Positions 1 to 64,000 are shown, counted from the first letter of the stretch. The stretch is DNA of 64,000 nucleotides from Acidimicrobiia bacterium (GCA_040289475.1 PSLF01000002.1:62001-126000); one strand, 5' to 3'. The notes: generated by a model not told the origin, from the sequence alone. Translations and numbers: made by a program.

Positions 1-1773
1 ATCCAGACCCTCTCTCCTGGAGGAAGGAGAGAGGTCCTAGCATTCGGGGGACTAGAAGCTGACCGCCAAGAGATCTTCTACCAGTGGAGAGAAGATGGCC
101 TTCTAGGAGGTATCTCCTCTGCCGATTTCTTCTCAGGTCAAGGGATCTTCTATGGCTACGACCAAGACTCAGGAAGACTCAAAGCCATAGCCTACCCCTC
201 TTCTACTACCGCTTTCTTGTCCTACGACCCAGAAGGAAGGGCCACCGAGCTCACCTGGACCCTCCCCCAGGGAACCCTTGCCTATCCCACCAGATACGAC
301 AAGAGGGGGTATCTAACCCAGATGGGAAATGCCACGTACACCTATGACGCCTTAGGGAGGCTCACTGGAGCAAGAGACGAACTAGGAGATACCTACGAGT
401 ACTCCTACGACTCCTCCTCTAACAGGACCCAGGTGAAACAAAACGGTGTGACCACCCAGTCCCTCTCGTTCGAAGAAGCAGACAAGATTGACACTGAAGC
501 ACACCCCCAATTCGCCTACGACCCTACAGGCAGGCTGATCTCGGATACCACCTACTCATCTAGGAAGCGAAGCCTCTTCTGGGATGGCTCAGGACGCCTT
601 ATAGCTGCAGCCATCTACGACCCTTCCACAGGACACCGCCAAGAAGTTAGATTGACCTACGATCCTACAGGCAGGCTCTCCGAAAAGGAGGTCTTCGAGG
701 ACGCCACCTACCTAAAAGAGCACCACCTCTACTACTACGAAGCAGACCGCCTCCTAGCAGAAGAAGAAAGAGTGAGCTCTACCTTCAGGTACTACCTCTA
801 TGGAGGTAGAGACACACCGGCTGCCATGAAGGAAAAGAAAAAAGACGGCACATCCACTACCTACTTTTACTTGACCAACACCCACGGAGATGTAGTGGCA
901 CTCCAAGACAAGGACGGAAAAATAATAAACGGTTACGCCTACGGACCCTGGGGTGAGCCGAAACGGGTATCAGAACAAGTCCACCAGCACTTCAGGTATG
1001 CAGGCTATCTCTACGACCCCACTACAGAGCTCTACTACCTGAGAGCTAGGTGGTACGACCCAGGCACTGGGAGGTTTTTGTCGAGGGATCCTCTCCCAGG
1101 ATCATCGATACACCTAGTATCGCTGAATCGGTATGCCTATGGGTATTGCGCGCCCCCTTCGAAGAGAGATCCAAGCGGATTGAGCCCTGGATGTAAGCGA
1201 GGAATTACCGCGTTGGCCAACGTTTTGGATGCTATGGCACGAATATATGTCAAGGACCTCAGCCAGGGCGGTCAGTGGAATGAGTTCGTGGATGCAATCG
1301 CTCGCGTCATTGTGGGCTATTCGAAGGAGCAACTTGGCTTCATTGGCAAGCTAGGGCTGTTGCGGCGTCCAACATATGGTGGCCTGCAATTGGGGCCTCA
1401 AGGTTGGAAGGACTTCGTTTCTGATGATCCGAATCCATCACGCCATCTGATGGTTTTTGTCGTGTTTGGCTACTATGATCTTGACCGTGTCGTGTGGCCG
1501 GAATTGTATGAGCTTGGTCAGGGCGGAACGCTCGAGGATGTGGCTCTCGGCGACACCGGTGTCGACCTTGGAAATCGACTCCAGCTCGGAAGGGACACCG
1601 CTGGGATAGCTGGCATCACACCCTATCAGTTGGGGGGCGAGATCCAGTCGCTTTACGGTTCGGGGGACTGCAGCCGCTTGCCGTGGCTGCGGCAGACGCC
1701 CATTCTCGGGGGCCCCTCGAAGTATCTTCCTCCCGGGTCATACGACATTCCGCCTTTTATGAGCAGGGGCTGA
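1..1773 (+). CDS. Rhs/YD-repeat protein, C-terminal part (5' end outside window)
   Basis: The frame is open from base 1, so the gene begins upstream of the window. It carries repeated YD/Rhs motifs (YDPEGRATEL, YDALGRLTGA, YDPTGRLISD, YDPTGRLSEK) and then the conserved Rhs core end, with LYYLRARWYDPGTGRFLSRD near 1030-1089 and the closing DPSGL near 1171. Rhs proteins form a secreted shell around a C-terminal effector. After the core comes a variable tip of about 190 residues that I do not recognise; it holds the segment DVALGDTGVDLGNRLQLGRD and no obvious catalytic signature. Tips of this kind are usually toxins with an immunity gene just downstream; here the next start codon lies 9 bp past the stop. 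Core assignment is firm, toxin role is inference. Confidence 0.9.
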   Translation: MQTLSPGGRREVLAFGGLEADRQEIFYQWREDGLLGGISSADFFSGQGIFYGYDQDSGRLKAIAYPSSTTAFLSYDPEGRATELTWTLPQGTLAYPTRYDKRGYLTQMGNATYTYDALGRLTGARDELGDTYEYSYDSSSNRTQVKQNGVTTQSLSFEEADKIDTEAHPQFAYDPTGRLISDTTYSSRKRSLFWDGSGRLIAAAIYDPSTGHRQEVRLTYDPTGRLSEKEVFEDATYLKEHHLYYYEADRLLAEEERVSSTFRYYLYGGRDTPAAMKEKKKDGTSTTYFYLTNTHGDVVALQDKDGKIINGYAYGPWGEPKRVSEQVHQHFRYAGYLYDPTTELYYLRARWYDPGTGRFLSRDPLPGSSIHLVSLNRYAYGYCAPPSKRDPSGLSPGCKRGITALANVLDAMARIYVKDLSQGGQWNEFVDAIARVIVGYSKEQLGFIGKLGLLRRPTYGGLQLGPQGWKDFVSDDPNPSRHLMVFVVFGYYDLDRVVWPELYELGQGGTLEDVALGDTGVDLGNRLQLGRDTAGIAGITPYQLGGEIQSLYGSGDCSRLPWLRQTPILGGPSKYLPPGSYDIPPFMSRG

Positions 1774-1782
1774 GACTTCTCC

Positions 1783-2592
1783 GTGGAGAGGCAAAATAAG
1801 AGGCGCCTTATTGTTATCGTGTGGATATCGGGGTATATTCTCGCCCTTGCTTTGGCGGTGTTATTAGCGGCGTTAGTGTGGATATGGGCACTGGTCCTTT
1901 CCTCGGTGACTGAAATATCACGCATCGAGGATGGAAGGAACCGGGCTGCTCGGATGTTCGCTAGCGATCTTCAATCCTGCATCTTTGGAGTCGAGTCAGA
2001 GCCACAGCTCATGGATACCTGGGAGGAGTGGCACGATTACAGATTGAGTGCGGATGGAACTTACGATGAGGTCTCGGCAACCATCGCGAGGTGTCTGGAA
2101 CCCCAGGGCTTCAGGGTGACTCTGACAGAAACCTGCGTTACTTGGTGGTCGTCTAGAAATCTTGTCGCTCGTGAGGGTAAGCCACCGCCACACCTGGTAC
2201 GATCGGTAACCATTTTCTTTGGCACCGACTGCACGGCCCGCAAGCTGTCGAGCGTCCGGGTGGACATATACGTTGACCGACAGTGGGTGGCGGACGAAAG
2301 GCAAGGATACGCTGTCAAGTTAATCCGGGGCGAGGTAAACGTACTGCTTGGGATAGGTCCCGCATGTCGGGCGGCGGCCCAATACGGCCCAATACATGGG
2401 GAACACGTCGCGCGAGGTGCTTCTCGCAGAACATGCCACCACGGCCACTATCATGCAAAATCCTTACGCAGGCTGGGAGGCAAGGATAGCCACATGGTCG
2501 AACAACCCATACGGCACATCCACTACCTACTTTTACTTGACCAACACCCACGGAGATGTAGTCGCACTAGAGCTCTACTACCTGAGAGCTAG
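1783..2592 (+). CDS. Membrane-anchored hypothetical protein, possible Rhs immunity partner
   Basis: GTG start 9 bp after the Rhs stop codon. Residues about 8-40 form one strong transmembrane helix (IVIVWISGYILALALAVLLA and onward), followed by a soluble domain with four cysteines that I do not recognise. The position directly behind an Rhs tip is where immunity genes normally lie, so that role is inferred from context only. The reading frame runs into the duplicated Rhs segment (2511-2635) in a different frame. The last 30 or so residues are therefore probably not original, and the true C-terminus was likely replaced when that segment arrived. Confidence 0.5.
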   Translation: MERQNKRRLIVIVWISGYILALALAVLLAALVWIWALVLSSVTEISRIEDGRNRAARMFASDLQSCIFGVESEPQLMDTWEEWHDYRLSADGTYDEVSATIARCLEPQGFRVTLTETCVTWWSSRNLVAREGKPPPHLVRSVTIFFGTDCTARKLSSVRVDIYVDRQWVADERQGYAVKLIRGEVNVLLGIGPACRAAAQYGPIHGEHVARGASRRTCHHGHYHAKSLRRLGGKDSHMVEQPIRHIHYLLLLDQHPRRCSRTRALLPES

Positions 2593-2635
2593 GTGGTACG
2601 ACCCAGGCACTGGGAGGTTTTTGTCGAGGGATCCT
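2511..2635 (+). repeat. Partial duplication of the rhs core, 123 bp deleted inside
   Basis: Bases 2511-2568 match 845-902 with one mismatch, and bases 2569-2635 match 1026-1092 exactly. The 123 bp between the two blocks in the upstream copy (903-1025) are missing here, so 41 codons are lost without a frame change. The near identity points to a recent event or to gene conversion between the two copies. Confidence 0.9.
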
Positions 2636-3382
2636 ATGGCAGGTATGGTCAAACACCTAGCGAGTGTTAACCGTCAGTTGTATGGGGCACGCGCCTCATC
2701 ATCTACGATAGATCCATCTGGAATGGCGTCGAGGAATACGTCACGACTCCGGCAAGCCGAAAACGCGTGCTGATCACGGTTTGGCGAGGCCGACTGGTGG
2801 ATCGGGCTGATTGCCATGGTAACCTTTCCGGAGTGGAGCAATCCGTTTCGCGTGGATGTCCAGTGGCGGAATTACCGACCGCCCCGTTGGGGTCGTCACT
2901 CGACGGATGGGGACGGCATCATCTATCTGTCAAACCTACTGCGGGTGTCGCCTATCTGGGAATTAGGGGTGTACTGTAGGCAAGCGGTGCGCATTGGAAT
3001 GCGAATGCCGACTCGCTCTTAGGCTCTGTTTCACGAGGCCACCCACATGTATTTCCGGGACCCCGGAAATGTCTTGTGGGATCCCTTTGGCGAAAACGAG
3101 CCCGCGATCGAAGGTCGAGCGAAGGCCGGCGCGGCCACACTTCTGTTCGTCTCTTTAGCCCAGCCAGGAGTTGGTCACACCGTCGTTGGTGTGGCATGGC
3201 TGCTCGCAGGAGGGTGGGGGCTGGTGTTGTTGTTCTTAAGCTTGCCTGCGCCCTTAGATTCTTTTACTTCGTCATGCCGCGGTTTCTTGCTGTACAGGCA
3301 TTCTTCGAATCGGGAGGCGATCCCTTGGCCATGCCGCCCAAGCTACCCCTGCTTGTCTACGGAGCAGCTCTCTCGGTACTAG
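2511..3382 (+). pseudogene. Orphan Rhs core end plus decayed tip with HEATH (HExxH) motif
   Basis: One reading frame (frame 2) runs through this stretch but is cut by TGA at 2771-2773 and TAG at 3020-3022. It starts with a shortened copy of the upstream Rhs core (GTSTTYFYLTNTHGDVVAL joined to ELYYLRARWYDPGTGRFLSR), then a diverged core end with IDPSGM. Past the first stop the frame reads WWIGLIAMVTFPEWSNPF and similar. Past the second stop it reads ALFHEATHMYFRDPGNVLWD and then GENEPAIEGRAKAG. HEATH (3032-3046) fits the HExxH zinc-protease signature with Glu residues downstream, so the tip may derive from a metallopeptidase effector. No start codon or ribosome site is evident, so it looks like a silent or decaying Rhs tip cassette. 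Confidence 0.7.
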
Positions 3383-3438
3383 GTGGGGTGATGGCCATGC
3401 TCCACGCCAGGCACTCAGCCCTCGCCCGGTCGGGATAG
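3214..3438 (+). pseudogene. Fragment resembling a small membrane protein
   Basis: Frame 1 reads hydrophobic stretches (ALRFFYFVMPRFLAVQAFF and KLPLLVYGAALSVLGGVMAM) separated by a short loop. Another hydrophobic stretch, VVGVAWLLAGGWGLVLLFLS, lies just upstream in frame 2. The two could be one two- or three-helix membrane protein broken by a frameshift around 3200-3240, perhaps a leftover immunity gene of the decayed Rhs tip. No homology is recognised and the call is weak. Confidence 0.25.
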
Positions 3439-3865
3439 AAGACCCGAGCTACTGTCTGACGCCTGGATGCTAGGACCGATACGACCGAAAGAGTAATCAC
3501 TTCATTCGAAGCGAAGTTCCGCGGATAGCCTAGACAGGAGGCCCGAAGGGGCTGGTTTTGGCGGATCGAGCATGAAAGGCGCCGGGGAAGACGACACCGA
3601 GGCGAAAGTGCGTCGGAACCCAGAATCTCGCTTCGACGTGGGCGGCGTTGCGCGGGGGCTCGACATCATGGTGGGGAAGAGCTCGAGGAAAAGCTTGACG
3701 GGAGAGCTCGGGGTAAACGGGGCCAGGAGAAGGGGAGCCAAAGAGCCAAGGACCCGACGAGCCGAGTTGCTGAGGACCCGAAGAGCCAATGAGCCGAGGA
3801 CCCCGGGAGCAGAGCAGCCAAAGAGCCGAGTAGCAGTCTAGGGCTTCGCTGGGAAGAGGTGCGCC
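3439..3865. other. Intergenic stretch between the Rhs region and uvrC
   Basis: No convincing gene. Open frames exist on both strands over 3502-3841 but are Arg/Glu/Pro or Ser/Pro biased and mirror one another, as expected from a low-complexity purine-rich strand. The only structured element is the 24-bp tandem repeat at 3743-3838. Confidence 0.6.
3743..3838 (+). repeat. Imperfect 24-bp tandem repeat, about four units
   Basis: Units begin at 3743, 3767, 3791 and 3815 and share the words GAGGACCC and AGAGCC in register. The first three units align best and the fourth is more diverged. The array ends 27 bp before the uvrC start codon, inside its probable leader. Confidence 0.6.
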
Positions 3866-5944
3866 GTGCTAGATCGAGTCGATTTGGATCTCGTTCCTGA
3901 CTCGCCGGGCATCTACGTGTTCAAGGACGCCTCGGGTACTTCTATATACGTGGGCAAAGCCAAGTCTTTGAGGAATCGCTTGGCAACTTACTTTCAATGT
4001 CCAACAGGAGGGAACCACAAAACCGCCTCGATGTTGGAAGAGGCTGAAACAGTCGAGTGGACCGTTGCATCTAGCGAGGCAGAAGCCATCCTTCTCGAGT
4101 ACAACCTGATTCAAGAGCATCGTCCTCGCTACAACATTAGGCTCAAGGACGACAAGAGCTTCCCCTATCTAGTCGTTTCGGCATCGGAGGAATGGCCGAG
4201 GGTTTTCGTGGGACGGGGCCGACCCAAGAAGGGCTTTAGATATCTAGGTCCTTTCGCCAGGGCACACGCCGTCCGTGAAACCCTCGATCTTCTGCGCAAG
4301 GCCTTTCCAATAAGAACGTGTACCAACGTACAGTTCAAAGAACACCAGATGCTGGGAAGGCCCTGCCTCTACTACGACATCAAGCTGTGTGCAGGCCCTT
4401 GTATTGGAGCAATAGACGCGGACGAGTACCGCGCTCTAGTGGCGGGGTTTTGCAAAGCGGTGATTGGAGGACACCGCAAGATTGCTGCCGAGCTCAAGCG
4501 GCTGATGTGGGAGGCTGCTGACGCTGAGCAGTATGAGAAGGCAGCTTTGTACCGCAACCGTCTTGAAGCCTTAGAAAAGGTGGCGGAGCGCCAGCAAGTC
4601 CTCACAGCTAAGTCGCCCTCTTTCGACGTAGTCGGCATAGCGCGGGACGAGTTACGTGGCCGGGTAGAGGTATTCAGGGTGAGAAATGGCGCTCTCAGAG
4701 CTCGTCACGGATACCTAGTAGACATCGAACGGGAGGTTTCTGACGAAGAGCTCATGGGAGAGGTCCTAACCGAACTGTATGGGAGCGCCGTAATCAAAAG
4801 CATTCCGCTTTCGGACGGAGTAGCTAGTGGTAGTCCTGCCCGCAATCGAAGCGCCGATGTTCAAGAGATGTCAGAAGGATTGGATGGACGCGACTCCTAT
4901 GCAGATGGTACGAGGCTTCCCGGGGAGGTTCCCTCCGAAATCGTCGTGTCGGTGCTGCCGGAGGGCAAGGACTCTCTTGAGGAGTTTCTTGGGCAGATGA
5001 CGGGCTCGGGGGTGTCGATAAAAACACCGAGGGGCAAGGGCAGGCGAGATCTGATGGAGCTGGTCTTGGCCAACGCTAAGGAGGCGTTCCAGCGCTTTAA
5101 GCTTGAGCGGGCTGCTGATCACAACGCTCGATCGAGAGCCCTCCTCGAGTTGCAGCAGGCCCTGGAGCTAAACGAACCTCCTCTAAGGATCGAGTGCTTC
5201 GACATCTCGAACACTGGTGCCACCGAGGTGGTGGGCTCTATGGTCGTCTTCGAGGACGCGCTGCCGCGCCCCGCTGCATATCGCAAGTTCAAGATAAAAC
5301 AAGTACCAGGACAAGACGACTTTGCCTCTATGAAAGAGGTTTTGTCTAGGCGACTGGCACGCCTCGACAAGCCAGGAGAATCGAGCCAAAAGGCTTCGAG
5401 GTACAGGCCTGGTCTGCTTTTGATCGACGGCGGACCGGGGCAGCTCCGAGCTGCCCTAGAGGCAATGCAAGAGAGTGGTGTGAGCGACATTCCGGTTGCG
5501 GCACTCGCGAAGCGCTTCGAAGAGGTGTACTTGCCCGGGCGTGCTGAACCCGTAGTCATAGATCGACGATCGGAGGCGCTGTTCCTTCTCCAACGCATAA
5601 GGGACGAAGCACACAGAGTAGCTATTTCCTATCACCGAAGGCGCAGAGGCGAGCGAGTCAAAAAATCTATCCTTGAGGAGGTTCCTGGACTCGGACCCAA
5701 ACGAGCTCGAAAAATCCTAGCGGTCTTCGGATCCCTGGAGAGTTTGGTCGGAGCAGATCCGGAAGAAGTAGCTAAGCGGGCCTCAATTCCATTAGGTGTG
5801 GCACGGGAGGTCGTTCTGCGAATACAAGGAAGACCAGTCGACACGTTGGAAGCCGATGACGACAGCGAGTCTTTAGAGTTTTTAGAAAAGCACGAGCGCA
5901 CGGATAGAAACGAGCACCGAGATCGAAACCGAAATCCCGAATGA
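3866..5944 (+). CDS. uvrC: Excinuclease ABC subunit C
   Basis: UvrC makes the two incisions around bulky DNA lesions in nucleotide excision repair with UvrA and UvrB. The N-terminal GIY-YIG nuclease is clear (PGIYVFKDASGTSIYVGKAK, about residues 13-32). A UVR motif for UvrB binding lies at about 205-240, the RNase H-like nuclease core includes IECFDISNTGATEVVGSMV near 440, and a C-terminal helix-hairpin-helix includes EVPGLGPKRARKILAVFG near 610. At 692 residues it is somewhat longer than usual because of a variable insert around residues 315-360. The GTG start has GAGGTG just upstream. It heads the uvrC-rapZ-yvcK run and ends 16 bp before rapZ. Confidence 0.97.
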   Translation: MLDRVDLDLVPDSPGIYVFKDASGTSIYVGKAKSLRNRLATYFQCPTGGNHKTASMLEEAETVEWTVASSEAEAILLEYNLIQEHRPRYNIRLKDDKSFPYLVVSASEEWPRVFVGRGRPKKGFRYLGPFARAHAVRETLDLLRKAFPIRTCTNVQFKEHQMLGRPCLYYDIKLCAGPCIGAIDADEYRALVAGFCKAVIGGHRKIAAELKRLMWEAADAEQYEKAALYRNRLEALEKVAERQQVLTAKSPSFDVVGIARDELRGRVEVFRVRNGALRARHGYLVDIEREVSDEELMGEVLTELYGSAVIKSIPLSDGVASGSPARNRSADVQEMSEGLDGRDSYADGTRLPGEVPSEIVVSVLPEGKDSLEEFLGQMTGSGVSIKTPRGKGRRDLMELVLANAKEAFQRFKLERAADHNARSRALLELQQALELNEPPLRIECFDISNTGATEVVGSMVVFEDALPRPAAYRKFKIKQVPGQDDFASMKEVLSRRLARLDKPGESSQKASRYRPGLLLIDGGPGQLRAALEAMQESGVSDIPVAALAKRFEEVYLPGRAEPVVIDRRSEALFLLQRIRDEAHRVAISYHRRRRGERVKKSILEEVPGLGPKRARKILAVFGSLESLVGADPEEVAKRASIPLGVAREVVLRIQGRPVDTLEADDDSESLEFLEKHERTDRNEHRDRNRNPE

Positions 5945-5960
5945 CACTGCCCGATCGCCC

Positions 5961-6905
5961 ATGAGTAACGACAGTAGCTCTAAAGAAGCCGATTTCAGGG
6001 CTGTTCCCAACCTCACCATCATTACCGGAATGTCGGGGGCAGGCCGCTCCACTATGGCCAAATGTCTCGAAGACATGGGCTACTTCGTGATTGACAACTT
6101 GCCGCCGAGCCTCATCCCCAAAGTAGTCGAGCTGGGCATGCAAGGCGCCATGCCAGCCCAGAAGCTCGCTCTCGTAGTGGATGCCCGCGGAGGGCAGGTC
6201 TTCGATGAGCTACTCGAAAGCCTAAAATCGCTAAGCAAATCCGGAGTCGAGCACCACGTTGTGTTTTTGGATGCCTCGACTGATGCATTGGTTAGGCGCT
6301 TCGAGGAGGTACGCCGTCCTCATCCGCTCGAGCCGGAGGCAAGGGTCTACGAGGCAATAGAGGCCGAGAGAAAGATTTTGGAACCCCTTCGAGAAGCCGC
6401 CGATTTGGTGATCGACACATCGGATCTCACTCCTCATGAGCTGCGCAGAAAGATTTATGCTTTGTTCGAAGGTGCCGAGGCGTCCCGCCTCCCCGTTCTT
6501 TCGGTAGTTTCGTTCGGGTACAAATACGGAATTCCGATCGATTCTGACATGGTCTTCGACTGCAGGTTCATGCCCAACCCACACTGGGTGAGGGAACTGA
6601 GACCCCTTCCCGGGACGGACGAGGATGTGCGTGAGTACGTGTTATCGCACGAAGCGGCCAAGCGCTTTCTCCATCACCTAGAAGAGCTGATCGCATTTTT
6701 GATGCCCCATTTTATAGAGGAAGGGAAGTCGCATCTGACTATAGCTCTCGGGTGCACAGGTGGACGCCACAGGTCTGTGGTGATGGCAGAAGCTTTGGCC
6801 AAAAGCATAGAGAAGCAGGGAATTGATGTGAAGGTGTATCACCGGGATCTCTGGAAGACGGCTATGGCACCTGCCTTCGGCGAAGAGGGGGACTCCTCCG
6901 CATGA
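5961..6905 (+). CDS. rapZ: RNase adapter / nucleotide-binding protein RapZ (YvcJ family)
   Basis: P-loop protein with Walker A GMSGAGRS at residues 23-30 and the family signature ending in LGCTGGRHRSVVMAE near the C-terminus. In E. coli RapZ guides RNase E to a small RNA controlling glucosamine-6-phosphate synthase; in Gram-positives YvcJ binds and hydrolyses nucleotides and its role is less clear. Length 314 is a little over the family norm of about 290, owing to N- and C-terminal extensions. The ATG lies 16 bp after uvrC. The stop overlaps the yvcK start (ATGA), so the two are probably translationally coupled. Confidence 0.95.
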   Translation: MSNDSSSKEADFRAVPNLTIITGMSGAGRSTMAKCLEDMGYFVIDNLPPSLIPKVVELGMQGAMPAQKLALVVDARGGQVFDELLESLKSLSKSGVEHHVVFLDASTDALVRRFEEVRRPHPLEPEARVYEAIEAERKILEPLREAADLVIDTSDLTPHELRRKIYALFEGAEASRLPVLSVVSFGYKYGIPIDSDMVFDCRFMPNPHWVRELRPLPGTDEDVREYVLSHEAAKRFLHHLEELIAFLMPHFIEEGKSHLTIALGCTGGRHRSVVMAEALAKSIEKQGIDVKVYHRDLWKTAMAPAFGEEGDSSA

Positions 6906-7819
6906 GCGAGAAAAAACAGGGTCCGCACGTGGTGGCAATAGGCGGGGGGCGGGGGCTGGCCACTGCCTTAAGGGCAGCAAGGAGATACGCAGCAGACATT
7001 ACCGCAGTAGTGTCGGTAGCCGACGACGGTGGTTCTTCCGGTCTGCTCTCCGCAGCGTATGGGCTTGTGGCGCCTGGGGACCTCCGTAAGTGTCTTGTTG
7101 CCCTCGCTGCCGAGAATCACATTGCAGCGGACGTATTTGAGTATCGATTCGATGCAGGACCGCTGGGTGGGCACTCGGTGGGCAACGTTGTCATTGCTGG
7201 TCTCGAAGCGGTATGCGGAGGAATTCTTCCGGCGCTCGAGGCCTGTACCTCACTTCTTGGATGCGCGGGTAGAGTTCTCCCCGTTTCCACCCAACGAATG
7301 CAGCTCGAAGCAGAATTAGAGGGCGGTGACATCGTTAGAGGTCAGGCACATATCACGGCGCAAGCAACGAGGATTCGCAGAATACGGATACATCCCTTTG
7401 ATTCGAAGCCGGCCCCGGGTGTTCTCGAGGCAATTACCGCTGCAAATCAGGTAATAATCGGTCCGGGATCGCTCTATACGTCGGTGATCCCGCCGCTACT
7501 GGTTGAAGGTGTTCGCGAGGCAGTTTCAGAGAGTCGGGCTCTCAAGGTTTACGTTTGTAATCTCATGGGTCAGAGAGCTGAGAGCGTAGGATTGACAGCT
7601 GTAGACCATTACCGGGCCCTAATAGAGCACGGGATCTGCTGTGATGTTTTGCTTTACCACCCATGGGGAAGAGATGCGCCTGAGGGGGCGGTTCTTGAAG
7701 GAAACCTGACTACCCTGGGGCATGAGACAAAGGCTGTGGCGTGCTATCTGGCGGACTCGTCCGATCCGTCTTCGCACGACCCGCTGGCCCTAGCGACGGC
7801 CCTCTCTAATCTTGGATAG
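6902..7819 (+). CDS. yvcK: Gluconeogenesis factor YvcK/CofD-like protein
   Basis: The N-terminus has VVAIGGGRGLATALRAARRY and VSVADDGGSSGLLSAAYG, the phosphate- and nucleotide-sugar-binding motifs of the YvcK/CofD family, followed by APGDLRKCLVALA. In Bacillus YvcK is needed for growth on gluconeogenic carbon sources and for cell-wall shape; in mycobacteria (CuvA) it acts at sites of wall synthesis. The ATG overlaps the rapZ stop by 4 bp. In most Gram-positive genomes whiA follows immediately; here 225 bp without a gene precede gap. Confidence 0.93.
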   Translation: MSEKKQGPHVVAIGGGRGLATALRAARRYAADITAVVSVADDGGSSGLLSAAYGLVAPGDLRKCLVALAAENHIAADVFEYRFDAGPLGGHSVGNVVIAGLEAVCGGILPALEACTSLLGCAGRVLPVSTQRMQLEAELEGGDIVRGQAHITAQATRIRRIRIHPFDSKPAPGVLEAITAANQVIIGPGSLYTSVIPPLLVEGVREAVSESRALKVYVCNLMGQRAESVGLTAVDHYRALIEHGICCDVLLYHPWGRDAPEGAVLEGNLTTLGHETKAVACYLADSSDPSSHDPLALATALSNLG

Positions 7820-7977
7820 AGAGCTAGGTATGCCTTGTTTTCCTGATGAAAAGCGGAGTCTCCTCGGAGGCGTTGCAGCCGCGGCCTTCGATGGTGTAGT
7901 AATGCAGCAACACCAAACGAGTTAGTACCCTTCAAGCCAGTTATTTTGACAGATGAGATAAGAGTCGAGCCGAGCGA

Positions 7978-8008
7978 CTTTGCTTCTTTTGCTCCTTAAG
8001 AAGCAAAG
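7978..8008 (+). promoter_or_regulatory. Perfect 11-bp hairpin in the gap leader
   Basis: CTTTGCTTCTT (7978-7988) and AAGAAGCAAAG (7998-8008) are exact inverted complements around a 9-nt loop, 36 bp before the gap start codon. It is not followed by a T run, so a simple intrinsic terminator is unlikely. An operator for a glycolytic repressor or an mRNA-stabilising 5' hairpin are the likelier readings. Confidence 0.55.
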
Positions 8009-8041
8009 ACAGTACCACAGGACTAGCAAAAGCAGGAGTAG

Positions 8042-10281
<2,240 letters not shown>

Positions 10282-10289
10282 AAGAAGAG

Positions 10290-11078
10290 ATGGGTGTGAA
10301 GCGCGGAAAGCGGCCACTGATTGCGGGGAACTGGAAAATGAACTTGAACCACCTAGAGGCGATAGAGGTGGTACAGAAACTCTCGTACAACCTTGACCCC
10401 TCTGACTACGAAGAAGTCGAGGTCGTAATCTGCCCACCATTCACCGCACTGAGAAGCGTTCAGACTGTCATCGACGCCGACAAGCTGAAATTCGGCCTCG
10501 GGGCACAGAACTGTCACTGGCAGCAAAAGGGGGCCTTCACCGGTGAAATATCGCCTTCCATGCTGAAAAAGCTGGATGTTTCTTACGTGATCGTTGGGCA
10601 CTCGGAGAGAAGACAGCTATTTGGCGAGGGTGACGAGGAGGTAGCCAAGAAAGCGAGGGCTGTTCGAGACCAGGAGATGACGCCGATCATCTGTGTGGGG
10701 GAAACGCTCGAGCAAAGGGGAAAAGGCCGTACCGAAGAGGTTGTGAGCGCCCAAACGAAAGCGGGCATCTCGAGATTGTCCGCGGACGAGGCATCGTCCG
10801 TTGTTATTGCATACGAGCCTGTCTGGGCCATTGGTACAGGGCGTAATGCCACACCCGACGAGGCCGGTGAGGTAGTTGCGAAGATCAAAGAAGAGGCTGA
10901 AAAAAAATTTGGGTCGGCAGTAAGTGATATAAGGGTTCTTTATGGGGGAAGTGTCAAGGCCTCTAACATAGCGGGCTTTGTATCTCACCCTCTCATAGAT
11001 GGAGCTTTGGTCGGGGGGGCGAGTCTTGATCCGGACGAGTTTGGAAGGATCGTGCGGTATTCGAGACCACCTAGATAA
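10290..11078 (+). CDS. tpiA: Triosephosphate isomerase
   Basis: Interconverts dihydroxyacetone phosphate and glyceraldehyde-3-phosphate. Substrate Lys16 sits in PLIAGNWKMN, catalytic His104 in YVIVGHSERRQLFGE, catalytic Glu176 in VIAYEPVWAIGTG, and the phosphate loop near the end in YGGSVKASN. Length 262 is typical. The ATG is 8 bp after the pgk stop with an AAGAAGAG ribosome site, so it belongs to the gap-pgk-tpiA-secG operon. Confidence 0.98.
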   Translation: MGVKRGKRPLIAGNWKMNLNHLEAIEVVQKLSYNLDPSDYEEVEVVICPPFTALRSVQTVIDADKLKFGLGAQNCHWQQKGAFTGEISPSMLKKLDVSYVIVGHSERRQLFGEGDEEVAKKARAVRDQEMTPIICVGETLEQRGKGRTEEVVSAQTKAGISRLSADEASSVVIAYEPVWAIGTGRNATPDEAGEVVAKIKEEAEKKFGSAVSDIRVLYGGSVKASNIAGFVSHPLIDGALVGGASLDPDEFGRIVRYSRPPR

Positions 11079-11109
11079 TGAGAGTGCATATAGGATCTAG
11101 GTTGCAATC

Positions 11110-11349
11110 ATGAACATATTGAAGATCCTTGTTATATCGGTACATGTTGTTGCCGCCGTATTGTTGATACTGCTCATCTTGTTGCACTCGGGTCGAGGTG
11201 GCGGTCTCTCTGACATGATCGGGGGCTCCTCTTCGAGTTCGCTGGCAGGTTCCACTGTGGTGGAGAGGAATCTTGACCGCATTACGGTGGTCACCGCGGT
11301 GGCGATGTTTTTTACCACCGTCGCTCTAGTTATGTTGATGCGAGCCTAG
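11110..11349 (+). CDS. secG: Protein translocase subunit SecG
   Basis: 79-residue inner-membrane protein with two hydrophobic helices (about 5-27 and 55-77) and the SecG loop GRGGGLSDMIGGSSSSSLAG between them. It assists the SecYE channel in preprotein export. Placement after tpiA is the conserved order in Actinomycetota and Firmicutes. Confidence 0.95.
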   Translation: MNILKILVISVHVVAAVLLILLILLHSGRGGGLSDMIGGSSSSSLAGSTVVERNLDRITVVTAVAMFFTTVALVMLMRA

Positions 11350-11475
11350 CCCCGCACCTGAAAGACCATTCCGCATAGCGGCCAACATCGACGAAGTCGG
11401 ACGATGGGGTCATGGGGTGGATTGCCCACTAAAAGAAAGACCTCGGTGTCCTGAACAAGTCACAGTTTTCTCGCT

Positions 11476-12276
11476 TCAATGCTCCGGTGAGCGAAAAGAT
11501 ACCAACAGATAAGAGCTGAAGTGGCGAGATTGGAGAGCATCGGCTGTTGGTATTTTTCTAAGCAACTTTCCCGTTCTCGTTAGCAAATAGCCGACGATAG
11601 AGCGGCGTTTCCAGTTGTAAAGGTTTGGATCGAACCCGCCCGTATATGTGAAATCGACTGGCACTAGCCCGCCCTTTTTTCCTAGCACGAAAAGTGCTCT
11701 CGGGCTCATAACGGAGGTGTTGTGGTAATTGAGCCACTTGGTGTCGAGGAGCTTCTGGAAGAAACCCGACAGTCCCCTGTAATTCGGGACTCCTATTAGG
11801 ATTAGGCCGCCCGGTTTTGCGAGCCAACGGTGGACTTCGATTATGGCGCTTGGATCTTCGAAGTGCTCTACAAGGCCAAGTGAAAGTACGCAATCAAAAC
11901 TTTGACCGAGATCGCTTTGTTTTTCAGGAAGCTGGAGAGCGTCAGCCTCGTATATGACCGCATCAATCCCCAAAACTTCAAGGTTCCGTCGAGTTATTTC
12001 TCCCGCTCGGGGGGCCGATTCGATGCCAGCGACGGAAAAGCCGAGGCGGTGGAAGAATTCGAGCCATCTCCCGGGCGCACAGCCGATTTCGACAAGGGAT
12101 TTTCCTTGTGGCGACCCGAGATTAGTGAGAAGCCGGCGCTGTATCTCTCCGGCAAGACTGCGCGTAGCTGGGTCTGCGAGGTCGAGGGTGACGGGAAGCG
12201 ACACCGACGACCAGTACTCGTCCCAAAATGTCTCGTCAGTGAGCCGACCTTCGTGAATTGTCATGCAGTACATCAT
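11476..12276 (-). CDS. Class I SAM-dependent methyltransferase
   Basis: Motif I is LVEIGCAPGRWLEFFHRLGF, followed by the acidic strand AVIYEADALQLPE and the post-motif FDCVLSLGLVEHFEDP, the pattern of small-molecule methyltransferases that act on sugars, lipids or quinones. Length 266. The N-terminus carries three candidate ATG codons (MMYCM), of which the first is used here. It stands alone on the minus strand between secG and the tRNA, so the substrate cannot be told. Confidence 0.85.
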   Translation of the reverse strand: MMYCMTIHEGRLTDETFWDEYWSSVSLPVTLDLADPATRSLAGEIQRRLLTNLGSPQGKSLVEIGCAPGRWLEFFHRLGFSVAGIESAPRAGEITRRNLEVLGIDAVIYEADALQLPEKQSDLGQSFDCVLSLGLVEHFEDPSAIIEVHRWLAKPGGLILIGVPNYRGLSGFFQKLLDTKWLNYHNTSVMSPRALFVLGKKGGLVPVDFTYTGGFDPNLYNWKRRSIVGYLLTRTGKLLRKIPTADALQSRHFSSYLLVSFRSPEH

Positions 12277-12496
12277 GATCTATTGAAACTGTTCGGGCTA
12301 TTGAAACGAAAGGAGCCCAAACGGCGGCCGAAACGATCTAAAAGGACCGGTAGAACGAGACCTCTGTCACCAGCGATTTCGCCCGAGAGCAACGGTTGCC
12401 TTGAAAAGCGTTGAGGCATACTGCTGGAATCGGAAATTATTGTTTCCCGGTTTGTATGTATTTGGGATGGTGTTGGTCAGTAATCGCTGTGGCGAT

Positions 12497-12581
12497 GTCG
12501 GAGTGGCGGAATAGGCAGACGCGCTAGGTTGAGGGCCTAGTCCGGGATAACCGGGTGGGGGTTCAAGTCCCCCCTCCGACA
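12497..12581 (+). tRNA. tRNA-Leu (anticodon GAG)
   Basis: 85 nt. The acceptor stem GTCGGAG pairs with CTCCGAC and is followed by discriminator A at 12581. The anticodon stem CTAGG/CCTAG (12524-12528, 12536-12540) encloses loop TTGAGGG with T33 and anticodon GAG at 12531-12533. A long variable arm (CCGGG-ATAA-CCGGG type) marks a class II tRNA, and the T stem is GGGGG/CCCCC around TTCAAGT. CCA is not encoded. Confidence 0.97.
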
Positions 12582-12932
12582 CTACTCCCTCTAGCCGTGT
12601 AGATCCCGCGCTGCTCGAGGGATCCACCTGTGGGGTCGTGGAGGCTCCAGGGGATAAACACGGTGAGTGCCTCAGAGAAAAGTTGAATTTGTTTCGTGAA
12701 GTCGAAACACCAATATTGCTCATTCCATCTGCGTTGACACTTCATGGCTTAGTGTTGGCATGGTGGGCATGAGTGTTGTGACTTCCTAACATCAATAAAC
12801 CGAGGTAAATAAGAAATCCGTGTTTTCGATAAATTAGTTCGCCAATTCAAGCACAGTGTGCTTGCCAGCGACAATTCTGCATAGAAGTCATACCAGTACA
12901 CAATTAGGGAATGTTTTGAATGAGATCATCGA
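12582..12932. other. Intergenic stretch after tRNA-Leu
   Basis: No gene recognised. A small hairpin GATCCC/GGGATC with an 11-nt loop lies about 25 bp behind the tRNA without a T run. The rest turns AT-rich towards the cbiB-like gene. I looked for a cobalamin-riboswitch B12 box before that gene and did not find a convincing one. Confidence 0.5.
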
Positions 12933-13700
12933 TTGCGATTGGAATTTTGGGAGGCTGGGTTGCAGTTGGATGTCGTTCTAAGATCCAGGCCGTATGCGAG
13001 GATTGCGTACGCAACTGTGGTCACGTGGGTGGCACTGGGTGGTAAGTCGCTAGCTGCCGAGGCTAAGCACTTAGCCGATGCAGTAGGCAATCATGATCTT
13101 GCGACAGCGCGTGTGGTGGCCTCGGCTTTAGTAGGACGGGACTCTTCTGATCTGGACGCCTCGGAGTTGTGTCGCGCTGCTGTGGAGTCCGTAGCCGAGA
13201 ATACCGCCGATGCGGTGGTGGGACCTCTACTCTGGGGAGCGATCGCTGGACCCACTGGAGTGGTCATCTACCGAGCAGTCAACACTCTAGATGCCATGGT
13301 GGGTCATCGAAGTTCTCGCTACGAGCGCTTCGGCTGGGCAGCAGCAAACTTTGATGACTTGCTTACCTGGCCAGCTGCCCGGCTGGGAGCGACTCTCTCA
13401 GTGGCTCTTGCAGCTTTTGTGGGCGGAGATGTCTGGCGGGCGTGGCGAACGCTCGCGCGCGATGGGCATCGACACCCTAGTCCTAATGCCGGCTATTTGG
13501 AGGCGGCCTTTGCTGGGGCATTTGGTATCCGGCTAGGAGGACAGAACTGTTACGGAGACAGGGTGGAAAATCGACCGACTCTCGGAGATGGACCTTTACC
13601 TACTGCAGCAACAGTGCGCCAGGCAGCAGCGCTTTCTCGACTCGTAAGTGTGATTGCAACGGTACTTTGCGCTAGTCTCGCTTGGTGGCTCCGCCGCTAG
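12933..13700 (+). CDS. cbiB: Adenosylcobinamide-phosphate synthase (CbiB/CobD), short N-terminus
   Basis: CbiB attaches the aminopropanol arm to adenosylcobyrate in cobalamin synthesis and is a membrane protein. The core is well kept: VGRDSSDLD, RAAVESVAENTADAVVGPLL, YRAVNTLDAMVGHR, FGWAAANFDDLLTWPAARL, HPSPNAGYLEAAFAGAFGIR and LGGQNCYG. The usual family length is about 310-330, but here it is 255. The first 60 or so residues, including the N-terminal membrane helix and the HPV-type motif, have no counterpart upstream in any frame. The start is a TTG. No other cobalamin gene is in the window. Either it is truncated or it is a divergent short form. Confidence 0.8.
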   Translation: MRLEFWEAGLQLDVVLRSRPYARIAYATVVTWVALGGKSLAAEAKHLADAVGNHDLATARVVASALVGRDSSDLDASELCRAAVESVAENTADAVVGPLLWGAIAGPTGVVIYRAVNTLDAMVGHRSSRYERFGWAAANFDDLLTWPAARLGATLSVALAAFVGGDVWRAWRTLARDGHRHPSPNAGYLEAAFAGAFGIRLGGQNCYGDRVENRPTLGDGPLPTAATVRQAAALSRLVSVIATVLCASLAWWLRR

Positions 13701-13730
13701 GGAAATACATCCCCGCTGGGATTTCATTGT

Positions 13731-14507
13731 TCAGGAGCTCAAAATAGCCAGCACTCGGTCGAGTACTACGGAGTTGTTGAGCATCTCAAGATGGTGGATG
13801 CATGGCATCTCGACGTTGGTAGCACCTTCGAGCAAGCTAGACTCAGGGGGGTACACGAGGCCATCACACTTGGACCAAAGAGAGAAATACTTTGTGTCGC
13901 CTGGAGTCTCGTCTCCCGCATTTAGCTGCGACAACACACCAGACCCCGGCACCATTTCTTCGCATGCAATATCGTAGATTGCGCAAGTTTGTGCAAGCTG
14001 AGAACCATGATGAGGGCCTGCGATAGAGATGTATTTTCGAACCAAACCGGTACAGCTTAGAAACTTAAGGCAGTAACGACTCGAAAGCGTTCCCATTGAG
14101 AAAGCGACTACATCAACCTGTGGCGCGCCAGTATCTGAGAGCACTTGATTTATAAACTCCCCCAATTGTGTTGCTATGTCGCGGTTACTAGTCCTCGAAT
14201 AATAATTGAATGCCTGAACTTTCTCTTGGGGATATCCGAAAGAAACAAGACGTTTTACAAGCTCAGAAAAATCTGAGGATTGACCATTCCATCCGTGAAC
14301 CAAAACCACGGGAAGCACGGTGGAAAGAGGTTCCTTATTTACCTCGCCTGCTACCTCTCGCGTCTGTGGGTGCTTGCAGGCTGCAGTCACAGCCAGTAGG
14401 CCACAAGCGAGGACCGTTGCCAATTTCGGACCGCGAAATGATGGAAATTCCAAGTTATAAAGGGTTTTTCGAGAGTTTTGGTTACCCAACAACAGAGTCA
14501 TACACAC
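13731..14507 (-). CDS. Lipase class 2 / alpha-beta hydrolase, probable lipoprotein
   Basis: Residues near 70 read PVVLVHGWNGQSSDFSELV (oxyanion-hole region). The nucleophile elbow is VDVVAFSMGTLSSRYCL, which has Phe where lipases normally have His before the Ser. A late Asp and His are available (CDGLVYPPES, CIHHLEML). The pattern fits lipase family 2 (LipA/EstA), secreted esterases of short triacylglycerols. The N-terminus has a hydrophobic stretch ending LLAVTAAC, a possible lipoprotein cleavage site. It begins 3 bp after the aldehyde dehydrogenase stop, so the two are likely co-transcribed. Confidence 0.8.
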   Translation of the reverse strand: MCMTLLLGNQNSRKTLYNLEFPSFRGPKLATVLACGLLAVTAACKHPQTREVAGEVNKEPLSTVLPVVLVHGWNGQSSDFSELVKRLVSFGYPQEKVQAFNYYSRTSNRDIATQLGEFINQVLSDTGAPQVDVVAFSMGTLSSRYCLKFLSCTGLVRKYISIAGPHHGSQLAQTCAIYDIACEEMVPGSGVLSQLNAGDETPGDTKYFSLWSKCDGLVYPPESSLLEGATNVEMPCIHHLEMLNNSVVLDRVLAILSS

Positions 14508-14510
14508 GTT

Positions 14511-16028
14511 TTACGCGCTGGGGCGCCGTATAACGAGCATTCGTGGCTCGGTCATCTCGTCGATGGCATATCGCACCCCCTCTCTTCCGATCCCAGATGC
14601 CTTTGTTCCTCCATAAGGCATGTGGTCGGCTCGGAACGAGGGGACATCTCCCACCACGACTCCACCGACTCGGAGTACTTCATGAGCCAAGAGCGCTCTT
14701 TCGATAACAGACGTAAAGATACCTGCTTGGAGGCCGTACTCAGAGCGATTGACAGCGTCTAGTGCTTCTTTGAAGGAGTCAAAGCGATTGAGGACGACTA
14801 CCGGTCCGAACACTTCTTTACAGTAAAGCTCCTGATCCTCTGCGACGTCCGCGACTACAGCCGGAGTAACGAACGCGCCATGTCGTTCCCCTCCACACAG
14901 CACCTTGGCGCCGGCGGACACGGCTTTTTCAATCCACGAGCTAACCCTTATGGCATCGGCTTCAGATATGACGGGCCCGACGTCGGTCTTTTCGCTAGCC
15001 GGATCTCCAACTTGCAATCTGCGAACGCGGTCTACTAATGCATCGGAAAATTCTTCGTGTATCTGGGAGGCAACGAACACTCGCTGTACAGATATGCAGC
15101 TCTGTCCTGCCTGATAGTATCCTCCGAAAGCGATCCGTTCGACAGCCCTGTCGAGATCGGCCGTTTCGTCAACGATGCACCCCGCATTGCCACCCAACTC
15201 GAGGAGGACGCGCTTGCGCCCGGCTTTCGATTTGAGGTGCCAGCCCACCTCGGCTGACCCAGTAAACGACAAAAGGGCGAAGCTGTCGTCCGCTACGAGC
15301 TGTTCTGCATCGCGGGATTGGGCGGGAAGGATCGAAAAGCCGCCGCGGGGAAGTTCTGTCTCCGCGAGGATCTTTCCAAGCATTAACGCTGAAACGGGCG
15401 CATAAGAGGCAGGTTTGAGTACAAACGCACAGCCGGCTGCTATGGCAGGCGCCACTTTGTGGGCGACGAGATTTAGAGGAAAGTTGAATGGAGTAATGAA
15501 AACGCAAGGACCTACTGGAAACTGCCGCCAAAGGCCGAAGTAGCCTTCGTAGCGGGGTGTACGTGCCATTTCGACGACCTCTCCCTTGACACGAACCGAC
15601 TCCTCCGCGGCGACGGTGAAAGTTTCAATAGCGCGAGCTACCTCCGTTCGCGCGTCCTTCACGGGCTTTCCTACTTCCTTGACAAGGGCATGTACGAACT
15701 CGTGCGCACGATCCTGGATGCGATCAGCGATGTGAAGTAGGATCTGGCGGCGCTGCCATGGAGAAATGGATGCCATAGCTGTGGCTGCTTGAAAAGCCGC
15801 TCGAGCGGCTTGACGAAGGGCTTCTGGCTCGGCTTTAGGAACCCTGGAGTAGATACCCCCGCTGAACTTGTCCTTTACCTCCAGGTCGTAGTTAGATTCG
15901 TAGGCCTCGCCTGCGAGCCATGCGGGATGCTCTTTTAACGGCTGTTCCGATTCCGTAGGGCCATTCTGCGCTGTCGCAATCCGTTCTCTAAAGACATCCT
16001 GTCCTCGCGAATTGCAAGAACTCGTCAC
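14511..16028 (-). CDS. Aldehyde dehydrogenase family protein
   Basis: 505 residues. Seen: cofactor region FITPFNFPLNLVAHKVAPAI and VLKPASYAPVSALML, the Rossmann turn SFTGSAEVGW, catalytic Glu in LLELGGNAGCIV and catalytic Cys in GYYQAGQSCISVQRVFV. The LELGGNAG form resembles the lactaldehyde / NADP-dependent glyceraldehyde-3-phosphate branch, but the substrate cannot be set from sequence. The GTG start has a strong GGAGG 6 bp ahead. A lipase follows 3 bp downstream on the same strand. Confidence 0.92.
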   Translation of the reverse strand: MTSSCNSRGQDVFRERIATAQNGPTESEQPLKEHPAWLAGEAYESNYDLEVKDKFSGGIYSRVPKAEPEALRQAARAAFQAATAMASISPWQRRQILLHIADRIQDRAHEFVHALVKEVGKPVKDARTEVARAIETFTVAAEESVRVKGEVVEMARTPRYEGYFGLWRQFPVGPCVFITPFNFPLNLVAHKVAPAIAAGCAFVLKPASYAPVSALMLGKILAETELPRGGFSILPAQSRDAEQLVADDSFALLSFTGSAEVGWHLKSKAGRKRVLLELGGNAGCIVDETADLDRAVERIAFGGYYQAGQSCISVQRVFVASQIHEEFSDALVDRVRRLQVGDPASEKTDVGPVISEADAIRVSSWIEKAVSAGAKVLCGGERHGAFVTPAVVADVAEDQELYCKEVFGPVVVLNRFDSFKEALDAVNRSEYGLQAGIFTSVIERALLAHEVLRVGGVVVGDVPSFRADHMPYGGTKASGIGREGVRYAIDEMTEPRMLVIRRPSA

Positions 16029-16382
16029 CTTTGCCCTCCTCTTTAGTGAAGCCCATTTCTTGAAACTCTCACATTTTCATAGATTTTTGTGAAACCTCGG
16101 CCATTGTGTGGCAAATGCCTTTCATGTTTGGGTGCGTCTCGTCGGCAGCTACACCAGTGTTTTGCTCTAGCGGAACGCTGCAGGCTCTGTTGTGCGTTTC
16201 GTCACGAATGCCATTTACGAAGCCAAGTAAACTCGCGGGTAACAAAGCAATTTGCGATGTGAGCAATAGGGGCTGGCGAGGAGCGGCTGGCCCGCTACTA
16301 CTCAATCTAGCTAGCGATTCGATTTGTAGTAGGGATGTACTGAAGCGCCATTGCAAAACTTATCTCGACAGGGGGCGACCAC
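16029..16382. other. Divergent intergenic region, no gene seen
   Basis: Lies between the divergently transcribed aldehyde dehydrogenase and luciferase-like genes and should hold both promoters. I see no RNA gene, long inverted repeat or convincing promoter pair. Short open frames on both strands look like shadows. Confidence 0.4.
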
Positions 16383-17756
16383 ATGAAAATAGGAATCTTT
16401 TATGAACACCAGCTTCCGAGACCGTGGGAAGAACGTAGCGAGTATGAGATACTCCAGGATGCCCTCGAAGAGGCAGAGCTTGCAGACAGTTTGGGTATTG
16501 ACTATTTCTGGGAAGTAGAGCACCACTTTCTGGAGGAGTACTCGCACTCTTCGGCGCCTGAAGTTTTCTTGGCGGCAGTTTCACAGCGTACCAAAGAGAT
16601 CCGGCTGGGCCACGGAATCGTACTAATGCCCCCACCATTCAACCATCCGGCTCGCGTAGCCGAGCGCATTTCAATGTTGGATTTACTCTCTGGGGGCCGT
16701 GTTGAGTTCGGAACTGGCGAGTCCTCTTCAGAAGCCGAGCTAGGCGGGTTTCTCATCGATCCCGCAGAAAAGCGGGAAATGTGGCAAGAGGGTGTGACAG
16801 TCGCGCTACGGTGCATGACCGAGGAGCCTTTTACCGGTTTTTCAGGAAGATACGTGACCATGCCGCCGAGGAATGTCATTCCCAAGCCCCTGCAGAAGCC
16901 GCACCCTCCCGTATGGGTAGCATGCTCTAGGCGAGACACGATAGCGCTGGCGGCCCGAATGGGAATCGGTGCTCTTTCTTTTGCCTTTGTCGACTCGGAC
17001 GAATCAAAACGATGGGTGGATGACTACTACTCGATTTTGGGAACAGAGGGTAAGCCTATAGGCGATGCGGTCAATGCAAACATTGCATGTGTCACGACGT
17101 TTATGTGCTGTGAAAGAGAAGAGGAAGCCTTGGAAAAGGGCCTAGAAGGCGCTAACTTCTTTGGATACTCGCTAGCTCACTACTACATATTCGGCGAGCA
17201 TCGGCCCGGTCGCACGAACGTGTGGGAGGAGTTTTTGAAGAAGCGTGCGCAGGCGGGTTATTCGCCCGAGGCTGTTCGCGCAGCCAAAGATAACACCGAC
17301 CGGCTGGGAGCCAAGATCGTTGAACAAGGAGGAACGTCGGGTCTCAGAGGAGCTGTCGGCACTCCGGAGCAAGTACGGGAATACTTACGCACATATGAAG
17401 CGGTCGGGGTCGATCAGCTGATTTTGGTGAGTCAGGCTGGGAAGAACAAGCACGAAGACATTATGGAGAGTCTCGAATTGTTTGGCCGAAAGGTCTTGCC
17501 TGAGTTCAAGGAGCGGGATGAGAAGCTTCAGGTGGAAAAGGCTAAGCGTTTGGGGCCGATGATCGAGAAAGTCATGTCACGAAAGCGTCCCGATGACCAT
17601 CCTCCGCTCCCATCGGAGGACTACTCGTTCCCGGCTATTCCTCGGGCAATGCTGGAGCGTTCTGGGTCCGATGCCTTTTTCGAGTTTTTAGAAAGGATGG
17701 CCGAGAAGACAGCTACCGGAAGGATTCTAGACGCTTCCGATCTCGGCATTCCCTAA
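16383..17756 (+). CDS. Luciferase-like (LLM-class) flavin-dependent oxidoreductase
   Basis: TIM-barrel monooxygenase of the bacterial luciferase family. N-terminal MKIGIFYEHQLPRPW is followed by EEAELADSLGIDYFWEVEHH, GHGIVLMPPPFNHPARVAER and DLLSGGRVEFGTGESSSEAE, the standard family blocks. At 457 residues it is longer than the usual 330-390, with an extra charged C-terminal region. Members use FMNH2 or reduced F420; which one applies cannot be read here. It stands alone on the plus strand, and its substrate is unknown. Confidence 0.9.
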   Translation: MKIGIFYEHQLPRPWEERSEYEILQDALEEAELADSLGIDYFWEVEHHFLEEYSHSSAPEVFLAAVSQRTKEIRLGHGIVLMPPPFNHPARVAERISMLDLLSGGRVEFGTGESSSEAELGGFLIDPAEKREMWQEGVTVALRCMTEEPFTGFSGRYVTMPPRNVIPKPLQKPHPPVWVACSRRDTIALAARMGIGALSFAFVDSDESKRWVDDYYSILGTEGKPIGDAVNANIACVTTFMCCEREEEALEKGLEGANFFGYSLAHYYIFGEHRPGRTNVWEEFLKKRAQAGYSPEAVRAAKDNTDRLGAKIVEQGGTSGLRGAVGTPEQVREYLRTYEAVGVDQLILVSQAGKNKHEDIMESLELFGRKVLPEFKERDEKLQVEKAKRLGPMIEKVMSRKRPDDHPPLPSEDYSFPAIPRAMLERSGSDAFFEFLERMAEKTATGRILDASDLGIP

Positions 17757-17806
17757 TCGAGCCAACATCCGGGCGATGGCGTGAGCGTGCAGCACCCATA
17801 AAGCGG

Positions 17807-18493
17807 CTAGAGGAGATTTTTACGCAAGAACTCCAGAGTCCGCTGCCATGACAGTTGAGCAGCCTCAGGGTCGTAAGAGTCTTCATTGCTATCGTTGAAG
17901 AAAGCATGGCGGGTTCGGGGGTAGAAGTAAAACTCCACTCGCTTTCCTAGAGCGTCCAATTTCGACTTTAGTGCTAGCGCTGCATCCTCGGAGGCCCACT
18001 GGTCGAATTCGGCGAAGTGACCTAAAACAGGGCAGACGATCTGCGAGTAATCGGGTTCTCCCCGGTAGGGGATGCCGTAGTAGACGACGCACGCGTCTAG
18101 TGGCCGCAGGGTCGCTAAATACAAGGAAAGAGCTCCTCCCATGCAAAAGCCGATCGATCCAATCTTCGGGGGATCGACGGATTCATGACTCCGTAGATAG
18201 TCGTAAGCGGTTTCCATGTCCCGGGAAGCCGATTGAATCTGCAAAGCCATCATTAGCTTAGAAGCCTCGCTCGGCTCTGTGGTTGTCTTGCCACCGTATA
18301 GATCCGGGGCAAGAGTTACGAATCCTTCTCGAGCCAACCTTTGCGCGACATCTTTGATATGCGGAACGAGACCCCACCACTCCTGGATTAATACCACTCC
18401 TGGGCCCCTTCCATCCGGAAGCGCCAAATACCCGCTTCCGGTCCTACCGTCTATCTCATACGAGACGGTTTCGCTGAAGACTATTTCAGCCAT
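17807..18493 (-). CDS. Dienelactone hydrolase family protein
   Basis: Alpha/beta hydrolase with a cysteine nucleophile: IGSIGFCMGGALSLYLAT, oxyanion-hole strand GVVLIQEWWGLVPHIKDVA, acid near HFAEFDQWAS and His in YPRTRHAFFND, together the Cys-Asp-His triad. Dienelactone hydrolases open lactone rings in aromatic breakdown, but many relatives act on other esters. I start it at the ATG at 18493, which has GAAGGAG 6 bp upstream and lies inside the stop region of the DedA gene. A longer reading from 18535 would add 14 unrelated residues. Probably coupled to dedA. Confidence 0.9.
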   Translation of the reverse strand: MAEIVFSETVSYEIDGRTGSGYLALPDGRGPGVVLIQEWWGLVPHIKDVAQRLAREGFVTLAPDLYGGKTTTEPSEASKLMMALQIQSASRDMETAYDYLRSHESVDPPKIGSIGFCMGGALSLYLATLRPLDACVVYYGIPYRGEPDYSQIVCPVLGHFAEFDQWASEDAALALKSKLDALGKRVEFYFYPRTRHAFFNDSNEDSYDPEAAQLSWQRTLEFLRKNLL

Positions 18494-19196
18494 GGTCGGC
18501 TCCTTCGGCCTCACAGTGACCCGACTTAGCCACATCTACGCTGCCTTCTTGAGTATTTGCCGCCTGTCTCGTTGGAACGAGAGAATCCGAGTGTCGACTC
18601 TTGCCGCTTGAAAGCAGGTGGAACAACGTCGGAAGAAGCGAGAGTTTCGCGATTACGACGACGATAGGAAGAAGATACCGATCGATCGAGGGAACAGATT
18701 TCCCTAAGAAGTATCCTGCCGTGGGAACACCGATTGCCCAGAGAAAGCCCCCCACCACGTTGAATACCAAAAAGGTTCTGTAGGGCATCTCGGTGGCACC
18801 TGCCACCATAGGGGCCAATGTGCGGACGACCGGAAGAAAGCGAGCGAGGATTATCGTCTTACGACCGTGGCGCTCGTAAAAGCGAGTAGCTCTCTCGAGG
18901 TGGCGCCGCTTGAAAATTTTCGAGTCGTCTCGTTTGAACAGGGCAGGTCCGGTTCGCCGCCCGATACCGTATCCAACGTTGTCGCCGACTACGGCAGCCA
19001 AGAATCCCAGCACCAGAAGGGTCTCGATTGAAAATGCTTTTTGGGTTGCGGCGAACAGTCCTGCGGTAAAAAGGAGACTGTCACCGGGTAGAAGTATGCC
19101 AATTAGTAACCCGGACTCGGCAAAGATCGCTACGACGACCCCTATGAGTCCGAAAGTGTGAAGTATATAGTGAGGATCCAAAAACTGTTTCACCAC
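18486..19196 (-). CDS. DedA family membrane protein
   Basis: Multi-helix membrane protein with the DedA/SNARE-associated signature: VGDNVGYGIGRRTGPALFKR, then RATRFYERHGRKTIILARFL, PVVRTLAPMVAGATEMPYR and FNVVGGFLWAIGV. Members are thought to act as lipid scramblases or flippases (undecaprenyl phosphate or phospholipid recycling). Length 236 is typical. The GTG start is followed by a second GTG. The 3' end overlaps the dienelactone hydrolase start by 8 bp. Confidence 0.92.
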   Translation of the reverse strand: MVKQFLDPHYILHTFGLIGVVVAIFAESGLLIGILLPGDSLLFTAGLFAATQKAFSIETLLVLGFLAAVVGDNVGYGIGRRTGPALFKRDDSKIFKRRHLERATRFYERHGRKTIILARFLPVVRTLAPMVAGATEMPYRTFLVFNVVGGFLWAIGVPTAGYFLGKSVPSIDRYLLPIVVVIAKLSLLPTLFHLLSSGKSRHSDSLVPTRQAANTQEGSVDVAKSGHCEAEGADHG

Positions 19197-19460
19197 TGGA
19201 AGGTATGAGAGTCTTCTGAGACGTTAGCAAGACATACTACACTGCCGGGTTCACATAGCCGGAAAGAGGAGCGAGCGTTTCTTGTTAGGGGCGGTATTTT
19301 GTCTGCTGGCTGAGCTGATTTCACCGGGCCAGCTTCTAGGGAAAGACAGCTCTTTCAGTGTTTGATGGTGGCGCATATACTTCGCGAGGGTTAGAGATCA
19401 CAGCCTCTCGAGGCACGGCGCTTCAGTAGTAGACATTTGAGTAGTTCGCGGGGGTCGTAG

Positions 19461-21014
19461 ATGGTAGATGGCGTAAAGACGCGCAGCGTATCGGACATCA
19501 TGAGCTCGCCGGTTGTATCCGCAGCCAGGGACGAGACGATTGCAGAGATCTCTGCTCGCATGGCAAAGACGGGAGTAGGCTCGGTCATCGTTACCGAGGA
19601 TGATAAGCCAGTAGGTATCTTAACCGAACGTGATCTGGTAAAGGTCGCAGCTGCTGGGGTCGATCCGGGCTCAGAACCTGTATCCAAGTGGATGACCCCG
19701 AGCCCCGATACAGTCAGGCCTGACCTAGAAGTTACGGAGGCATTTCGAAGCCTGGCGGAAAGAGGGTATAGACATATTCCTGTCGTGGACGATAGCGGGA
19801 AGCTGATCGGAATCGTATCTATGCGCGACCTGATGAAGATCGCTCAAATAAGGCCCGTGGAGGGACCCTCAGGGGAAGTTCCTAAGGGATTAGAGGGAGT
19901 CGTCGTGGCCGAGACCTCCATAGGCGACGTGCGGGGGATGGAAGGGTTCTTTCATTACCGGCAATACGATGCCGTGGAACTAGCGGACAAATGCAGCCTT
20001 GAGGAGGTTTGGTATCTGATACACGAGAAGCAGCTTCCTAACCGCAAGGAGCTGGCCGAGTTCTCGGGCAAAGTTGCACGCCTCAGAGACGTGACACCTA
20101 AGACCAGGGAGGCGCTTCCCCAAATCGCATCTGTTTCAGGAACGTCGCGCCTTCTTGACGGATTGCGCACCGCTTATTCGCTGATGGCTGCCGAGCTTGG
20201 TTATGCGCCTTGGCTCGACACTGATATAACGGAGCTTCGAGAGCAAGCTCTCAAGACTTGCGCTGCTTTTCCGACGATTCTGGTGAATCTATATCGTCTG
20301 GCTAGAGGAGAGGGGTACATAGAGCCTCGTCAAGATCTGCCGACTGCTGTCAACTACCTTTACATGCTTACGGGAAAGGAGCCAGATCCAGAAGAAGCCC
20401 GAGCCATTGAGCAGTACATGATCTTGACGGTTGACCACGGCTTCAACGCCTCGACTTTCACTGCCCGGGTCGTCACGTCCACTGGCGCGGATTTGGGTAG
20501 TGCAGTAGTTGCCGCTTTGTGCGCCCTCTCGGGACCACTTCATGGTGGTGCCCCTTCCAGGGTGGTCGACATGTTAGATGCCATCGGAAAGCCCGAGAAC
20601 GCAGAGAAATGGCTTAGAGAGACTGTTTCAGCGGGGAAGCGTTTGATGGGGTTTGGGCATCGCGTATACAAAACCGACGATCCTCGTTCCGTGATGCTCA
20701 GAGCGATAGCGGAGCGATTGGGTGGCCCAAATGTCGAGTTTGCCAAGTATGTTGAGAAAAAAGCGGTAGAGGTGCTGAATGAGCTAAAGCCTGGGAGAAG
20801 GTTGTACACCAATGTCGAGTTCTACGCGGGCGTAGTCATGGACAGAGTCGGAGTCCCAAGGGAGATGTTCACGCCTACCTTTGCTGCCAGTAGAGTATTG
20901 GGTTGGACCGAACACGTAATCGAGCAAGCGATGGACAATCGTCTCATCCGCCCGGCGGCCTACTATATGGGACCACCTCCGCCCGAGCCTGTGCCCCCAA
21001 TAGACGAGCGATAG
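19461..21014 (+). CDS. Citrate synthase with N-terminal CBS-domain pair
   Basis: Two CBS motifs fill residues 8-130 (VSDIMSSPVVSAARDETIAE and GILTERDLVKVAA; KWMTPSPDTVRPDLEVTEAF and GIVSMRDLMKIA). A complete citrate synthase follows from about 150: TVDHGFNASTFTARVVTST, GPLHGGAPSRVVDML and MGFGHRVYKTDDPRS give the His-His-Asp active site. The enzyme condenses acetyl-CoA (or propionyl-CoA) with oxaloacetate. CBS pairs bind adenosine nucleotides, so the fusion suggests direct energy-charge control of entry to the TCA cycle, an inference from domain makeup. Citrate versus 2-methylcitrate specificity is not decidable. The gene is monocistronic. Confidence 0.93.
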   Translation: MVDGVKTRSVSDIMSSPVVSAARDETIAEISARMAKTGVGSVIVTEDDKPVGILTERDLVKVAAAGVDPGSEPVSKWMTPSPDTVRPDLEVTEAFRSLAERGYRHIPVVDDSGKLIGIVSMRDLMKIAQIRPVEGPSGEVPKGLEGVVVAETSIGDVRGMEGFFHYRQYDAVELADKCSLEEVWYLIHEKQLPNRKELAEFSGKVARLRDVTPKTREALPQIASVSGTSRLLDGLRTAYSLMAAELGYAPWLDTDITELREQALKTCAAFPTILVNLYRLARGEGYIEPRQDLPTAVNYLYMLTGKEPDPEEARAIEQYMILTVDHGFNASTFTARVVTSTGADLGSAVVAALCALSGPLHGGAPSRVVDMLDAIGKPENAEKWLRETVSAGKRLMGFGHRVYKTDDPRSVMLRAIAERLGGPNVEFAKYVEKKAVEVLNELKPGRRLYTNVEFYAGVVMDRVGVPREMFTPTFAASRVLGWTEHVIEQAMDNRLIRPAAYYMGPPPPEPVPPIDER

Positions 21015-21107
21015 GCCTCCAATTCAGATCCGATCAGATCCGATTCAGCCGCAAAATGTTTTCGATGTGAAATACAAAAGATGCCGTCCGGGTGGGAGTT
21101 GGCGGCC

Positions 21108-21392
21108 TCACTCCTCATCTTCTTCGCCGGTTCGGGCAGCGAGAGTCGCTTCAAGACGCTTCTTCAGTCCTTCGAGAATCGCTTTACAGTGGGCGTGAAG
21201 CCGCTGCCCCTCTTCCCATAAGTCAAAAGCCTTTTCCAAGGGGACATCCTCTTTTTGGAGTTCGGCCACTATTTGCTCGAGGCGAATCATGGCCTCCTCG
21301 AATGTAAGAGCAGTGTCAGGCGGTGCTTCTCGCGACGCAGAGTCCCTTAGAGCAGACGTTTCTCTGGCTTTTGCTTTACCCGATTCAGTCAC
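21108..21392 (-). CDS. xseB: Exodeoxyribonuclease VII small subunit
   Basis: 94 residues with the family core LTFEEAMIRLEQIVAELQKE and LWEEGQRLHAHCKAILEGLK. It binds the large subunit to form the processive single-strand exonuclease VII. The N-terminus has about 25 extra residues of low complexity. It lies 15 bp behind xseA on the same strand. Confidence 0.93.
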   Translation of the reverse strand: MTESGKAKARETSALRDSASREAPPDTALTFEEAMIRLEQIVAELQKEDVPLEKAFDLWEEGQRLHAHCKAILEGLKKRLEATLAARTGEEDEE

Positions 21393-21407
21393 CCTCGACC
21401 CTCTTGA

Positions 21408-22727
21408 TCAGTCCCCGGGGTCGGCAGATTCCCGAGGTTCCCCTCTAGAGACCACGCCGAGGATACCGCCAGCCAGTGTCACCGACAGAACAGTACCCTC
21501 CGGAGCCTCGAGAGGAGCACGAACAATCTCCCCTGTGACTTTGCGCACCACAGCGAAGCCTCTTTTAAGAGTCGCCCGAGGACTAAGGGCTTCCAAACTA
21601 GCAGTCAAACTGTTCAGTGATGATTGGGCACGGTCGATTCTGGCGAGAAACAGCTCCTGGACTCTGAGTGATTGGAGTCTGGCCCACTGTCGTTCGATGG
21701 TTGCCTCGGGTATTCTCGAGGACATGGTCGACTCTAAAGCAGCGAGAACGAGCTCTTTTCTCGCCAAATACGCTTCTTTGAATGTGCGGGTCGGATTGAG
21801 GGATGCCAGTTTCGCTTCTGCCGTCTCGAGACGTCGTCGGACCGTCGTGTAGGCGATATCGACCGCTCGATCGAGCCTATCGCGGAGTTCAGCTTCGTCA
21901 GGAATCACTTCGATTGCGGCTCTGGAGGGCGTGGATGCCCTGGCATCTGCTACAAGATCACTGAGAGGGTTGTCTTTTTCATGTCCGATCGCAGAAACGA
22001 CAGGGACAGGGCACCGAGCTATCGCTCTGCAAAGGGACTCGTCATAGAAGGGGGCTAGCTCCGCGAGACTTCCCCCACCTCTGGCCAAGATGATGACCTC
22101 GACTCGCGGATCCGCGGTCAAACGTTCCATAGCTTGGATGATCTCGGTTACAGCGCGATCTCCTTGAACGGGGACTTCCTCGAAGACGAGCGGATATCCG
22201 GGAAAACGTCTGTCCACCGCGGCGAGTATGTCGCGTTTTACCGCTGCGTCGAATCCACACACGACGCCTACAGTGGCAGGAAGAAGAGGAAGCGGTCTTT
22301 TGCGTTCTTCGTCAAAAAGTCCGTCAGCGGCGAGCTTTTCGCGTGTCTTTTCGATCTTGGCCCACAGCTCACCCTCGCCAGAGATGTGGACTTCTTCGGC
22401 TACAAGGCTGAGACGGCCGCCGGGGCCGTAGAACTCCGGACGTCCCCTAACCAACAGATGCGTTCCATTCTTGATACCGTCTGGAAGCTCGATTCTCGAA
22501 AACATGGCCACATTTACGGTCGCCGCTTCATCGGCCAACGAGCAGTAGGTATGGCCACTTGGGTAGGTTTTCAGGTCTCTCACCTCACCCTCGACCCAGA
22601 CGTAGCCGACTCCCTCCCGCACGACCTCGTTTATCCAGGAAGCAAGTTCCGAAACCGAAAGTGGACAGTTTGCACTCGACCCCGGTGAAAGCTGTTCGAT
22701 GGTCGTTCGTAGAGAGTGCGAAGTCAT
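21408..22727 (-). CDS. xseA: Exodeoxyribonuclease VII large subunit
   Basis: N-terminal OB fold (VWVEGEVRDLKTYPSGHTYC), then the catalytic domain with PATVGVVCGFDAAVKRDIL, VIILARGGGSLAELAPF and PVVSAIGHEKDNPLSDLVAD, followed by a long helical region and a C-terminal segment (RATLKRGFAVVRK). 439 residues from ATG 22727, which overlaps the stop of the upstream lipoprotein gene as ATGA. An earlier start at 22751 would extend into that gene. Degrades single-stranded DNA from both ends in repair. Confidence 0.96.
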   Translation of the reverse strand: MTSHSLRTTIEQLSPGSSANCPLSVSELASWINEVVREGVGYVWVEGEVRDLKTYPSGHTYCSLADEAATVNVAMFSRIELPDGIKNGTHLLVRGRPEFYGPGGRLSLVAEEVHISGEGELWAKIEKTREKLAADGLFDEERKRPLPLLPATVGVVCGFDAAVKRDILAAVDRRFPGYPLVFEEVPVQGDRAVTEIIQAMERLTADPRVEVIILARGGGSLAELAPFYDESLCRAIARCPVPVVSAIGHEKDNPLSDLVADARASTPSRAAIEVIPDEAELRDRLDRAVDIAYTTVRRRLETAEAKLASLNPTRTFKEAYLARKELVLAALESTMSSRIPEATIERQWARLQSLRVQELFLARIDRAQSSLNSLTASLEALSPRATLKRGFAVVRKVTGEIVRAPLEAPEGTVLSVTLAGGILGVVSRGEPRESADPGD

Positions 22728-23227
22728 GCTGCCTCTATAGTCACGTTCCACTTTCTCACCCCCAAGTTGAATCTCTGCCGTTCTCGATCGAGAACGGCTC
22801 GGGCTTGGGCGAACCGAGGGGCGTCGGATGCAAGGCCGGCATCAAGGGCGTCCTGGGCGGCCCCGATCCAAATTTTGCCGGCGTCTGTGATTTCAGAAGC
22901 GATTTCGACCAGATTTTGGTGCATTAGAGGTAGAAGCTTTTCCATCTCACTCAACGTGTCACTTAGGGTTATGATACGGCTTGTTGCCGAGCCAGCAATG
23001 GAAGCGAATTCGCCGGTTATAAGAGCTTTGTTCAAATCATCGGTTAGGGCTGTAGAACTTTGGATGAAGCTGTCCGCGAGAGAGGAGAATTTGCGGCCTG
23101 CCTCCCTGGATGGGTCGTCTACTCGAGTCGGGTTCGAACAAGCGGAAAAAAAAGAACAAACCAACAACAAAATAGCGATACATCCTCGATAGAGTGGATT
23201 CGCAGCGGTTTCCCGCCCGATAATCAC
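22724..23227 (-). CDS. Putative lipoprotein of unknown function
   Basis: 167 residues. Hydrophobic N-terminal segment CIAILLLVCSFFSAC ends in a lipobox-like FSAC, so the mature form would be membrane-anchored. The rest is predicted helical, rich in Ala, Leu and Ser, with no recognised family. The GTG start overlaps the nfuA stop (GTGA) and its stop overlaps xseA (ATGA). It is thus locked between an Fe-S assembly gene and exonuclease VII by translational coupling. Confidence 0.75.
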   Translation of the reverse strand: MIIGRETAANPLYRGCIAILLLVCSFFSACSNPTRVDDPSREAGRKFSSLADSFIQSSTALTDDLNKALITGEFASIAGSATSRIITLSDTLSEMEKLLPLMHQNLVEIASEITDAGKIWIGAAQDALDAGLASDAPRFAQARAVLDRERQRFNLGVRKWNVTIEAA

Positions 23228-23868
23228 TTCTTGGCAGGTTCGTAGTAAGGGTTAGTACCGGCTGCGTGATCGGTGACGTCGACGATCGACTCGATTTCGG
23301 GGACAGCTTCTTTTATTGCAACTTCTATTCCCTGACTTAGGGTTACCTTTGCCAGTCCGCATCCTTGGCATCCGCCGCTCAGGCGTAGGTACGCAGTCGA
23401 CCCCTCGACGGCGACCAGATCAGCTCGTCCTCCATGCATTGCAATGGCAGGGTTGACGTTTTCGTCAAGTACTGCCTGTACGCGTTTGGCTAGATCACCG
23501 CCGACGAACTCCCACACATCGTTGGGGTTGTCGATGGTCAATCCTTCGTTGGGATCGTCAGACAGGTCGAGCACGGAGCCCTTTATCTTCGGAATGTCCT
23601 TTGTGCGGATGAGCACTGTTAGCCCGTCACAATCGATAGCGGTATCTTGTTCCGAGGCCGAAGAAGGATCGGCAAAAGACAAGTCATACGCGAAATCTCC
23701 GTCGCGGAGTCCATTGATTTCTATGCGAAGTGCAGCTTCAGGCGACTCTCCTGTGTTCTCTCTCACGCGGAGTATGCGCTCCATCGCCTTGGACGTTATC
23801 GTGAGAATTTTCTCCTCTAGCTCTTTACCCGCTTGTGCTGAGTCCACATTTTTCTCCGCTGTGGCCAT
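23224..23868 (-). CDS. nfuA: NifU-like Fe-S biogenesis protein (NfuA type)
   Basis: The C-terminal NifU domain is clear: DENVNPAIAMHGGRADLVAV and LRLSGGCQGCGLAKVTLSQG, with the CxxC that carries a transferable [4Fe-4S] cluster. The N-terminal part (about 20-110; RILRVRENTGESPEAALRIE and on) resembles the A-type/HesB fold without its cysteines, the same layout as NfuA. It likely delivers clusters to apo-enzymes; many Fe-S proteins (Lut, Kor, TtuA, radical SAM) lie in this window. First gene of the nfuA-lipoprotein-xseA-xseB operon. Confidence 0.92.
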   Translation of the reverse strand: MATAEKNVDSAQAGKELEEKILTITSKAMERILRVRENTGESPEAALRIEINGLRDGDFAYDLSFADPSSASEQDTAIDCDGLTVLIRTKDIPKIKGSVLDLSDDPNEGLTIDNPNDVWEFVGGDLAKRVQAVLDENVNPAIAMHGGRADLVAVEGSTAYLRLSGGCQGCGLAKVTLSQGIEVAIKEAVPEIESIVDVTDHAAGTNPYYEPAKK

Positions 23869-24009
23869 CTCGCCTCCTTACCACGAGAGCCGCTGCCTGA
23901 AACGGTAAAGCTATGGCCACTAGCGCGGCCATCTCGCTTACGCTTGTGTCGGTCGGGATGACAGGCAACCCTGCAACCTAGTCTAATCTAAGCTCTCTCT
24001 AGCGCTAGG

Positions 24010-25302
24010 GTGAAAGGCATGAGCGCTGTGCTGCCAAGGTTCGATCGCCCACTCGTCATGGTCTTCTCATCTGAGACTTACCGTGCCTCGGCTTTTCTTG
24101 AGGCGGCCTCAAAACTGGGAGTGGAAGTCGTACTAGCTTGCGACGTGGACGAGGCTACTACAAAGCTTCTAGGATCCCGACTTGTCCAAGTAGACCTGTC
24201 CGATCCCGAGGGGGGGGCCCAACGTATCGTAGAAGCAGTTGAAGAAAGAGATCCGAGATCCGTTATCCCTCTCGACGAGGCTGCTGTTCCCTTGGCTGCC
24301 ATCGCATCAGGGCGACTGGGTACTACCTCCAATTCCGTTTCTGGTGTCTTGGCGACTAGGGACAAGGCGGCGCTTCGGAGGCGGATGTTTGAGGCGAACG
24401 TCGCTCAGCCCCGCTTTTTGATCGCTTTCGACCCTCAAGACGCTGTTCTAGACGAGGCCGGCGACAGGGTCGACTTTCCTTGCGTAGTGAAGCCGGCGGT
24501 CCTGTCGGCATCCACCGGAGTGATCCTGGCAGATTCTCCCGAAGCGCTGAGGCGAGCTGCTATAGAGGCGTATGAAATCCAGTTTCAACTGGCCCACCGG
24601 AGAGCGCCGTTGGTCGTAGAAGAGTTTCTACCCGGTAGGGAGATCGCAATAGAGGCAATTGTGGTCGGTGGTGACTTGGAAGTTCTGGCTGTCATAGACA
24701 AGCCCGATCCTCCTCGAGGGCCGTACTTTCCCGAGCGTATCTTGGTGACACCAGCCGATCTCGATGAAAAGACGTTGGAAGGAGTGTGCGAGCTTGTGAG
24801 CGCTGCGACGACAGCGCTGGGGATCGTCGATGGGCCTGTCCACGCAGAGATTAGGTGGGGAGACGATGAGCCGAAGCTTTTGGAGATCGCAGCACGGACG
24901 ATAGGGGGATTGTGCTCTAAGGCTTTGCTATTCGAGGCGGATGACAAAGAGTCCCTTGAAGAGGTGGTGCTTAGGCGGGCTTTAGGTGATTTGCGAGCTA
25001 CCCGACCTGTACTGACATACTCGGGCGTGGCGATGCTATACCCGGACATACCCGGGCGTATCGAGAAGGTGGAGGGAATCTCGGATGCCAAAGCCGTTCC
25101 CAACGTTTGGGCTGTCGACATAACTGTCCGCCGAGGGACTCGTGTCGAGCCTTTACCCAGAGGTAACCGGTATTTGGGGTTTATATTTGCCCGCGCTGAA
25201 AATCGCCAGGCATGCATCTCGGCATTGCGCGAAGCCGAGTCGTCTCTGCGATTTGTGATCGAGTCGCAACCGGTTCTCGCCCCTGAAGGAGCTGAGGGAT
25301 GA
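24010..25302 (+). CDS. ATP-grasp domain protein, partner of CCAEP-tail radical SAM
   Basis: 430 residues with the carbamoyl-phosphate-synthase-like ATP-grasp layout: N-terminal preATP-grasp Rossmann part to about 110, then FPCVVKPAVLSASTGVIL for ATP, LVVEEFLPGREIAIEAIVV, VHAEIRWGDDEPKLLEIAAR for metal ligands and GGLCSKALLFE. ATP-grasp enzymes join a carboxylate to an amine or thiol through an acyl phosphate. Start is GTG 24010 or ATG 24019. The stop overlaps the next ATG (ATGA at 25299), so it is translationally coupled to the radical SAM gene and likely works in the same pathway, possibly making or capping a peptide-like product. Confidence 0.88.
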   Translation: MKGMSAVLPRFDRPLVMVFSSETYRASAFLEAASKLGVEVVLACDVDEATTKLLGSRLVQVDLSDPEGGAQRIVEAVEERDPRSVIPLDEAAVPLAAIASGRLGTTSNSVSGVLATRDKAALRRRMFEANVAQPRFLIAFDPQDAVLDEAGDRVDFPCVVKPAVLSASTGVILADSPEALRRAAIEAYEIQFQLAHRRAPLVVEEFLPGREIAIEAIVVGGDLEVLAVIDKPDPPRGPYFPERILVTPADLDEKTLEGVCELVSAATTALGIVDGPVHAEIRWGDDEPKLLEIAARTIGGLCSKALLFEADDKESLEEVVLRRALGDLRATRPVLTYSGVAMLYPDIPGRIEKVEGISDAKAVPNVWAVDITVRRGTRVEPLPRGNRYLGFIFARAENRQACISALREAESSLRFVIESQPVLAPEGAEG

Positions 25303-26840
25303 ATATTCTCTTGGTTTCCGGCTACGAACTGGGCCATCAACCATACCACCTCGGTATCGCGGCTTCTCACCTCGTTGAAGACGGACACCGAGTCCGGTGC
25401 TTGGATCTGCAGGTGGAAGCGGCTGAGAACGAACTTTTCGAATGGGCGGATGCTGTGGGGATTTCGGTTCCCATGCATACTGCAGCACGGCTGGGAGTAG
25501 AGTTCGCTCGTACTCTGCATAGTAGCTATCCCGATATGCCCATCGTTTTCTATGGACTCTATGCACACGTGGCAGTAGACGCGTTCGTATCGGGCACGGC
25601 GGAGCTAGATAAGCGTTGTAGTGATCCTCCATTGCAGGTTGAAAAAGCCCGAGGTCTGGTAGTAGGGATTGCGGGCGAGTATCCCGCTGCTCTCAGGAGA
25701 TGGGCAGTATCTGTGGAGGAAAACGGCATAACGGGTGATTCTCCCGGACCATTAACTTCGCAAGTAACAGTCACCCTCGACCGCCAAAAGTCCATAGTGC
25801 CAGCGCGCCATCTCCTACCTTCCCTTGACAGGTACGCCCGTCTAGCTTGGGATGGGGAGGAACGGTTGGTCGGGTATGTTGAGGCCGCAACAGGGTGCTC
25901 GCACCGTTGTCGGCATTGCCCGGTGCCCATCGTGTATGCGGGGCGCATTAGGAAAGCGGCTATCGAAGCTGTCCTGGAAGATGTGGGGTGGCTAGTGGAG
26001 CATGGAGCTTCCCACATAACCTTCGGAGATCCGGACTTCTTGAACGCTCCTTCGTTTGCGTCGGAGCTCGTCTCCGAGCTCCACTCTGCCTTTCCCGGTA
26101 TCACCTTCGACTGCACAGCGAAGGTGGAGCATGTTTTGCGCTACGAGGACTTGTGGCAACAGCTGGCTGAGCGTGGTCTGCTCTTTGTTGTCTCGGCTTT
26201 CGAGACTACGAACTCCGAGGTGCTCAAAGTACTCGACAAAGGCCACTTGCCAGAGGATTTTCCTCGAGCTGTAACAATACTGCGCACCGCGGGCGTCGAG
26301 GTGCGCCCTTCCTTTTTGCCTTTTACTCCGTGGGCGCACAGTAGGGATCTCTTGAACATATTGGAGCTCTGCGTTGAGCTGGATTTAGTAGCGAACGTAG
26401 ATCCAGTGCAGTACTCTCTCAAGCTGCTGGTGCCTAAGGGCTCGCTTCTTCTCGAGACCCCGGAGCTCCGAGCTTATCTGGGAGACTACGACAGCGAAGC
26501 GATGTCATTCCGATGGAAGGCGCGGGATCCGGCGACAATCGTGCTCCAGCAGAAGGTAGCGGAGGTCGCTTCTAGGGCGGCCATGTCCAACCTGAGCTTG
26601 AGAGACACCTTGGAACAGATAGGTAAAGAGATCCTTCTCGCCTCTAAAGAAACTATGCCAGAAGACCCAGCTATAAAGATTTCCAGTACCGACTCCGATT
26701 TCTTGGCCGCTCTCCTTTCAGCCGCCGACCCGGAAAAAGTGAAGTCGCGACCAAAGCTTACGGAGGCGTGGTTTTGTTGCGCAGAGCCTACCTCGGCGCA
26801 GCTTCAATCAGCTTGCGGAACGGCACAGGTGTGCGCCTAG
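25299..26840 (+). CDS. B12-binding-type radical SAM protein with CCAEP tail
   Basis: 513 residues. The N-terminal 130 residues have the cobalamin-binding-like Rossmann fold (MNILLVSGYELGHQPYHLGI). The radical SAM cluster motif is GYVEAATGCSHRCRHCP with Cys200, Cys204 and Cys207 binding [4Fe-4S]. The barrel continues with HITFGDPDFLNAPSFASELV and VVSAFETTNSEVLKVLDKGH. The C-terminus reads AWFCCAEPTSAQLQSACGTA then QVCA: a Cys493-Cys494-Ala-Glu-Pro motif plus Cys506 and Cys512. I recall a family defined by a CUAEP/CCAEP tail, with selenocysteine in some members. Here Cys494 is TGC, so this is the cysteine form. The substrate is unknown. It overlaps the ATP-grasp gene by 4 bp. Confidence 0.87.
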   Translation: MNILLVSGYELGHQPYHLGIAASHLVEDGHRVRCLDLQVEAAENELFEWADAVGISVPMHTAARLGVEFARTLHSSYPDMPIVFYGLYAHVAVDAFVSGTAELDKRCSDPPLQVEKARGLVVGIAGEYPAALRRWAVSVEENGITGDSPGPLTSQVTVTLDRQKSIVPARHLLPSLDRYARLAWDGEERLVGYVEAATGCSHRCRHCPVPIVYAGRIRKAAIEAVLEDVGWLVEHGASHITFGDPDFLNAPSFASELVSELHSAFPGITFDCTAKVEHVLRYEDLWQQLAERGLLFVVSAFETTNSEVLKVLDKGHLPEDFPRAVTILRTAGVEVRPSFLPFTPWAHSRDLLNILELCVELDLVANVDPVQYSLKLLVPKGSLLLETPELRAYLGDYDSEAMSFRWKARDPATIVLQQKVAEVASRAAMSNLSLRDTLEQIGKEILLASKETMPEDPAIKISSTDSDFLAALLSAADPEKVKSRPKLTEAWFCCAEPTSAQLQSACGTAQVCA

Positions 26841-26927
26841 TCGCTTTCGTGTTAGCAACGAGCCAAGTGAGCTAATTCGAGGGGCACTCCATAGGCTGCA
26901 ATAGAAGCCTCGCTAATCCATCGCACT

Positions 26928-28040
26928 TCAGAGTAATCCGGACGCATCCGCTATCTCTTTTCCTCTCTCAGCGACTCTCACGACCATGTCGGCCACTTTG
27001 TCGAATCCGTCTCCCACGGTACCGCCTTCCAAGAATCGCTTGTTTATTCCCTCTAGAATTACCGCAAGTTTGAAGTGAGCAAAAGCCTCATAGAAAGCGA
27101 TATTAGAGAGATCTCTGCCTGTTAATTTCTCGTAGTACTCGAGCGCCTCGCTCTTTCTCATAAATCCTGGGAGCGTCGTAATCAATGAGCTTTCCACACC
27201 GGGGGCGTCGACGAAGAGATCGTCGCCAGGATCGCACCAGTACATGGAAAGCATTCCTACGTCTGCGAGGGGATCGCCTAGCGTGGACAGCTCCCAGTCG
27301 AGTACCGCAGCAATATCTCCGGAGGGATCGACGATAGTGTTGTCCAGCCTGTAGTCTCCATGAACTATTGTTCCGTCGGAGTTGGATGGGACTGCACTTC
27401 CCAGTCTGTCGGCTAGCGAATCGAGGACGGGGAGGTCCCTGCACTTCGAACGTTTCAATTGGTCTACGAATCGGGCGACCTGGCGCTGCATGTACCCCTG
27501 GGGCTTGCCGAAGCCTTCGAGACCCACTTCAACGTAGTCAACTGCGTGCAGGGAAGCGAGTACTTCGATCAGGCGCCTAGAGAGGCCAGCCCGGGTTGTC
27601 TCGTCGAAGTTCGAAGCGAAGGTTGCCGAGTCTGAAGGGACCTCCCCCTCCACGAACTCCATCACATAGAAGGGACAACCGATCACCGACTCGTCCTCGC
27701 AAAAAGCGATCATCTTCGGAACCGGGACCGGTGTGCTGGCCAGGGCCCGCTGAACGGTGAACTCTCTTGCCATGTCGTGGGCAGTGGGAAGCACGTGAGA
27801 CAGTGGTGGTCTTCGAAGCACCCAGCGGCGTCTGTCGGTGTATATGACGTATGTCAAGTTTGACAGACCCTTGCCAAGCAGTTCGGCGCGGAGCTCGTCT
27901 ACCTTCTCAAGATTCGTTGAGATCCACTTTGTCAACGAATCCAAATCCAGGCCGGGAACGCTGTCTTGTTTTTTCATACGACTGCCGTTTTTCAGTCTTC
28001 GAAAGGCGGCTAGTAAACCGGACCAGATAAACAGTGGCAC
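26928..28040 (-). CDS. Phosphotransferase family protein (APH/choline-kinase fold)
   Basis: Kinase-fold protein of the aminoglycoside-phosphotransferase superfamily. Seen: WVLRRPPLSHVLPTAHDMAR, PFYVMEFVEGEV, catalytic loop IVHGDYRLDNTIVD and metal-binding AVLDWELSTLGDPLADVGML. This subtype often lies near acyl-CoA dehydrogenases (ACAD10/11-like) and is rarely a resistance enzyme. Start is GTG 28040, 7 bp behind the upstream gene, or ATG at 27977; neither has a strong ribosome site. Probably co-transcribed with the ABC1-kinase gene. Confidence 0.88.
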   Translation of the reverse strand: MPLFIWSGLLAAFRRLKNGSRMKKQDSVPGLDLDSLTKWISTNLEKVDELRAELLGKGLSNLTYVIYTDRRRWVLRRPPLSHVLPTAHDMAREFTVQRALASTPVPVPKMIAFCEDESVIGCPFYVMEFVEGEVPSDSATFASNFDETTRAGLSRRLIEVLASLHAVDYVEVGLEGFGKPQGYMQRQVARFVDQLKRSKCRDLPVLDSLADRLGSAVPSNSDGTIVHGDYRLDNTIVDPSGDIAAVLDWELSTLGDPLADVGMLSMYWCDPGDDLFVDAPGVESSLITTLPGFMRKSEALEYYEKLTGRDLSNIAFYEAFAHFKLAVILEGINKRFLEGGTVGDGFDKVADMVVRVAERGKEIADASGLL

Positions 28041-28046
28041 GCCAAT

Positions 28047-29582
28047 TCAATCTTGAGAAAAAACAATCGGGTCGTCATCTAAAAGCCTGGAGAAGAATTC
28101 GGTGTCGGCCAGTAGCGGCGTGTCGCTCAGGAACAGCTTTCCGTATCGCTCGAAATAGACCAGCTGCTTTCCGAGAAGAAATGTTCCGTGATCGAAGGAG
28201 GCGGTATCGGCACCGGTGCTCTCTGCAAGGTTTCTCAACCTTCGGCGCTGTCTCCACATTCGCACGATCTCAAGAAGAGATCGTCTCTTGGCCTCCTCTT
28301 CTAACTTTCCGGCGTGGCGTTGCTGAGGCTCGGTAAAGAACACTGAAAGGTTGACCTCACCGAACGGTTTCGTGAGGATTGGCTCTAGCGTGGATCGAAC
28401 CCACTTTACGACGGGTTCGTCGTCCGGTCCGAAAACTTCATTTGCGGCTTGTCCGTATACTTCCCGGACAAGTCTCACCAAAGTCGTCCATGCCTCCTCG
28501 TCGCCTAGGCAGGCTGCTATTAGGCTGCGAAGGAAGTTTCTCGTTCGCTCGTCAAGGCGTCCAACAATTCCCCAATCAAGAACGGCAATGCGACCATCGG
28601 GAATGACTATTAGGTTGCCAGCATGCACATCGCCGTGGAACGCACCGTAGCGAGCTGCAGTAACAAACCAAGCCTTGACAAGGTCCTCGATCAAGGGTCG
28701 GGGGTCGAAACCGAATTGGGTGATGCTCTCAAGGTCGTCTATGGCTACCCCGGGCACGAACTCCATGGTTAGAACGGATGTTGAGGAGAGCTCGGGGTAG
28801 GTTTTGGGAACGAGAATTTTTTTCAGGCCCAGCGCCCGGGCGAGCTGCCGGTTGTAATCCATTACACGAAGCTCGTTCTCCAAGTTGAGCTCTTCTGCTA
28901 CTTGTCGGCTGAATCCAGAGAGCAGCTGTAGAAGAGGACCCGCCAACCCCACACCGATTTGTTTTGCTAAAAGCGAAAAGAGAGGTTCCATGATCTCGAT
29001 GTCGGTGGCGATGGTCGAGGCTACCCCCGGGCGTACAACCTTGACGGCAACCTCATCCCCTGTGGTGAGTCTCCCTCGGTGAACGGCGGCTATGGAAGCT
29101 GCAGCAATAGGTTCTGAGTCGAACTCGTCGTATATTTCTTCGAGGGGTGCTCCTAGCTCTCTCTCAACTATCTTGCGAACCTTCCAAAAAGGAATTGCCG
29201 GCCCGGTGTCTAGGCAAGTTCTGAACTCCTGGGAAATGGCTTCTCCGAAGATCCCTGGGGACGAGGCTATCAGTTGTCCAAACTTTAGGTAGGTCGCCCC
29301 CAGATCCTCGAAGGAAAGTCGCAAAGCTCGCGCTACCTCTTCTGTGGTGGTCCTCTGGCGTAGGACCCTCTTTTTCAAGATCGATCCGAAGCGTCGTCGA
29401 ATTACCGAAAAGGTCTCTAGGATTCGACGGCGTACAAGAACGGTGTCTGGCTGGGGGAGGGGTCTGGTGATCGGTAGGGGAAAGGGAATTTCTTTGCGTG
29501 CTGACTCAGCTGCAGTGCGTGAAAAATTTGTGGAATTTGTGATAGAGCCGGATTTCGGCTCGATCGGAGCTGTCTCGAACAA
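28047..29582 (-). CDS. ABC1/UbiB-family atypical kinase
   Basis: 511 residues with the family KxGQ motif (GATYLKFGQLIASSPGIFGE), the Ala-rich loop SEPIAAASIAAVHRGRL, VAVKVVRPGV, catalytic FHGDVHAGNLIVIPDGRIAV and LDWGIVGRLDERTR. UbiB/COQ8 proteins are ATPases that support quinone and other isoprenoid-lipid metabolism. The TTG start at 29582 is supported by GGGAGG 6 bp ahead. Followed by the phosphotransferase gene after 6 bp. Confidence 0.92.
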   Translation of the reverse strand: MFETAPIEPKSGSITNSTNFSRTAAESARKEIPFPLPITRPLPQPDTVLVRRRILETFSVIRRRFGSILKKRVLRQRTTTEEVARALRLSFEDLGATYLKFGQLIASSPGIFGEAISQEFRTCLDTGPAIPFWKVRKIVERELGAPLEEIYDEFDSEPIAAASIAAVHRGRLTTGDEVAVKVVRPGVASTIATDIEIMEPLFSLLAKQIGVGLAGPLLQLLSGFSRQVAEELNLENELRVMDYNRQLARALGLKKILVPKTYPELSSTSVLTMEFVPGVAIDDLESITQFGFDPRPLIEDLVKAWFVTAARYGAFHGDVHAGNLIVIPDGRIAVLDWGIVGRLDERTRNFLRSLIAACLGDEEAWTTLVRLVREVYGQAANEVFGPDDEPVVKWVRSTLEPILTKPFGEVNLSVFFTEPQQRHAGKLEEEAKRRSLLEIVRMWRQRRRLRNLAESTGADTASFDHGTFLLGKQLVYFERYGKLFLSDTPLLADTEFFSRLLDDDPIVFSQD

Positions 29583-30044
29583 GGTATTCCTCCCTCACTG
29601 CCTGGCCCCGTTCAATGGCCGTGATGGTCACTTGACTATTCTGAAGTCCGCCCTTCCATCAGAACAACCTTTCAAAGACTCACGCCGTTGTAATCGCCCA
29701 GTGTACGGGGGGCCAGAAAACCTCTGACAGCCAGGTATCCTCGGGAGACAATGGAGTACGAACAGCTTCATAGCTCGCCTGTTCTGAGAAGGCGAATACC
29801 AACGTTCCAATAAACGTTGGTTATTGTGTAGGCTTGGCGCACCCGGCTCGGGCAATGACTGAGTACGAAGCGGATTACCGAGAGAAAGGTAGAAAAAGCT
29901 ATCATTCCGGTAGTAATTGGTTTCGCTTCCGCTGTAGGCCCGAAGCGGTGGCGCATGTGTCACGTGTGCGCCTAGGTCAGTGCGCTATCACCGGCAATTG
30001 TATCTGTGTGTAGGGCCCACGGCGGCGGCCTGAACTTCAAAGAG
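29583..30044. other. Divergent intergenic region before korA
   Basis: 462 bp between the ABC1-kinase gene and korA. No gene recognised; open frames here are shadow-like. The one clear structure is the 9-bp perfect hairpin at 29798-29821. Confidence 0.5.
29798..29821. promoter_or_regulatory. Perfect 9-bp inverted repeat, possible operator or hairpin
   Basis: ACCAACGTT and AACGTTGGT are exact inverted complements around the 6-nt loop CCAATA. It lies midway between divergent genes, about 225 bp from each start. Only TATTGTGT follows, so a strong rho-independent terminator is unlikely and a regulator site is plausible. Confidence 0.45.
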
Positions 30045-31910
30045 ATGTCCGCAGGACCAACGACAGAAAAGAAGAACCCGGTAAGGCTCGACGAAGTAGT
30101 CATAAGGCTCTCAGGAGACTCCGGTGACGGCATGCAGCTCACCGGAGATCGCTTGACATCAGTCACTGCTCTTGCTGGAAACGATCTGGCTACACTACCG
30201 AACTTTCCTGCCGAAATCAGGGCCCCCGCTGGAACTGTGGCGGGTGTTTCCACATTCCAGCTCCATTTTGCGGATTTCGATATCTACAGTCCTGGTGATC
30301 AGCCGGATGTGCTGGTAGCTATGAACGCCGCCGCACTCAAGGCCAACCTTGCCGACTTGAAACCTGGCGGAATTCTAATTTTGAACTCAGATGGATTCGA
30401 CGAGCGAAGCTTGCACAAAGCGGGTTACCAAGTCGATCCGAGACAAGATGGATCCCTTGCGTCTTACAAGGTTTACGAAGTTCCGATGACAAAGCTGACA
30501 TTGGAAGCTACCAAGGATTTAGACGTAAAACCGAGGGACGCAGAGCGATCGAAGAACTTCTTTGCTTTGGGGTTGCTGTGCTGGCTTTTCTCGCGTCCTC
30601 CTGAGCCCATTCTTGAATGGATTGCGAAGAGGTTTGCATCTCGTCCCCTCGTGCAGAAGGCGAATGAAGCTGCGTTCAAAGCCGGCTACAACTTCGGCGA
30701 GACTGCCGAGATCTTCGAGCTACGGTACGAAGTCCCTCCTGCCAAGCTTGAACCAGGCACTTACAGAAGCATCACTGGAAATATGGCCCTAGCGCTGGGT
30801 CTGGTAACCGCCTCGAAGCTGGCTAACATGACACTTTTCTTTGGGTCGTATCCAATCACGCCGGCCTCGGACATCCTCGAACAGCTTGCGGCACTGAGGA
30901 ACTTCGATGTGATTACGTTTCAAGCTGAAGACGAGATTGCGGGAGCCGGAGCCGCACTAGGAGCATCTTACGCTGGTTTTCTGGGAGTTACAGGTACAAG
31001 CGGTCCGGGAATAGATCTAAAGTCTGAAACTATCGGATTGGCCGTGGCCTTAGAGATTCCGCTAATCGTGATAGATGTGCAACGAGCAGGGCCTTCTACT
31101 GGTCTTCCCACCAAGACCGAGCAGGCAGATTTACTGGCGGCATTGTTTGGGCGACACGGGGAGTCTCCTGTCCCCATACTGGCCCCTGCGACTCCAAGCG
31201 ATTGCTTCTATATAGCCTTGGAGGCAGCCCGTATTGCCGTGAAATACCGAACCCCCGTCTACGTTCTGTCTGAGACCTATTTGGCAAATAGCTCCGAGCC
31301 ATGGAAGATTCCTGATCCTGATAGTCTAGATCCAATCGAGCCTCACTTCGCGACCGAGCCCAACTACGATGGGGAGTTCCGACCTTACAAGCGCGATCCC
31401 GAGACGCTCGCTAGAGCTTGGGCCATCCCTGGCACTCCTGGCCTGCAGCACCGTATTGGTGGCCTCGAAAAAGAAGACGTAACAGGGAACGTCTCTTATG
31501 ATCCGGACAATCACCACAGGATGACATATCTACGTGCCGAAAAGGTTGCCCGCATTGCCAACGATATTCCGCTGCTAGAGGTGGAAGGTGACGTTGATGC
31601 TTCTGTTCTAGTACTCGGCTGGGGCGCGACGTTCGGTCCGATTAGTACAGCGGTGGAGCGTGTGAGACAGGAAGGTGTGAGAATTGCCCAGGCACATTTG
31701 AGGTACCTAAATCCCATGCCGCGGAATACGGGAGAGGTTCTAAAGCAATACGAAAAAATTATTGTTCCCGAAGTCAATACAGGTCAGTTGGCTTTCCTTT
31801 TGAAGGGGCGATATTTAGTGGATGTAGTGGGGCTCAACTTGGTGCGCGCATTGCCGCTTAGATCGGTCGATATCGAAAACAAGATCTGGGAGGAGCTCAA
31901 GAGTGGCTGA
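30045..31910 (+). CDS. korA: 2-oxoacid:ferredoxin oxidoreductase, fused gamma-alpha subunit
   Basis: Residues 10-200 form the gamma-type domain (VVIRLSGDSGDGMQLTGDRL, LPNFPAEIRAPAGTVAGVST) and the alpha pyrimidine-binding domain follows (LALGLVTASKLANMTLFFGS YP region, ITFQAEDEIAGAGAALGASY, VTGTSGPGIDLKSETIGLAV). This fused layout is that of 2-oxoglutarate:ferredoxin oxidoreductase KorA, which with KorB decarboxylates 2-oxoacid to acyl-CoA and reduces ferredoxin. I start it at ATG 30045; a GTG at 30006 would add 13 non-homologous residues. It overlaps korB by 8 bp. Specificity for 2-oxoglutarate is inferred from family resemblance. Confidence 0.92.
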   Translation: MSAGPTTEKKNPVRLDEVVIRLSGDSGDGMQLTGDRLTSVTALAGNDLATLPNFPAEIRAPAGTVAGVSTFQLHFADFDIYSPGDQPDVLVAMNAAALKANLADLKPGGILILNSDGFDERSLHKAGYQVDPRQDGSLASYKVYEVPMTKLTLEATKDLDVKPRDAERSKNFFALGLLCWLFSRPPEPILEWIAKRFASRPLVQKANEAAFKAGYNFGETAEIFELRYEVPPAKLEPGTYRSITGNMALALGLVTASKLANMTLFFGSYPITPASDILEQLAALRNFDVITFQAEDEIAGAGAALGASYAGFLGVTGTSGPGIDLKSETIGLAVALEIPLIVIDVQRAGPSTGLPTKTEQADLLAALFGRHGESPVPILAPATPSDCFYIALEAARIAVKYRTPVYVLSETYLANSSEPWKIPDPDSLDPIEPHFATEPNYDGEFRPYKRDPETLARAWAIPGTPGLQHRIGGLEKEDVTGNVSYDPDNHHRMTYLRAEKVARIANDIPLLEVEGDVDASVLVLGWGATFGPISTAVERVRQEGVRIAQAHLRYLNPMPRNTGEVLKQYEKIIVPEVNTGQLAFLLKGRYLVDVVGLNLVRALPLRSVDIENKIWEELKSG

Positions 31911-32955
31911 CGTATTGACTGTCGCGGCTGAAAAACAACAAGCAGGTAACGGGCATTACACCCGGAAGGATTTTCAATCCGATCAAGAAGTCAGATGGTG
32001 CCCTGGGTGCGGCGACTACACGATCCTAGCATCGGTGCAGAATTTTTACGCGGAACAAGGGATAGATCCCTGCAAGATAGTGATCGTCTCCGGTATCGGG
32101 TGCGCTGCGCGCTTTCCGTACTATGTGAACGTTTATGGCATGCACGCCATTCATGGAAGAGCTCCAGCTATAGCTACCGGAATCGCCTTGACTCGGCCCG
32201 ATTTGCAGGTCTGGGTTGTCAGTGGAGATGGAGACGCACTTTCGATAGGAGGAAACCACCTTATTCATGCGTTGCGTCGTAATGTGGACATCAAGATTTT
32301 GCTGTTCAACAATCAGATTTATGGCCTGACAAAAGGGCAGTTTTCTCCTACATCTGAAGTTGGAAAAATCACGAAGGCGAGTCCATTCGGAAACATCGAT
32401 TATCCGTTTAACCCGGTTTCTTTGGCTCTGGGTGCTGAAGCAACATTTGTGGCTCGCACCTTGGATATGGATAGACCTCACACTGCAGAAGTACTGAGAG
32501 CAGCTGTGGCTCACAAGGGCGCCGCCTTCGTCGAGATTTACCAAAACTGCAACGTTTTCAATGACAAGGCGTTCGAGTTGGTAACTGGACGAGAAACTCG
32601 GGAACGTAATCAGATCAGGTTGGAGCATGGAAAGCCAATCAGGTTCGGCAAAGACAAGGAGTTGGGCGTAGTAATTAATGGACGCGGAGAGGCCGAGATA
32701 GTTGAGGTAGCTTCCGTTGGTGAGGAAAAGATATTGGTGCACGATATTTCTTTGGAGAACCCTAGCCAGGCGTTTGCCTTGAGTAGACTTTCGCACGGAC
32801 CTTACGGCCCGACTCCTATAGGAGTTTTTCGTTCAGTAGCGCGCCCGACCTACCGCGAGCTCTTGGAAAAGCAAATTCACGAAGCCAAGGAGCGGTTGGG
32901 AACAGGAGATTTGAACAAGCTTTATGCCCAAGGCAATGTCTGGACTGTGAACTGA
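31903..32955 (+). CDS. korB: 2-oxoacid:ferredoxin oxidoreductase beta subunit
   Basis: Thiamine diphosphate-binding subunit, 350 residues. Seen: WCPGCGDYTILASVQNFYAE for cluster cysteines, IVSGIGCAARFPYYVNVYG, the TPP motif VVSGDGDALSIGGNHLIHAL ending in NNQIYGLTKGQFSP. The GTG start lies inside the korA 3' end, showing coupling. Works with KorA; followed 3 bp later by an FrhB-like gene, which suggests the electrons pass on to a flavin or F420 partner. Confidence 0.94.
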   Translation: MADVLTVAAEKQQAGNGHYTRKDFQSDQEVRWCPGCGDYTILASVQNFYAEQGIDPCKIVIVSGIGCAARFPYYVNVYGMHAIHGRAPAIATGIALTRPDLQVWVVSGDGDALSIGGNHLIHALRRNVDIKILLFNNQIYGLTKGQFSPTSEVGKITKASPFGNIDYPFNPVSLALGAEATFVARTLDMDRPHTAEVLRAAVAHKGAAFVEIYQNCNVFNDKAFELVTGRETRERNQIRLEHGKPIRFGKDKELGVVINGRGEAEIVEVASVGEEKILVHDISLENPSQAFALSRLSHGPYGPTPIGVFRSVARPTYRELLEKQIHEAKERLGTGDLNKLYAQGNVWTVN

Positions 32956-32958
32956 CGG

Positions 32959-34068
32959 GTGCCTGGCGAAAAACTTCACTGGACGCATTTGTACGAAGAG
33001 GTCGTAACCTCTGGACTGTGCACGGGATGTGCAGCATGCGTCGTCGCTTGTCCACATGACGTGCTGGGGTACGACGACAAGTACAAGCCGTTTCATTTGG
33101 AAGAACAAGGGGGGCCTGCTGGCTGCGTTCACGGAGACAAGGGTTGCACGCTTTGCACAAGGGCTTGTCCTAGGTTTCGAGATTGGGAGAGTGACGCTGA
33201 CACGTTTTTGTTTGGACGGAAACGTGCACCCACCGAGGTTACCGGCGTGTGGCGCAAAATTCTACTCACGAGAGCGACCGACGCAGAGGTTTTAGCAAAG
33301 GGCCAGGACGGCGGTACTTGCTCGGCGGTTCTTATTTGGTGTTTAGACAAAGGGATAATAGACGGTGCCCTGGTCAGCTTCTTCGATGGCGACACATTGT
33401 CTTGGAAAGCCGGCAGCGGTGTTGCCAGGTCGAGACAGGAGGTTTTGGAAAGTGCTGGCTCCCGGTACACCTACTCGGCCAACACCTTGGCGTATAAAGA
33501 GGCAGTAGAAGCCGGGCTAGAAAAGCTTGCCTTGGTTGGTATGTCGTGTCAGGCCAGTGTGCCTCCAATCATGGCTACTCGAGGAGTCCGGAAGGTGGCG
33601 CGCCGGATCGTCCTAAGCATCGGTCTTTTGTGCTCTAAAACTTTCGACGACCGCATTTTCGAAGACCTTCTACAGTGTAAATATGGTTTGGCCCGCACTC
33701 AGATTTCCAAGATGAACATCAAGGGCCGACTTCAACTCTGGACCACCGACGGTGGGTACCTAGAGGTGCCACTCAAGGAGTGCCACGAGTTCACGCGAGA
33801 GGGATGCAAGATGTGCCCCGATTTCTCGGCAGAGCACGGCGATCTGTCGCTTGGGGGACTCGGTCAGACTGCTGGATGGACTCTCACGATTGTACGAACC
33901 CAACGGGGCGAGCAGATTGTGGATTCAATGATTGCCGAGGGACATCTCGAGGCGAGATCGGGTGAGTCGGACCCCGCAACTCTTTCTTTGCTACACAGGC
34001 TCGCCGCTAAGCAGCGCAAGAGATGGCCGGTTACCGAGGCTCAGCCGGCACTTGTATCAGAGAACTGA
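32959..34068 (+). CDS. FrhB-like coenzyme F420 hydrogenase/dehydrogenase beta subunit family protein
   Basis: 369 residues. The N-terminus carries two [4Fe-4S] motifs: CTGCAACVVACP (Cys21, 24, 27, 31) and Cys55, 62, 65, 69 in GCVHGDKGCTLCTRACP. The FrhB/FqoF flavoprotein body follows (GQDGGTCSAVLIWCLDKGII, GSRYTYSANTLAYKEAVEAG, VGMSCQASVPPIM, CKMCPDFSAEHGDLSLGGLG). FrhB proteins bind FAD and pass electrons between Fe-S clusters and F420 or quinone-reducing partners. The GTG is 3 bp after korB, so it is probably an electron-transfer subunit of this Kor complex. Its 3' end overlaps the opposing hydrolase gene by 28 bp. Confidence 0.88.
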   Translation: MPGEKLHWTHLYEEVVTSGLCTGCAACVVACPHDVLGYDDKYKPFHLEEQGGPAGCVHGDKGCTLCTRACPRFRDWESDADTFLFGRKRAPTEVTGVWRKILLTRATDAEVLAKGQDGGTCSAVLIWCLDKGIIDGALVSFFDGDTLSWKAGSGVARSRQEVLESAGSRYTYSANTLAYKEAVEAGLEKLALVGMSCQASVPPIMATRGVRKVARRIVLSIGLLCSKTFDDRIFEDLLQCKYGLARTQISKMNIKGRLQLWTTDGGYLEVPLKECHEFTREGCKMCPDFSAEHGDLSLGGLGQTAGWTLTIVRTQRGEQIVDSMIAEGHLEARSGESDPATLSLLHRLAAKQRKRWPVTEAQPALVSEN

Positions 34069-34850
34069 GGCAGGCACGAGTCGTAAAAGGATTCTATCTC
34101 CGGCCACAGTCTGCACGGATTGAGTCGCAGCTCCAACATAGACTTCGCTACCAGGAGGCGCCCATTCGGTAGCGCCTCAACGAGTCTCTTTGCGTCTTCG
34201 AAGGAGTGAAGAGGATCACGGGGATGACCGATTACCAGAGTCGGAACGTCGATCCCTCTGAAACAGGACAAGTCAGGCCTAGGCGTTGATTCAAGAAGCC
34301 CTCTTAGGACCGAGGCGGCTTGCCGAGGGTCTTTAGGTACGATATCCAAGAAGACACCGAGATTAGGGTTAGAACGAGGAATCCTCGATAATGCCGATGC
34401 CACCGCTGAGACCAGGGGGGCTGTGGCATTTAGCGCCATTGCCAATGGAGCAAAAATGACTCTTGCGAAGGGGTAGCCGCCAGCGAGCACCGGCATCTCC
34501 ACTACTGCCCCTGCAAGCCTTGTTGGATAAGAAACGAGCATCTCGAGTACCACATTGGCCCCTAGGGATGTTCCATGAACTACTGCGGACTCCACCTCAA
34601 CATGGCGTAACAACGCATCCACCTCGCTGGCAAACTCCAGCAGTGAGTAGTGGGATGGATCTTTGGGAGCGTCTGACTCTCCATGCCCACTGAATTCCAT
34701 AGCTACCGCCCTAAAACGTTTAGAAGCCAAATCGAAAAGGCGGTTTTGCATCCAGTTTCTGTGTAACAGGCCGTGTAGATATACGACCGTAGGGCCCGAT
34801 CCGCTCTCGTGATAGTGGATCTTGACTCCTCGGTGGTGAAAAAACGGCAT
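34041..34850 (-). CDS. Alpha/beta hydrolase fold protein
   Basis: 269 residues. Oxyanion region PTVVYLHGLLHRNWMQNRLF, then VAMEFSGHGESDAPKD, nucleophile elbow AVVHGTSLGANVVLEML (GTSLG) and acid strand PTLVIGHPRDPLHSFEDAKR. The last 45 residues, where the catalytic His normally sits, contain none (LLVAKSMLELRLNPCRLWPE). The histidine may come from another position or the protein may not be a standard hydrolase. Convergent with the FrhB gene, with 28 bp overlap. Confidence 0.85.
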   Translation of the reverse strand: MPFFHHRGVKIHYHESGSGPTVVYLHGLLHRNWMQNRLFDLASKRFRAVAMEFSGHGESDAPKDPSHYSLLEFASEVDALLRHVEVESAVVHGTSLGANVVLEMLVSYPTRLAGAVVEMPVLAGGYPFARVIFAPLAMALNATAPLVSAVASALSRIPRSNPNLGVFLDIVPKDPRQAASVLRGLLESTPRPDLSCFRGIDVPTLVIGHPRDPLHSFEDAKRLVEALPNGRLLVAKSMLELRLNPCRLWPEIESFYDSCLPQFSDTSAG

Positions 34851-34921
34851 TGATAGCTTCCCTAAAAAGATCTAGGAGGCCGCTTTTGAGGGGGTCGTGC
34901 GGCCTGTGTTGAAAAACTCAT

Positions 34922-36394
34922 TTACCGGGTGGCCACTCGCGTTTCGTGCGCGGCGGCAAAAACCGCCTTGGCGACGACCGGCACAACTTGTTTGTTGAAA
35001 ACCGAGGGAACTATGTAATCAGGCGTTCTTTCGTGACTATGAACGCATGCTGCTATCGCATCTGCTGCTGCGAGCTTCATCTCTTCGTTGATCTCAGTGG
35101 CACCTGCATCCAAAGCTCCTCTGAACACACCTGGAAAGCACAGTACGTTGTTGATCTGATTAGGGTAATCGCTTCGTCCTGTGGCTATAACTGCGGCGAC
35201 ATCGTAGATCGCTTCCGGTCTGATCTCAGGATCGGGGTTTGCCAAAGCAAAGACGATCGGGTCTTTTGCCATCGACTCGACGTCTTCCCGGCTCACCAAA
35301 TTGGGGCCCGATACACCGATGAAAACATCGGCTCCCTTCATAGCATCCGAAAGGGATCCGGATATCCTCCTTGGATTTGTTCTATCGGCCAAATCTCGCT
35401 TGACCTCGTTGAGGTCGTCTCTGTCTGGATGCAAAATGCCTCCCCGATCGCATACGACGATGTCGGGGACTCCCGCTGAGGTGAGGATCTGGGTTATGGC
35501 TACTCCTGCAGCGCCTGCACCTGCGATGGTGACTGAAATCTCGCTCATGGACTTCTCGACAATCGAGAGGGCATTTCGGAGTGCAGCAAGCACGACCACA
35601 GCTGTTCCGTGCTGGTCGTCGTGGAACACCGGTATGTCGAGGGCTTGCTTTAACATGTCCTCAATCTCGAAGCAGCGCGGTGCTGAGATGTCTTCTAAAT
35701 TGATCCCTCCGAACACTGGGGCTATTCGGATCGTAGTCTCGACGATCTCGTCGACATCGGTTGTGTCCAAACAAATGGGAAAGGCGTCGACGCCGGCGAA
35801 CTCCTTGAACAGCGCTGCTTTTCCTTCCATAACTGGTAGAGCTGCAAGAGGACCTATGTTACCTAGACCCAGAACGGCAGTTCCGTCTGTCACCACAGCC
35901 ACGGTGTTCTTTTTTATGGTGTAGTCACGAGCGAGCAGGTGGTCGTCGGCGATAGCTTTCGAAACACGTGCGACACCCGGGGTGTAGGCCATCGACAGGT
36001 CGTCCCGGCTTTTTATAGGCGATTTGCAGCGAACCTCGATTTTTCCGCCTTGGTGCAGCCGGAAAGTCCGGTCGGAGACAGAGTGGACGTGGAAACCATC
36101 GCCCAATTCCTCCAACGCCTTTCTGATGCGTTGAGCGTGAGAGTCATCGACCGTGTTGACAGTGATTTCGTCTGTCGCGTAATCGGAGTGGGAGTCTACG
36201 ACATCGATCGCGACGATGTCGCCGCCTTGTTCTCCGATAACGCTCGCTACCTTTCCCAAGGAACCGGGCGCGTTAGGGACCGAAATTTTTATCGTTACGC
36301 TAAAACTTGCATTCGGCTTTTCAACGGTCACATCAGTCTCCGAAGCATGGGGCTGCGAATGGTACTTCTGTACCGTGGCCGGCTTTTGATTCAC
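34922..36394 (-). CDS. NAD(P)-dependent malic enzyme with N-terminal ACT domain
   Basis: Converts malate to pyruvate and CO2. The ACT domain covers about residues 25-100 (VTIKISVPNAPGSLGKVASV), then the catalytic part: LSMAYTPGVARVSKAIADDH, VAVVTDGTAVLGLGNIGPLA, GINLEDISAPRCFEIEDML, DIPVFHDDQHGTAVVVLAAL and Rossmann VTIAGAGAAGVAITQIL. ACT domains bind amino acids or similar ligands, so allosteric control is likely. I prefer GTG 36394 (GAAGG 6 bp upstream); TTG 36454 would add 20 basic residues. Confidence 0.94.
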   Translation of the reverse strand: MNQKPATVQKYHSQPHASETDVTVEKPNASFSVTIKISVPNAPGSLGKVASVIGEQGGDIVAIDVVDSHSDYATDEITVNTVDDSHAQRIRKALEELGDGFHVHSVSDRTFRLHQGGKIEVRCKSPIKSRDDLSMAYTPGVARVSKAIADDHLLARDYTIKKNTVAVVTDGTAVLGLGNIGPLAALPVMEGKAALFKEFAGVDAFPICLDTTDVDEIVETTIRIAPVFGGINLEDISAPRCFEIEDMLKQALDIPVFHDDQHGTAVVVLAALRNALSIVEKSMSEISVTIAGAGAAGVAITQILTSAGVPDIVVCDRGGILHPDRDDLNEVKRDLADRTNPRRISGSLSDAMKGADVFIGVSGPNLVSREDVESMAKDPIVFALANPDPEIRPEAIYDVAAVIATGRSDYPNQINNVLCFPGVFRGALDAGATEINEEMKLAAADAIAACVHSHERTPDYIVPSVFNKQVVPVVAKAVFAAAHETRVATR

Positions 36395-36498
36395 AAGACC
36401 TTCTCGAAAGAGTAAAGCCCTTCTGCGGCTAAATCTCGGGAATAATCGACTCAACGCTTTCTCAAGCGTGAGCTTGTAAACGATCGGGGGTTGGTTTA

Positions 36499-39453
36499 GT
36501 GAGTTCTCGGGTTGCGTGGTCGATCTTGGCTATAGGAGGCAGTGGCGTTGCTGCCATTGTGTGGACGGCAATTCGAGCTCGTCCGCGAAGTGTTGTCTGG
36601 CGTCTGGGGCTGCGTAGGTTTATCTCTGCTCCAGTAGAGACTTTTGCAGCCGCCACAGCAATCGCCCTAGCTGTATCGCTGCTTTTTTCAGCCATTGGCA
36701 TTGGACAGTCTCTCGAGGCATCGCTGGAAGGCATAGAGGGATCAAGATTGGGGCCAATTGACGTCTCAATTGTTTTGAGGGGACCAGCAGCTAGGGAGGG
36801 GGCGGTTCAGATAAGAAGCGCGTTGGCGGAGCGGGCCGGTGTCACGACTACAACCCTGAGAGCGCTTCAGGTGTCGGCTGTGACTCCTGCGGATGTCGTT
36901 GTAGGACAGAGGGAGTACCAAGATGGAAAAGGCGTAGAGGCGACCGCAGCGTCGGTGATGGCAGAGCCCCTCGCAATCGCTTACGACTATCGCTACGAGG
37001 AATTGGCCTCTTTCTCCCAAGGCAAGGCTTATGGCCTTCCGGAAAGTGGGCCGGATCCGGGATTTGTGTACCTTAGCAGAGATTTAGCAGTTCGTCTGGG
37101 AGCTGCCCAAGGAGAAGAGATCGCTCTAGTAATTGGAGACCGAATTGACCGATTCCGCATCGCGCGGATTCTCGAGCCGAAGGGCATGGCGGGCTACAGC
37201 GAGGATTTCGAGAGCTCTGTTTTGTCAGTGTTTGTTCCCGAGGGGTACCTAGATGCTATTCCTGCCGTAACCGAAGTGCTTGTGAACGTAGGAACGCCAG
37301 TCGGTTCGTCGCCGGACTCCGCGATGTCCAAGGCAGAGCCTGAGATTTCCAGCCTCAAGGATGTCTTTGACTCTTTGGCCCAGCGAGGTACCCGGCCGGT
37401 CGTTAGGTACCACAAAGCCAATCTCGCAAGGACAGCTCGCAGGATCGGCGGTTCCCAGGTCGCTCAGCTATTGGAGTTGGGCTCATTCTCGGTTCTGTCG
37501 GCGCTGGGCCTGCTTGGAACACTGTTGTACTTAGTTTTGTCGGAGCGCAAGCGCCTGTTTGGGGTAGTGAGCGCCGTAGGCATGCGGCGTCGAGACATAG
37601 CGGCATCCAACGACGTGACCGCATTGGCGCTGGCTGTGCCTGGGATTGTCTTGGGTCTTGGTATTGGCTCTGCGGTGGTGTGGTTATCCGTGCGTGTTGG
37701 GGGTCAGGCAATTTCAGTGAAACTCTCGAGTTTCGAGCCTGTCGTGTCCATCCCGCTTTACTTGGTCGCCATCACAGCAAGTAGCGGGATTTTAGTGACC
37801 GCAGCGCTGAGCCGAATGTCCTCGGCGCTTTTGCTCTCGTATAGCCCTGCAGAATTGGTGACAGGCCGAGAGCGGCCGTTGCGATTCCCTGCCTTGGCCG
37901 TGCTAGGTGGAGGCCTTGCCCTCATTGCATTGGGAGCGGGTGGAGCTGCCATCGACTTTCGGGCGAAGAATCCGACATTCATCTACCTAGGACCTGCCTT
38001 AGTCGCCGCTGGAATGGCTCTTTTAGTCGCGAGATCTTATTTCCGACGGGCAGCTGTGGGGGTTTTAGGTGCTGCGGTGGTCTCATGGATTGTGTACGTA
38101 GAAGCGCGCTTGGGAAGGGACCTTCAGCCCCCCGAGTTCGGTGCACTCCCAGTGATCGTGGTTGCGGTTTTCCTGATCGCCGCTGTGGGGGTGATAGTGG
38201 CGCTTATAGGGCCTGCGGAGTCCATTTTGGCGGCGTTTCTAAATAGAGTAGGCGCGCGAATGGTTGCAGTGAGAACTAGCGCACGCAACTTGAGGGAACG
38301 GCGTGGCGCTACTTGGTTCGTAGTTCAGACTTCCGCTTCGGCTGTCGCGGTGCTGGCAATGGTCCTAGGCGTGTTCGGCTTAGAAAAAAGCGATTTCAAA
38401 AGATTTCAAGAAGAACAGCTCGGTAAATGGACAGGGGTAGTGGAGGTGCGAACCTCAGAGTCTGCGGATCCAACGCGCCTTGTCGAAGCAGGTCTTTCGG
38501 CCGAGGGAGTGGGAGCTACTGAGGGCATCAAAACCTTGAGGACGACTCAGAAATTTATGAGAGTTGTATCGGGTGGGCGTCAGGTCGTTCGCGTCTACGA
38601 AATTCCGAAAGAAGTCGCCGTCGATGGAGAGGAGGGATTTATTCCTCTACGAGGTCGCAATTCCAAGTTCGGGAGTGACAGAGAGGCCTGGGAAGCTCTT
38701 TTCGATGAAAATCCCCCCGATGGTAGACGGTGGGTAATTATGAGCGAGGGGGCAGTCGATTTAGGTTTCGTGAGTCCGGCGTCGGCGGTTCTTCACGACC
38801 CTGAAACCAATACGTACTACAATCTCGCTGGCATTACTGCCCTCAACGGTGCGATTCCTGGAGTTTATGCAGCTCCGGGCGAATTCGCCGGAGGAGGTAG
38901 CGAGTTCCGTCCGACGACTGTTTTGTTCAAACTGAGCTCCGATATCAAAGACGTCTCGATCCTCAAGGCCCGCCTGCAAGGAAGGCTTTATCGCTATGGA
39001 GCCAAAGTTATCTTTGCCTCGGAAGTTGTGAGCGAGAAGTTTAAAGTGCGGACTTTGGTATCGGCAATGCTTCGAGTATTTTTGTCTCTAGGCGTAGTGG
39101 TTGCAATAGCATCCCAAGTCGCTGTGGTGACGAGGGCTGTGCGAGCCAGAACAAGATCGCTTGCGATCTTGCGGGCTTTGGGGGCTTCGAGGGCCGCGGT
39201 TTTTGCATCGGTTGCTGCCGAAGGCATGACAATGGCGGTTATGGGGTCCTTTGTTGGCTCTTTTGTGGGTTCGGTTGTCGCAGCCCGCCTTTATGCCAGA
39301 GGCGGAGGATCGGTGAATTTGCTGTCCGTCCTCACGACGGCAGTTTGGTTAGTACTAGCGAGCGCTACGATCGTTGGGATGGCCTCTCTCTTGCCCGCTG
39401 CCGCTGCAGCGAGAACATACCCATCCGAAGTATTGCGGAATCCTCAAGAGTGA
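36499..39453 (+). CDS. FtsX-like permease, large, no ATPase neighbour
   Basis: 984 residues. N-terminal helix, a first large extracytoplasmic domain (about 80-320), a central block of helices including a four-helix FtsX/MacB unit (around LLELGSFSVLSALGLLGTLL and LALAVPGIVLGLGIGSAVVW), more helices to about 640, a second extracytoplasmic domain, and a last FtsX unit (RALGASRAAVFASVAAEGMT). Duplicated FtsX permeases of this size usually pair with a LolD/MacB ATPase for lipoprotein or peptide transport. None is adjacent here. GTG start, monocistronic. Confidence 0.85.
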   Translation: MSSRVAWSILAIGGSGVAAIVWTAIRARPRSVVWRLGLRRFISAPVETFAAATAIALAVSLLFSAIGIGQSLEASLEGIEGSRLGPIDVSIVLRGPAAREGAVQIRSALAERAGVTTTTLRALQVSAVTPADVVVGQREYQDGKGVEATAASVMAEPLAIAYDYRYEELASFSQGKAYGLPESGPDPGFVYLSRDLAVRLGAAQGEEIALVIGDRIDRFRIARILEPKGMAGYSEDFESSVLSVFVPEGYLDAIPAVTEVLVNVGTPVGSSPDSAMSKAEPEISSLKDVFDSLAQRGTRPVVRYHKANLARTARRIGGSQVAQLLELGSFSVLSALGLLGTLLYLVLSERKRLFGVVSAVGMRRRDIAASNDVTALALAVPGIVLGLGIGSAVVWLSVRVGGQAISVKLSSFEPVVSIPLYLVAITASSGILVTAALSRMSSALLLSYSPAELVTGRERPLRFPALAVLGGGLALIALGAGGAAIDFRAKNPTFIYLGPALVAAGMALLVARSYFRRAAVGVLGAAVVSWIVYVEARLGRDLQPPEFGALPVIVVAVFLIAAVGVIVALIGPAESILAAFLNRVGARMVAVRTSARNLRERRGATWFVVQTSASAVAVLAMVLGVFGLEKSDFKRFQEEQLGKWTGVVEVRTSESADPTRLVEAGLSAEGVGATEGIKTLRTTQKFMRVVSGGRQVVRVYEIPKEVAVDGEEGFIPLRGRNSKFGSDREAWEALFDENPPDGRRWVIMSEGAVDLGFVSPASAVLHDPETNTYYNLAGITALNGAIPGVYAAPGEFAGGGSEFRPTTVLFKLSSDIKDVSILKARLQGRLYRYGAKVIFASEVVSEKFKVRTLVSAMLRVFLSLGVVVAIASQVAVVTRAVRARTRSLAILRALGASRAAVFASVAAEGMTMAVMGSFVGSFVGSVVAARLYARGGGSVNLLSVLTTAVWLVLASATIVGMASLLPAAAAARTYPSEVLRNPQE

Positions 39454-39495
39454 GAAGCTTGCGGGCAAAAACATTCTGAGACCTCAGCATCGTAC

Positions 39496-39954
39496 TCAAG
39501 AGAGTGTGTTTTTGCCGGGAACAATCTCAGTCGATAAATGGCTCGGTGTCGCCTCGTGGAGCTGACGGTTGCGAGCCCGGATCACTCGATTTGCCTCCTC
39601 CACAGAGGCCGGACCCCAACACCCCACTATGATTCCTTCGGGTGATAGCTCGATCAAGACGGGCGTCGCGTCGATCCCTAGATTCCGAAACGCCTCCGGG
39701 TATTGTTCCACAGGAACCTCTTTCCACCCCACAGTACCCTGCTCCAAAGCTCGTTTGAGCTCACCGCAGGAAATGCAGTATCTAGATGTAAAAACCAGAA
39801 ATCGAACATTGCGAGCAAATGCTGTGTGAACAGGAGAGCCAACGAGGGGTGGAACCTGGTCGTGCAGCGTGGGGTATACGGACCTCCGCCATAGATATCC
39901 AACCCCTAAAGCGGCGCCCAATATACCTGTTGAAACTAGCAGCCTCACTACCAC
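39496..39954 (-). CDS. Membrane-anchored thioredoxin-like protein
   Basis: 152 residues: one N-terminal helix (VRLLVSTGILGAALGVGYLW) and a thioredoxin-like domain with redox motif FTSRYCISCGELKRALEQ (CISC) and cis-Pro segment GIDATPVLIELSPEG. Likely faces the outside of the membrane and handles disulfides. Lies downstream of the DUF4395 gene on the same strand, a pairing often seen in Actinomycetota. Confidence 0.85.
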   Translation of the reverse strand: MVVRLLVSTGILGAALGVGYLWRRSVYPTLHDQVPPLVGSPVHTAFARNVRFLVFTSRYCISCGELKRALEQGTVGWKEVPVEQYPEAFRNLGIDATPVLIELSPEGIIVGCWGPASVEEANRVIRARNRQLHEATPSHLSTEIVPGKNTLS

Positions 39955-40004
39955 GGACTATTTTCCCAACAATTAGCAGAGTCCGTAAAACAACGTCGCC
40001 TTGC

Positions 40005-40451
40005 TCATATGAGCTCGCCGCTTTTGGGCTGTAAAAATCTACCCTTCGACTTCATGATCCATACGTAAAGCTCACATCCAATGCACAAGCCGAAGAGTGC
40101 AGCGACAGCTGCGAGACCCCCAACGAGAAGTGCTAAAGCCCATGCAACAGTGTGCAGTCCCGCTAGGTACGAAGCGGTGGATAGCGAGAGAAACAAAAAT
40201 CCCAGTGATGCAGCAAAGCGTGGAGGACGAGCATCCTCGACCGACGATGGCGGTCCGAGCCGGGGGAGAACGAGATAGCGAACCAGCGCCTGCACTGGAT
40301 TGCCTCTGGGGCCCGCAATAACTCCCCCCAGCAAAAAAATCGCCCACAATGGGACTGTCCAGAAAAACCCAATCAGAAACGAGACAAAAACGACCGCTGC
40401 TAGAACGGCTTGATTGAATCGGGGGATTCTAGAGTCGATCATTGAGGACAT
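40005..40451 (-). CDS. DUF4395 family membrane protein
   Basis: 148 residues from ATG 40451, which has GAGGAGA upstream; a longer start at 40517 adds 22 unrelated residues. The N-terminal SMIDSRIPRFNQAVLAAVVF matches the DUF4395 opening (DxRxPRFNQ). Four hydrophobic helices follow, with ALFGLCIGCELYVWIM near the end, where CIGC may be a redox pair. Probably works with the thioredoxin-like protein next to it. Confidence 0.85.
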   Translation of the reverse strand: MSSMIDSRIPRFNQAVLAAVVFVSFLIGFFWTVPLWAIFLLGGVIAGPRGNPVQALVRYLVLPRLGPPSSVEDARPPRFAASLGFLFLSLSTASYLAGLHTVAWALALLVGGLAAVAALFGLCIGCELYVWIMKSKGRFLQPKSGELI

Positions 40452-40610
40452 GCCAGTCTCTCCTCGAGGAATTCTGCGGCATTCGTGAATACGCATGGAA
40501 TTTGCAATCTGCAACAATTCCGATAAAGTTTATCGGATTTATCGAGCGCCAGCAATTGACAACGTCCTCTTGGATTCAATCATTGCCTATCGGGCTGATG
40601 TCATGGACCT

Positions 40611-41306
40611 TCAAAGGGATCTCAGCGGCATAAAGCTTGTGATCGAACGAGCGAAAAGCGACTCTAGATCGGGCCACATATCCGAAGAAGCGGATGTTTT
40701 GATTTGGTACAGCCGTTGTTGGGAGGGTACATCCACAAAGGTTATGCGGGTGTGCGCCACAAGCGAGTCCAATGCGATGGAAAAACACCTTAGGCCATTA
40801 GGACACGGGACCTCTACGACGCTGACTAGACTGTTCGGATCCAGAGAGCTGAGGACTACTGAGGCAGTCTCCTCGACTCCGTTCTCTGGCCGGGAGCGGG
40901 CGATAACCGCTAGCTCTTCCACATTACCTGCAGGACATAAAGCCTTGCATTTATCAAGGGCGTCTGGCGGGCGGAACACATAAATCACTTCCGTAGATAA
41001 GGGATCTCTCAGTGGTGAGGTTGCCGACCCCGACGTACTTGGGGGTTTTTGAGCCAGCTGAGTGACTGAGCCGTCTAGCTCGATCCTCGCAGGCGTCCAT
41101 CTTCGAGGCACCTGAATTCGCCACCAACTGTCAGGTTCTATGAACTCGTAATAGCCTTCCGAGCCAAGACCTTTTTCTCGGGTAGTGTTTACGACTCCAC
41201 AAGCTGTTGCGGATACTGTTGCTGCGAGAAGCACAGCCAGGCCTATGCACCAGCTTTCTCCGAAAAGCTTCTTTCCTACAGCGGGTGGCAAAGCTCCAAC
41301 GAGCAC
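40611..41306 (-). CDS. Putative lipoprotein of unknown function
   Basis: 231 residues. The N-terminal hydrophobic segment ends in LLAATVSATAC, a plausible lipoprotein cleavage site. The mature part is beta-rich and contains two cysteine pairs (CKALC, CPNGLRC) that could form disulfides outside the cell. No family recognised. It sits 7 bp behind the GGDEF-like gene, so a link to that signalling protein is possible. Confidence 0.7.
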   Translation of the reverse strand: MLVGALPPAVGKKLFGESWCIGLAVLLAATVSATACGVVNTTREKGLGSEGYYEFIEPDSWWRIQVPRRWTPARIELDGSVTQLAQKPPSTSGSATSPLRDPLSTEVIYVFRPPDALDKCKALCPAGNVEELAVIARSRPENGVEETASVVLSSLDPNSLVSVVEVPCPNGLRCFSIALDSLVAHTRITFVDVPSQQRLYQIKTSASSDMWPDLESLFARSITSFMPLRSL

Positions 41307-41313
41307 AAGTAGG

Positions 41314-42294
41314 CTAGGGGGCCATGGTCTGAAACGAAGTTGGCGGAGCCGCTACCGTGACTCTGTTGCGCCCCGTTGCTTTGGCATTTCGTAAAGCTCT
41401 CAAAACTCTCGCTACCAGAGAGTGTTCATCTTCCGATCGGGATTTTTGCCCACATGCCAGGCTGGCGGTAACAGGAATCTTCAACCCCGATTTTTCTAAA
41501 GCTGCATCGGATTCGAATGATGACCTAATTCTCTCTGCTAGAGTTCTGGCTCCCTCGAGCGCTGTCTCGGGAAGTATTAGCAAGAAGTCCCCTCCGGCTA
41601 GGCGACCGATAAGGTCTGCCGCCCTTACCGTTTTTTTGGCTACTGAGGCGAAAGCTCTCAATACGTCGTCGCCCTTTTCATATCCGTGCTGCTCGTTGAT
41701 CAAGCCCAGATAGTCTACGTCAGCATAAATGACGGAAAGATCCCGGCCGTATCGATCGGCGATCTTGCACTGAGAGCGAAGTAGCCTCATGGTCTCGGGG
41801 TGGTTGTACAAGCCGGTTGTAAGATCTGTTGTAACCAAATCTTGAATTTCGGCTCGTAAGCTTTGTACTTCCGCCGCGCATCTGCAAGTTTTAGCGAGCC
41901 ATCTAATTCTCAGCTCCAGAAACAGCTTGTCCTCGTTGGGACAAACATCTACACCTTGGAAAGCAACTGCAGCTTTGGCGAGAGTCGATAGGTTGTCTTC
42001 CGCTATCTTTCCAATCAGCAAAACTGGGACTTGGCTCGTCGCGGGATCATCGAGCAAAGCGAAAAGTGTTTCGGAGGCACTGAGTCCTCCTCCTAACTCG
42101 ATATCCAGCAACACAGCATCCGGGGGAGATTCTTGAGCCACTCTGAGAAGATGAGGGGCAGTCTCGATTAGTCTTAACCCGACTCCCGCAGATGCAGCTG
42201 CCTCGCTGACACGGGTTGCCAGCTCCGAAGAGGAGGTTCCTAGCAGGAACACAAGGGCCTTGGGGTTGACCGCTGATTCGGCAGTGGAACTCAT
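41314..42294 (-). CDS. Receiver-like plus degenerate GGDEF domain protein
   Basis: 326 residues. Residues 12-115 resemble a response-regulator receiver (PPDAVLLDIELGGG with a possible phosphorylated Asp, VPVLLIGK). The rest is a GGDEF fold (DLTTGLYNHPETMRLLRSQC, VIYADVDYLGLINEQHGYEK). The signature aligns as AGGDF (residues 233-237, bases 41584-41598) where active cyclases have GG[DE]EF, and FK before IN is changed to LG. Diguanylate cyclase activity is therefore doubtful; it may bind c-di-GMP or GTP as a sensor. Confidence 0.88.
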   Translation of the reverse strand: MSSTAESAVNPKALVFLLGTSSSELATRVSEAAASAGVGLRLIETAPHLLRVAQESPPDAVLLDIELGGGLSASETLFALLDDPATSQVPVLLIGKIAEDNLSTLAKAAVAFQGVDVCPNEDKLFLELRIRWLAKTCRCAAEVQSLRAEIQDLVTTDLTTGLYNHPETMRLLRSQCKIADRYGRDLSVIYADVDYLGLINEQHGYEKGDDVLRAFASVAKKTVRAADLIGRLAGGDFLLILPETALEGARTLAERIRSSFESDAALEKSGLKIPVTASLACGQKSRSEDEHSLVARVLRALRNAKATGRNRVTVAAPPTSFQTMAP

Positions 42295-42354
42295 TGCGCG
42301 CTCTATCTTAAAGGCCTAGCCACGGTGCTTACGTACTTGTGATAGCGAGCGAGT

Positions 42355-43203
42355 TCACTTGCGAGCTGGTACCTGGCGCATTGGATATGCGCCTGCTTGT
42401 AAGACTGCGTCTCGGAAAGGTGTCAATGCCTGGGTGATCTGACCGAACTTTCCAGATAGCGCGCGAACAATGTCTATTTGCATTCTGTCTGTGAGGTCCT
42501 CGATCTCGTCCCTCAACTCAATTCCCGACTGCGTGACCCTCGATTCATTTAGATATCCAAGTGACTCTAAAACGCTCTCAGCCTCAGAAATATCGGTTTC
42601 GCTCCACCCGTGAACGGCTAGGTAGGCGTTCGATTGAAGGCCCCACCAGTGCTTGGAAAGCACCACTGCCTCGCGAGGCGCAATGCCTGAGACGAGCCAG
42701 GCGGCGGTGTGGGCAGCGCCCCTATGTTCTCTGAACAAATCACATGCTCTCCAAAGTCGAAGACGCCAGTCCTTGTTAGGAATCTCTATCTTGCGCCAAG
42801 CGCCAAAGAGAGGTCTGCCGGCGTCTGGCACTGAATCCACCACCGAGCTGAGCAAGTCAATGGTTGCTTTGACATCACTTGTCGGCTCGGACGGGATGAC
42901 CCGGCCCATGTAGGACGCAACAGCGTCTAGACGAGCGTCTACTACAGAAGGCGGATCAGTTTTGTTCCACCCGCTTTCTACGGAGCTTTCGGCGATCTTT
43001 GGATTGAAAAAAGCGAAGATCGAAGAAACGGAAGGGCCGGTGAGACGTCCCATCGCTGCGGATCGCCCACAGAAATAAGCTTCTAGCGGTGATAGATGCA
43101 AGGCTTGCAGTCTTTGAATCGTCTCTGGGGCGAAATACACCGATGCAGCGATAGGCTCAATCGTTTCCCGCATCATCCTTAATTGTTCGGAGTACTCGAG
43201 CAT
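42355..43203 (-). CDS. SCO6745/SalK family protein
   Basis: 282 residues matching the pattern I know for SCO6745-like proteins of Actinomycetota: early IEPIAASVYFAPETIQ, GRSAAMGRLTGPSVSSIF, central LRLWRACDLFREHRGAAHTA and, in the winged-helix-like C-terminus, VHGWSETDISEAESVLESLG and VTQSGIELRDEIEDLTD. Function is unsettled; some members lie in antibiotic clusters. It follows the fused lut gene on the same strand after 19 bp. Confidence 0.82.
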   Translation of the reverse strand: MLEYSEQLRMMRETIEPIAASVYFAPETIQRLQALHLSPLEAYFCGRSAAMGRLTGPSVSSIFAFFNPKIAESSVESGWNKTDPPSVVDARLDAVASYMGRVIPSEPTSDVKATIDLLSSVVDSVPDAGRPLFGAWRKIEIPNKDWRLRLWRACDLFREHRGAAHTAAWLVSGIAPREAVVLSKHWWGLQSNAYLAVHGWSETDISEAESVLESLGYLNESRVTQSGIELRDEIEDLTDRMQIDIVRALSGKFGQITQALTPFRDAVLQAGAYPMRQVPARK

Positions 43204-43222
43204 ACAGATTCTCCTCTCACGC

Positions 43223-45400
43223 TCAGTTCAGAACGAACACCCACAGCTGCCCTGGACCATGTACACCGGTTACGAGAGTCATCTCTATGTCTGCAGTCTT
43301 CGATGGCCCAGAGACCAATGCAGCGCCAGAGAGTAACCCAACATTTTCTAGCCTCGAAAACGCCTCGTTCAACGAGCAGACAACGGAGGACGCCGGAACA
43401 ATGGCCACTAACACAGGAGGTAACAGGGAGGTGAGGCGAGGACGCCCTTTAGCGAAGTCAAAGAGTAAGCTTCCCGTCGAGGCCACTCCCAAAAGTGGGG
43501 TCGCCAATCCAATCTCGGCACTGGCAACCTTGCGCGCCTCGCCTTCTACGCATGCGATGCCGTGGAACTCTAGCAAGCTGGCGATGCTGTGCCCATATGG
43601 AGCATTTAACGTAGCAGGATCAATTGTCGCTACTCGAATGTCCTCTAGAAGCGGACCAAGCCGTTCTGGTAGAGCTGCGCTTGGAATATGTTGTACCTCG
43701 GCTCCGTTGCGAGCGACGTTCGAGATAAACGTTTCTATGAGTACTTCTTCACGATTATTGTTCGTAGAATTTGGAGATTTGGAAAGAGGGTAGCTGGCAA
43801 TTTCTGGCGTGTCGATGCTCATACGTTCACGTGATTCGTTAGCATGATTGCCTCGGGAAGCTGAAAGTTGATGTGCAGCTGGCGCACGAAGGTTTTCAAG
43901 TTGTCGGGGAGGAGGAATCCGAGGGGTCGGAGGGGGAGCTGGCATAGGGATTTCGCTGCGCCTTAGAGCTTTTTTCAAAGCTCTACCCAAGGCATTGTTG
44001 GACAGCACTAGTTGCGAGCTGCCCCCGGGCCCTTCCGTCTCGATTTTTCCGAGTCCAGCTTTAGCAGCTATGGCGATCAGGCGGGCCGCAAGGCTCTGAG
44101 AAATCCGAAACTCAAGAGACGAGTCCCAAATCATCGACCATCCCGAGAAGATAGCTCTCAATGCCATCCCCTGGTGCCCGTGGCGGGGATCCGCTCGTAG
44201 CTCGTACAACATTTCGTGAAGCGGGATTGATACTGGGCATATTTCTGTGCAAGCTCCGCACAGAGAGGAGGCATAGGGAAGCTGAGACGGACCCTCATGC
44301 TCTATCAAGGTGGCAAGAACTGCTCCGATTGGTCCCATGTAGGTCGTCCCATAGGCATGTCCACCAATACTCGTGTACACAGGACAGGCGTTAAGGCAGG
44401 CACCGCAGCGCACGCAGCGCAGTACTGCTTCGTATCGGGTTCCTGCTAGGCGAGAGCGACCATTGTCGAGTAGTACCACGTGGCTCTCTACGGGGCCGTC
44501 GATCTCTCCCTCGTTGCGAGGTCCTGCTATTAGTGATACATAGGACGTAAGAAGTTGGCCGGTTGCTGTAGCTGTCACTAGGGGAAGAAGCGTGGCTACG
44601 TCTGCAAGGGAAGGCACGATTTTCTCGATCGGTACTATTGCAACATGGATCGGGGGGATACTCACGCACATTCGAAGGTTTCCCTCGTTGGAGATCCCCA
44701 CGAGAACGCCTTCCTTGGCGGCGGCGAAGTTGACCCCAGTGATGCCCATCTCCGCATCTAAGAACACAGACCTTAGGTGACGTCTCGCTATTGCAGTTAG
44801 CCGCTGTTTATCTGGCTGTAGGGGGTCTATCTCCTCTGGGTTAGCGATTTTGGTCTCGACAAAGAGCTGGGCTACATCGGAGGCTTTCTTATTGATTGCG
44901 GGTGCAAGGATGTGTGCTGGCTTCTCTCTGGCTAATTGAACGATGAACTCTCCCAGATCGGTCTCTATGACTTGTACTCCCTCGGACTCTAGGGCCGAGT
45001 TGAGACTGATCTCCTCGCTAGCCATCGACTTAGACTTGGCTGCTTTGCGTACTTTGTGTTCTCGGGCAATTCTGGTCACTATTTGGCGGGCTTCTTTGGG
45101 GTCGGCCGCGAAGTGGACGAAAAATCCTCTTTTTTCGAGAGACCTCTTTAGGTCGAACACCGAGTTCGGAAGAGCTTCCGATGATCGGATGCGAATATCG
45201 GTGCCTCGGGCCTTGAGTAACTGGACTCTCGAGTCTTGGAGTGCGATGGTCTTGATTGCCATAGACGCTCTCCGAACGGATTGCAGCGAAAGCGCTAAGG
45301 AAGGATCGGAGGCGCCGACGCGTGCTCGCACCCGCAGAGATTCAGGGACCTTTCGACTTTCGGCGGGACTTTTCGACAGAGACGCCTTCAACTGTGGCAC
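43223..45400 (-). CDS. Fused LutB-LutC: Fe-S LUD-domain protein with second LUD domain
   Basis: 725 residues. The first 490 are LutB-like: a LUD domain (LGEFIVQLAREKPAHILAPA, GITGVNFAAAKEGVLVGISN) and two [4Fe-4S] motifs CVRCGACLNACPVY and CGACTEICPVSIPL. A Pro/Ser-rich linker (about 490-560) joins a C-terminal LutC-like LUD domain (ATPLLGVASTGSLLFDF, TGVHGPGQLW). LutABC oxidises L-lactate to pyruvate; separate lutB and lutC genes are usual. GTG start 3 bp after lutA. Confidence 0.9.
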   Translation of the reverse strand: MPQLKASLSKSPAESRKVPESLRVRARVGASDPSLALSLQSVRRASMAIKTIALQDSRVQLLKARGTDIRIRSSEALPNSVFDLKRSLEKRGFFVHFAADPKEARQIVTRIAREHKVRKAAKSKSMASEEISLNSALESEGVQVIETDLGEFIVQLAREKPAHILAPAINKKASDVAQLFVETKIANPEEIDPLQPDKQRLTAIARRHLRSVFLDAEMGITGVNFAAAKEGVLVGISNEGNLRMCVSIPPIHVAIVPIEKIVPSLADVATLLPLVTATATGQLLTSYVSLIAGPRNEGEIDGPVESHVVLLDNGRSRLAGTRYEAVLRCVRCGACLNACPVYTSIGGHAYGTTYMGPIGAVLATLIEHEGPSQLPYASSLCGACTEICPVSIPLHEMLYELRADPRHGHQGMALRAIFSGWSMIWDSSLEFRISQSLAARLIAIAAKAGLGKIETEGPGGSSQLVLSNNALGRALKKALRRSEIPMPAPPPTPRIPPPRQLENLRAPAAHQLSASRGNHANESRERMSIDTPEIASYPLSKSPNSTNNNREEVLIETFISNVARNGAEVQHIPSAALPERLGPLLEDIRVATIDPATLNAPYGHSIASLLEFHGIACVEGEARKVASAEIGLATPLLGVASTGSLLFDFAKGRPRLTSLLPPVLVAIVPASSVVCSLNEAFSRLENVGLLSGAALVSGPSKTADIEMTLVTGVHGPGQLWVFVLN

Positions 45401-45403
45401 TTT

Positions 45404-46246
45404 TTATTTCACCTGCCTGACCGCTGGCACACTATCTACGTCTAGGCGTTCAGCTAGTAGCTCCGCTATGTGCCTAAATGACATTTCAGATCCTTGTGTT
45501 CGGAGCGAGGTGATATCGAGCGCTTGTCTCTCGTCTCGGGCGGTTTCGCTTTCTGAACCCGAAAAAGATCTAAGAGATGCAGAGAGATGCAAAAGGCAGG
45601 GCGCGTCTCCCCCAGAAGCTAGAGGAGCTGCTCTCATCAAGGACTCTGCTTTGTCTAAGCCGATTCGAATGGCGACTTCGGGGAGCATCTGACTGAAGAC
45701 CCCACCGAATCCACAGCACATCTCTTTGCTGTCGCACTCTACGACTTGGTATCCGGCTCTACTAAGAAGAGCGCGCGCCTGCCGTCCTAAGCCTAACTCT
45801 CGCAGGCCGTGGCAAGAATCGTGGTAAGTAACCGTCATCGGCGTAGGTGCAACCTTCAAAAAGGGGATCTTTAGAGGCTCCAAAAACTCGGTTAGTTCAA
45901 AGACTCTCCCTGCAACGGCGATAGCCCGTTGTTTATAGGGTTCTTTCCGGAACAGCTTAGGCCATACCTTGCGAATCATCGCGGCGCACGATCCTGACGG
46001 CGTCACGATAGGACCGCTCCAAGCCCAAAGCGCCGCTAGGGCCCCTTTGGCAACTCGGCGTGCTTCTCTGACTCGACCGGCCGAGTAAGCGGGTTGGCCA
46101 CAGCAAGAGTACAAAGCTACGCTATCGGCTTCTAAGCCAGCTGCACTAAGCAAAGACAGAGTTGATCTCACTAGGGCAGGACATGCAACAGTAGAAACGC
46201 AAGTTGGGAATACGCCAACTGTCAAAGCTTTTTCTTTGTTCTCCAC
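45404..46246 (-). CDS. lutA: LutA-like (Fe-S)-binding CCG-domain protein
   Basis: 280 residues with two CCG domains: FPTCVSTVACPALVRSTL then SCCGQPAYSAGRVREARR, and DSCHGLRELGLGRQARALLS then EMCCGFGGVFSQMLPEVA. These bind an unusual Fe-S cluster in lactate and heterodisulfide-type enzymes. The C-terminus has about 60 residues beyond the usual end. GTG 46246 overlaps the cysS 3' end by 25 bp; a TTG at 46225 overlapping the cysS stop is an alternative start. Pairs with the fused lutBC gene downstream. Confidence 0.9.
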   Translation of the reverse strand: MENKEKALTVGVFPTCVSTVACPALVRSTLSLLSAAGLEADSVALYSCCGQPAYSAGRVREARRVAKGALAALWAWSGPIVTPSGSCAAMIRKVWPKLFRKEPYKQRAIAVAGRVFELTEFLEPLKIPFLKVAPTPMTVTYHDSCHGLRELGLGRQARALLSRAGYQVVECDSKEMCCGFGGVFSQMLPEVAIRIGLDKAESLMRAAPLASGGDAPCLLHLSASLRSFSGSESETARDERQALDITSLRTQGSEMSFRHIAELLAERLDVDSVPAVRQVK

Positions 46247-47688
46247 ACTGTCCCCTTTGGGGTGTCTGTTAGCTGAATACCGTGGGATTCGAGTTCGTTA
46301 CGTATTCTGTCGGCTGTCTGGAAATCTCTTCTTTCACGCGCAGCCTGTCTTTGTGAAATAAGCGATCGTATCTCCGAATCGGTGATGTCTTGTCTATGAC
46401 CTTCACCTGCGGCTTGAAACTTTTCACGAGCAAAAGGAACGAGTCCTATTCCCAACGCCCGGTCCCATCGGAGTGCTAGAGAAACTTTCTCTGAACGGTC
46501 GAGGTTGGCGTCCTCTAGCATTCGGTGAACGATCTCAAGCGCTCGAGGGGTGTCCAGGTCATCCCAGACGGCTTCGGTAAATCGCGCCTCGTACTCGACT
46601 GCCATGGGAGAAAGCTCACAAGTGTCAATACTTTCTTGATTCAGGGAAGTCTCCGATGCCGCTTCTTCAAATCGATCGCGCAGCCGAGTCAACGCTCTGG
46701 CAGCCGCACCGAGAGCATCCCAAGAGAAGTTGAGCTGCTTGCGATACCTGGCTGTTAGGCAGAGGTACCTAAAGGCAAGCGGATCAATTCCGCGTTCGCA
46801 AATTTGTACGGCTCTCAAATCGTTGAATTTAGATTTTGCCATTTTATGTCCACCCATCGACAGATGGGCTCCGTGCACCCAGGTTTTCACAACATGCTTT
46901 CCTGTGACGCCTACGGTCTGCGCGATCTCGTCCTCGTGGTGTGGAAAGATAAGATCCTGCCCTCCTGCGTGAATGTCTATTCTCTCTCCCAGATGATGAA
47001 GAGACATTGCCGAGCATTCTATGTGCCAGCCCGGAAACCCTTCTCCCCAGGGGCTGTCGAATTTGACGAGACGCCGGGGAGTTGCTTTCCGCCACAGCAA
47101 GAAGTCTTCGGGGTGCCGCTTGTTTGGGTCATAGCTATAGCCTCTATGGCCCGCTCGGAGGGCATCGAGTGTATTGCCGCTCAGCTTTCCGTACTCAGGG
47201 AGGGTGGTGACGTCAAAGTAGACATTGCCTCCAGATAGATAAGCGTGGCCTCTATCCAACAACTTCTGTATTACCTGGATCATCTGAGGAATGTGCTCGG
47301 AGGCTTTCGGATACAAGTCGGCTTTTGTAATTCCTATCGCGGCGATGTCTTCGAAAAAGGCGGCTTCATAGAAGTGTGCAATTTCTGCGGGTGATTTTCC
47401 TTCGGAGTCGGCTGCTAGTAGGATCTTGTCTTCGCCTCGCTCGAATACTTCGTCGGCCAGATGCCCAACATCAGTGATGTTCATAACGTGGTAAACGTCG
47501 AACCCTGCATAGCGGGCTGCCCGCACAACGAGATCGGAAAGGAGGAAGGTTCTCAAGTTTCCGATGTGAACGTACCGGTACACTGTAGGGCCACACGAAT
47601 AGATGTGCAGAGTTCGCGAGTCGTCAGCGGGCCGTAATGACTCGACCGATCTTGTGAGCGTGTTGAATAGGGACATCCCCTTCGCCAT
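46222..47688 (-). CDS. cysS: Cysteine-tRNA ligase
   Basis: 488 residues. HIGH-like motif in YSCGPTVYRYVHIGNLRTFL, zinc ligands (Cys of the same motif, WHIECSAMSLHHLG and HAGGQDLIFPHHEDE), and the KMSKS loop as GGHKMAKSKFNDL. The C-terminal helical and anticodon parts are present (SLISQ-type region before ADRIRNELESHGIQLTDTPK). Could in principle be the cysteine:GlcN-Ins ligase MshC of mycothiol synthesis, but the ending and length fit CysS. First gene ahead of the lut genes on this strand. Confidence 0.94.
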   Translation of the reverse strand: MAKGMSLFNTLTRSVESLRPADDSRTLHIYSCGPTVYRYVHIGNLRTFLLSDLVVRAARYAGFDVYHVMNITDVGHLADEVFERGEDKILLAADSEGKSPAEIAHFYEAAFFEDIAAIGITKADLYPKASEHIPQMIQVIQKLLDRGHAYLSGGNVYFDVTTLPEYGKLSGNTLDALRAGHRGYSYDPNKRHPEDFLLWRKATPRRLVKFDSPWGEGFPGWHIECSAMSLHHLGERIDIHAGGQDLIFPHHEDEIAQTVGVTGKHVVKTWVHGAHLSMGGHKMAKSKFNDLRAVQICERGIDPLAFRYLCLTARYRKQLNFSWDALGAAARALTRLRDRFEEAASETSLNQESIDTCELSPMAVEYEARFTEAVWDDLDTPRALEIVHRMLEDANLDRSEKVSLALRWDRALGIGLVPFAREKFQAAGEGHRQDITDSEIRSLISQRQAARERRDFQTADRIRNELESHGIQLTDTPKGTVWRTKKKL

Positions 47689-47747
47689 CGCAAAGGCTTT
47701 TACGTAAGAACGTGCACACTGGAAAAGAATCTGTTGGAGACAGGATT

Positions 47748-48152
47748 ATGGTCAAACTAAAAGTACCGCCGAACTGTGATGTAACTTTCGGGTTTGAGCT
47801 GTTAGAAAAAGGACCGGGATCCACGGTGTGGCGCTGGGTGCCCGACGAGAGATGGGAAAACCCCGCTGGGGTGATCCAAGGGGGAAGCATCTGTGCTTTC
47901 GCTGACACTGTAATGGCTTCGACCGTCGTTACAGCTCTACAAGGTGAGAAAGCGCTGGTGTACACAGCCGAAGCTAAGGTTTCGTTTTTTCGCGCGGTCA
48001 AGCCGGGCGAAGAGCTAACCGGTCATGGCGAAGTGGTCCATAAAGGACGGCGGATCGCTTTTGCAGAGGCCAAAATATCCGACTCCGCGGGGCGCGTGGT
48101 TGCGAAGGCCTCTAGCACTTGGGCGATTACCCCACGGGATTCATCTTCCTAA
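47748..48152 (+). CDS. PaaI-type hotdog-fold thioesterase
   Basis: 134 residues from ATG 47748 (GGAG upstream); a GTG at 47712 would extend it by 12. The motif ENPAGVIQGGSICAFADTVM is the GGxxxAxxD active-site block of PaaI/4HBT thioesterases, followed by AEAKVSFFRAVKPGEELTGH. It hydrolyses acyl-CoA; the acyl group is unknown. Divergent from cysS. Confidence 0.9.
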   Translation: MVKLKVPPNCDVTFGFELLEKGPGSTVWRWVPDERWENPAGVIQGGSICAFADTVMASTVVTALQGEKALVYTAEAKVSFFRAVKPGEELTGHGEVVHKGRRIAFAEAKISDSAGRVVAKASSTWAITPRDSSS

Positions 48153-48176
48153 ATCGATCTTTCTAAAACGAAGAAC

Positions 48177-49604
48177 ATGACTCGAAGAATCTATGCGCTC
48201 GGTGGGGTCCTGGCTGCGATCGTGTCGTGTCTGAGCGCCGCAGCTGGCTTTATCGAGGCATCGCCGTGGTTAGTGCCGAAGGTGACGCAAAGTACCTATT
48301 CATACGAAGTTCCAAAATATTCCCTTCCTTCGATATCCATTGAACGTGAAGTCGCGGGCGATTTGCGCGCTATAGTCGCGTCTGCGGCCAGAGTCGAACA
48401 GGCGGTCAATGCAGAGACTCGCCTGTCCTTACCCCCTGATGGACTGAAGGATTTTTACTGCACATTGGTGGCAACCGAAGGCGGCCTTCCCCTATTTGCG
48501 GCTGGAACGAACCGTCCTCTGCACATCGCGTCGGTTTCGAAGTTATTCACTACTACTGCGGCACTACTCGCCCTCGGTCCCGAGTGGCGTTTTGAGACAA
48601 AGCTCTTCCTTTCCCAAGACGTTCGAGATGGCGGGCACGCTGAATCCGCCTATCTAGTAGGCAGCGGGGACCCCTACCTGGTATCAGCAGAGTTCGAGGA
48701 GTTTTGGCGCAATCAGGTGCCAGGGGGTCCTGTGACTCGGTTAGAAGAGCTGGCCGATGATATCGCTCGTTCCGGAGTCCGAAGCATTTCTACCTTGTAT
48801 GCCGACTCCTCTTTATATGACGAGCTTCCATATCCTTTTGGAATTTCCCAGGAGCTAATCGAACAGCGTGTCCTACCTCCGGTCTCGGCGCTGGCGGTCG
48901 ACCGTAACTTGGTTCGGTGGGAAAAGGAGAGGCAAGCGGCGGTATTTGCATCCGATCCCGCATATAACGCTGTAGCGAGGTTAGCGGCTGCGCTAAGCCG
49001 CCGAGGAATTGCCATCCGGAAGTTGGAAAAGGCACCTCTACGAAACAACGCTTCGTACGCTCGGGTGTTTGCAGTGAAGTCTGCTCCCCTACGAGAATTG
49101 GTGAAATTCGTCAATGCTCACTCGGACAACTTTGCTGCTGAGATGTTGGCTAAGCGAGTAGCGGCGACAGAAAAGGTGCCTGGCAGTTGGAGTGGTTTTT
49201 GGCCTCGAGCAAAGCAGCTACTCTCGGACATCGGTGCAGCGCTCGAGAATACGCGACTTGACGAAGGATCCGGCCTGACAGGGAATTTCTCTACTTGTGG
49301 CGACGTAACATCGCTGCTGGTGGCAGCTCGCTCGGGGCCGCTTGGAGAGTTCGTCGTAAAAAGCTTGGCCACTCCTAAGGGACCTGGAACCCTAACAGGC
49401 CGCTTCGATGGAGTTTCCGGAGCTGAAAGGGTAGAAGCAAAAACCGGAAGCCTGCGGATGGTATCAGCGCTAGCTGGTTTCGTAGAAGCAACAAACGGGT
49501 CTGCTGTAGTCTTTAGCGTAATATCCAATGGTTCCGATGCGCCAAGAGCTCATAAAGAGCTAGAAGACCCGCTTGTAGAGAAGCTTATTGCATCTACAAA
49601 CTGA
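48177..49604 (+). CDS. dacB: D-alanyl-D-alanine carboxypeptidase/endopeptidase (PBP4, S13 family)
   Basis: 475 residues. N-terminal membrane anchor or signal (LGGVLAAIVSCLSAAAGFIE). Catalytic motifs: SVSK with Ser119 and Lys122 in LHIASVSKLFTTTAALLAL, SDN in NAHSDNFAAEMLAKR and KTG in VEAKTGSLRMVSALAGF. The family pattern YLVGSGDPYL is present. It trims or cleaves peptidoglycan peptides outside the membrane. The gene starts 24 bp after the thioesterase stop. Confidence 0.94.
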   Translation: MTRRIYALGGVLAAIVSCLSAAAGFIEASPWLVPKVTQSTYSYEVPKYSLPSISIEREVAGDLRAIVASAARVEQAVNAETRLSLPPDGLKDFYCTLVATEGGLPLFAAGTNRPLHIASVSKLFTTTAALLALGPEWRFETKLFLSQDVRDGGHAESAYLVGSGDPYLVSAEFEEFWRNQVPGGPVTRLEELADDIARSGVRSISTLYADSSLYDELPYPFGISQELIEQRVLPPVSALAVDRNLVRWEKERQAAVFASDPAYNAVARLAAALSRRGIAIRKLEKAPLRNNASYARVFAVKSAPLRELVKFVNAHSDNFAAEMLAKRVAATEKVPGSWSGFWPRAKQLLSDIGAALENTRLDEGSGLTGNFSTCGDVTSLLVAARSGPLGEFVVKSLATPKGPGTLTGRFDGVSGAERVEAKTGSLRMVSALAGFVEATNGSAVVFSVISNGSDAPRAHKELEDPLVEKLIASTN

Positions 49605-49726
49605 TGATCGCCGTACATATTTTCCAAGGGGTTTCATGCTGGATCGGAAGCCGAGCAGGAAATTGCTAGGAGATGGCGGCGGGGAACGAGCACACAACAG
49701 TGCACACCCTGTCCGGAGGAGAAGGC

Positions 49727-50041
49727 GTGACTAAAGAAAAAACTTCCATGGGTACTCAAACCGCAGTAGAAGAGCTGTATGAGCTCACGAAGAAATATGT
49801 GCGCCAAGAGACGATAGATCCGCTTCGCTCACTCGCTCGCCGGCTCGGTTACGGAGCTTTGGGAGCGGTGTGTGTAGGGGTCGGCTGTATCTTGGTGGCG
49901 ACAGCCATTCTCCGTCTGGTCCCTCGGCATCTGAACTTTGCTTCGAGGGGGTTGGCAAGCTCGCTCGTGTACTTCGCAGTAGCTTTGGTGTTACTGGGAT
50001 TTGTGAGAACTTCTTGGAAAATCATGATGAAGAAGGGATAA
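49727..50041 (+). CDS. Small membrane protein, holin-superfamily-like
   Basis: 104 residues from GTG 49727, which has GGAGGAGAAGG just upstream; ATG 49673 has no usable ribosome site. The amphipathic N-terminus AVEELYELTKKYVRQETIDP is followed by two helices (LGYGALGAVCVGVGCILVAT and LASSLVYFAVALVLLGFV). The layout is like actinobacterial proteins annotated as phage-holin family, though nothing phage-like surrounds it. It is followed 3 bp later by another small membrane protein. Confidence 0.7.
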   Translation: MTKEKTSMGTQTAVEELYELTKKYVRQETIDPLRSLARRLGYGALGAVCVGVGCILVATAILRLVPRHLNFASRGLASSLVYFAVALVLLGFVRTSWKIMMKKG

Positions 50042-50044
50042 AAG

Positions 50045-50251
50045 ATGTCAGAACCGCGGGTGACCAGAGAGGATCTCGAAGCCAAAGTTAGGGAAATTCA
50101 AGAGAGCCTGGGCGCTGCTGCCGAGACTGCAAAGAGGTCGACGGTTCCCCTACTCGTGGCAGTAATCCTTGTAGTTCTCGGCTTTACTTACTTTTTGGGC
50201 AGGCGGTCAGCGAAGCGAAAGCCAGTCGTCGTCGAGGTACTACGAGGTTGA
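50045..50251 (+). CDS. Small single-helix membrane protein
   Basis: 68 residues: charged N-terminus with TREDLEAKVREIQESLGAAA, one membrane helix (STVPLLVAVILVVLGFTYFL) and a basic tail RRSAKRKPVVVEVLRG. The tail after the helix is typical for inside-positive topology. ATG 3 bp after the preceding gene, clearly one operon. Function unknown. Confidence 0.7.
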   Translation: MSEPRVTREDLEAKVREIQESLGAAAETAKRSTVPLLVAVILVVLGFTYFLGRRSAKRKPVVVEVLRG

Positions 50252-50292
50252 TTCTGCGGGCTGCGTGCGAGGATCGCATCGTGATTTTGCTT

Positions 50293-50499
50293 TCAGCTAC
50301 CCAGGATGCTGCCTGAATTCGCCGCTATTTTTATAGTTTCACCTTCTTTGAGCTTGCGTCTGTAAATCACCTGTCTTTTTCGATTTCTTACGAGACGGAG
50401 CGCTATCCAGAAGCCTGCAGAGATTATGAGAAAGGGGATTTTCTCGCTCGCACCTCTGAATAAGGCTGCATCAACTTGGCGAAAGAACAATCGTTTCAT
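50293..50499 (-). CDS. Small membrane protein of unknown function
   Basis: 68 residues: a short amphipathic start, one hydrophobic helix (EKIPFLIISAGFWIALRLVR) and then NRKRQVIYRRKLKEGETIKI. The basic-then-acidic tail resembles small proteins found beside the two preceding membrane genes in other Actinomycetota, from memory and unchecked. Convergent with them. A perfect 16-bp palindrome lies 58 bp upstream of its start. Confidence 0.5.
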   Translation of the reverse strand: MKRLFFRQVDAALFRGASEKIPFLIISAGFWIALRLVRNRKRQVIYRRKLKEGETIKIAANSGSILGS

Positions 50500-50556
50500 C
50501 GGGAGAGCGCTCCAAAATCACGATTCAACGGGGATCGATGCTGCGACATCTCAGAA

Positions 50557-50572
50557 AGAGTAACGTTACTCT
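50557..50572. promoter_or_regulatory. Perfect 16-bp palindrome AGAGTAACGTTACTCT
   Basis: Both 8-bp halves are exact inverted complements with no spacer. It lies between the divergent small membrane gene (start 50499) and the ttuB-like gene (start 50687), the place for a dimeric repressor site. No regulator gene is adjacent. Confidence 0.5.
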
Positions 50573-50686
50573 CAGTGTTGTATCGATTCATCTCGAACCA
50601 CCCAGAACTTTCGCGATTGAAGGCCCGCGAGAAGATACGTTAGTCGGTGCATCATAGGCTAGGGAATTGGTGGTTGCAGGGGGATT

Positions 50687-50902
50687 GTGGGGAAGGGGCC
50701 CTTAGAGGTGAAGGTGAGGTTGAGAAACCCCGATAGGACTGAAGTTATAGAAGGCTCCGCAAAAGTCAGGGATATTCTCGAAAAACTCGGAATTCACCCG
50801 GATTCGGTAATTGTCATAAGGGGTGAAGAGCTTCTGACAAAGGACGACCGTGTCGGACCGGACGACGAGATTGAGGTTCGTCCGGTTGTATCTGGCGGTT
50901 AG
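50687..50902 (+). CDS. TtuB/ThiS/MoaD-like ubiquitin-fold sulfur carrier
   Basis: 71 residues with the beta-grasp pattern LEVKVRLRNPDRTEVIEGSA, KVRDILEKLGIHPDSVIVIR, DDEIEVRPVV and C-terminal SGG. The terminal Gly-Gly is the site that is adenylated and thiocarboxylated by an E1-like enzyme. Directly upstream of a TtuA homologue, so it most likely supplies sulfur for tRNA thiolation as TtuB does in Thermus. TtuB is also known to be attached to proteins. No E1-like gene is in the window. GTG start. Confidence 0.85.
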   Translation: MGKGPLEVKVRLRNPDRTEVIEGSAKVRDILEKLGIHPDSVIVIRGEELLTKDDRVGPDDEIEVRPVVSGG

Positions 50903-51889
50903 GAGTGGCTGTAGGAGATCTAAATTAGCGGTGCGTTGCAAGTCGTGTAGGGAAAAAGCTGTCATAGAGATCGCGCGACACAACGCTGCATATTGCAGGG
51001 AGTGCTTCTTTCGTTATTGCCGCCGTCAAGTCGAGCGCGCAATCGAGGGTCTCGACATGATGAGCCATGCGGACCGTGTTTTAGTGGCTGTTTCGGGCGG
51101 CAAAGATAGTCTCGCTCTCTGGGACATTCTCACCGATTTGGAGTATTCAGCAGACGCAGTGTACTTGGACCTGGGAATCGGGACATATTCCGAGCGATCG
51201 AGGGATATTGCCCAAAAATACGCCGACACGAAAGGGTTGAAACTTCACACCGTTTCTATTCGTGAAGAGCACGGATTCGGAATTCCGGAAGGCTCCAAGG
51301 CCGCCAATAGGCCGACATGTAGCCTATGCGGCATGTCCAAGCGGCATTTGCTAAACAAATTTGCCTATGAACACGGTTATGACGTGCTGGCGACCGGGCA
51401 CAATTTGGACGACGAAGCAGCTACGCTTCTCGCCAACCTTGTTCGTTGGGATGCTGAATACCTCAGAAGGCAGTGGCCGGTCCTGCCAGCCAGGCCGGGC
51501 TTTGTCAGGAAGGTTAAGCCCCTCATCCGTCTCCAGGAGCGAGAGACAGCCGCGTACTGCGTACTGTCTGGGATCGAATACGTTGTCGAAGAGTGCCCAT
51601 TGGTAGTCGGCAACACTCAGCTCGAGTACAAAGAAGCATTGAATGTTTTGGAAAGACGCTCTCCCGGGACCAAGGCTCGCTTAGTATTAGGATTTCTCAA
51701 CTCGGGACATAATCTGTTGGTCGTGGCTAATAAGGATGATAGAAACGCAGGCGATGCCGAATTGGGAGCATGCGTGCGGTGTGGCTCGCCTACCCCTATC
51801 CGCAGAAAAGCCACTACAGAGACGGCATCGGAGGACGGCGTCAAAGAGGATAGCTTAAGACAAAATCCCGGGCCTTCGTCTCACCTTGT

Positions 51890-53430
<1,541 letters not shown>

Positions 53431-55164
53431 ATGAATCCTCCGGACGATTACAGAGATAACGAGTTCGGCGGAGTCCATGGCACCCGCGGATCGGGCGGGG
53501 CGCCACGGTCCGATGGGTATGACCCCGCGTACGCTAGGATTCGCGAGCTTGAGCGGCGGCTTTCTGAGCTCAAAAGAGAAGCATCGCTACAGGCCGAACA
53601 AAACGAGAAGCTTTCGAAAACACTAAGAGAAGCACGTGCTCAGATCGCCGCCCTCAAGGAAGAGCTTGACAAGCTCACCAGTCCACCCTCAAGCTACGGG
53701 ATTTTCCTGGGATCTTCAGACGACAAGACGGCCGATGTTCACGTCGCGGGGCGGAAGTTCCGAGTCGGAGTTGGCCCTGGCATAGACGTCAAGAAGCTCG
53801 TAGCTGGCCAGGAGGTCCTTCTCAACGAGGCCATGAACCTGGTTGGAGCGAGGGCTCTAGAGCCTCAGGGCGAGGTTGTCACAGTGAAAGAGGTTCTACA
53901 AGACGGGCGCTTGCTGGTGCTCGGTACCGGCGATGAGGAGCGGGTGTTAGCGGTCTCGGGTTTTCTGGCCATGGAGCAGCTTCGCGCTGGGGACCTTGTA
54001 CGAGTGGATACAAAGAGCGGGCTGGCCTTAGAGAGGATGAAGCGACCCGAGGTCGAAGAACTCATACTAGAAGAGGTACCTGACGTAACTTATGCAGACA
54101 TAGGGGGCCTTAGCTCGCAAATCGAAGCCATTCAAGACGCTGTGGAGTTGCCTTTCCTATACCCGGACCTTTTCCAGCGTTACAATCTGCCTGCGCCCAA
54201 GGGAGTGTTACTTTACGGTCCTCCAGGTTGCGGCAAAACACTCATCGCCAAGGCGGTCGCCAACAGCCTCGCTAGGAAGGTTGCTGAGCGGACAGGTGCG
54301 CGCAACGCCAAGAGCTATTTCTTGAATATCAAAGGACCCGAGTTGTTGAACAAGTACGTCGGGGAGACCGAGCGCCAGATCCGGCTGATTTTTCAACGAG
54401 CTCGCGAGAAGAGCGCCGAAGGTGTCCCCGTAATCGTGTTCTTCGATGAGATGGACTCTTTGTTTCGTATGAGAGGTTCCGGGATCAGCTCTGACATTGA
54501 AAACACGATAGTTCCACAGCTGCTCTCTGAGATAGATGGTGTCGAGTCGTTGAAGAACGTGATCGTTGTGGGTGCTTCTAACAGAGAGGATCTTATTGAT
54601 CCAGCGATCCTGCGCCCGGGTCGCCTCGATGTAAAAATCAAGATCGAGCGGCCTAACGAGGTAGCTGCCAAGGAGATCCTTGGCAAGTACTTGGACGAGA
54701 GCATACCGATTCACGCTAAAGAGCTAGAACAGGAGGGAGGCGACAAGGCTGCGGTGATAGCTCACATGATCGAGGCGACCGTGGCCGAGATGTATGCTGA
54801 GTCCGACGAGAACAGGTTTCTGGAGGTAACCTACGCCAACGGAGACAAAGAAACGTTGTACTTCAAGGATTTTGCCTCTGGAGCGATGATCGAAAACATT
54901 GTACGGCGCGCTAAAAAAGAGGCAATCAAGCGGCATATCGAGACTCGGGAAGAGGGATTGAGAACCGACGATCTTCTTCTAGCGATCCGCCAAGAGTTTC
55001 GGGAGCATGAGGACCTTCCCAATACGACCAATCCAGACGACTGGGCAAAGATTTCTGGGAAGAAGGGCGAGAGGATCGTTTACGTTCGCACGCTTGTCGG
55101 AGAAGGGGAGCCAGGCAAAGGCGGCCGTTCGATCGAGCGGATCAACACAGGTCAATACCTCTGA
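53431..55164 (+). CDS. mpa: Proteasome-associated AAA+ ATPase (Mpa/ARC)
   Basis: 577 residues. N-terminal coiled coil at about 32-82 (binds Pup), a tandem OB region to about 205, then the AAA module: Walker A GPPGCGKT (263-270), Walker [10 protein letters not shown] (about 334-342) and sensor/arginine motifs in [20 protein letters not shown]. It ends in INTGQYL, the C-terminal Tyr-Leu tail that docks into the 20S proteasome. It unfolds pupylated proteins and feeds PrcBA. GGAGGGG lies right before the ATG. Confidence 0.97.
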
Positions 55165-55223
55165 GTCCCGATGCGGCTGGGTTTCGGGATGGATTTTCTC
55201 CTTTAGCTCGTGGATGGTGATAG

Positions 55224-56705
55224 GTGGCACTTCCAAAAGTTTTCGGAGTAGAAACCGAGTATGGAATCATCGTGAAAGGCGACGAGCGGCTGAATCCGGT
55301 GGCCGCCTCCACCTTGGTGGTTTCTTCTTACAGAGATCTCCTCTCTAAGTCGGCCGAGTGGGACTTTGACGACGAACACCCCGAGCGAGATGCCCGAGGG
55401 TTCGTAATGCCTCCGGACAAAGCACCGACAGTCGAGCCGTCGCTCACCAATGTCGTCCTGCCCAACGGGGCCCGGCTATACGTTGACCATGCCCATCCCG
55501 AGTACTCGACTCCTGAGTGCTCCGATCCTCTCGAATTAGTAGCCCATGATGCCGCAGGTGTGTTGGTCATGAGAAAGGCTGTCGCGAGACTAGAAGCGAC
55601 CATGGACGACGGCCAGACTCTGCGTCTATATAAGAACAATTCGGATGGCAAGGGAAACAGCTACGGATGCCACGAGAACTACCTTGTTTCTCGGGATGTC
55701 CCCTTCGAGGATCTAGCCGAGAAGCTCGTCCCCTACTTTGTGAGCAGGCAGGTTATCTGTGGCGCGGGAAAAGTGGGAGCCGAGAACGGTACAGAGGAGG
55801 CACATTTTCAGATCTCCCAGCGGGCCGATTTCTTTGAGGAGCTGATCGGCTTGGAGACGACTATTCGCAGGCCAATCATCAACACCCGGGATGAGCCACA
55901 TGCAGATCCGTCGCTCTACCGGAGGCTTCATGTGATAGTGGGCGACGCAAACATGTCACAGTTTGCGAATTTCGTCAAAATTGGAGCGACGGCTCTCGTG
56001 ATTTTGATGATCGAAGACGGGTTTATTCAGAAGGATTTATCTCTTGATGACCCGGTCTCTGCTCTTCGAGCCGTCAGTCGTGATCTCACATGTAGACGCC
56101 CGCTAAGGAGGTCGGACGGGACCACGATCACTCCCGTCGAGCTTCAGTGGAACTACTACGAGCTGGCGGAGAAGTGGCGTGAAGGTCACGACCATCCAGC
56201 CTGGACTCCTCGAGTTTTAGACGCGTGGCGCCAGGCTCTCGAAGGCCTGGAGTCCGACCCTTTTTCATTGTCTGATCGCCTCGACTGGGTGGCGAAGCTT
56301 CGAGTTATTGAGTCGTACCGAGAGAGTCGAGGTCTGGATTGGAAAGATTCCAAGGTGGCTATGATCGACTTGCAATACCACGACATACGGGAAGATCGTG
56401 GGATTTATTGGAAGCTAGAGCAGTCGGGCGCTATCAAGCGGATGGTTGGCGATGAAACAATAAAAGGCGCGGAGCTCAATCCCCCCGAGACCACGCGCGC
56501 TTATTTTAGAGGGCGAGCAATTCAGCACTTTGGGCGGGCGATTGTCTCTGCTAACTGGGATAGTGTGGTGGTCGACTCTGGGAAGGCCACTCTCAAGCGC
56601 ATCCCAATGATGAATCCGCACAAAGGAACCAAGTCTGCCGTTGGGCAGCTTTTTCAGCAAGCCTCTGATGCCGAGCATCTCATAGAGCTGTTGTCGGAGG
56701 GATGA
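55224..56705 (+). CDS. dop: Depupylase / Pup deamidase
   Basis: 493 residues of the glutamine-synthetase-like ligase fold shared with PafA. N-terminal PKVFGVETEYGIIVKGDERL, a loop rich in acidic residues (about 42-62, the Dop-specific loop), catalytic LYVDHAHPEYSTPECSDPLE, then [20 protein letters not shown] and [20 protein letters not shown]. Removes Pup from substrates. The deamidase role looks unnecessary here, because the Pup in this locus already ends in Glu. GTG start 59 bp after mpa. Confidence 0.96.
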   Translation: MALPKVFGVETEYGIIVKGDERLNPVAASTLVVSSYRDLLSKSAEWDFDDEHPERDARGFVMPPDKAPTVEPSLTNVVLPNGARLYVDHAHPEYSTPECSDPLELVAHDAAGVLVMRKAVARLEATMDDGQTLRLYKNNSDGKGNSYGCHENYLVSRDVPFEDLAEKLVPYFVSRQVICGAGKVGAENGTEEAHFQISQRADFFEELIGLETTIRRPIINTRDEPHADPSLYRRLHVIVGDANMSQFANFVKIGATALVILMIEDGFIQKDLSLDDPVSALRAVSRDLTCRRPLRRSDGTTITPVELQWNYYELAEKWREGHDHPAWTPRVLDAWRQALEGLESDPFSLSDRLDWVAKLRVIESYRESRGLDWKDSKVAMIDLQYHDIREDRGIYWKLEQSGAIKRMVGDETIKGAELNPPETTRAYFRGRAIQHFGRAIVSANWDSVVVDSGKATLKRIPMMNPHKGTKSAVGQLFQQASDAEHLIELLSEG

Positions 56706-56819
56706 CCAGAGACGGTCTGGGAGGGCTCCAGAGGGCGTATTTGCTCTAGAAAGTTCGGGGGCGGCTGTAGAATCAAGGTGCCGCTCGCCTTGCGAGTTAT
56801 ACGTGGGGAGGCCGTTAGC

Positions 56820-57014
56820 ATGGACCGAGAACGCCAGCAAAAGAAGCTTTCCAAACCTCAGGGAGGCGGCAACGACCCAGACGCGGGGCTTGTCATTGAC
56901 ACAAAAGAAACCCTCAAAAAAGAGACCGACGAGCTTCTGGATGAGATTGATGAGCTTCTCGAGGAAAACGCAGAGGAGTTCGTCAGGAACTACATTCAAA
57001 AAGGCGGCGAGTAG
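56820..57014 (+). CDS. pup: Prokaryotic ubiquitin-like protein Pup
   Basis: 64 residues: disordered charged start MDRERQQKKLSKPQGGG, helical Mpa-binding part TLKKETDELLDEIDELLEEN and C-terminal VRNYIQKGGE. The last residue is genomically encoded Glu (codon before TAG at 57012), so PafA can use it directly without deamidation. The ATG at 56820 has GGGGAGG nine bases upstream; an upstream in-frame GTG at 56778 is less likely. Confidence 0.96.
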   Translation: MDRERQQKKLSKPQGGGNDPDAGLVIDTKETLKKETDELLDEIDELLEENAEEFVRNYIQKGGE

Positions 57015-57114
57015 TAACCGTTTTGCTCCAGTTAGCCTTGCGATCTTTCAGCAGTGTGTGCTCCATGGAAGGCGCTGCTGCGTTGCGTAAGCTAGACACT
57101 AAAAATCCGATCCC

Positions 57115-57969
57115 GTGAGCATCCGACGCGCGTACGACTTTGAAAAGCTGACCGCAGCGGATCCCGCCGCCAGCTTCGTCTCGTTCCTGCGCAGCTTGGA
57201 CCATACGGGCTCAGGGGTCGGTTTCGCTCCAACCGTCGCAACCACGCTTGGCTCGCGCGTGAGTTCCTCCGGGAATTCTAAGCTTCTGGCAAGCGAGACA
57301 CCATCTGTTCTCGCGGGCACCACTGTTCTCGCTCTGAGGTACAAGAGCGGCGTCGTTCTAGCCGGAGACAGGAGAGCGACCGAGGGCTCCTTTATCGCTC
57401 ACCGGTACATTGAAAAAGTTCATCAAACCGACTCGCACTCCGCCGTGGCAGTCGCGGGAGCGGCAGGGCCTGCCCTCGAGATTGTGCGGCTGTTCCAGAC
57501 TGAGCTTGAGCATTACGAGAAGGTTCAGGGGACGAGACTTTCCCTTCCTGGTCAGGCCAATCGGCTGGCAGCGCTAATTCGTGGCCATTTTGAGTTGGCG
57601 CTTCGAGGTCTCGTAGTTGTTCCCGTGTTCGCAGGATTCGATGATTCGACCCGAACCGGGCGCATATTCAAGTACGACGTGACAGGAGGTAGGTACGAGG
57701 AGCGGGAGTTCCACGCCGAGGGGTCGGGAGGCAAACTAGCCCGTAGCTTTATAAAACAGGGGTTTCGAGTTTCGATGAGCGCAGACGACGCGATAGAGGT
57801 CGCCTTAGCGGCTTTGTACGAGGCGGCGGACGAAGACGCCGGAACGGGTGGACCAGATCTTGCGCGCGGCATCTATCCCACGATTGCCACCATAGACGCA
57901 GGTGGCTTCAAACGACTAGAGGACTCGGACGTAGCCAAGCGATTCAAAGCAATAATCAAGAAGTCTTGA
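57115..57969 (+). CDS. prcB: Proteasome beta subunit
   Basis: 284 residues with a 68-residue propeptide and cleavage before Thr69 in SVLAGTTVLALRYKSGVVLA, the N-terminal catalytic threonine; AGDRRATEGSFIAHRYIEKV and the GxxG region VAVAGAAGPALEIVRLFQTE follow. Forms the inner rings of the 20S core. GTG start 100 bp after pup; prcA follows after 13 bp. Confidence 0.97.
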   Translation: MSIRRAYDFEKLTAADPAASFVSFLRSLDHTGSGVGFAPTVATTLGSRVSSSGNSKLLASETPSVLAGTTVLALRYKSGVVLAGDRRATEGSFIAHRYIEKVHQTDSHSAVAVAGAAGPALEIVRLFQTELEHYEKVQGTRLSLPGQANRLAALIRGHFELALRGLVVVPVFAGFDDSTRTGRIFKYDVTGGRYEEREFHAEGSGGKLARSFIKQGFRVSMSADDAIEVALAALYEAADEDAGTGGPDLARGIYPTIATIDAGGFKRLEDSDVAKRFKAIIKKS

Positions 57970-57982
57970 GCGAGGACGAAAG

Positions 57983-58684
57983 GTGACCTTTCCGTTTTAC
58001 GTGTCGCCAGAGCAGCTAACCAAAGACAAGGCCGAGTTCGCTCGAAAAGGGATCGCTAGAGGACGATCCCTCGTGGCCTTAGGGTACAAGGACGGAATTC
58101 TGATCGCTGCTGAGAACCCTTCTCGTGCGCTTCGCAAGATAAGCGAGGTATACGACCGCATCGCTTTCGCGGCGGTAGGAAGGTACAACGAGTTCGAGGC
58201 TTTGCGAGTGATGGGAATACGACTGGCTGACATGACCGGGTACTCGAATTCTCGTGAGGATGTCAATGGACGGGCGTTGGCGAATGTTTACGCTCAGCAA
58301 CTTGGAACAATATTTACGACCGAACCTAAACCATACGAAGTGGAATTGCTTCTCGCCGAAATCGGCGATACGCCCGACAAGGACAGCATCTATCACGTTC
58401 TATACGACGGCTCGCTGCAGGACGAAAAGGGATATGCCGTCATTGGCGGCAACGCAGAACTTGTCGCATCCGAGCTGGAGGAAAAATACCAAGACGGCCA
58501 GGATCTTCAAGGTGCACTGAGAATCGCAGCCCGAGCTCTTGACAAGGGGGATACTTCGCGCAAGCTCGATGGCTCCGATCTCGAGGTTGCAGTACTCGAT
58601 AGGACGGTGAATACGCATAGGAAATTCAGGCGGCTTAGGCCAGACGAGATCGCGTCGCTATTGGGAGATGTGCTCTCTAAGTAG
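57983..58684 (+). CDS. prcA: Proteasome alpha subunit
   Basis: 233 residues with N-terminal gate segment FPFYVSPEQLTKDKAEFARK (the H0 helix region) and core RSLVALGYKDGILIAAENPS, FAAVGRYNEFEALRVMGIRL and EVELLLAEIGDTPDKDSIYH. Forms the outer rings that gate the core and dock Mpa. GTG start. It lacks a catalytic Thr, as expected. Confidence 0.96.
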   Translation: MTFPFYVSPEQLTKDKAEFARKGIARGRSLVALGYKDGILIAAENPSRALRKISEVYDRIAFAAVGRYNEFEALRVMGIRLADMTGYSNSREDVNGRALANVYAQQLGTIFTTEPKPYEVELLLAEIGDTPDKDSIYHVLYDGSLQDEKGYAVIGGNAELVASELEEKYQDGQDLQGALRIAARALDKGDTSRKLDGSDLEVAVLDRTVNTHRKFRRLRPDEIASLLGDVLSK

Positions 58685-58699
58685 GAGAGAAACTAACGA

Positions 58700-59011
58700 T
58701 CAGTCGGGTATTCGTGTCAAGAACACAGTGTACCTGGAGAAGTCCACGAAGTTTACAAGGTCCTCCTCTGCTTTTTTGGCCTCCGGCGACTGGATGGCAG
58801 TTTGGACGTCGGCCAGGGTTTCGAACCACATCTCGACTACTCCGTCGAATGGAGGTTCTCCCTCAGGCGCTACCAGTGCCTCGAACCACTCAAAACGCTT
58901 GACCCCGGGCACTGCTCGCGCCAGTGGCTGGTTGTGCTCGATCCAATACCCCATAAAGGCTTTGTGCGACAAGTCCTTTCGTCGGGGAAGCAGAAGTATT
59001 GCTTTATACAA
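58700..59011 (-). CDS. EthD-domain protein inserted in the proteasome locus
   Basis: 103 residues from TTG 59011, supported by AGGAG six bases ahead (upstream start 59074 is weaker). Ferredoxin-like fold of EthD: YKAILLLPRRKDLSHKAFMG YW, RAVPGVKRFEWFEALVAP and GVVEMWFETLADVQTAIQSP, then FVDFSRYTVFLTRIPD. EthD proteins accompany oxidative degradation enzymes. It lies antisense between prcA and pafA, which are otherwise on +. Confidence 0.85.
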   Translation of the reverse strand: MYKAILLLPRRKDLSHKAFMGYWIEHNQPLARAVPGVKRFEWFEALVAPEGEPPFDGVVEMWFETLADVQTAIQSPEAKKAEEDLVNFVDFSRYTVFLTRIPD

Positions 59012-59140
59012 GGTATCTCCTGAGTCCAAAGCTTCCAAGGGGATGCCTTGACGGCAGTTAGCATTATTTTGCAATTAGCACGATTAGCCGAAAGGCTTTA
59101 GAGATAGATCTGGTCTCGGATAGTTTCAAGAGAGGCCACC

Positions 59141-60496
59141 TTGGAGCGCCGAATCTTCGGCCTGGAAAATGAGTACGGAGTCACGTGTATGCTGCGGGGC
59201 CAGCGGCGGCTGAGCCCCGACGAGGTTGCGCGGTATTTGTTCAGACGAGTCGTGTCTTGGGGCCGCTCTTCTAACGTGTTTCTCGAGAATGGCTCCCGTC
59301 TTTATCTTGACGTTGGGTCTCACCCGGAGTACGCAACTCCCGAGTGCGACTCCATTTATGACCTGGTAGCCCACGACAAAGCCGGCGAGAGAATTCTCGA
59401 GCACCTACATGTAACTGCCGAAGCTCGCCTTTCGGAAGAGGGTGTGCGGGGCCAGATATTCATTTTCAAGAACAACACTGACTCTGCTGGAAACAGCTAT
59501 GGGTGTCACGAAAATTATCTAATGAGCAGGCATGGCGAATTTCAGCGGTACGCAGACAGCTTGATTCCTTTTCTGGTTAGCAGGCAGATCTTTGCAGGGG
59601 CAGGAAAGGTTCTTCAGACTGCCAGGGGTGCCATCTATTGCATAAGCCAGCGAGCAGAACACATTTGGGAGGGAGTGTCTTCGGCCACGACTAGGAGTCG
59701 GCCGATAATCAACACTCGAGATGAACCACACGCAGACGCCGAACGGTACCGTCGTCTCCACGTCATCGTCGGTGACTCCAACATGTCTGAGTATGCGACG
59801 TTTCTGAAGGTTGCATCTACGAGCATCGTATTGCGGATGTTGGAAAACAACTTCCCGATGAGGGAATTGACCCTCGAGAACCCCATCAGAGCTATAAGAG
59901 AAATCAGTCACGATCTCACGCTGACTAAAAAGGTCCGATTGGCTAACGGGTGGGAAGCCACTGCACTTCAGATTCAGCAAGAGTACTTCGAGCGGGCGTC
60001 CCGCTTTATAGAACTAAAAGGAGGAGATCCGGCCGAAGAGCACGCGATGCAAATGTGGGAACACTGCCTTATCCAACTCGAAAACGATCCGTTGAAGTTG
60101 TCTAGAGAGGTCGACTGGGTTACGAAGTACAACATCATTTCTGATTACCGACGCAGGACCGGCATTCCTCTGTCTCATCCCCGGATATCCCTTTTGGATT
60201 TGGCTTACCATGATGTGAGTCGCAAGCGTGGTATCTACAACCTCTTAGCGCGTAAGGGGCTTGTTGATCGTCTGGTAGCAGACCACGACATTGATAACGC
60301 GGTCTTTGAGCCACCGCAGACAACACGTGCAAGGCTTAGGGGAGAATTCATCAGGCGGGCGAAGGAGCGCCGTAGGGACTTCACGGTCGACTGGGTACAT
60401 CTCAAACTCAACGATCAGGCACAGCGAACGGTTCTTTGCAAGGATCCCTTCAGGTCACACGACGAACGTGTAGAGCGCCTTATCAACTCCCTCTGA
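59141..60496 (+). CDS. pafA: Pup-protein ligase
   Basis: 451 residues, paralogous to Dop: [20 protein letters not shown], catalytic [40 protein letters not shown] and [20 protein letters not shown]. It phosphorylates the C-terminal Glu of Pup and joins it to lysines of target proteins. The TTG start has AGAGAGG upstream. The acidic insertion loop of Dop is absent, which separates the two. Confidence 0.96.
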
Positions 60497-60663
60497 ATGT
60501 CGAGGGGTGTGTAGCGGTATAAAGAGAATGAGGCTTGAATTGAGCGTGCGTTCCCGATCTTTCGGCTATCGCCGCCTTGTTCAAATTGTCCTAGTTGATA
60601 GAGGTTTTTAGCAGCTTGCTTATTGCTGTGTGCTGCAGGGTCTAAAAGCTTGGAGGTACGCCG

Positions 60664-62757
60664 TTGGCGAACAAAGCTGAGCGCCTCCTCAACCTATTGG
60701 CGATTCTGAGGGAGACAGGCCGCCCACTTACGGCAGGGGAGATCCGGGAGCGGGTTCCTGGCTACCCCGACTCAGATACTGCGTTCAAGAGATCATTCGA
60801 ACGTGACAAGGCTGCGTTGAGAGAAATCGGGATCGAGGTAGAGAGCGTGGCGGTGCCTTCCGCTCCGGAAGGAGTGGGATATAGGGCTAATGAACTACGA
60901 AAACGCCTCGAGGACCCTGCTTTTTCGCCGGAGGAAAAGGCTGCAATGGCTGTGGCTCTTGGAGCTATTTCGGTTCTAGGTGGAGAAGACTCGGACGGAA
61001 ATGCCGATCTAGCTCATGACTTGGTATATGGCGCGGTAAAAATTGGGTTCCACCCAGAGCCCGAGGTGGCGGCCGAAGCAACGGCGTACCTGAGGGTGCC
61101 GGCTGAGCGTTTGTCGACTCTCGTTGAGGCGATGCTGGAGGAACGAGTCGTAGAGTTCGAGTACGAAAAGGCCGATGGGTCGGTGCGCAAGAGAAAAGTG
61201 GAGCCTCACGGTATCCGCTGCGTAAAAAAGAACTGGTATTTGGCTGCCAGAGAGTTGGGCGATGAAACGCTCAAGGCATTTCGAATCGACCGCATCCGCT
61301 CTCCCATAAAGAAGAGTTCTCAACAGAGACTATTCAAAGTACAAAGCACTGCTGAGGTAGATCGAGTATTGCGAGGAGCACCGTGGGAGATAGGTGGAGG
61401 AAAACGGCGTTGTGCAAAAGTTGCGGTCGAAGCATCTAGGGCTAGCCTGGCCCAGCGTATTTTGGGTACCGAGGCAGACAGTGAAGACGAGTCGGGTCGT
61501 CACGTATTTGAGGTCACCTATACCAACCCTGAGCCGCTTTTGGAAGCGGTGTGCGGATTCAGGGAACAAGCAGAGATTCTAAGTCCTTATGAATTGAGGT
61601 CGCAGATGAAAGACAGACTTCTCGCTTCAAAAGCACGACTGGAGGAGTCTTCAAAGAATCCCGCGGCCGATAAGGCCGTGGAGTTAGCCGCCTCTGTTAG
61701 CGCCAAGATTGCGGCTTCTAACGCTGAGGGGGTTCGGGCAGGTGGGTCGGGTAGTCGGAGTAGCAAGCCACGGGAGGAGGCTGCGAATAGGGCAAGACGC
61801 CTCGTGAACATAGTGCCATGGCTGATCCGACACCCTGGCGCCTCGATCGACGAGGTCGCCGGCGTGTTCAAGGTAGAAAAGGAGGCACTTATCAAAGACT
61901 TGACTATGGTGACGCTCACGGGAATCTACCCTTATCTTCCACACAACCTTGTCGATGTGTCGTGGAGCGACGGGCGCGTACTTGTACGATCGGCCGACTA
62001 CCTGGAGAGCTTTGCGAACCTGACTAGCGAAGAGGCGGTCGTGCTGTACTCCGCTCTGAGAGCGGCAGCCAGACTTCCTGGTCTCTCGGACTCTGCCGAG
62101 TTGCACTCTGGCATCGAAAAGCTTGCTAAAGCATTAGGTATCGAAGATTCGGGAATGGACATTCTTCCTGAGCGAACTGCCGAAGAAGCATTGGAGCTTT
62201 TGAGAAAGGCCATCAGTGGGCGGGAGACCGTAGATCTCGAATATGTGTCTTATTCTTCTGAGATTGAGTCTAGAAGGAAGGTGGACCCACTCCGTCTGTT
62301 CGTCTACGAAGGAAGGTGGTACCTAGAGGCGTACTGCCACTTATCTCAAGAAGAACGGATTTTCAGAGTTTCTCGCATAACTAATGCACAGCTTACGGGA
62401 AAACAGTTCAAGGCCAGGGGCGTTTCGCCTTTGCGCGGGCAGAAAGGGTTTGGAGAAAGTGCCGGCGGTCGCGGTCCAGGAGATACGGGATGGAAGATAG
62501 AGGGGATCAATGTAGAGGTTGTCATGGCGCCCGAGGTGTCCTCCTGGTTCACGCGCGCCTACCCCCTGGAATATAGCGTCCAGCTAGACAACGGCTGGTC
62601 GCTAGTGAAATTCAAGGCATCGAGTCGCAATTGGGCGATCAGGGTTCTGTTCGGTATCGCCGACCGGATAGTGGTGCTTTCTCCGGATTATCTCCGCTTG
62701 GAGCTCATAGAGTCCGTAAATCGCGCCCTAGCTCTCTACGGTGCTTCTTCAAGATGA
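60664..62757 (+). CDS. pafBC: Fused PafB-PafC WYL-domain transcription activator
   Basis: 697 residues made of two halves. PafB part: winged helix AERLLNLLAILRETGRPLTA and WYL domain VEFEYEKADGSVRKRKVEPH to about 330. A basic, Ser/Gly-rich linker follows (about 335-375). PafC part: NRARRLVNIVPWLIRHPGAS then WYL VDLEYVSYSSEIESRRKVDP. PafBC activates a RecA-independent DNA-damage regulon in mycobacteria; separate genes are common, fusions occur in some Actinomycetota. The TTG start has GGAGG seven bases ahead. The stop overlaps the next ATG. Confidence 0.94.
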   Translation: MANKAERLLNLLAILRETGRPLTAGEIRERVPGYPDSDTAFKRSFERDKAALREIGIEVESVAVPSAPEGVGYRANELRKRLEDPAFSPEEKAAMAVALGAISVLGGEDSDGNADLAHDLVYGAVKIGFHPEPEVAAEATAYLRVPAERLSTLVEAMLEERVVEFEYEKADGSVRKRKVEPHGIRCVKKNWYLAARELGDETLKAFRIDRIRSPIKKSSQQRLFKVQSTAEVDRVLRGAPWEIGGGKRRCAKVAVEASRASLAQRILGTEADSEDESGRHVFEVTYTNPEPLLEAVCGFREQAEILSPYELRSQMKDRLLASKARLEESSKNPAADKAVELAASVSAKIAASNAEGVRAGGSGSRSSKPREEAANRARRLVNIVPWLIRHPGASIDEVAGVFKVEKEALIKDLTMVTLTGIYPYLPHNLVDVSWSDGRVLVRSADYLESFANLTSEEAVVLYSALRAAARLPGLSDSAELHSGIEKLAKALGIEDSGMDILPERTAEEALELLRKAISGRETVDLEYVSYSSEIESRRKVDPLRLFVYEGRWYLEAYCHLSQEERIFRVSRITNAQLTGKQFKARGVSPLRGQKGFGESAGGRGPGDTGWKIEGINVEVVMAPEVSSWFTRAYPLEYSVQLDNGWSLVKFKASSRNWAIRVLFGIADRIVVLSPDYLRLELIESVNRALALYGASSR

Positions 62758-64000
62758 AACTTTACACCCTTTTTGAGAAGAGCCTGGATATCAAGGTTCT
62801 GTCGAGAGATAACAGGCGATATGAGTACTTATTCTTCGATGTTCCTACAGGACTGACCATCTTGGAGGTGTGCTACAGAGTCGACGGTGATGCACGCGTG
62901 GATCTGGGATTGTTTGAGGAGACGTCGTCTTCGAGTCGTCCCAAAATTTCCTCGTTTCGAGGCTGGAGTGGAAGTGACCGGCGCTGCGTGGTGGCAGGCC
63001 GAGAATTGTCGACTCCTGGGTATGTCTGTAGGCCCATTAATCAGGGCCGGTGGGCGATCGCACTTGGGTTTCCCGACGAAGGAAAAGAGGTCCACGTACA
63101 CGTAGAGGTGCGGGCGTCGTCTTCGGAAGAAGTCATCGCCGGTCTGGATGCCCCTATTTTGAAAGGCGGAATAGCCGACCTGCCAGCGGACTTAGAAGCG
63201 GCGAGAGACGCGGTGCAGAAGATACCGGGAGTGCCGATTTATAGAGAACTGCCGGGCCACCGCTTAGGGATGTTGTGCGGGGACTTTCATACACACAGCT
63301 GGCACTCCGGTGATGCAAAAACACCTGTCGTCGAGATGGTCGCTGCTGCAGAAACCCGGCGTATGGACTTTTTGGCTATTACCGATCACAACACCAACGC
63401 GCACTGGGCAGAGATCGATGCTGTTCAGCCGTACACATCTGTTGCCCTCATCAAAGGACAGGAAGTAACTACTTACTACGGACACTTCAACGCGTTCCTC
63501 CCAGGAAGGCTTGTGGATTTCAGAATCGAAAACGACAAAGATCTCTCCGATGCTCTAGAGGAAATGGACCACTCCTCAGGACTCCTCTCAATCAACCACC
63601 CAAAAGCTATCGGACCCCAATGGAAGCTTTCGTATCACGAGAGGTTCGACGCACTTGAGGCATGGCAAGCCCCGTGGCTGTGGTTCAATAACGAGTCGAC
63701 GCGGAAGTGGGAGGAACTCCTACGCTGCGGAAGGCGTATCACCGCCATCGGAGGATCGGATGTTCACGATCTCAGAGCGATGCCGGTTCACCAATATGGA
63801 TGTCCCGCAACCTGGGTGTACTCGCCCAGTGATCGAAGCCCTAGTGGAATCTTGGAAGCTGTACGGAGGGGGGCGGTCTCGGTTACAGCTACACCGGACT
63901 CTGCGATCGTGGTGTTGGAGCGTCGAGTTGGCAATGATTCCTCCGAGGGATGGATACCTGCTATGGGTTGGGAGATATCTGCCGAAGAAAGCTTGAGAGC
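62754..64000 (+). CDS. PHP-domain metallohydrolase, CehA/McbA type (3' end outside window)
   Basis: The frame is open from ATG 62754 to the right edge, 415 complete codons with no stop. The N-terminal 165 residues are beta-rich, then the PHP active site: LCGDFHTHSWHSGDAKTPV (176-185 HTHSWHS region), DFLAITDHNTN (TDHN 210-213), GQEVTTYYGHFN, LSINHPKA and AIGGSDVHDLR (335-340). These residues bind two or three metals in phosphoesterase-like enzymes. CehA/McbA relatives act on carbamates or other esters. Starts inside the pafBC stop (ATGA), so translation is coupled. Confidence 0.9.
   Translation, partial: MKLYTLFEKSLDIKVLSRDNRRYEYLFFDVPTGLTILEVCYRVDGDARVDLGLFEETSSSSRPKISSFRGWSGSDRRCVVAGRELSTPGYVCRPINQGRWAIALGFPDEGKEVHVHVEVRASSSEEVIAGLDAPILKGGIADLPADLEAARDAVQKIPGVPIYRELPGHRLGMLCGDFHTHSWHSGDAKTPVVEMVAAAETRRMDFLAITDHNTNAHWAEIDAVQPYTSVALIKGQEVTTYYGHFNAFLPGRLVDFRIENDKDLSDALEEMDHSSGLLSINHPKAIGPQWKLSYHERFDALEAWQAPWLWFNNESTRKWEELLRCGRRITAIGGSDVHDLRAMPVHQYGCPATWVYSPSDRSPSGILEAVRRGAVSVTATPDSAIVVLERRVGNDSSEGWIPAMGWEISAEESLR

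Follow-up and report, generated by a model that had tools for sequence, protein, structure and literature searches.

The locus analysed here raises the question of what an ATP-grasp protein and a radical SAM protein encoded by overlapping genes might make together, in which order they would act and by which chemistry. The two genes are part of the window, i.e. the whole stretch of 64,000 nucleotides of Acidimicrobiia DNA that was analysed.

Layout of the gene pair

A first-pass annotation of the window had described two reading frames overlapping by ATGA, an arrangement that was confirmed at 24010-25302 and 25299-26840. The overlap of start and stop codon likely couples translation of the two genes. 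Apart from the GTG start given below, an in-frame ATG at 24019 is a possible alternative start of the ATP-grasp reading frame. The features of the locus are the following.

23224..23868, minus strand: NfuA-type Fe-S carrier (NifU domain; PF01106, 73.4 bits), divergently transcribed neighbour
24010..25302, plus strand: ATP-grasp ligase of the L-amino-acid-ligase (LAL) type, 430 aa, GTG start (Pfam, profile, orthologue alignment)
25299..25302, plus strand: ATGA start/stop codon overlap of the ATP-grasp and radical SAM genes (sequence)
25299..26840, plus strand: radical SAM protein, 513 aa, ATG start (NF040546 match, family tree, AF2 model)
25299..25748, plus strand: Rossmann-like N-terminal domain of the radical SAM protein, resembling a B12-binding domain, without DxHxxG (Pfam, Foldseek)
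25593..25652, plus strand: insertion of about 20 residues (residues ~99-118) specific to the radical SAM protein of the window (alignment A1)
25896..25919, plus strand: CxxxCxxC [4Fe-4S]/SAM motif, C200/C204/C207 (invariant in alignments A1 and A4)
26769..26789, plus strand: C-terminal WFCCAEP tail motif, W491-F-C493-C494-A-E-P497 (conservation in relatives)
26778..26780, plus strand: TGC codon of the second tail Cys, C494 (equivalent codon TGA, Sec, in 31 distinct relatives)
26814..26834, plus strand: two more C-terminal Cys, C506 and C512 (not conserved)

A radical SAM protein within the CUAEP/CCAEP-tail family tree

The best model for the radical SAM protein was NF040546, the NCBIfam CUAEP/CCAEP-tail radical SAM (seleno)protein, which matched over the full length with 458.8 bits (E = 1.9e-137). 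The family to which the first-pass annotation had referred is real and already named by NCBI; the ligase, NfuA and DUF169 partners described below are absent from its name and description as returned. Besides full-length homology, the window protein has in common with the family the CxxxCxxC motif, found at C200/C204/C207 as previously noted, the WFC(C/U)AEP tail and the exchange of Sec and Cys. It differs by its insertion and by a score below the curated cut-off of 500 bits, which is passed in 23 of 148 genomes of the same class; proteins scoring below it share the same tail. In this survey of 148 genomes, 55 carry the family at E<1e-60, and G108, recognised only through a truncated match, was added as the 56th. 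The ArsL model NF040542 was the second NCBIfam match (248.3 bits, nearly full length) and the third reached only 38 bits, while the Pfam Radical_SAM match scored 47.4 bits. In the family tree, in which some inner nodes are weakly supported, the window protein is nested among NF040546 family members and ArsL lies outside as a separate clade with full support.

The AF2 model of the protein has a mean pLDDT of 92. Its tail region is ordered (pLDDT ~89-93) and values are lower, 70-75, at the insertion. The best PDB match in Foldseek was AprD4 (6fd2; E 4.6e-15), followed by OxsB, TsrM and MgmA. The best structural neighbours, the majority of them cobalamin methylases, share just 12-20% identity with the model. 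AprD4 has the Rossmann and radical SAM fold in common with the window protein at 14% identity. AprD4 is cobalamin-independent, its partner is the AprD3 reductase, unlike the partner of the system studied here, and we know of no C-C tail in it. The claim of a B12-type N-terminus therefore stands as a resemblance in fold but not as a domain assignment: Pfam B12-binding scored 19.0 bits against a cut-off of 32.1, DxHxxG is present in only 4 of 121 relatives, and AprD4 is the best structural neighbour. DxHxxG is also missing in many B12 radical SAM enzymes. Moreover, the GGxHxT-like loop is replaced by YGLYA (alignment A1).

Exchange of cysteine and selenocysteine in the tail

We compared the tails of 114 distinct proteins taken from the same class and, across many phyla, from 80 named loci, with duplicates removed. 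The pair reads C-C in 81 and C-UGA in 31, i.e. the motif is conserved in 112/114 relatives. Of the two others, L071 reads CCAAP and L131 has no motif match, probably owing to a frame or contig problem. Together with the E-value of the family match, this places the observation far beyond chance. Within the class the consensus LTE(S/P)W(F/Y)C(C/U)AEP is near-invariant, and no Cys of the family other than those of CxxxCxxC and the C-C tail is fully conserved. The additional C506 and C512 noted in the first-pass annotation do exist; as they are not conserved, we rejected them as part of the motif, and a role for them is unsupported.

That one tail Cys is selenocysteine in some genomes had been anticipated, and several observations agree with it. 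The UGA of relatives aligns exactly with codon 26778-26780 of the window (TGC), and a tRNA-Sec match of at least 59 bits was found in 12 of the 12 class genomes with a UGA tail. In the named set, the 20 UGA loci have hairpin potential around CAGTT/CAGGT 3′ of the UGA, typically GAGxGCCAGTTCGGCxCTC; the mean z of this SECIS-like hairpin was -1.6 at UGA loci versus -0.1 at Cys-Cys loci. The window protein itself is not a selenoprotein: its tail codon is TGC, and the best tRNA-Sec score in its own genome, 44.9, lies below the gathering score of 47, which fits its Cys-Cys tail. Mapped on the family tree, Cys and Sec were exchanged in 11 changes, and supported branches force 7 or more of these. The first-pass annotation took such an exchange as an argument for a redox role of the second Cys. 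Binding of a soft acceptor, by analogy with the ArsL tail, explains it equally well, so that a specifically redox role is not supported.

In Thermomicrobium roseum (L072:5935-7371, WP_012643191.1) the annotation stops at the in-frame UGA although AEP follows in frame, so that the selenoprotein end was missed.

A ligase of the L-amino-acid-ligase type

The ligation step predicted from the ATP-grasp partner is plausible, as this protein is of the amino-acid-ligase type: both ATP-grasp_4 (81.9 bits) and LAL_C2 (63.1 bits) scored above their Pfam cut-offs. When the family profile was compared with structures, BL00235 (3vot) was matched over its full length with 220 bits and BacD came next with 109. 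In addition to the two domains, the L-amino acid ligases BL00235, BacD and RizA have an E-x-(A/G)-x-R-x-x-G-G region in common with the window ligase. They differ from it in that the latter is distant in sequence, forms its own orthologous group and carries an invariant Cys after GGx; the region R-x-I-G-G-x-C is invariant across 20 aligned orthologues. BL00235 forms Met-Gly and Met-Met (PMC6920838).

A TGA in the ATP-grasp gene of genome G093 was rejected as a Sec codon, for it lies right at the beginning, ahead of the coding region. The gene pair was also found on a contig labelled as a Bifidobacterium breve MAG (L130, CAMDSG010000207.1). This contig is probably misbinned, since the ligase it encodes matches that of the same-class genome G004 almost exactly.

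Co-occurrence of ligase and radical SAM gene

Within the class, the ATP-grasp gene occurs in 56/56 genomes with the radical SAM gene versus 15/92 others (Fisher p=3e-27), and in a phylum-wide sample of 297 genomes it accompanies the radical SAM gene in 21/22 cases versus 6/275 without it (p=8e-26), although these p-values overstate the association because related genomes were counted as independent. G167 was the sole genome of the phylum sample with a radical SAM gene and no detected ligase. Genome G177 contains two copies of each gene, and Thermogemmatispora is a culturable organism in which both genes were observed. Among the named loci, some of which are from the same organism as surveyed genomes and were deduplicated in the tail counts only, 49 of 80 have an ATP-grasp gene close to the radical SAM gene; the groups represented include Chloroflexota, KSB1, Nitrospirota, Ignavibacteriota, Acidobacteriota and Rokubacteria. 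The ligase gene may be upstream or downstream and on either strand. As gene order changes across phyla and proximity is kept, inherited order alone is no explanation, which argues for selection. Since the genes are unlinked in many other genomes, their co-occurrence is more than adjacency. Coupling of ligase and radical SAM gene is near certain, and because the pair co-occurs so consistently across bacterial phyla, the two genes almost certainly build one small molecule jointly. Neither of the outcomes that would have spoken against the first-pass reading, a tail that varies among orthologues or a missing ATP-grasp partner, was observed.

The coupling is asymmetric. In the class, no radical SAM gene was found without a ligase, whereas the radical SAM gene was lost repeatedly and the ligase stayed behind. 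Ligases lacking this partner are intact and turn up in separate parts of the ligase tree, with 11 changes, of which 9 or more are forced. Among the genomes concerned, G111 and G119 are less than 80% complete and may just miss the radical SAM gene, and the ligase of G078 is distant, perhaps non-orthologous. From presence and absence of the genes, it seems that the ligase either precedes the radical SAM enzyme or is useful by itself, and that the radical SAM step comes later and can be dispensed with; retention could also reflect a second ligase function. Streamlined genomes of about 1 Mb in the class (group f7) keep the gene pair, so that its function looks physiological rather than antibiotic.

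In two loci of this group, L068 (7929-8969 and 10306-10812) and likewise L069, luciferase-like and flavin-reductase-like proteins flank the radical SAM gene. They were identified by eye from the sequence and have overlapping reading frames.

Further partners: an NfuA-type carrier and a DUF169 protein

Of the 80 named loci, 49 have a gene for an NfuA-type protein close to the radical SAM gene, and this gene adjoins the ligase gene also in genomes that encode the radical SAM protein at another place or lack it. The protein of the window scored 99.8 bits against TIGR03341, below the cut-off of 269, and is thus better termed NfuA-like than NfuA proper. In some other phyla, genes for a class-V aminotransferase (SufS-type) and an Fe-S assembly P protein (SufT-type) lie near the radical SAM gene.

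A subtype of DUF169 proteins was present in 28/56 genomes with the radical SAM gene versus 1/92 others (p=1e-13); the subtype boundary (hits <100 bits) was set after the scores had been seen, and without it the counts are 28/56 versus 4/92 (p=8e-11). C60, H78, C81, C171 and C189 are invariant in this subtype (alignment A5). In the genome of the window, the DUF169 gene is encoded on another contig (G000:C22:6368-6979). Its model (pLDDT 86.8) gave no convincing PDB match, and the literature searched yielded no function for DUF169. Neighbours that unlinked ligases have, such as thiamine pyrophosphokinase, were dismissed as partners, as they look like local synteny within the class.

Comparison with ArsL

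Among characterised families, ArsL, the radical SAM enzyme of arsinothricin biosynthesis, is the only close one (248 bits versus 38 for the next). ArsL proteins from Priestia, Pseudomonas amygdali, Alicyclobacillus and Pantoea plasmids were aligned over their whole length with the window protein. The two families have the same architecture, many invariant residues and a vicinal pair of tail Cys in common. The Cys pair of the ArsL tail, RCCLKC, aligns with that of CCAEP, whereas the third ArsL Cys has no counterpart in CUAEP proteins. The window protein lacks the RCCLKC tail and scores below the curated ArsL cut-off of 450 bits. ArsL performs ACP transfer (PMC8552651; mechanistic work is cited in PMC12159101), and the radical SAM enzymes of this type named in PMC8552651 are Dph2 and ArsL. 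By analogy, an ArsL-type ACP transfer is the most likely but unproven candidate for the chemistry at our locus. Owing to the absence of the third tail Cys, acceptor or chemistry may differ from those of ArsL.

Arsenic, which as As(III) receives the ACP group of SAM in the ArsL reaction, is not favoured as a substrate here. In the class genomes, ArsM showed no significant association with the radical SAM gene (17/56 with versus 18/92 without; p=0.16). It is absent from the genome of the window, and there are no ars genes among the annotated recurrent neighbours. As ArsM does not co-occur, an ArsL-like arsenic pathway is not supported; an arsenic pathway independent of ArsM is possible.

A proposed pathway and its alternatives

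We tentatively propose, at somewhat less than an even chance, that the two enzymes catalyse consecutive steps of one small-molecule pathway, the ligase first and the radical SAM enzyme second, with an ArsL-type modification. In the first step, the ATP-grasp enzyme would link an amino acid with another one or with an amine, yielding a dipeptide-like compound. The radical SAM enzyme would then modify this compound, perhaps by an ArsL-type transfer. The NfuA-type neighbour may supply Fe-S clusters to the radical SAM enzyme, which in half of the genomes might be assisted by the Cys-rich DUF169 protein. The C-terminal Cys-(Cys/Sec) pair is predicted to reach the active site, where it could hold a soft acceptor or serve in thiol/selenol redox turnover.

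The steps might also run in reverse order, as in an arsinothricin-type pathway in which the radical SAM enzyme, working on arsenic or another soft element, makes a glutamate- or methionine-like amino acid derived from ACP and the ATP-grasp enzyme then couples that product with an amino acid, giving a peptide or a Trojan-horse compound. An ATP-grasp gene lies beside or near ArsL in 6/7 annotated ArsL plasmid loci, so enzymes of the ArsL type do recur together with ligases, and the preference of a BL00235-like ligase for Met, a 4-substituted 2-aminobutanoate (PMC6920838), would suit such a product. Persistence of the ligase in genomes without the radical SAM gene argues against this order, as do the lack of an ArsM association, the missing ArsM in the window genome and the missing ars neighbours. 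Furthermore, other ligases are closer to that of the window than those linked to ArsL, which score 66-86 bits, compared with up to 132 for plasmid ligases without a known link to ArsL. We regard the reverse order as rather unlikely.

The remaining alternatives keep the ligase product as substrate or concern the Fe-S chemistry. Canonical 5'-deoxyadenosyl radical chemistry, i.e. an AprD4-like dehydration, an epimerisation or similar, would agree with AprD4 as the best structural match, and a tail supplying electrons or H atoms, like the Cys-Sec tail of animal thioredoxin reductase, would fit both the vicinal C-(C/U) pair and its repeated Sec/Cys exchange. The closest sequence kin, ArsL, cleaves non-canonically, and we judge such chemistry unlikely. 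Methylation of the ligase product by a cobalamin-dependent radical SAM methylase is suggested by the B12-like N-terminal fold and by OxsB, TsrM and MgmA among the structural neighbours; it is improbable given the sub-cut-off B12-binding score, the lack of DxHxxG in 117/121 relatives and the YGLYA replacement. Least probable of all is a role in sulfur insertion or Fe-S maturation, with NfuA renewing a sacrificial cluster as it does for lipoyl synthase and the tail carrying sulfur or selenium: the frequent NfuA-type neighbour and the loci with SufT- and SufS-type genes speak for it, whereas one cluster motif and two vicinal tail Cys are not enough conserved ligands to hold another [4Fe-4S] cluster.

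On a broader scale, it is conceivable, if on the unlikely side, that LAL-type ligase, CUAEP-tail radical SAM enzyme (in many lineages a selenoprotein), NfuA-type carrier and DUF169 protein constitute a widespread physiological four-part module making an undescribed peptide-like metabolite or cofactor. In our incomplete coverage of the literature, we found no earlier description of the partner genes, the presence-absence coupling or its asymmetry. A search for CUAEP and RCCLKC returned no open-access literature, and the review text PMC13188914 does not contain NF040546. If true, the proposed ligase-first pathway would add a further widespread branch of ACP transfer, coupled to a peptide ligase, to the few such radical SAM enzymes known. 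It would point to a metabolite common to Actinomycetota, Chloroflexota, Nitrospirota, KSB1, Ignavibacteriota and others. With at least seven supported natural exchanges of Cys and Sec at a single position, the role of this residue can be tested directly, and ligase and DUF169 partners make up a defined set of genes for reconstitution.

Observations on ArsL operons and ArsM

Six ArsL operons (L073, L075, L076, L192, L193 and L194) encode an ATP-grasp protein together with a CobW-like GTPase, both outside the published arsQML set. ArsL operons with an ATP-grasp gene may make peptide derivatives. In six genomes of the survey (G055, G031, G114, G047, G095 and G106), matches to the ArsM family contain one in-frame TGA and may be selenoprotein variants of ArsM.
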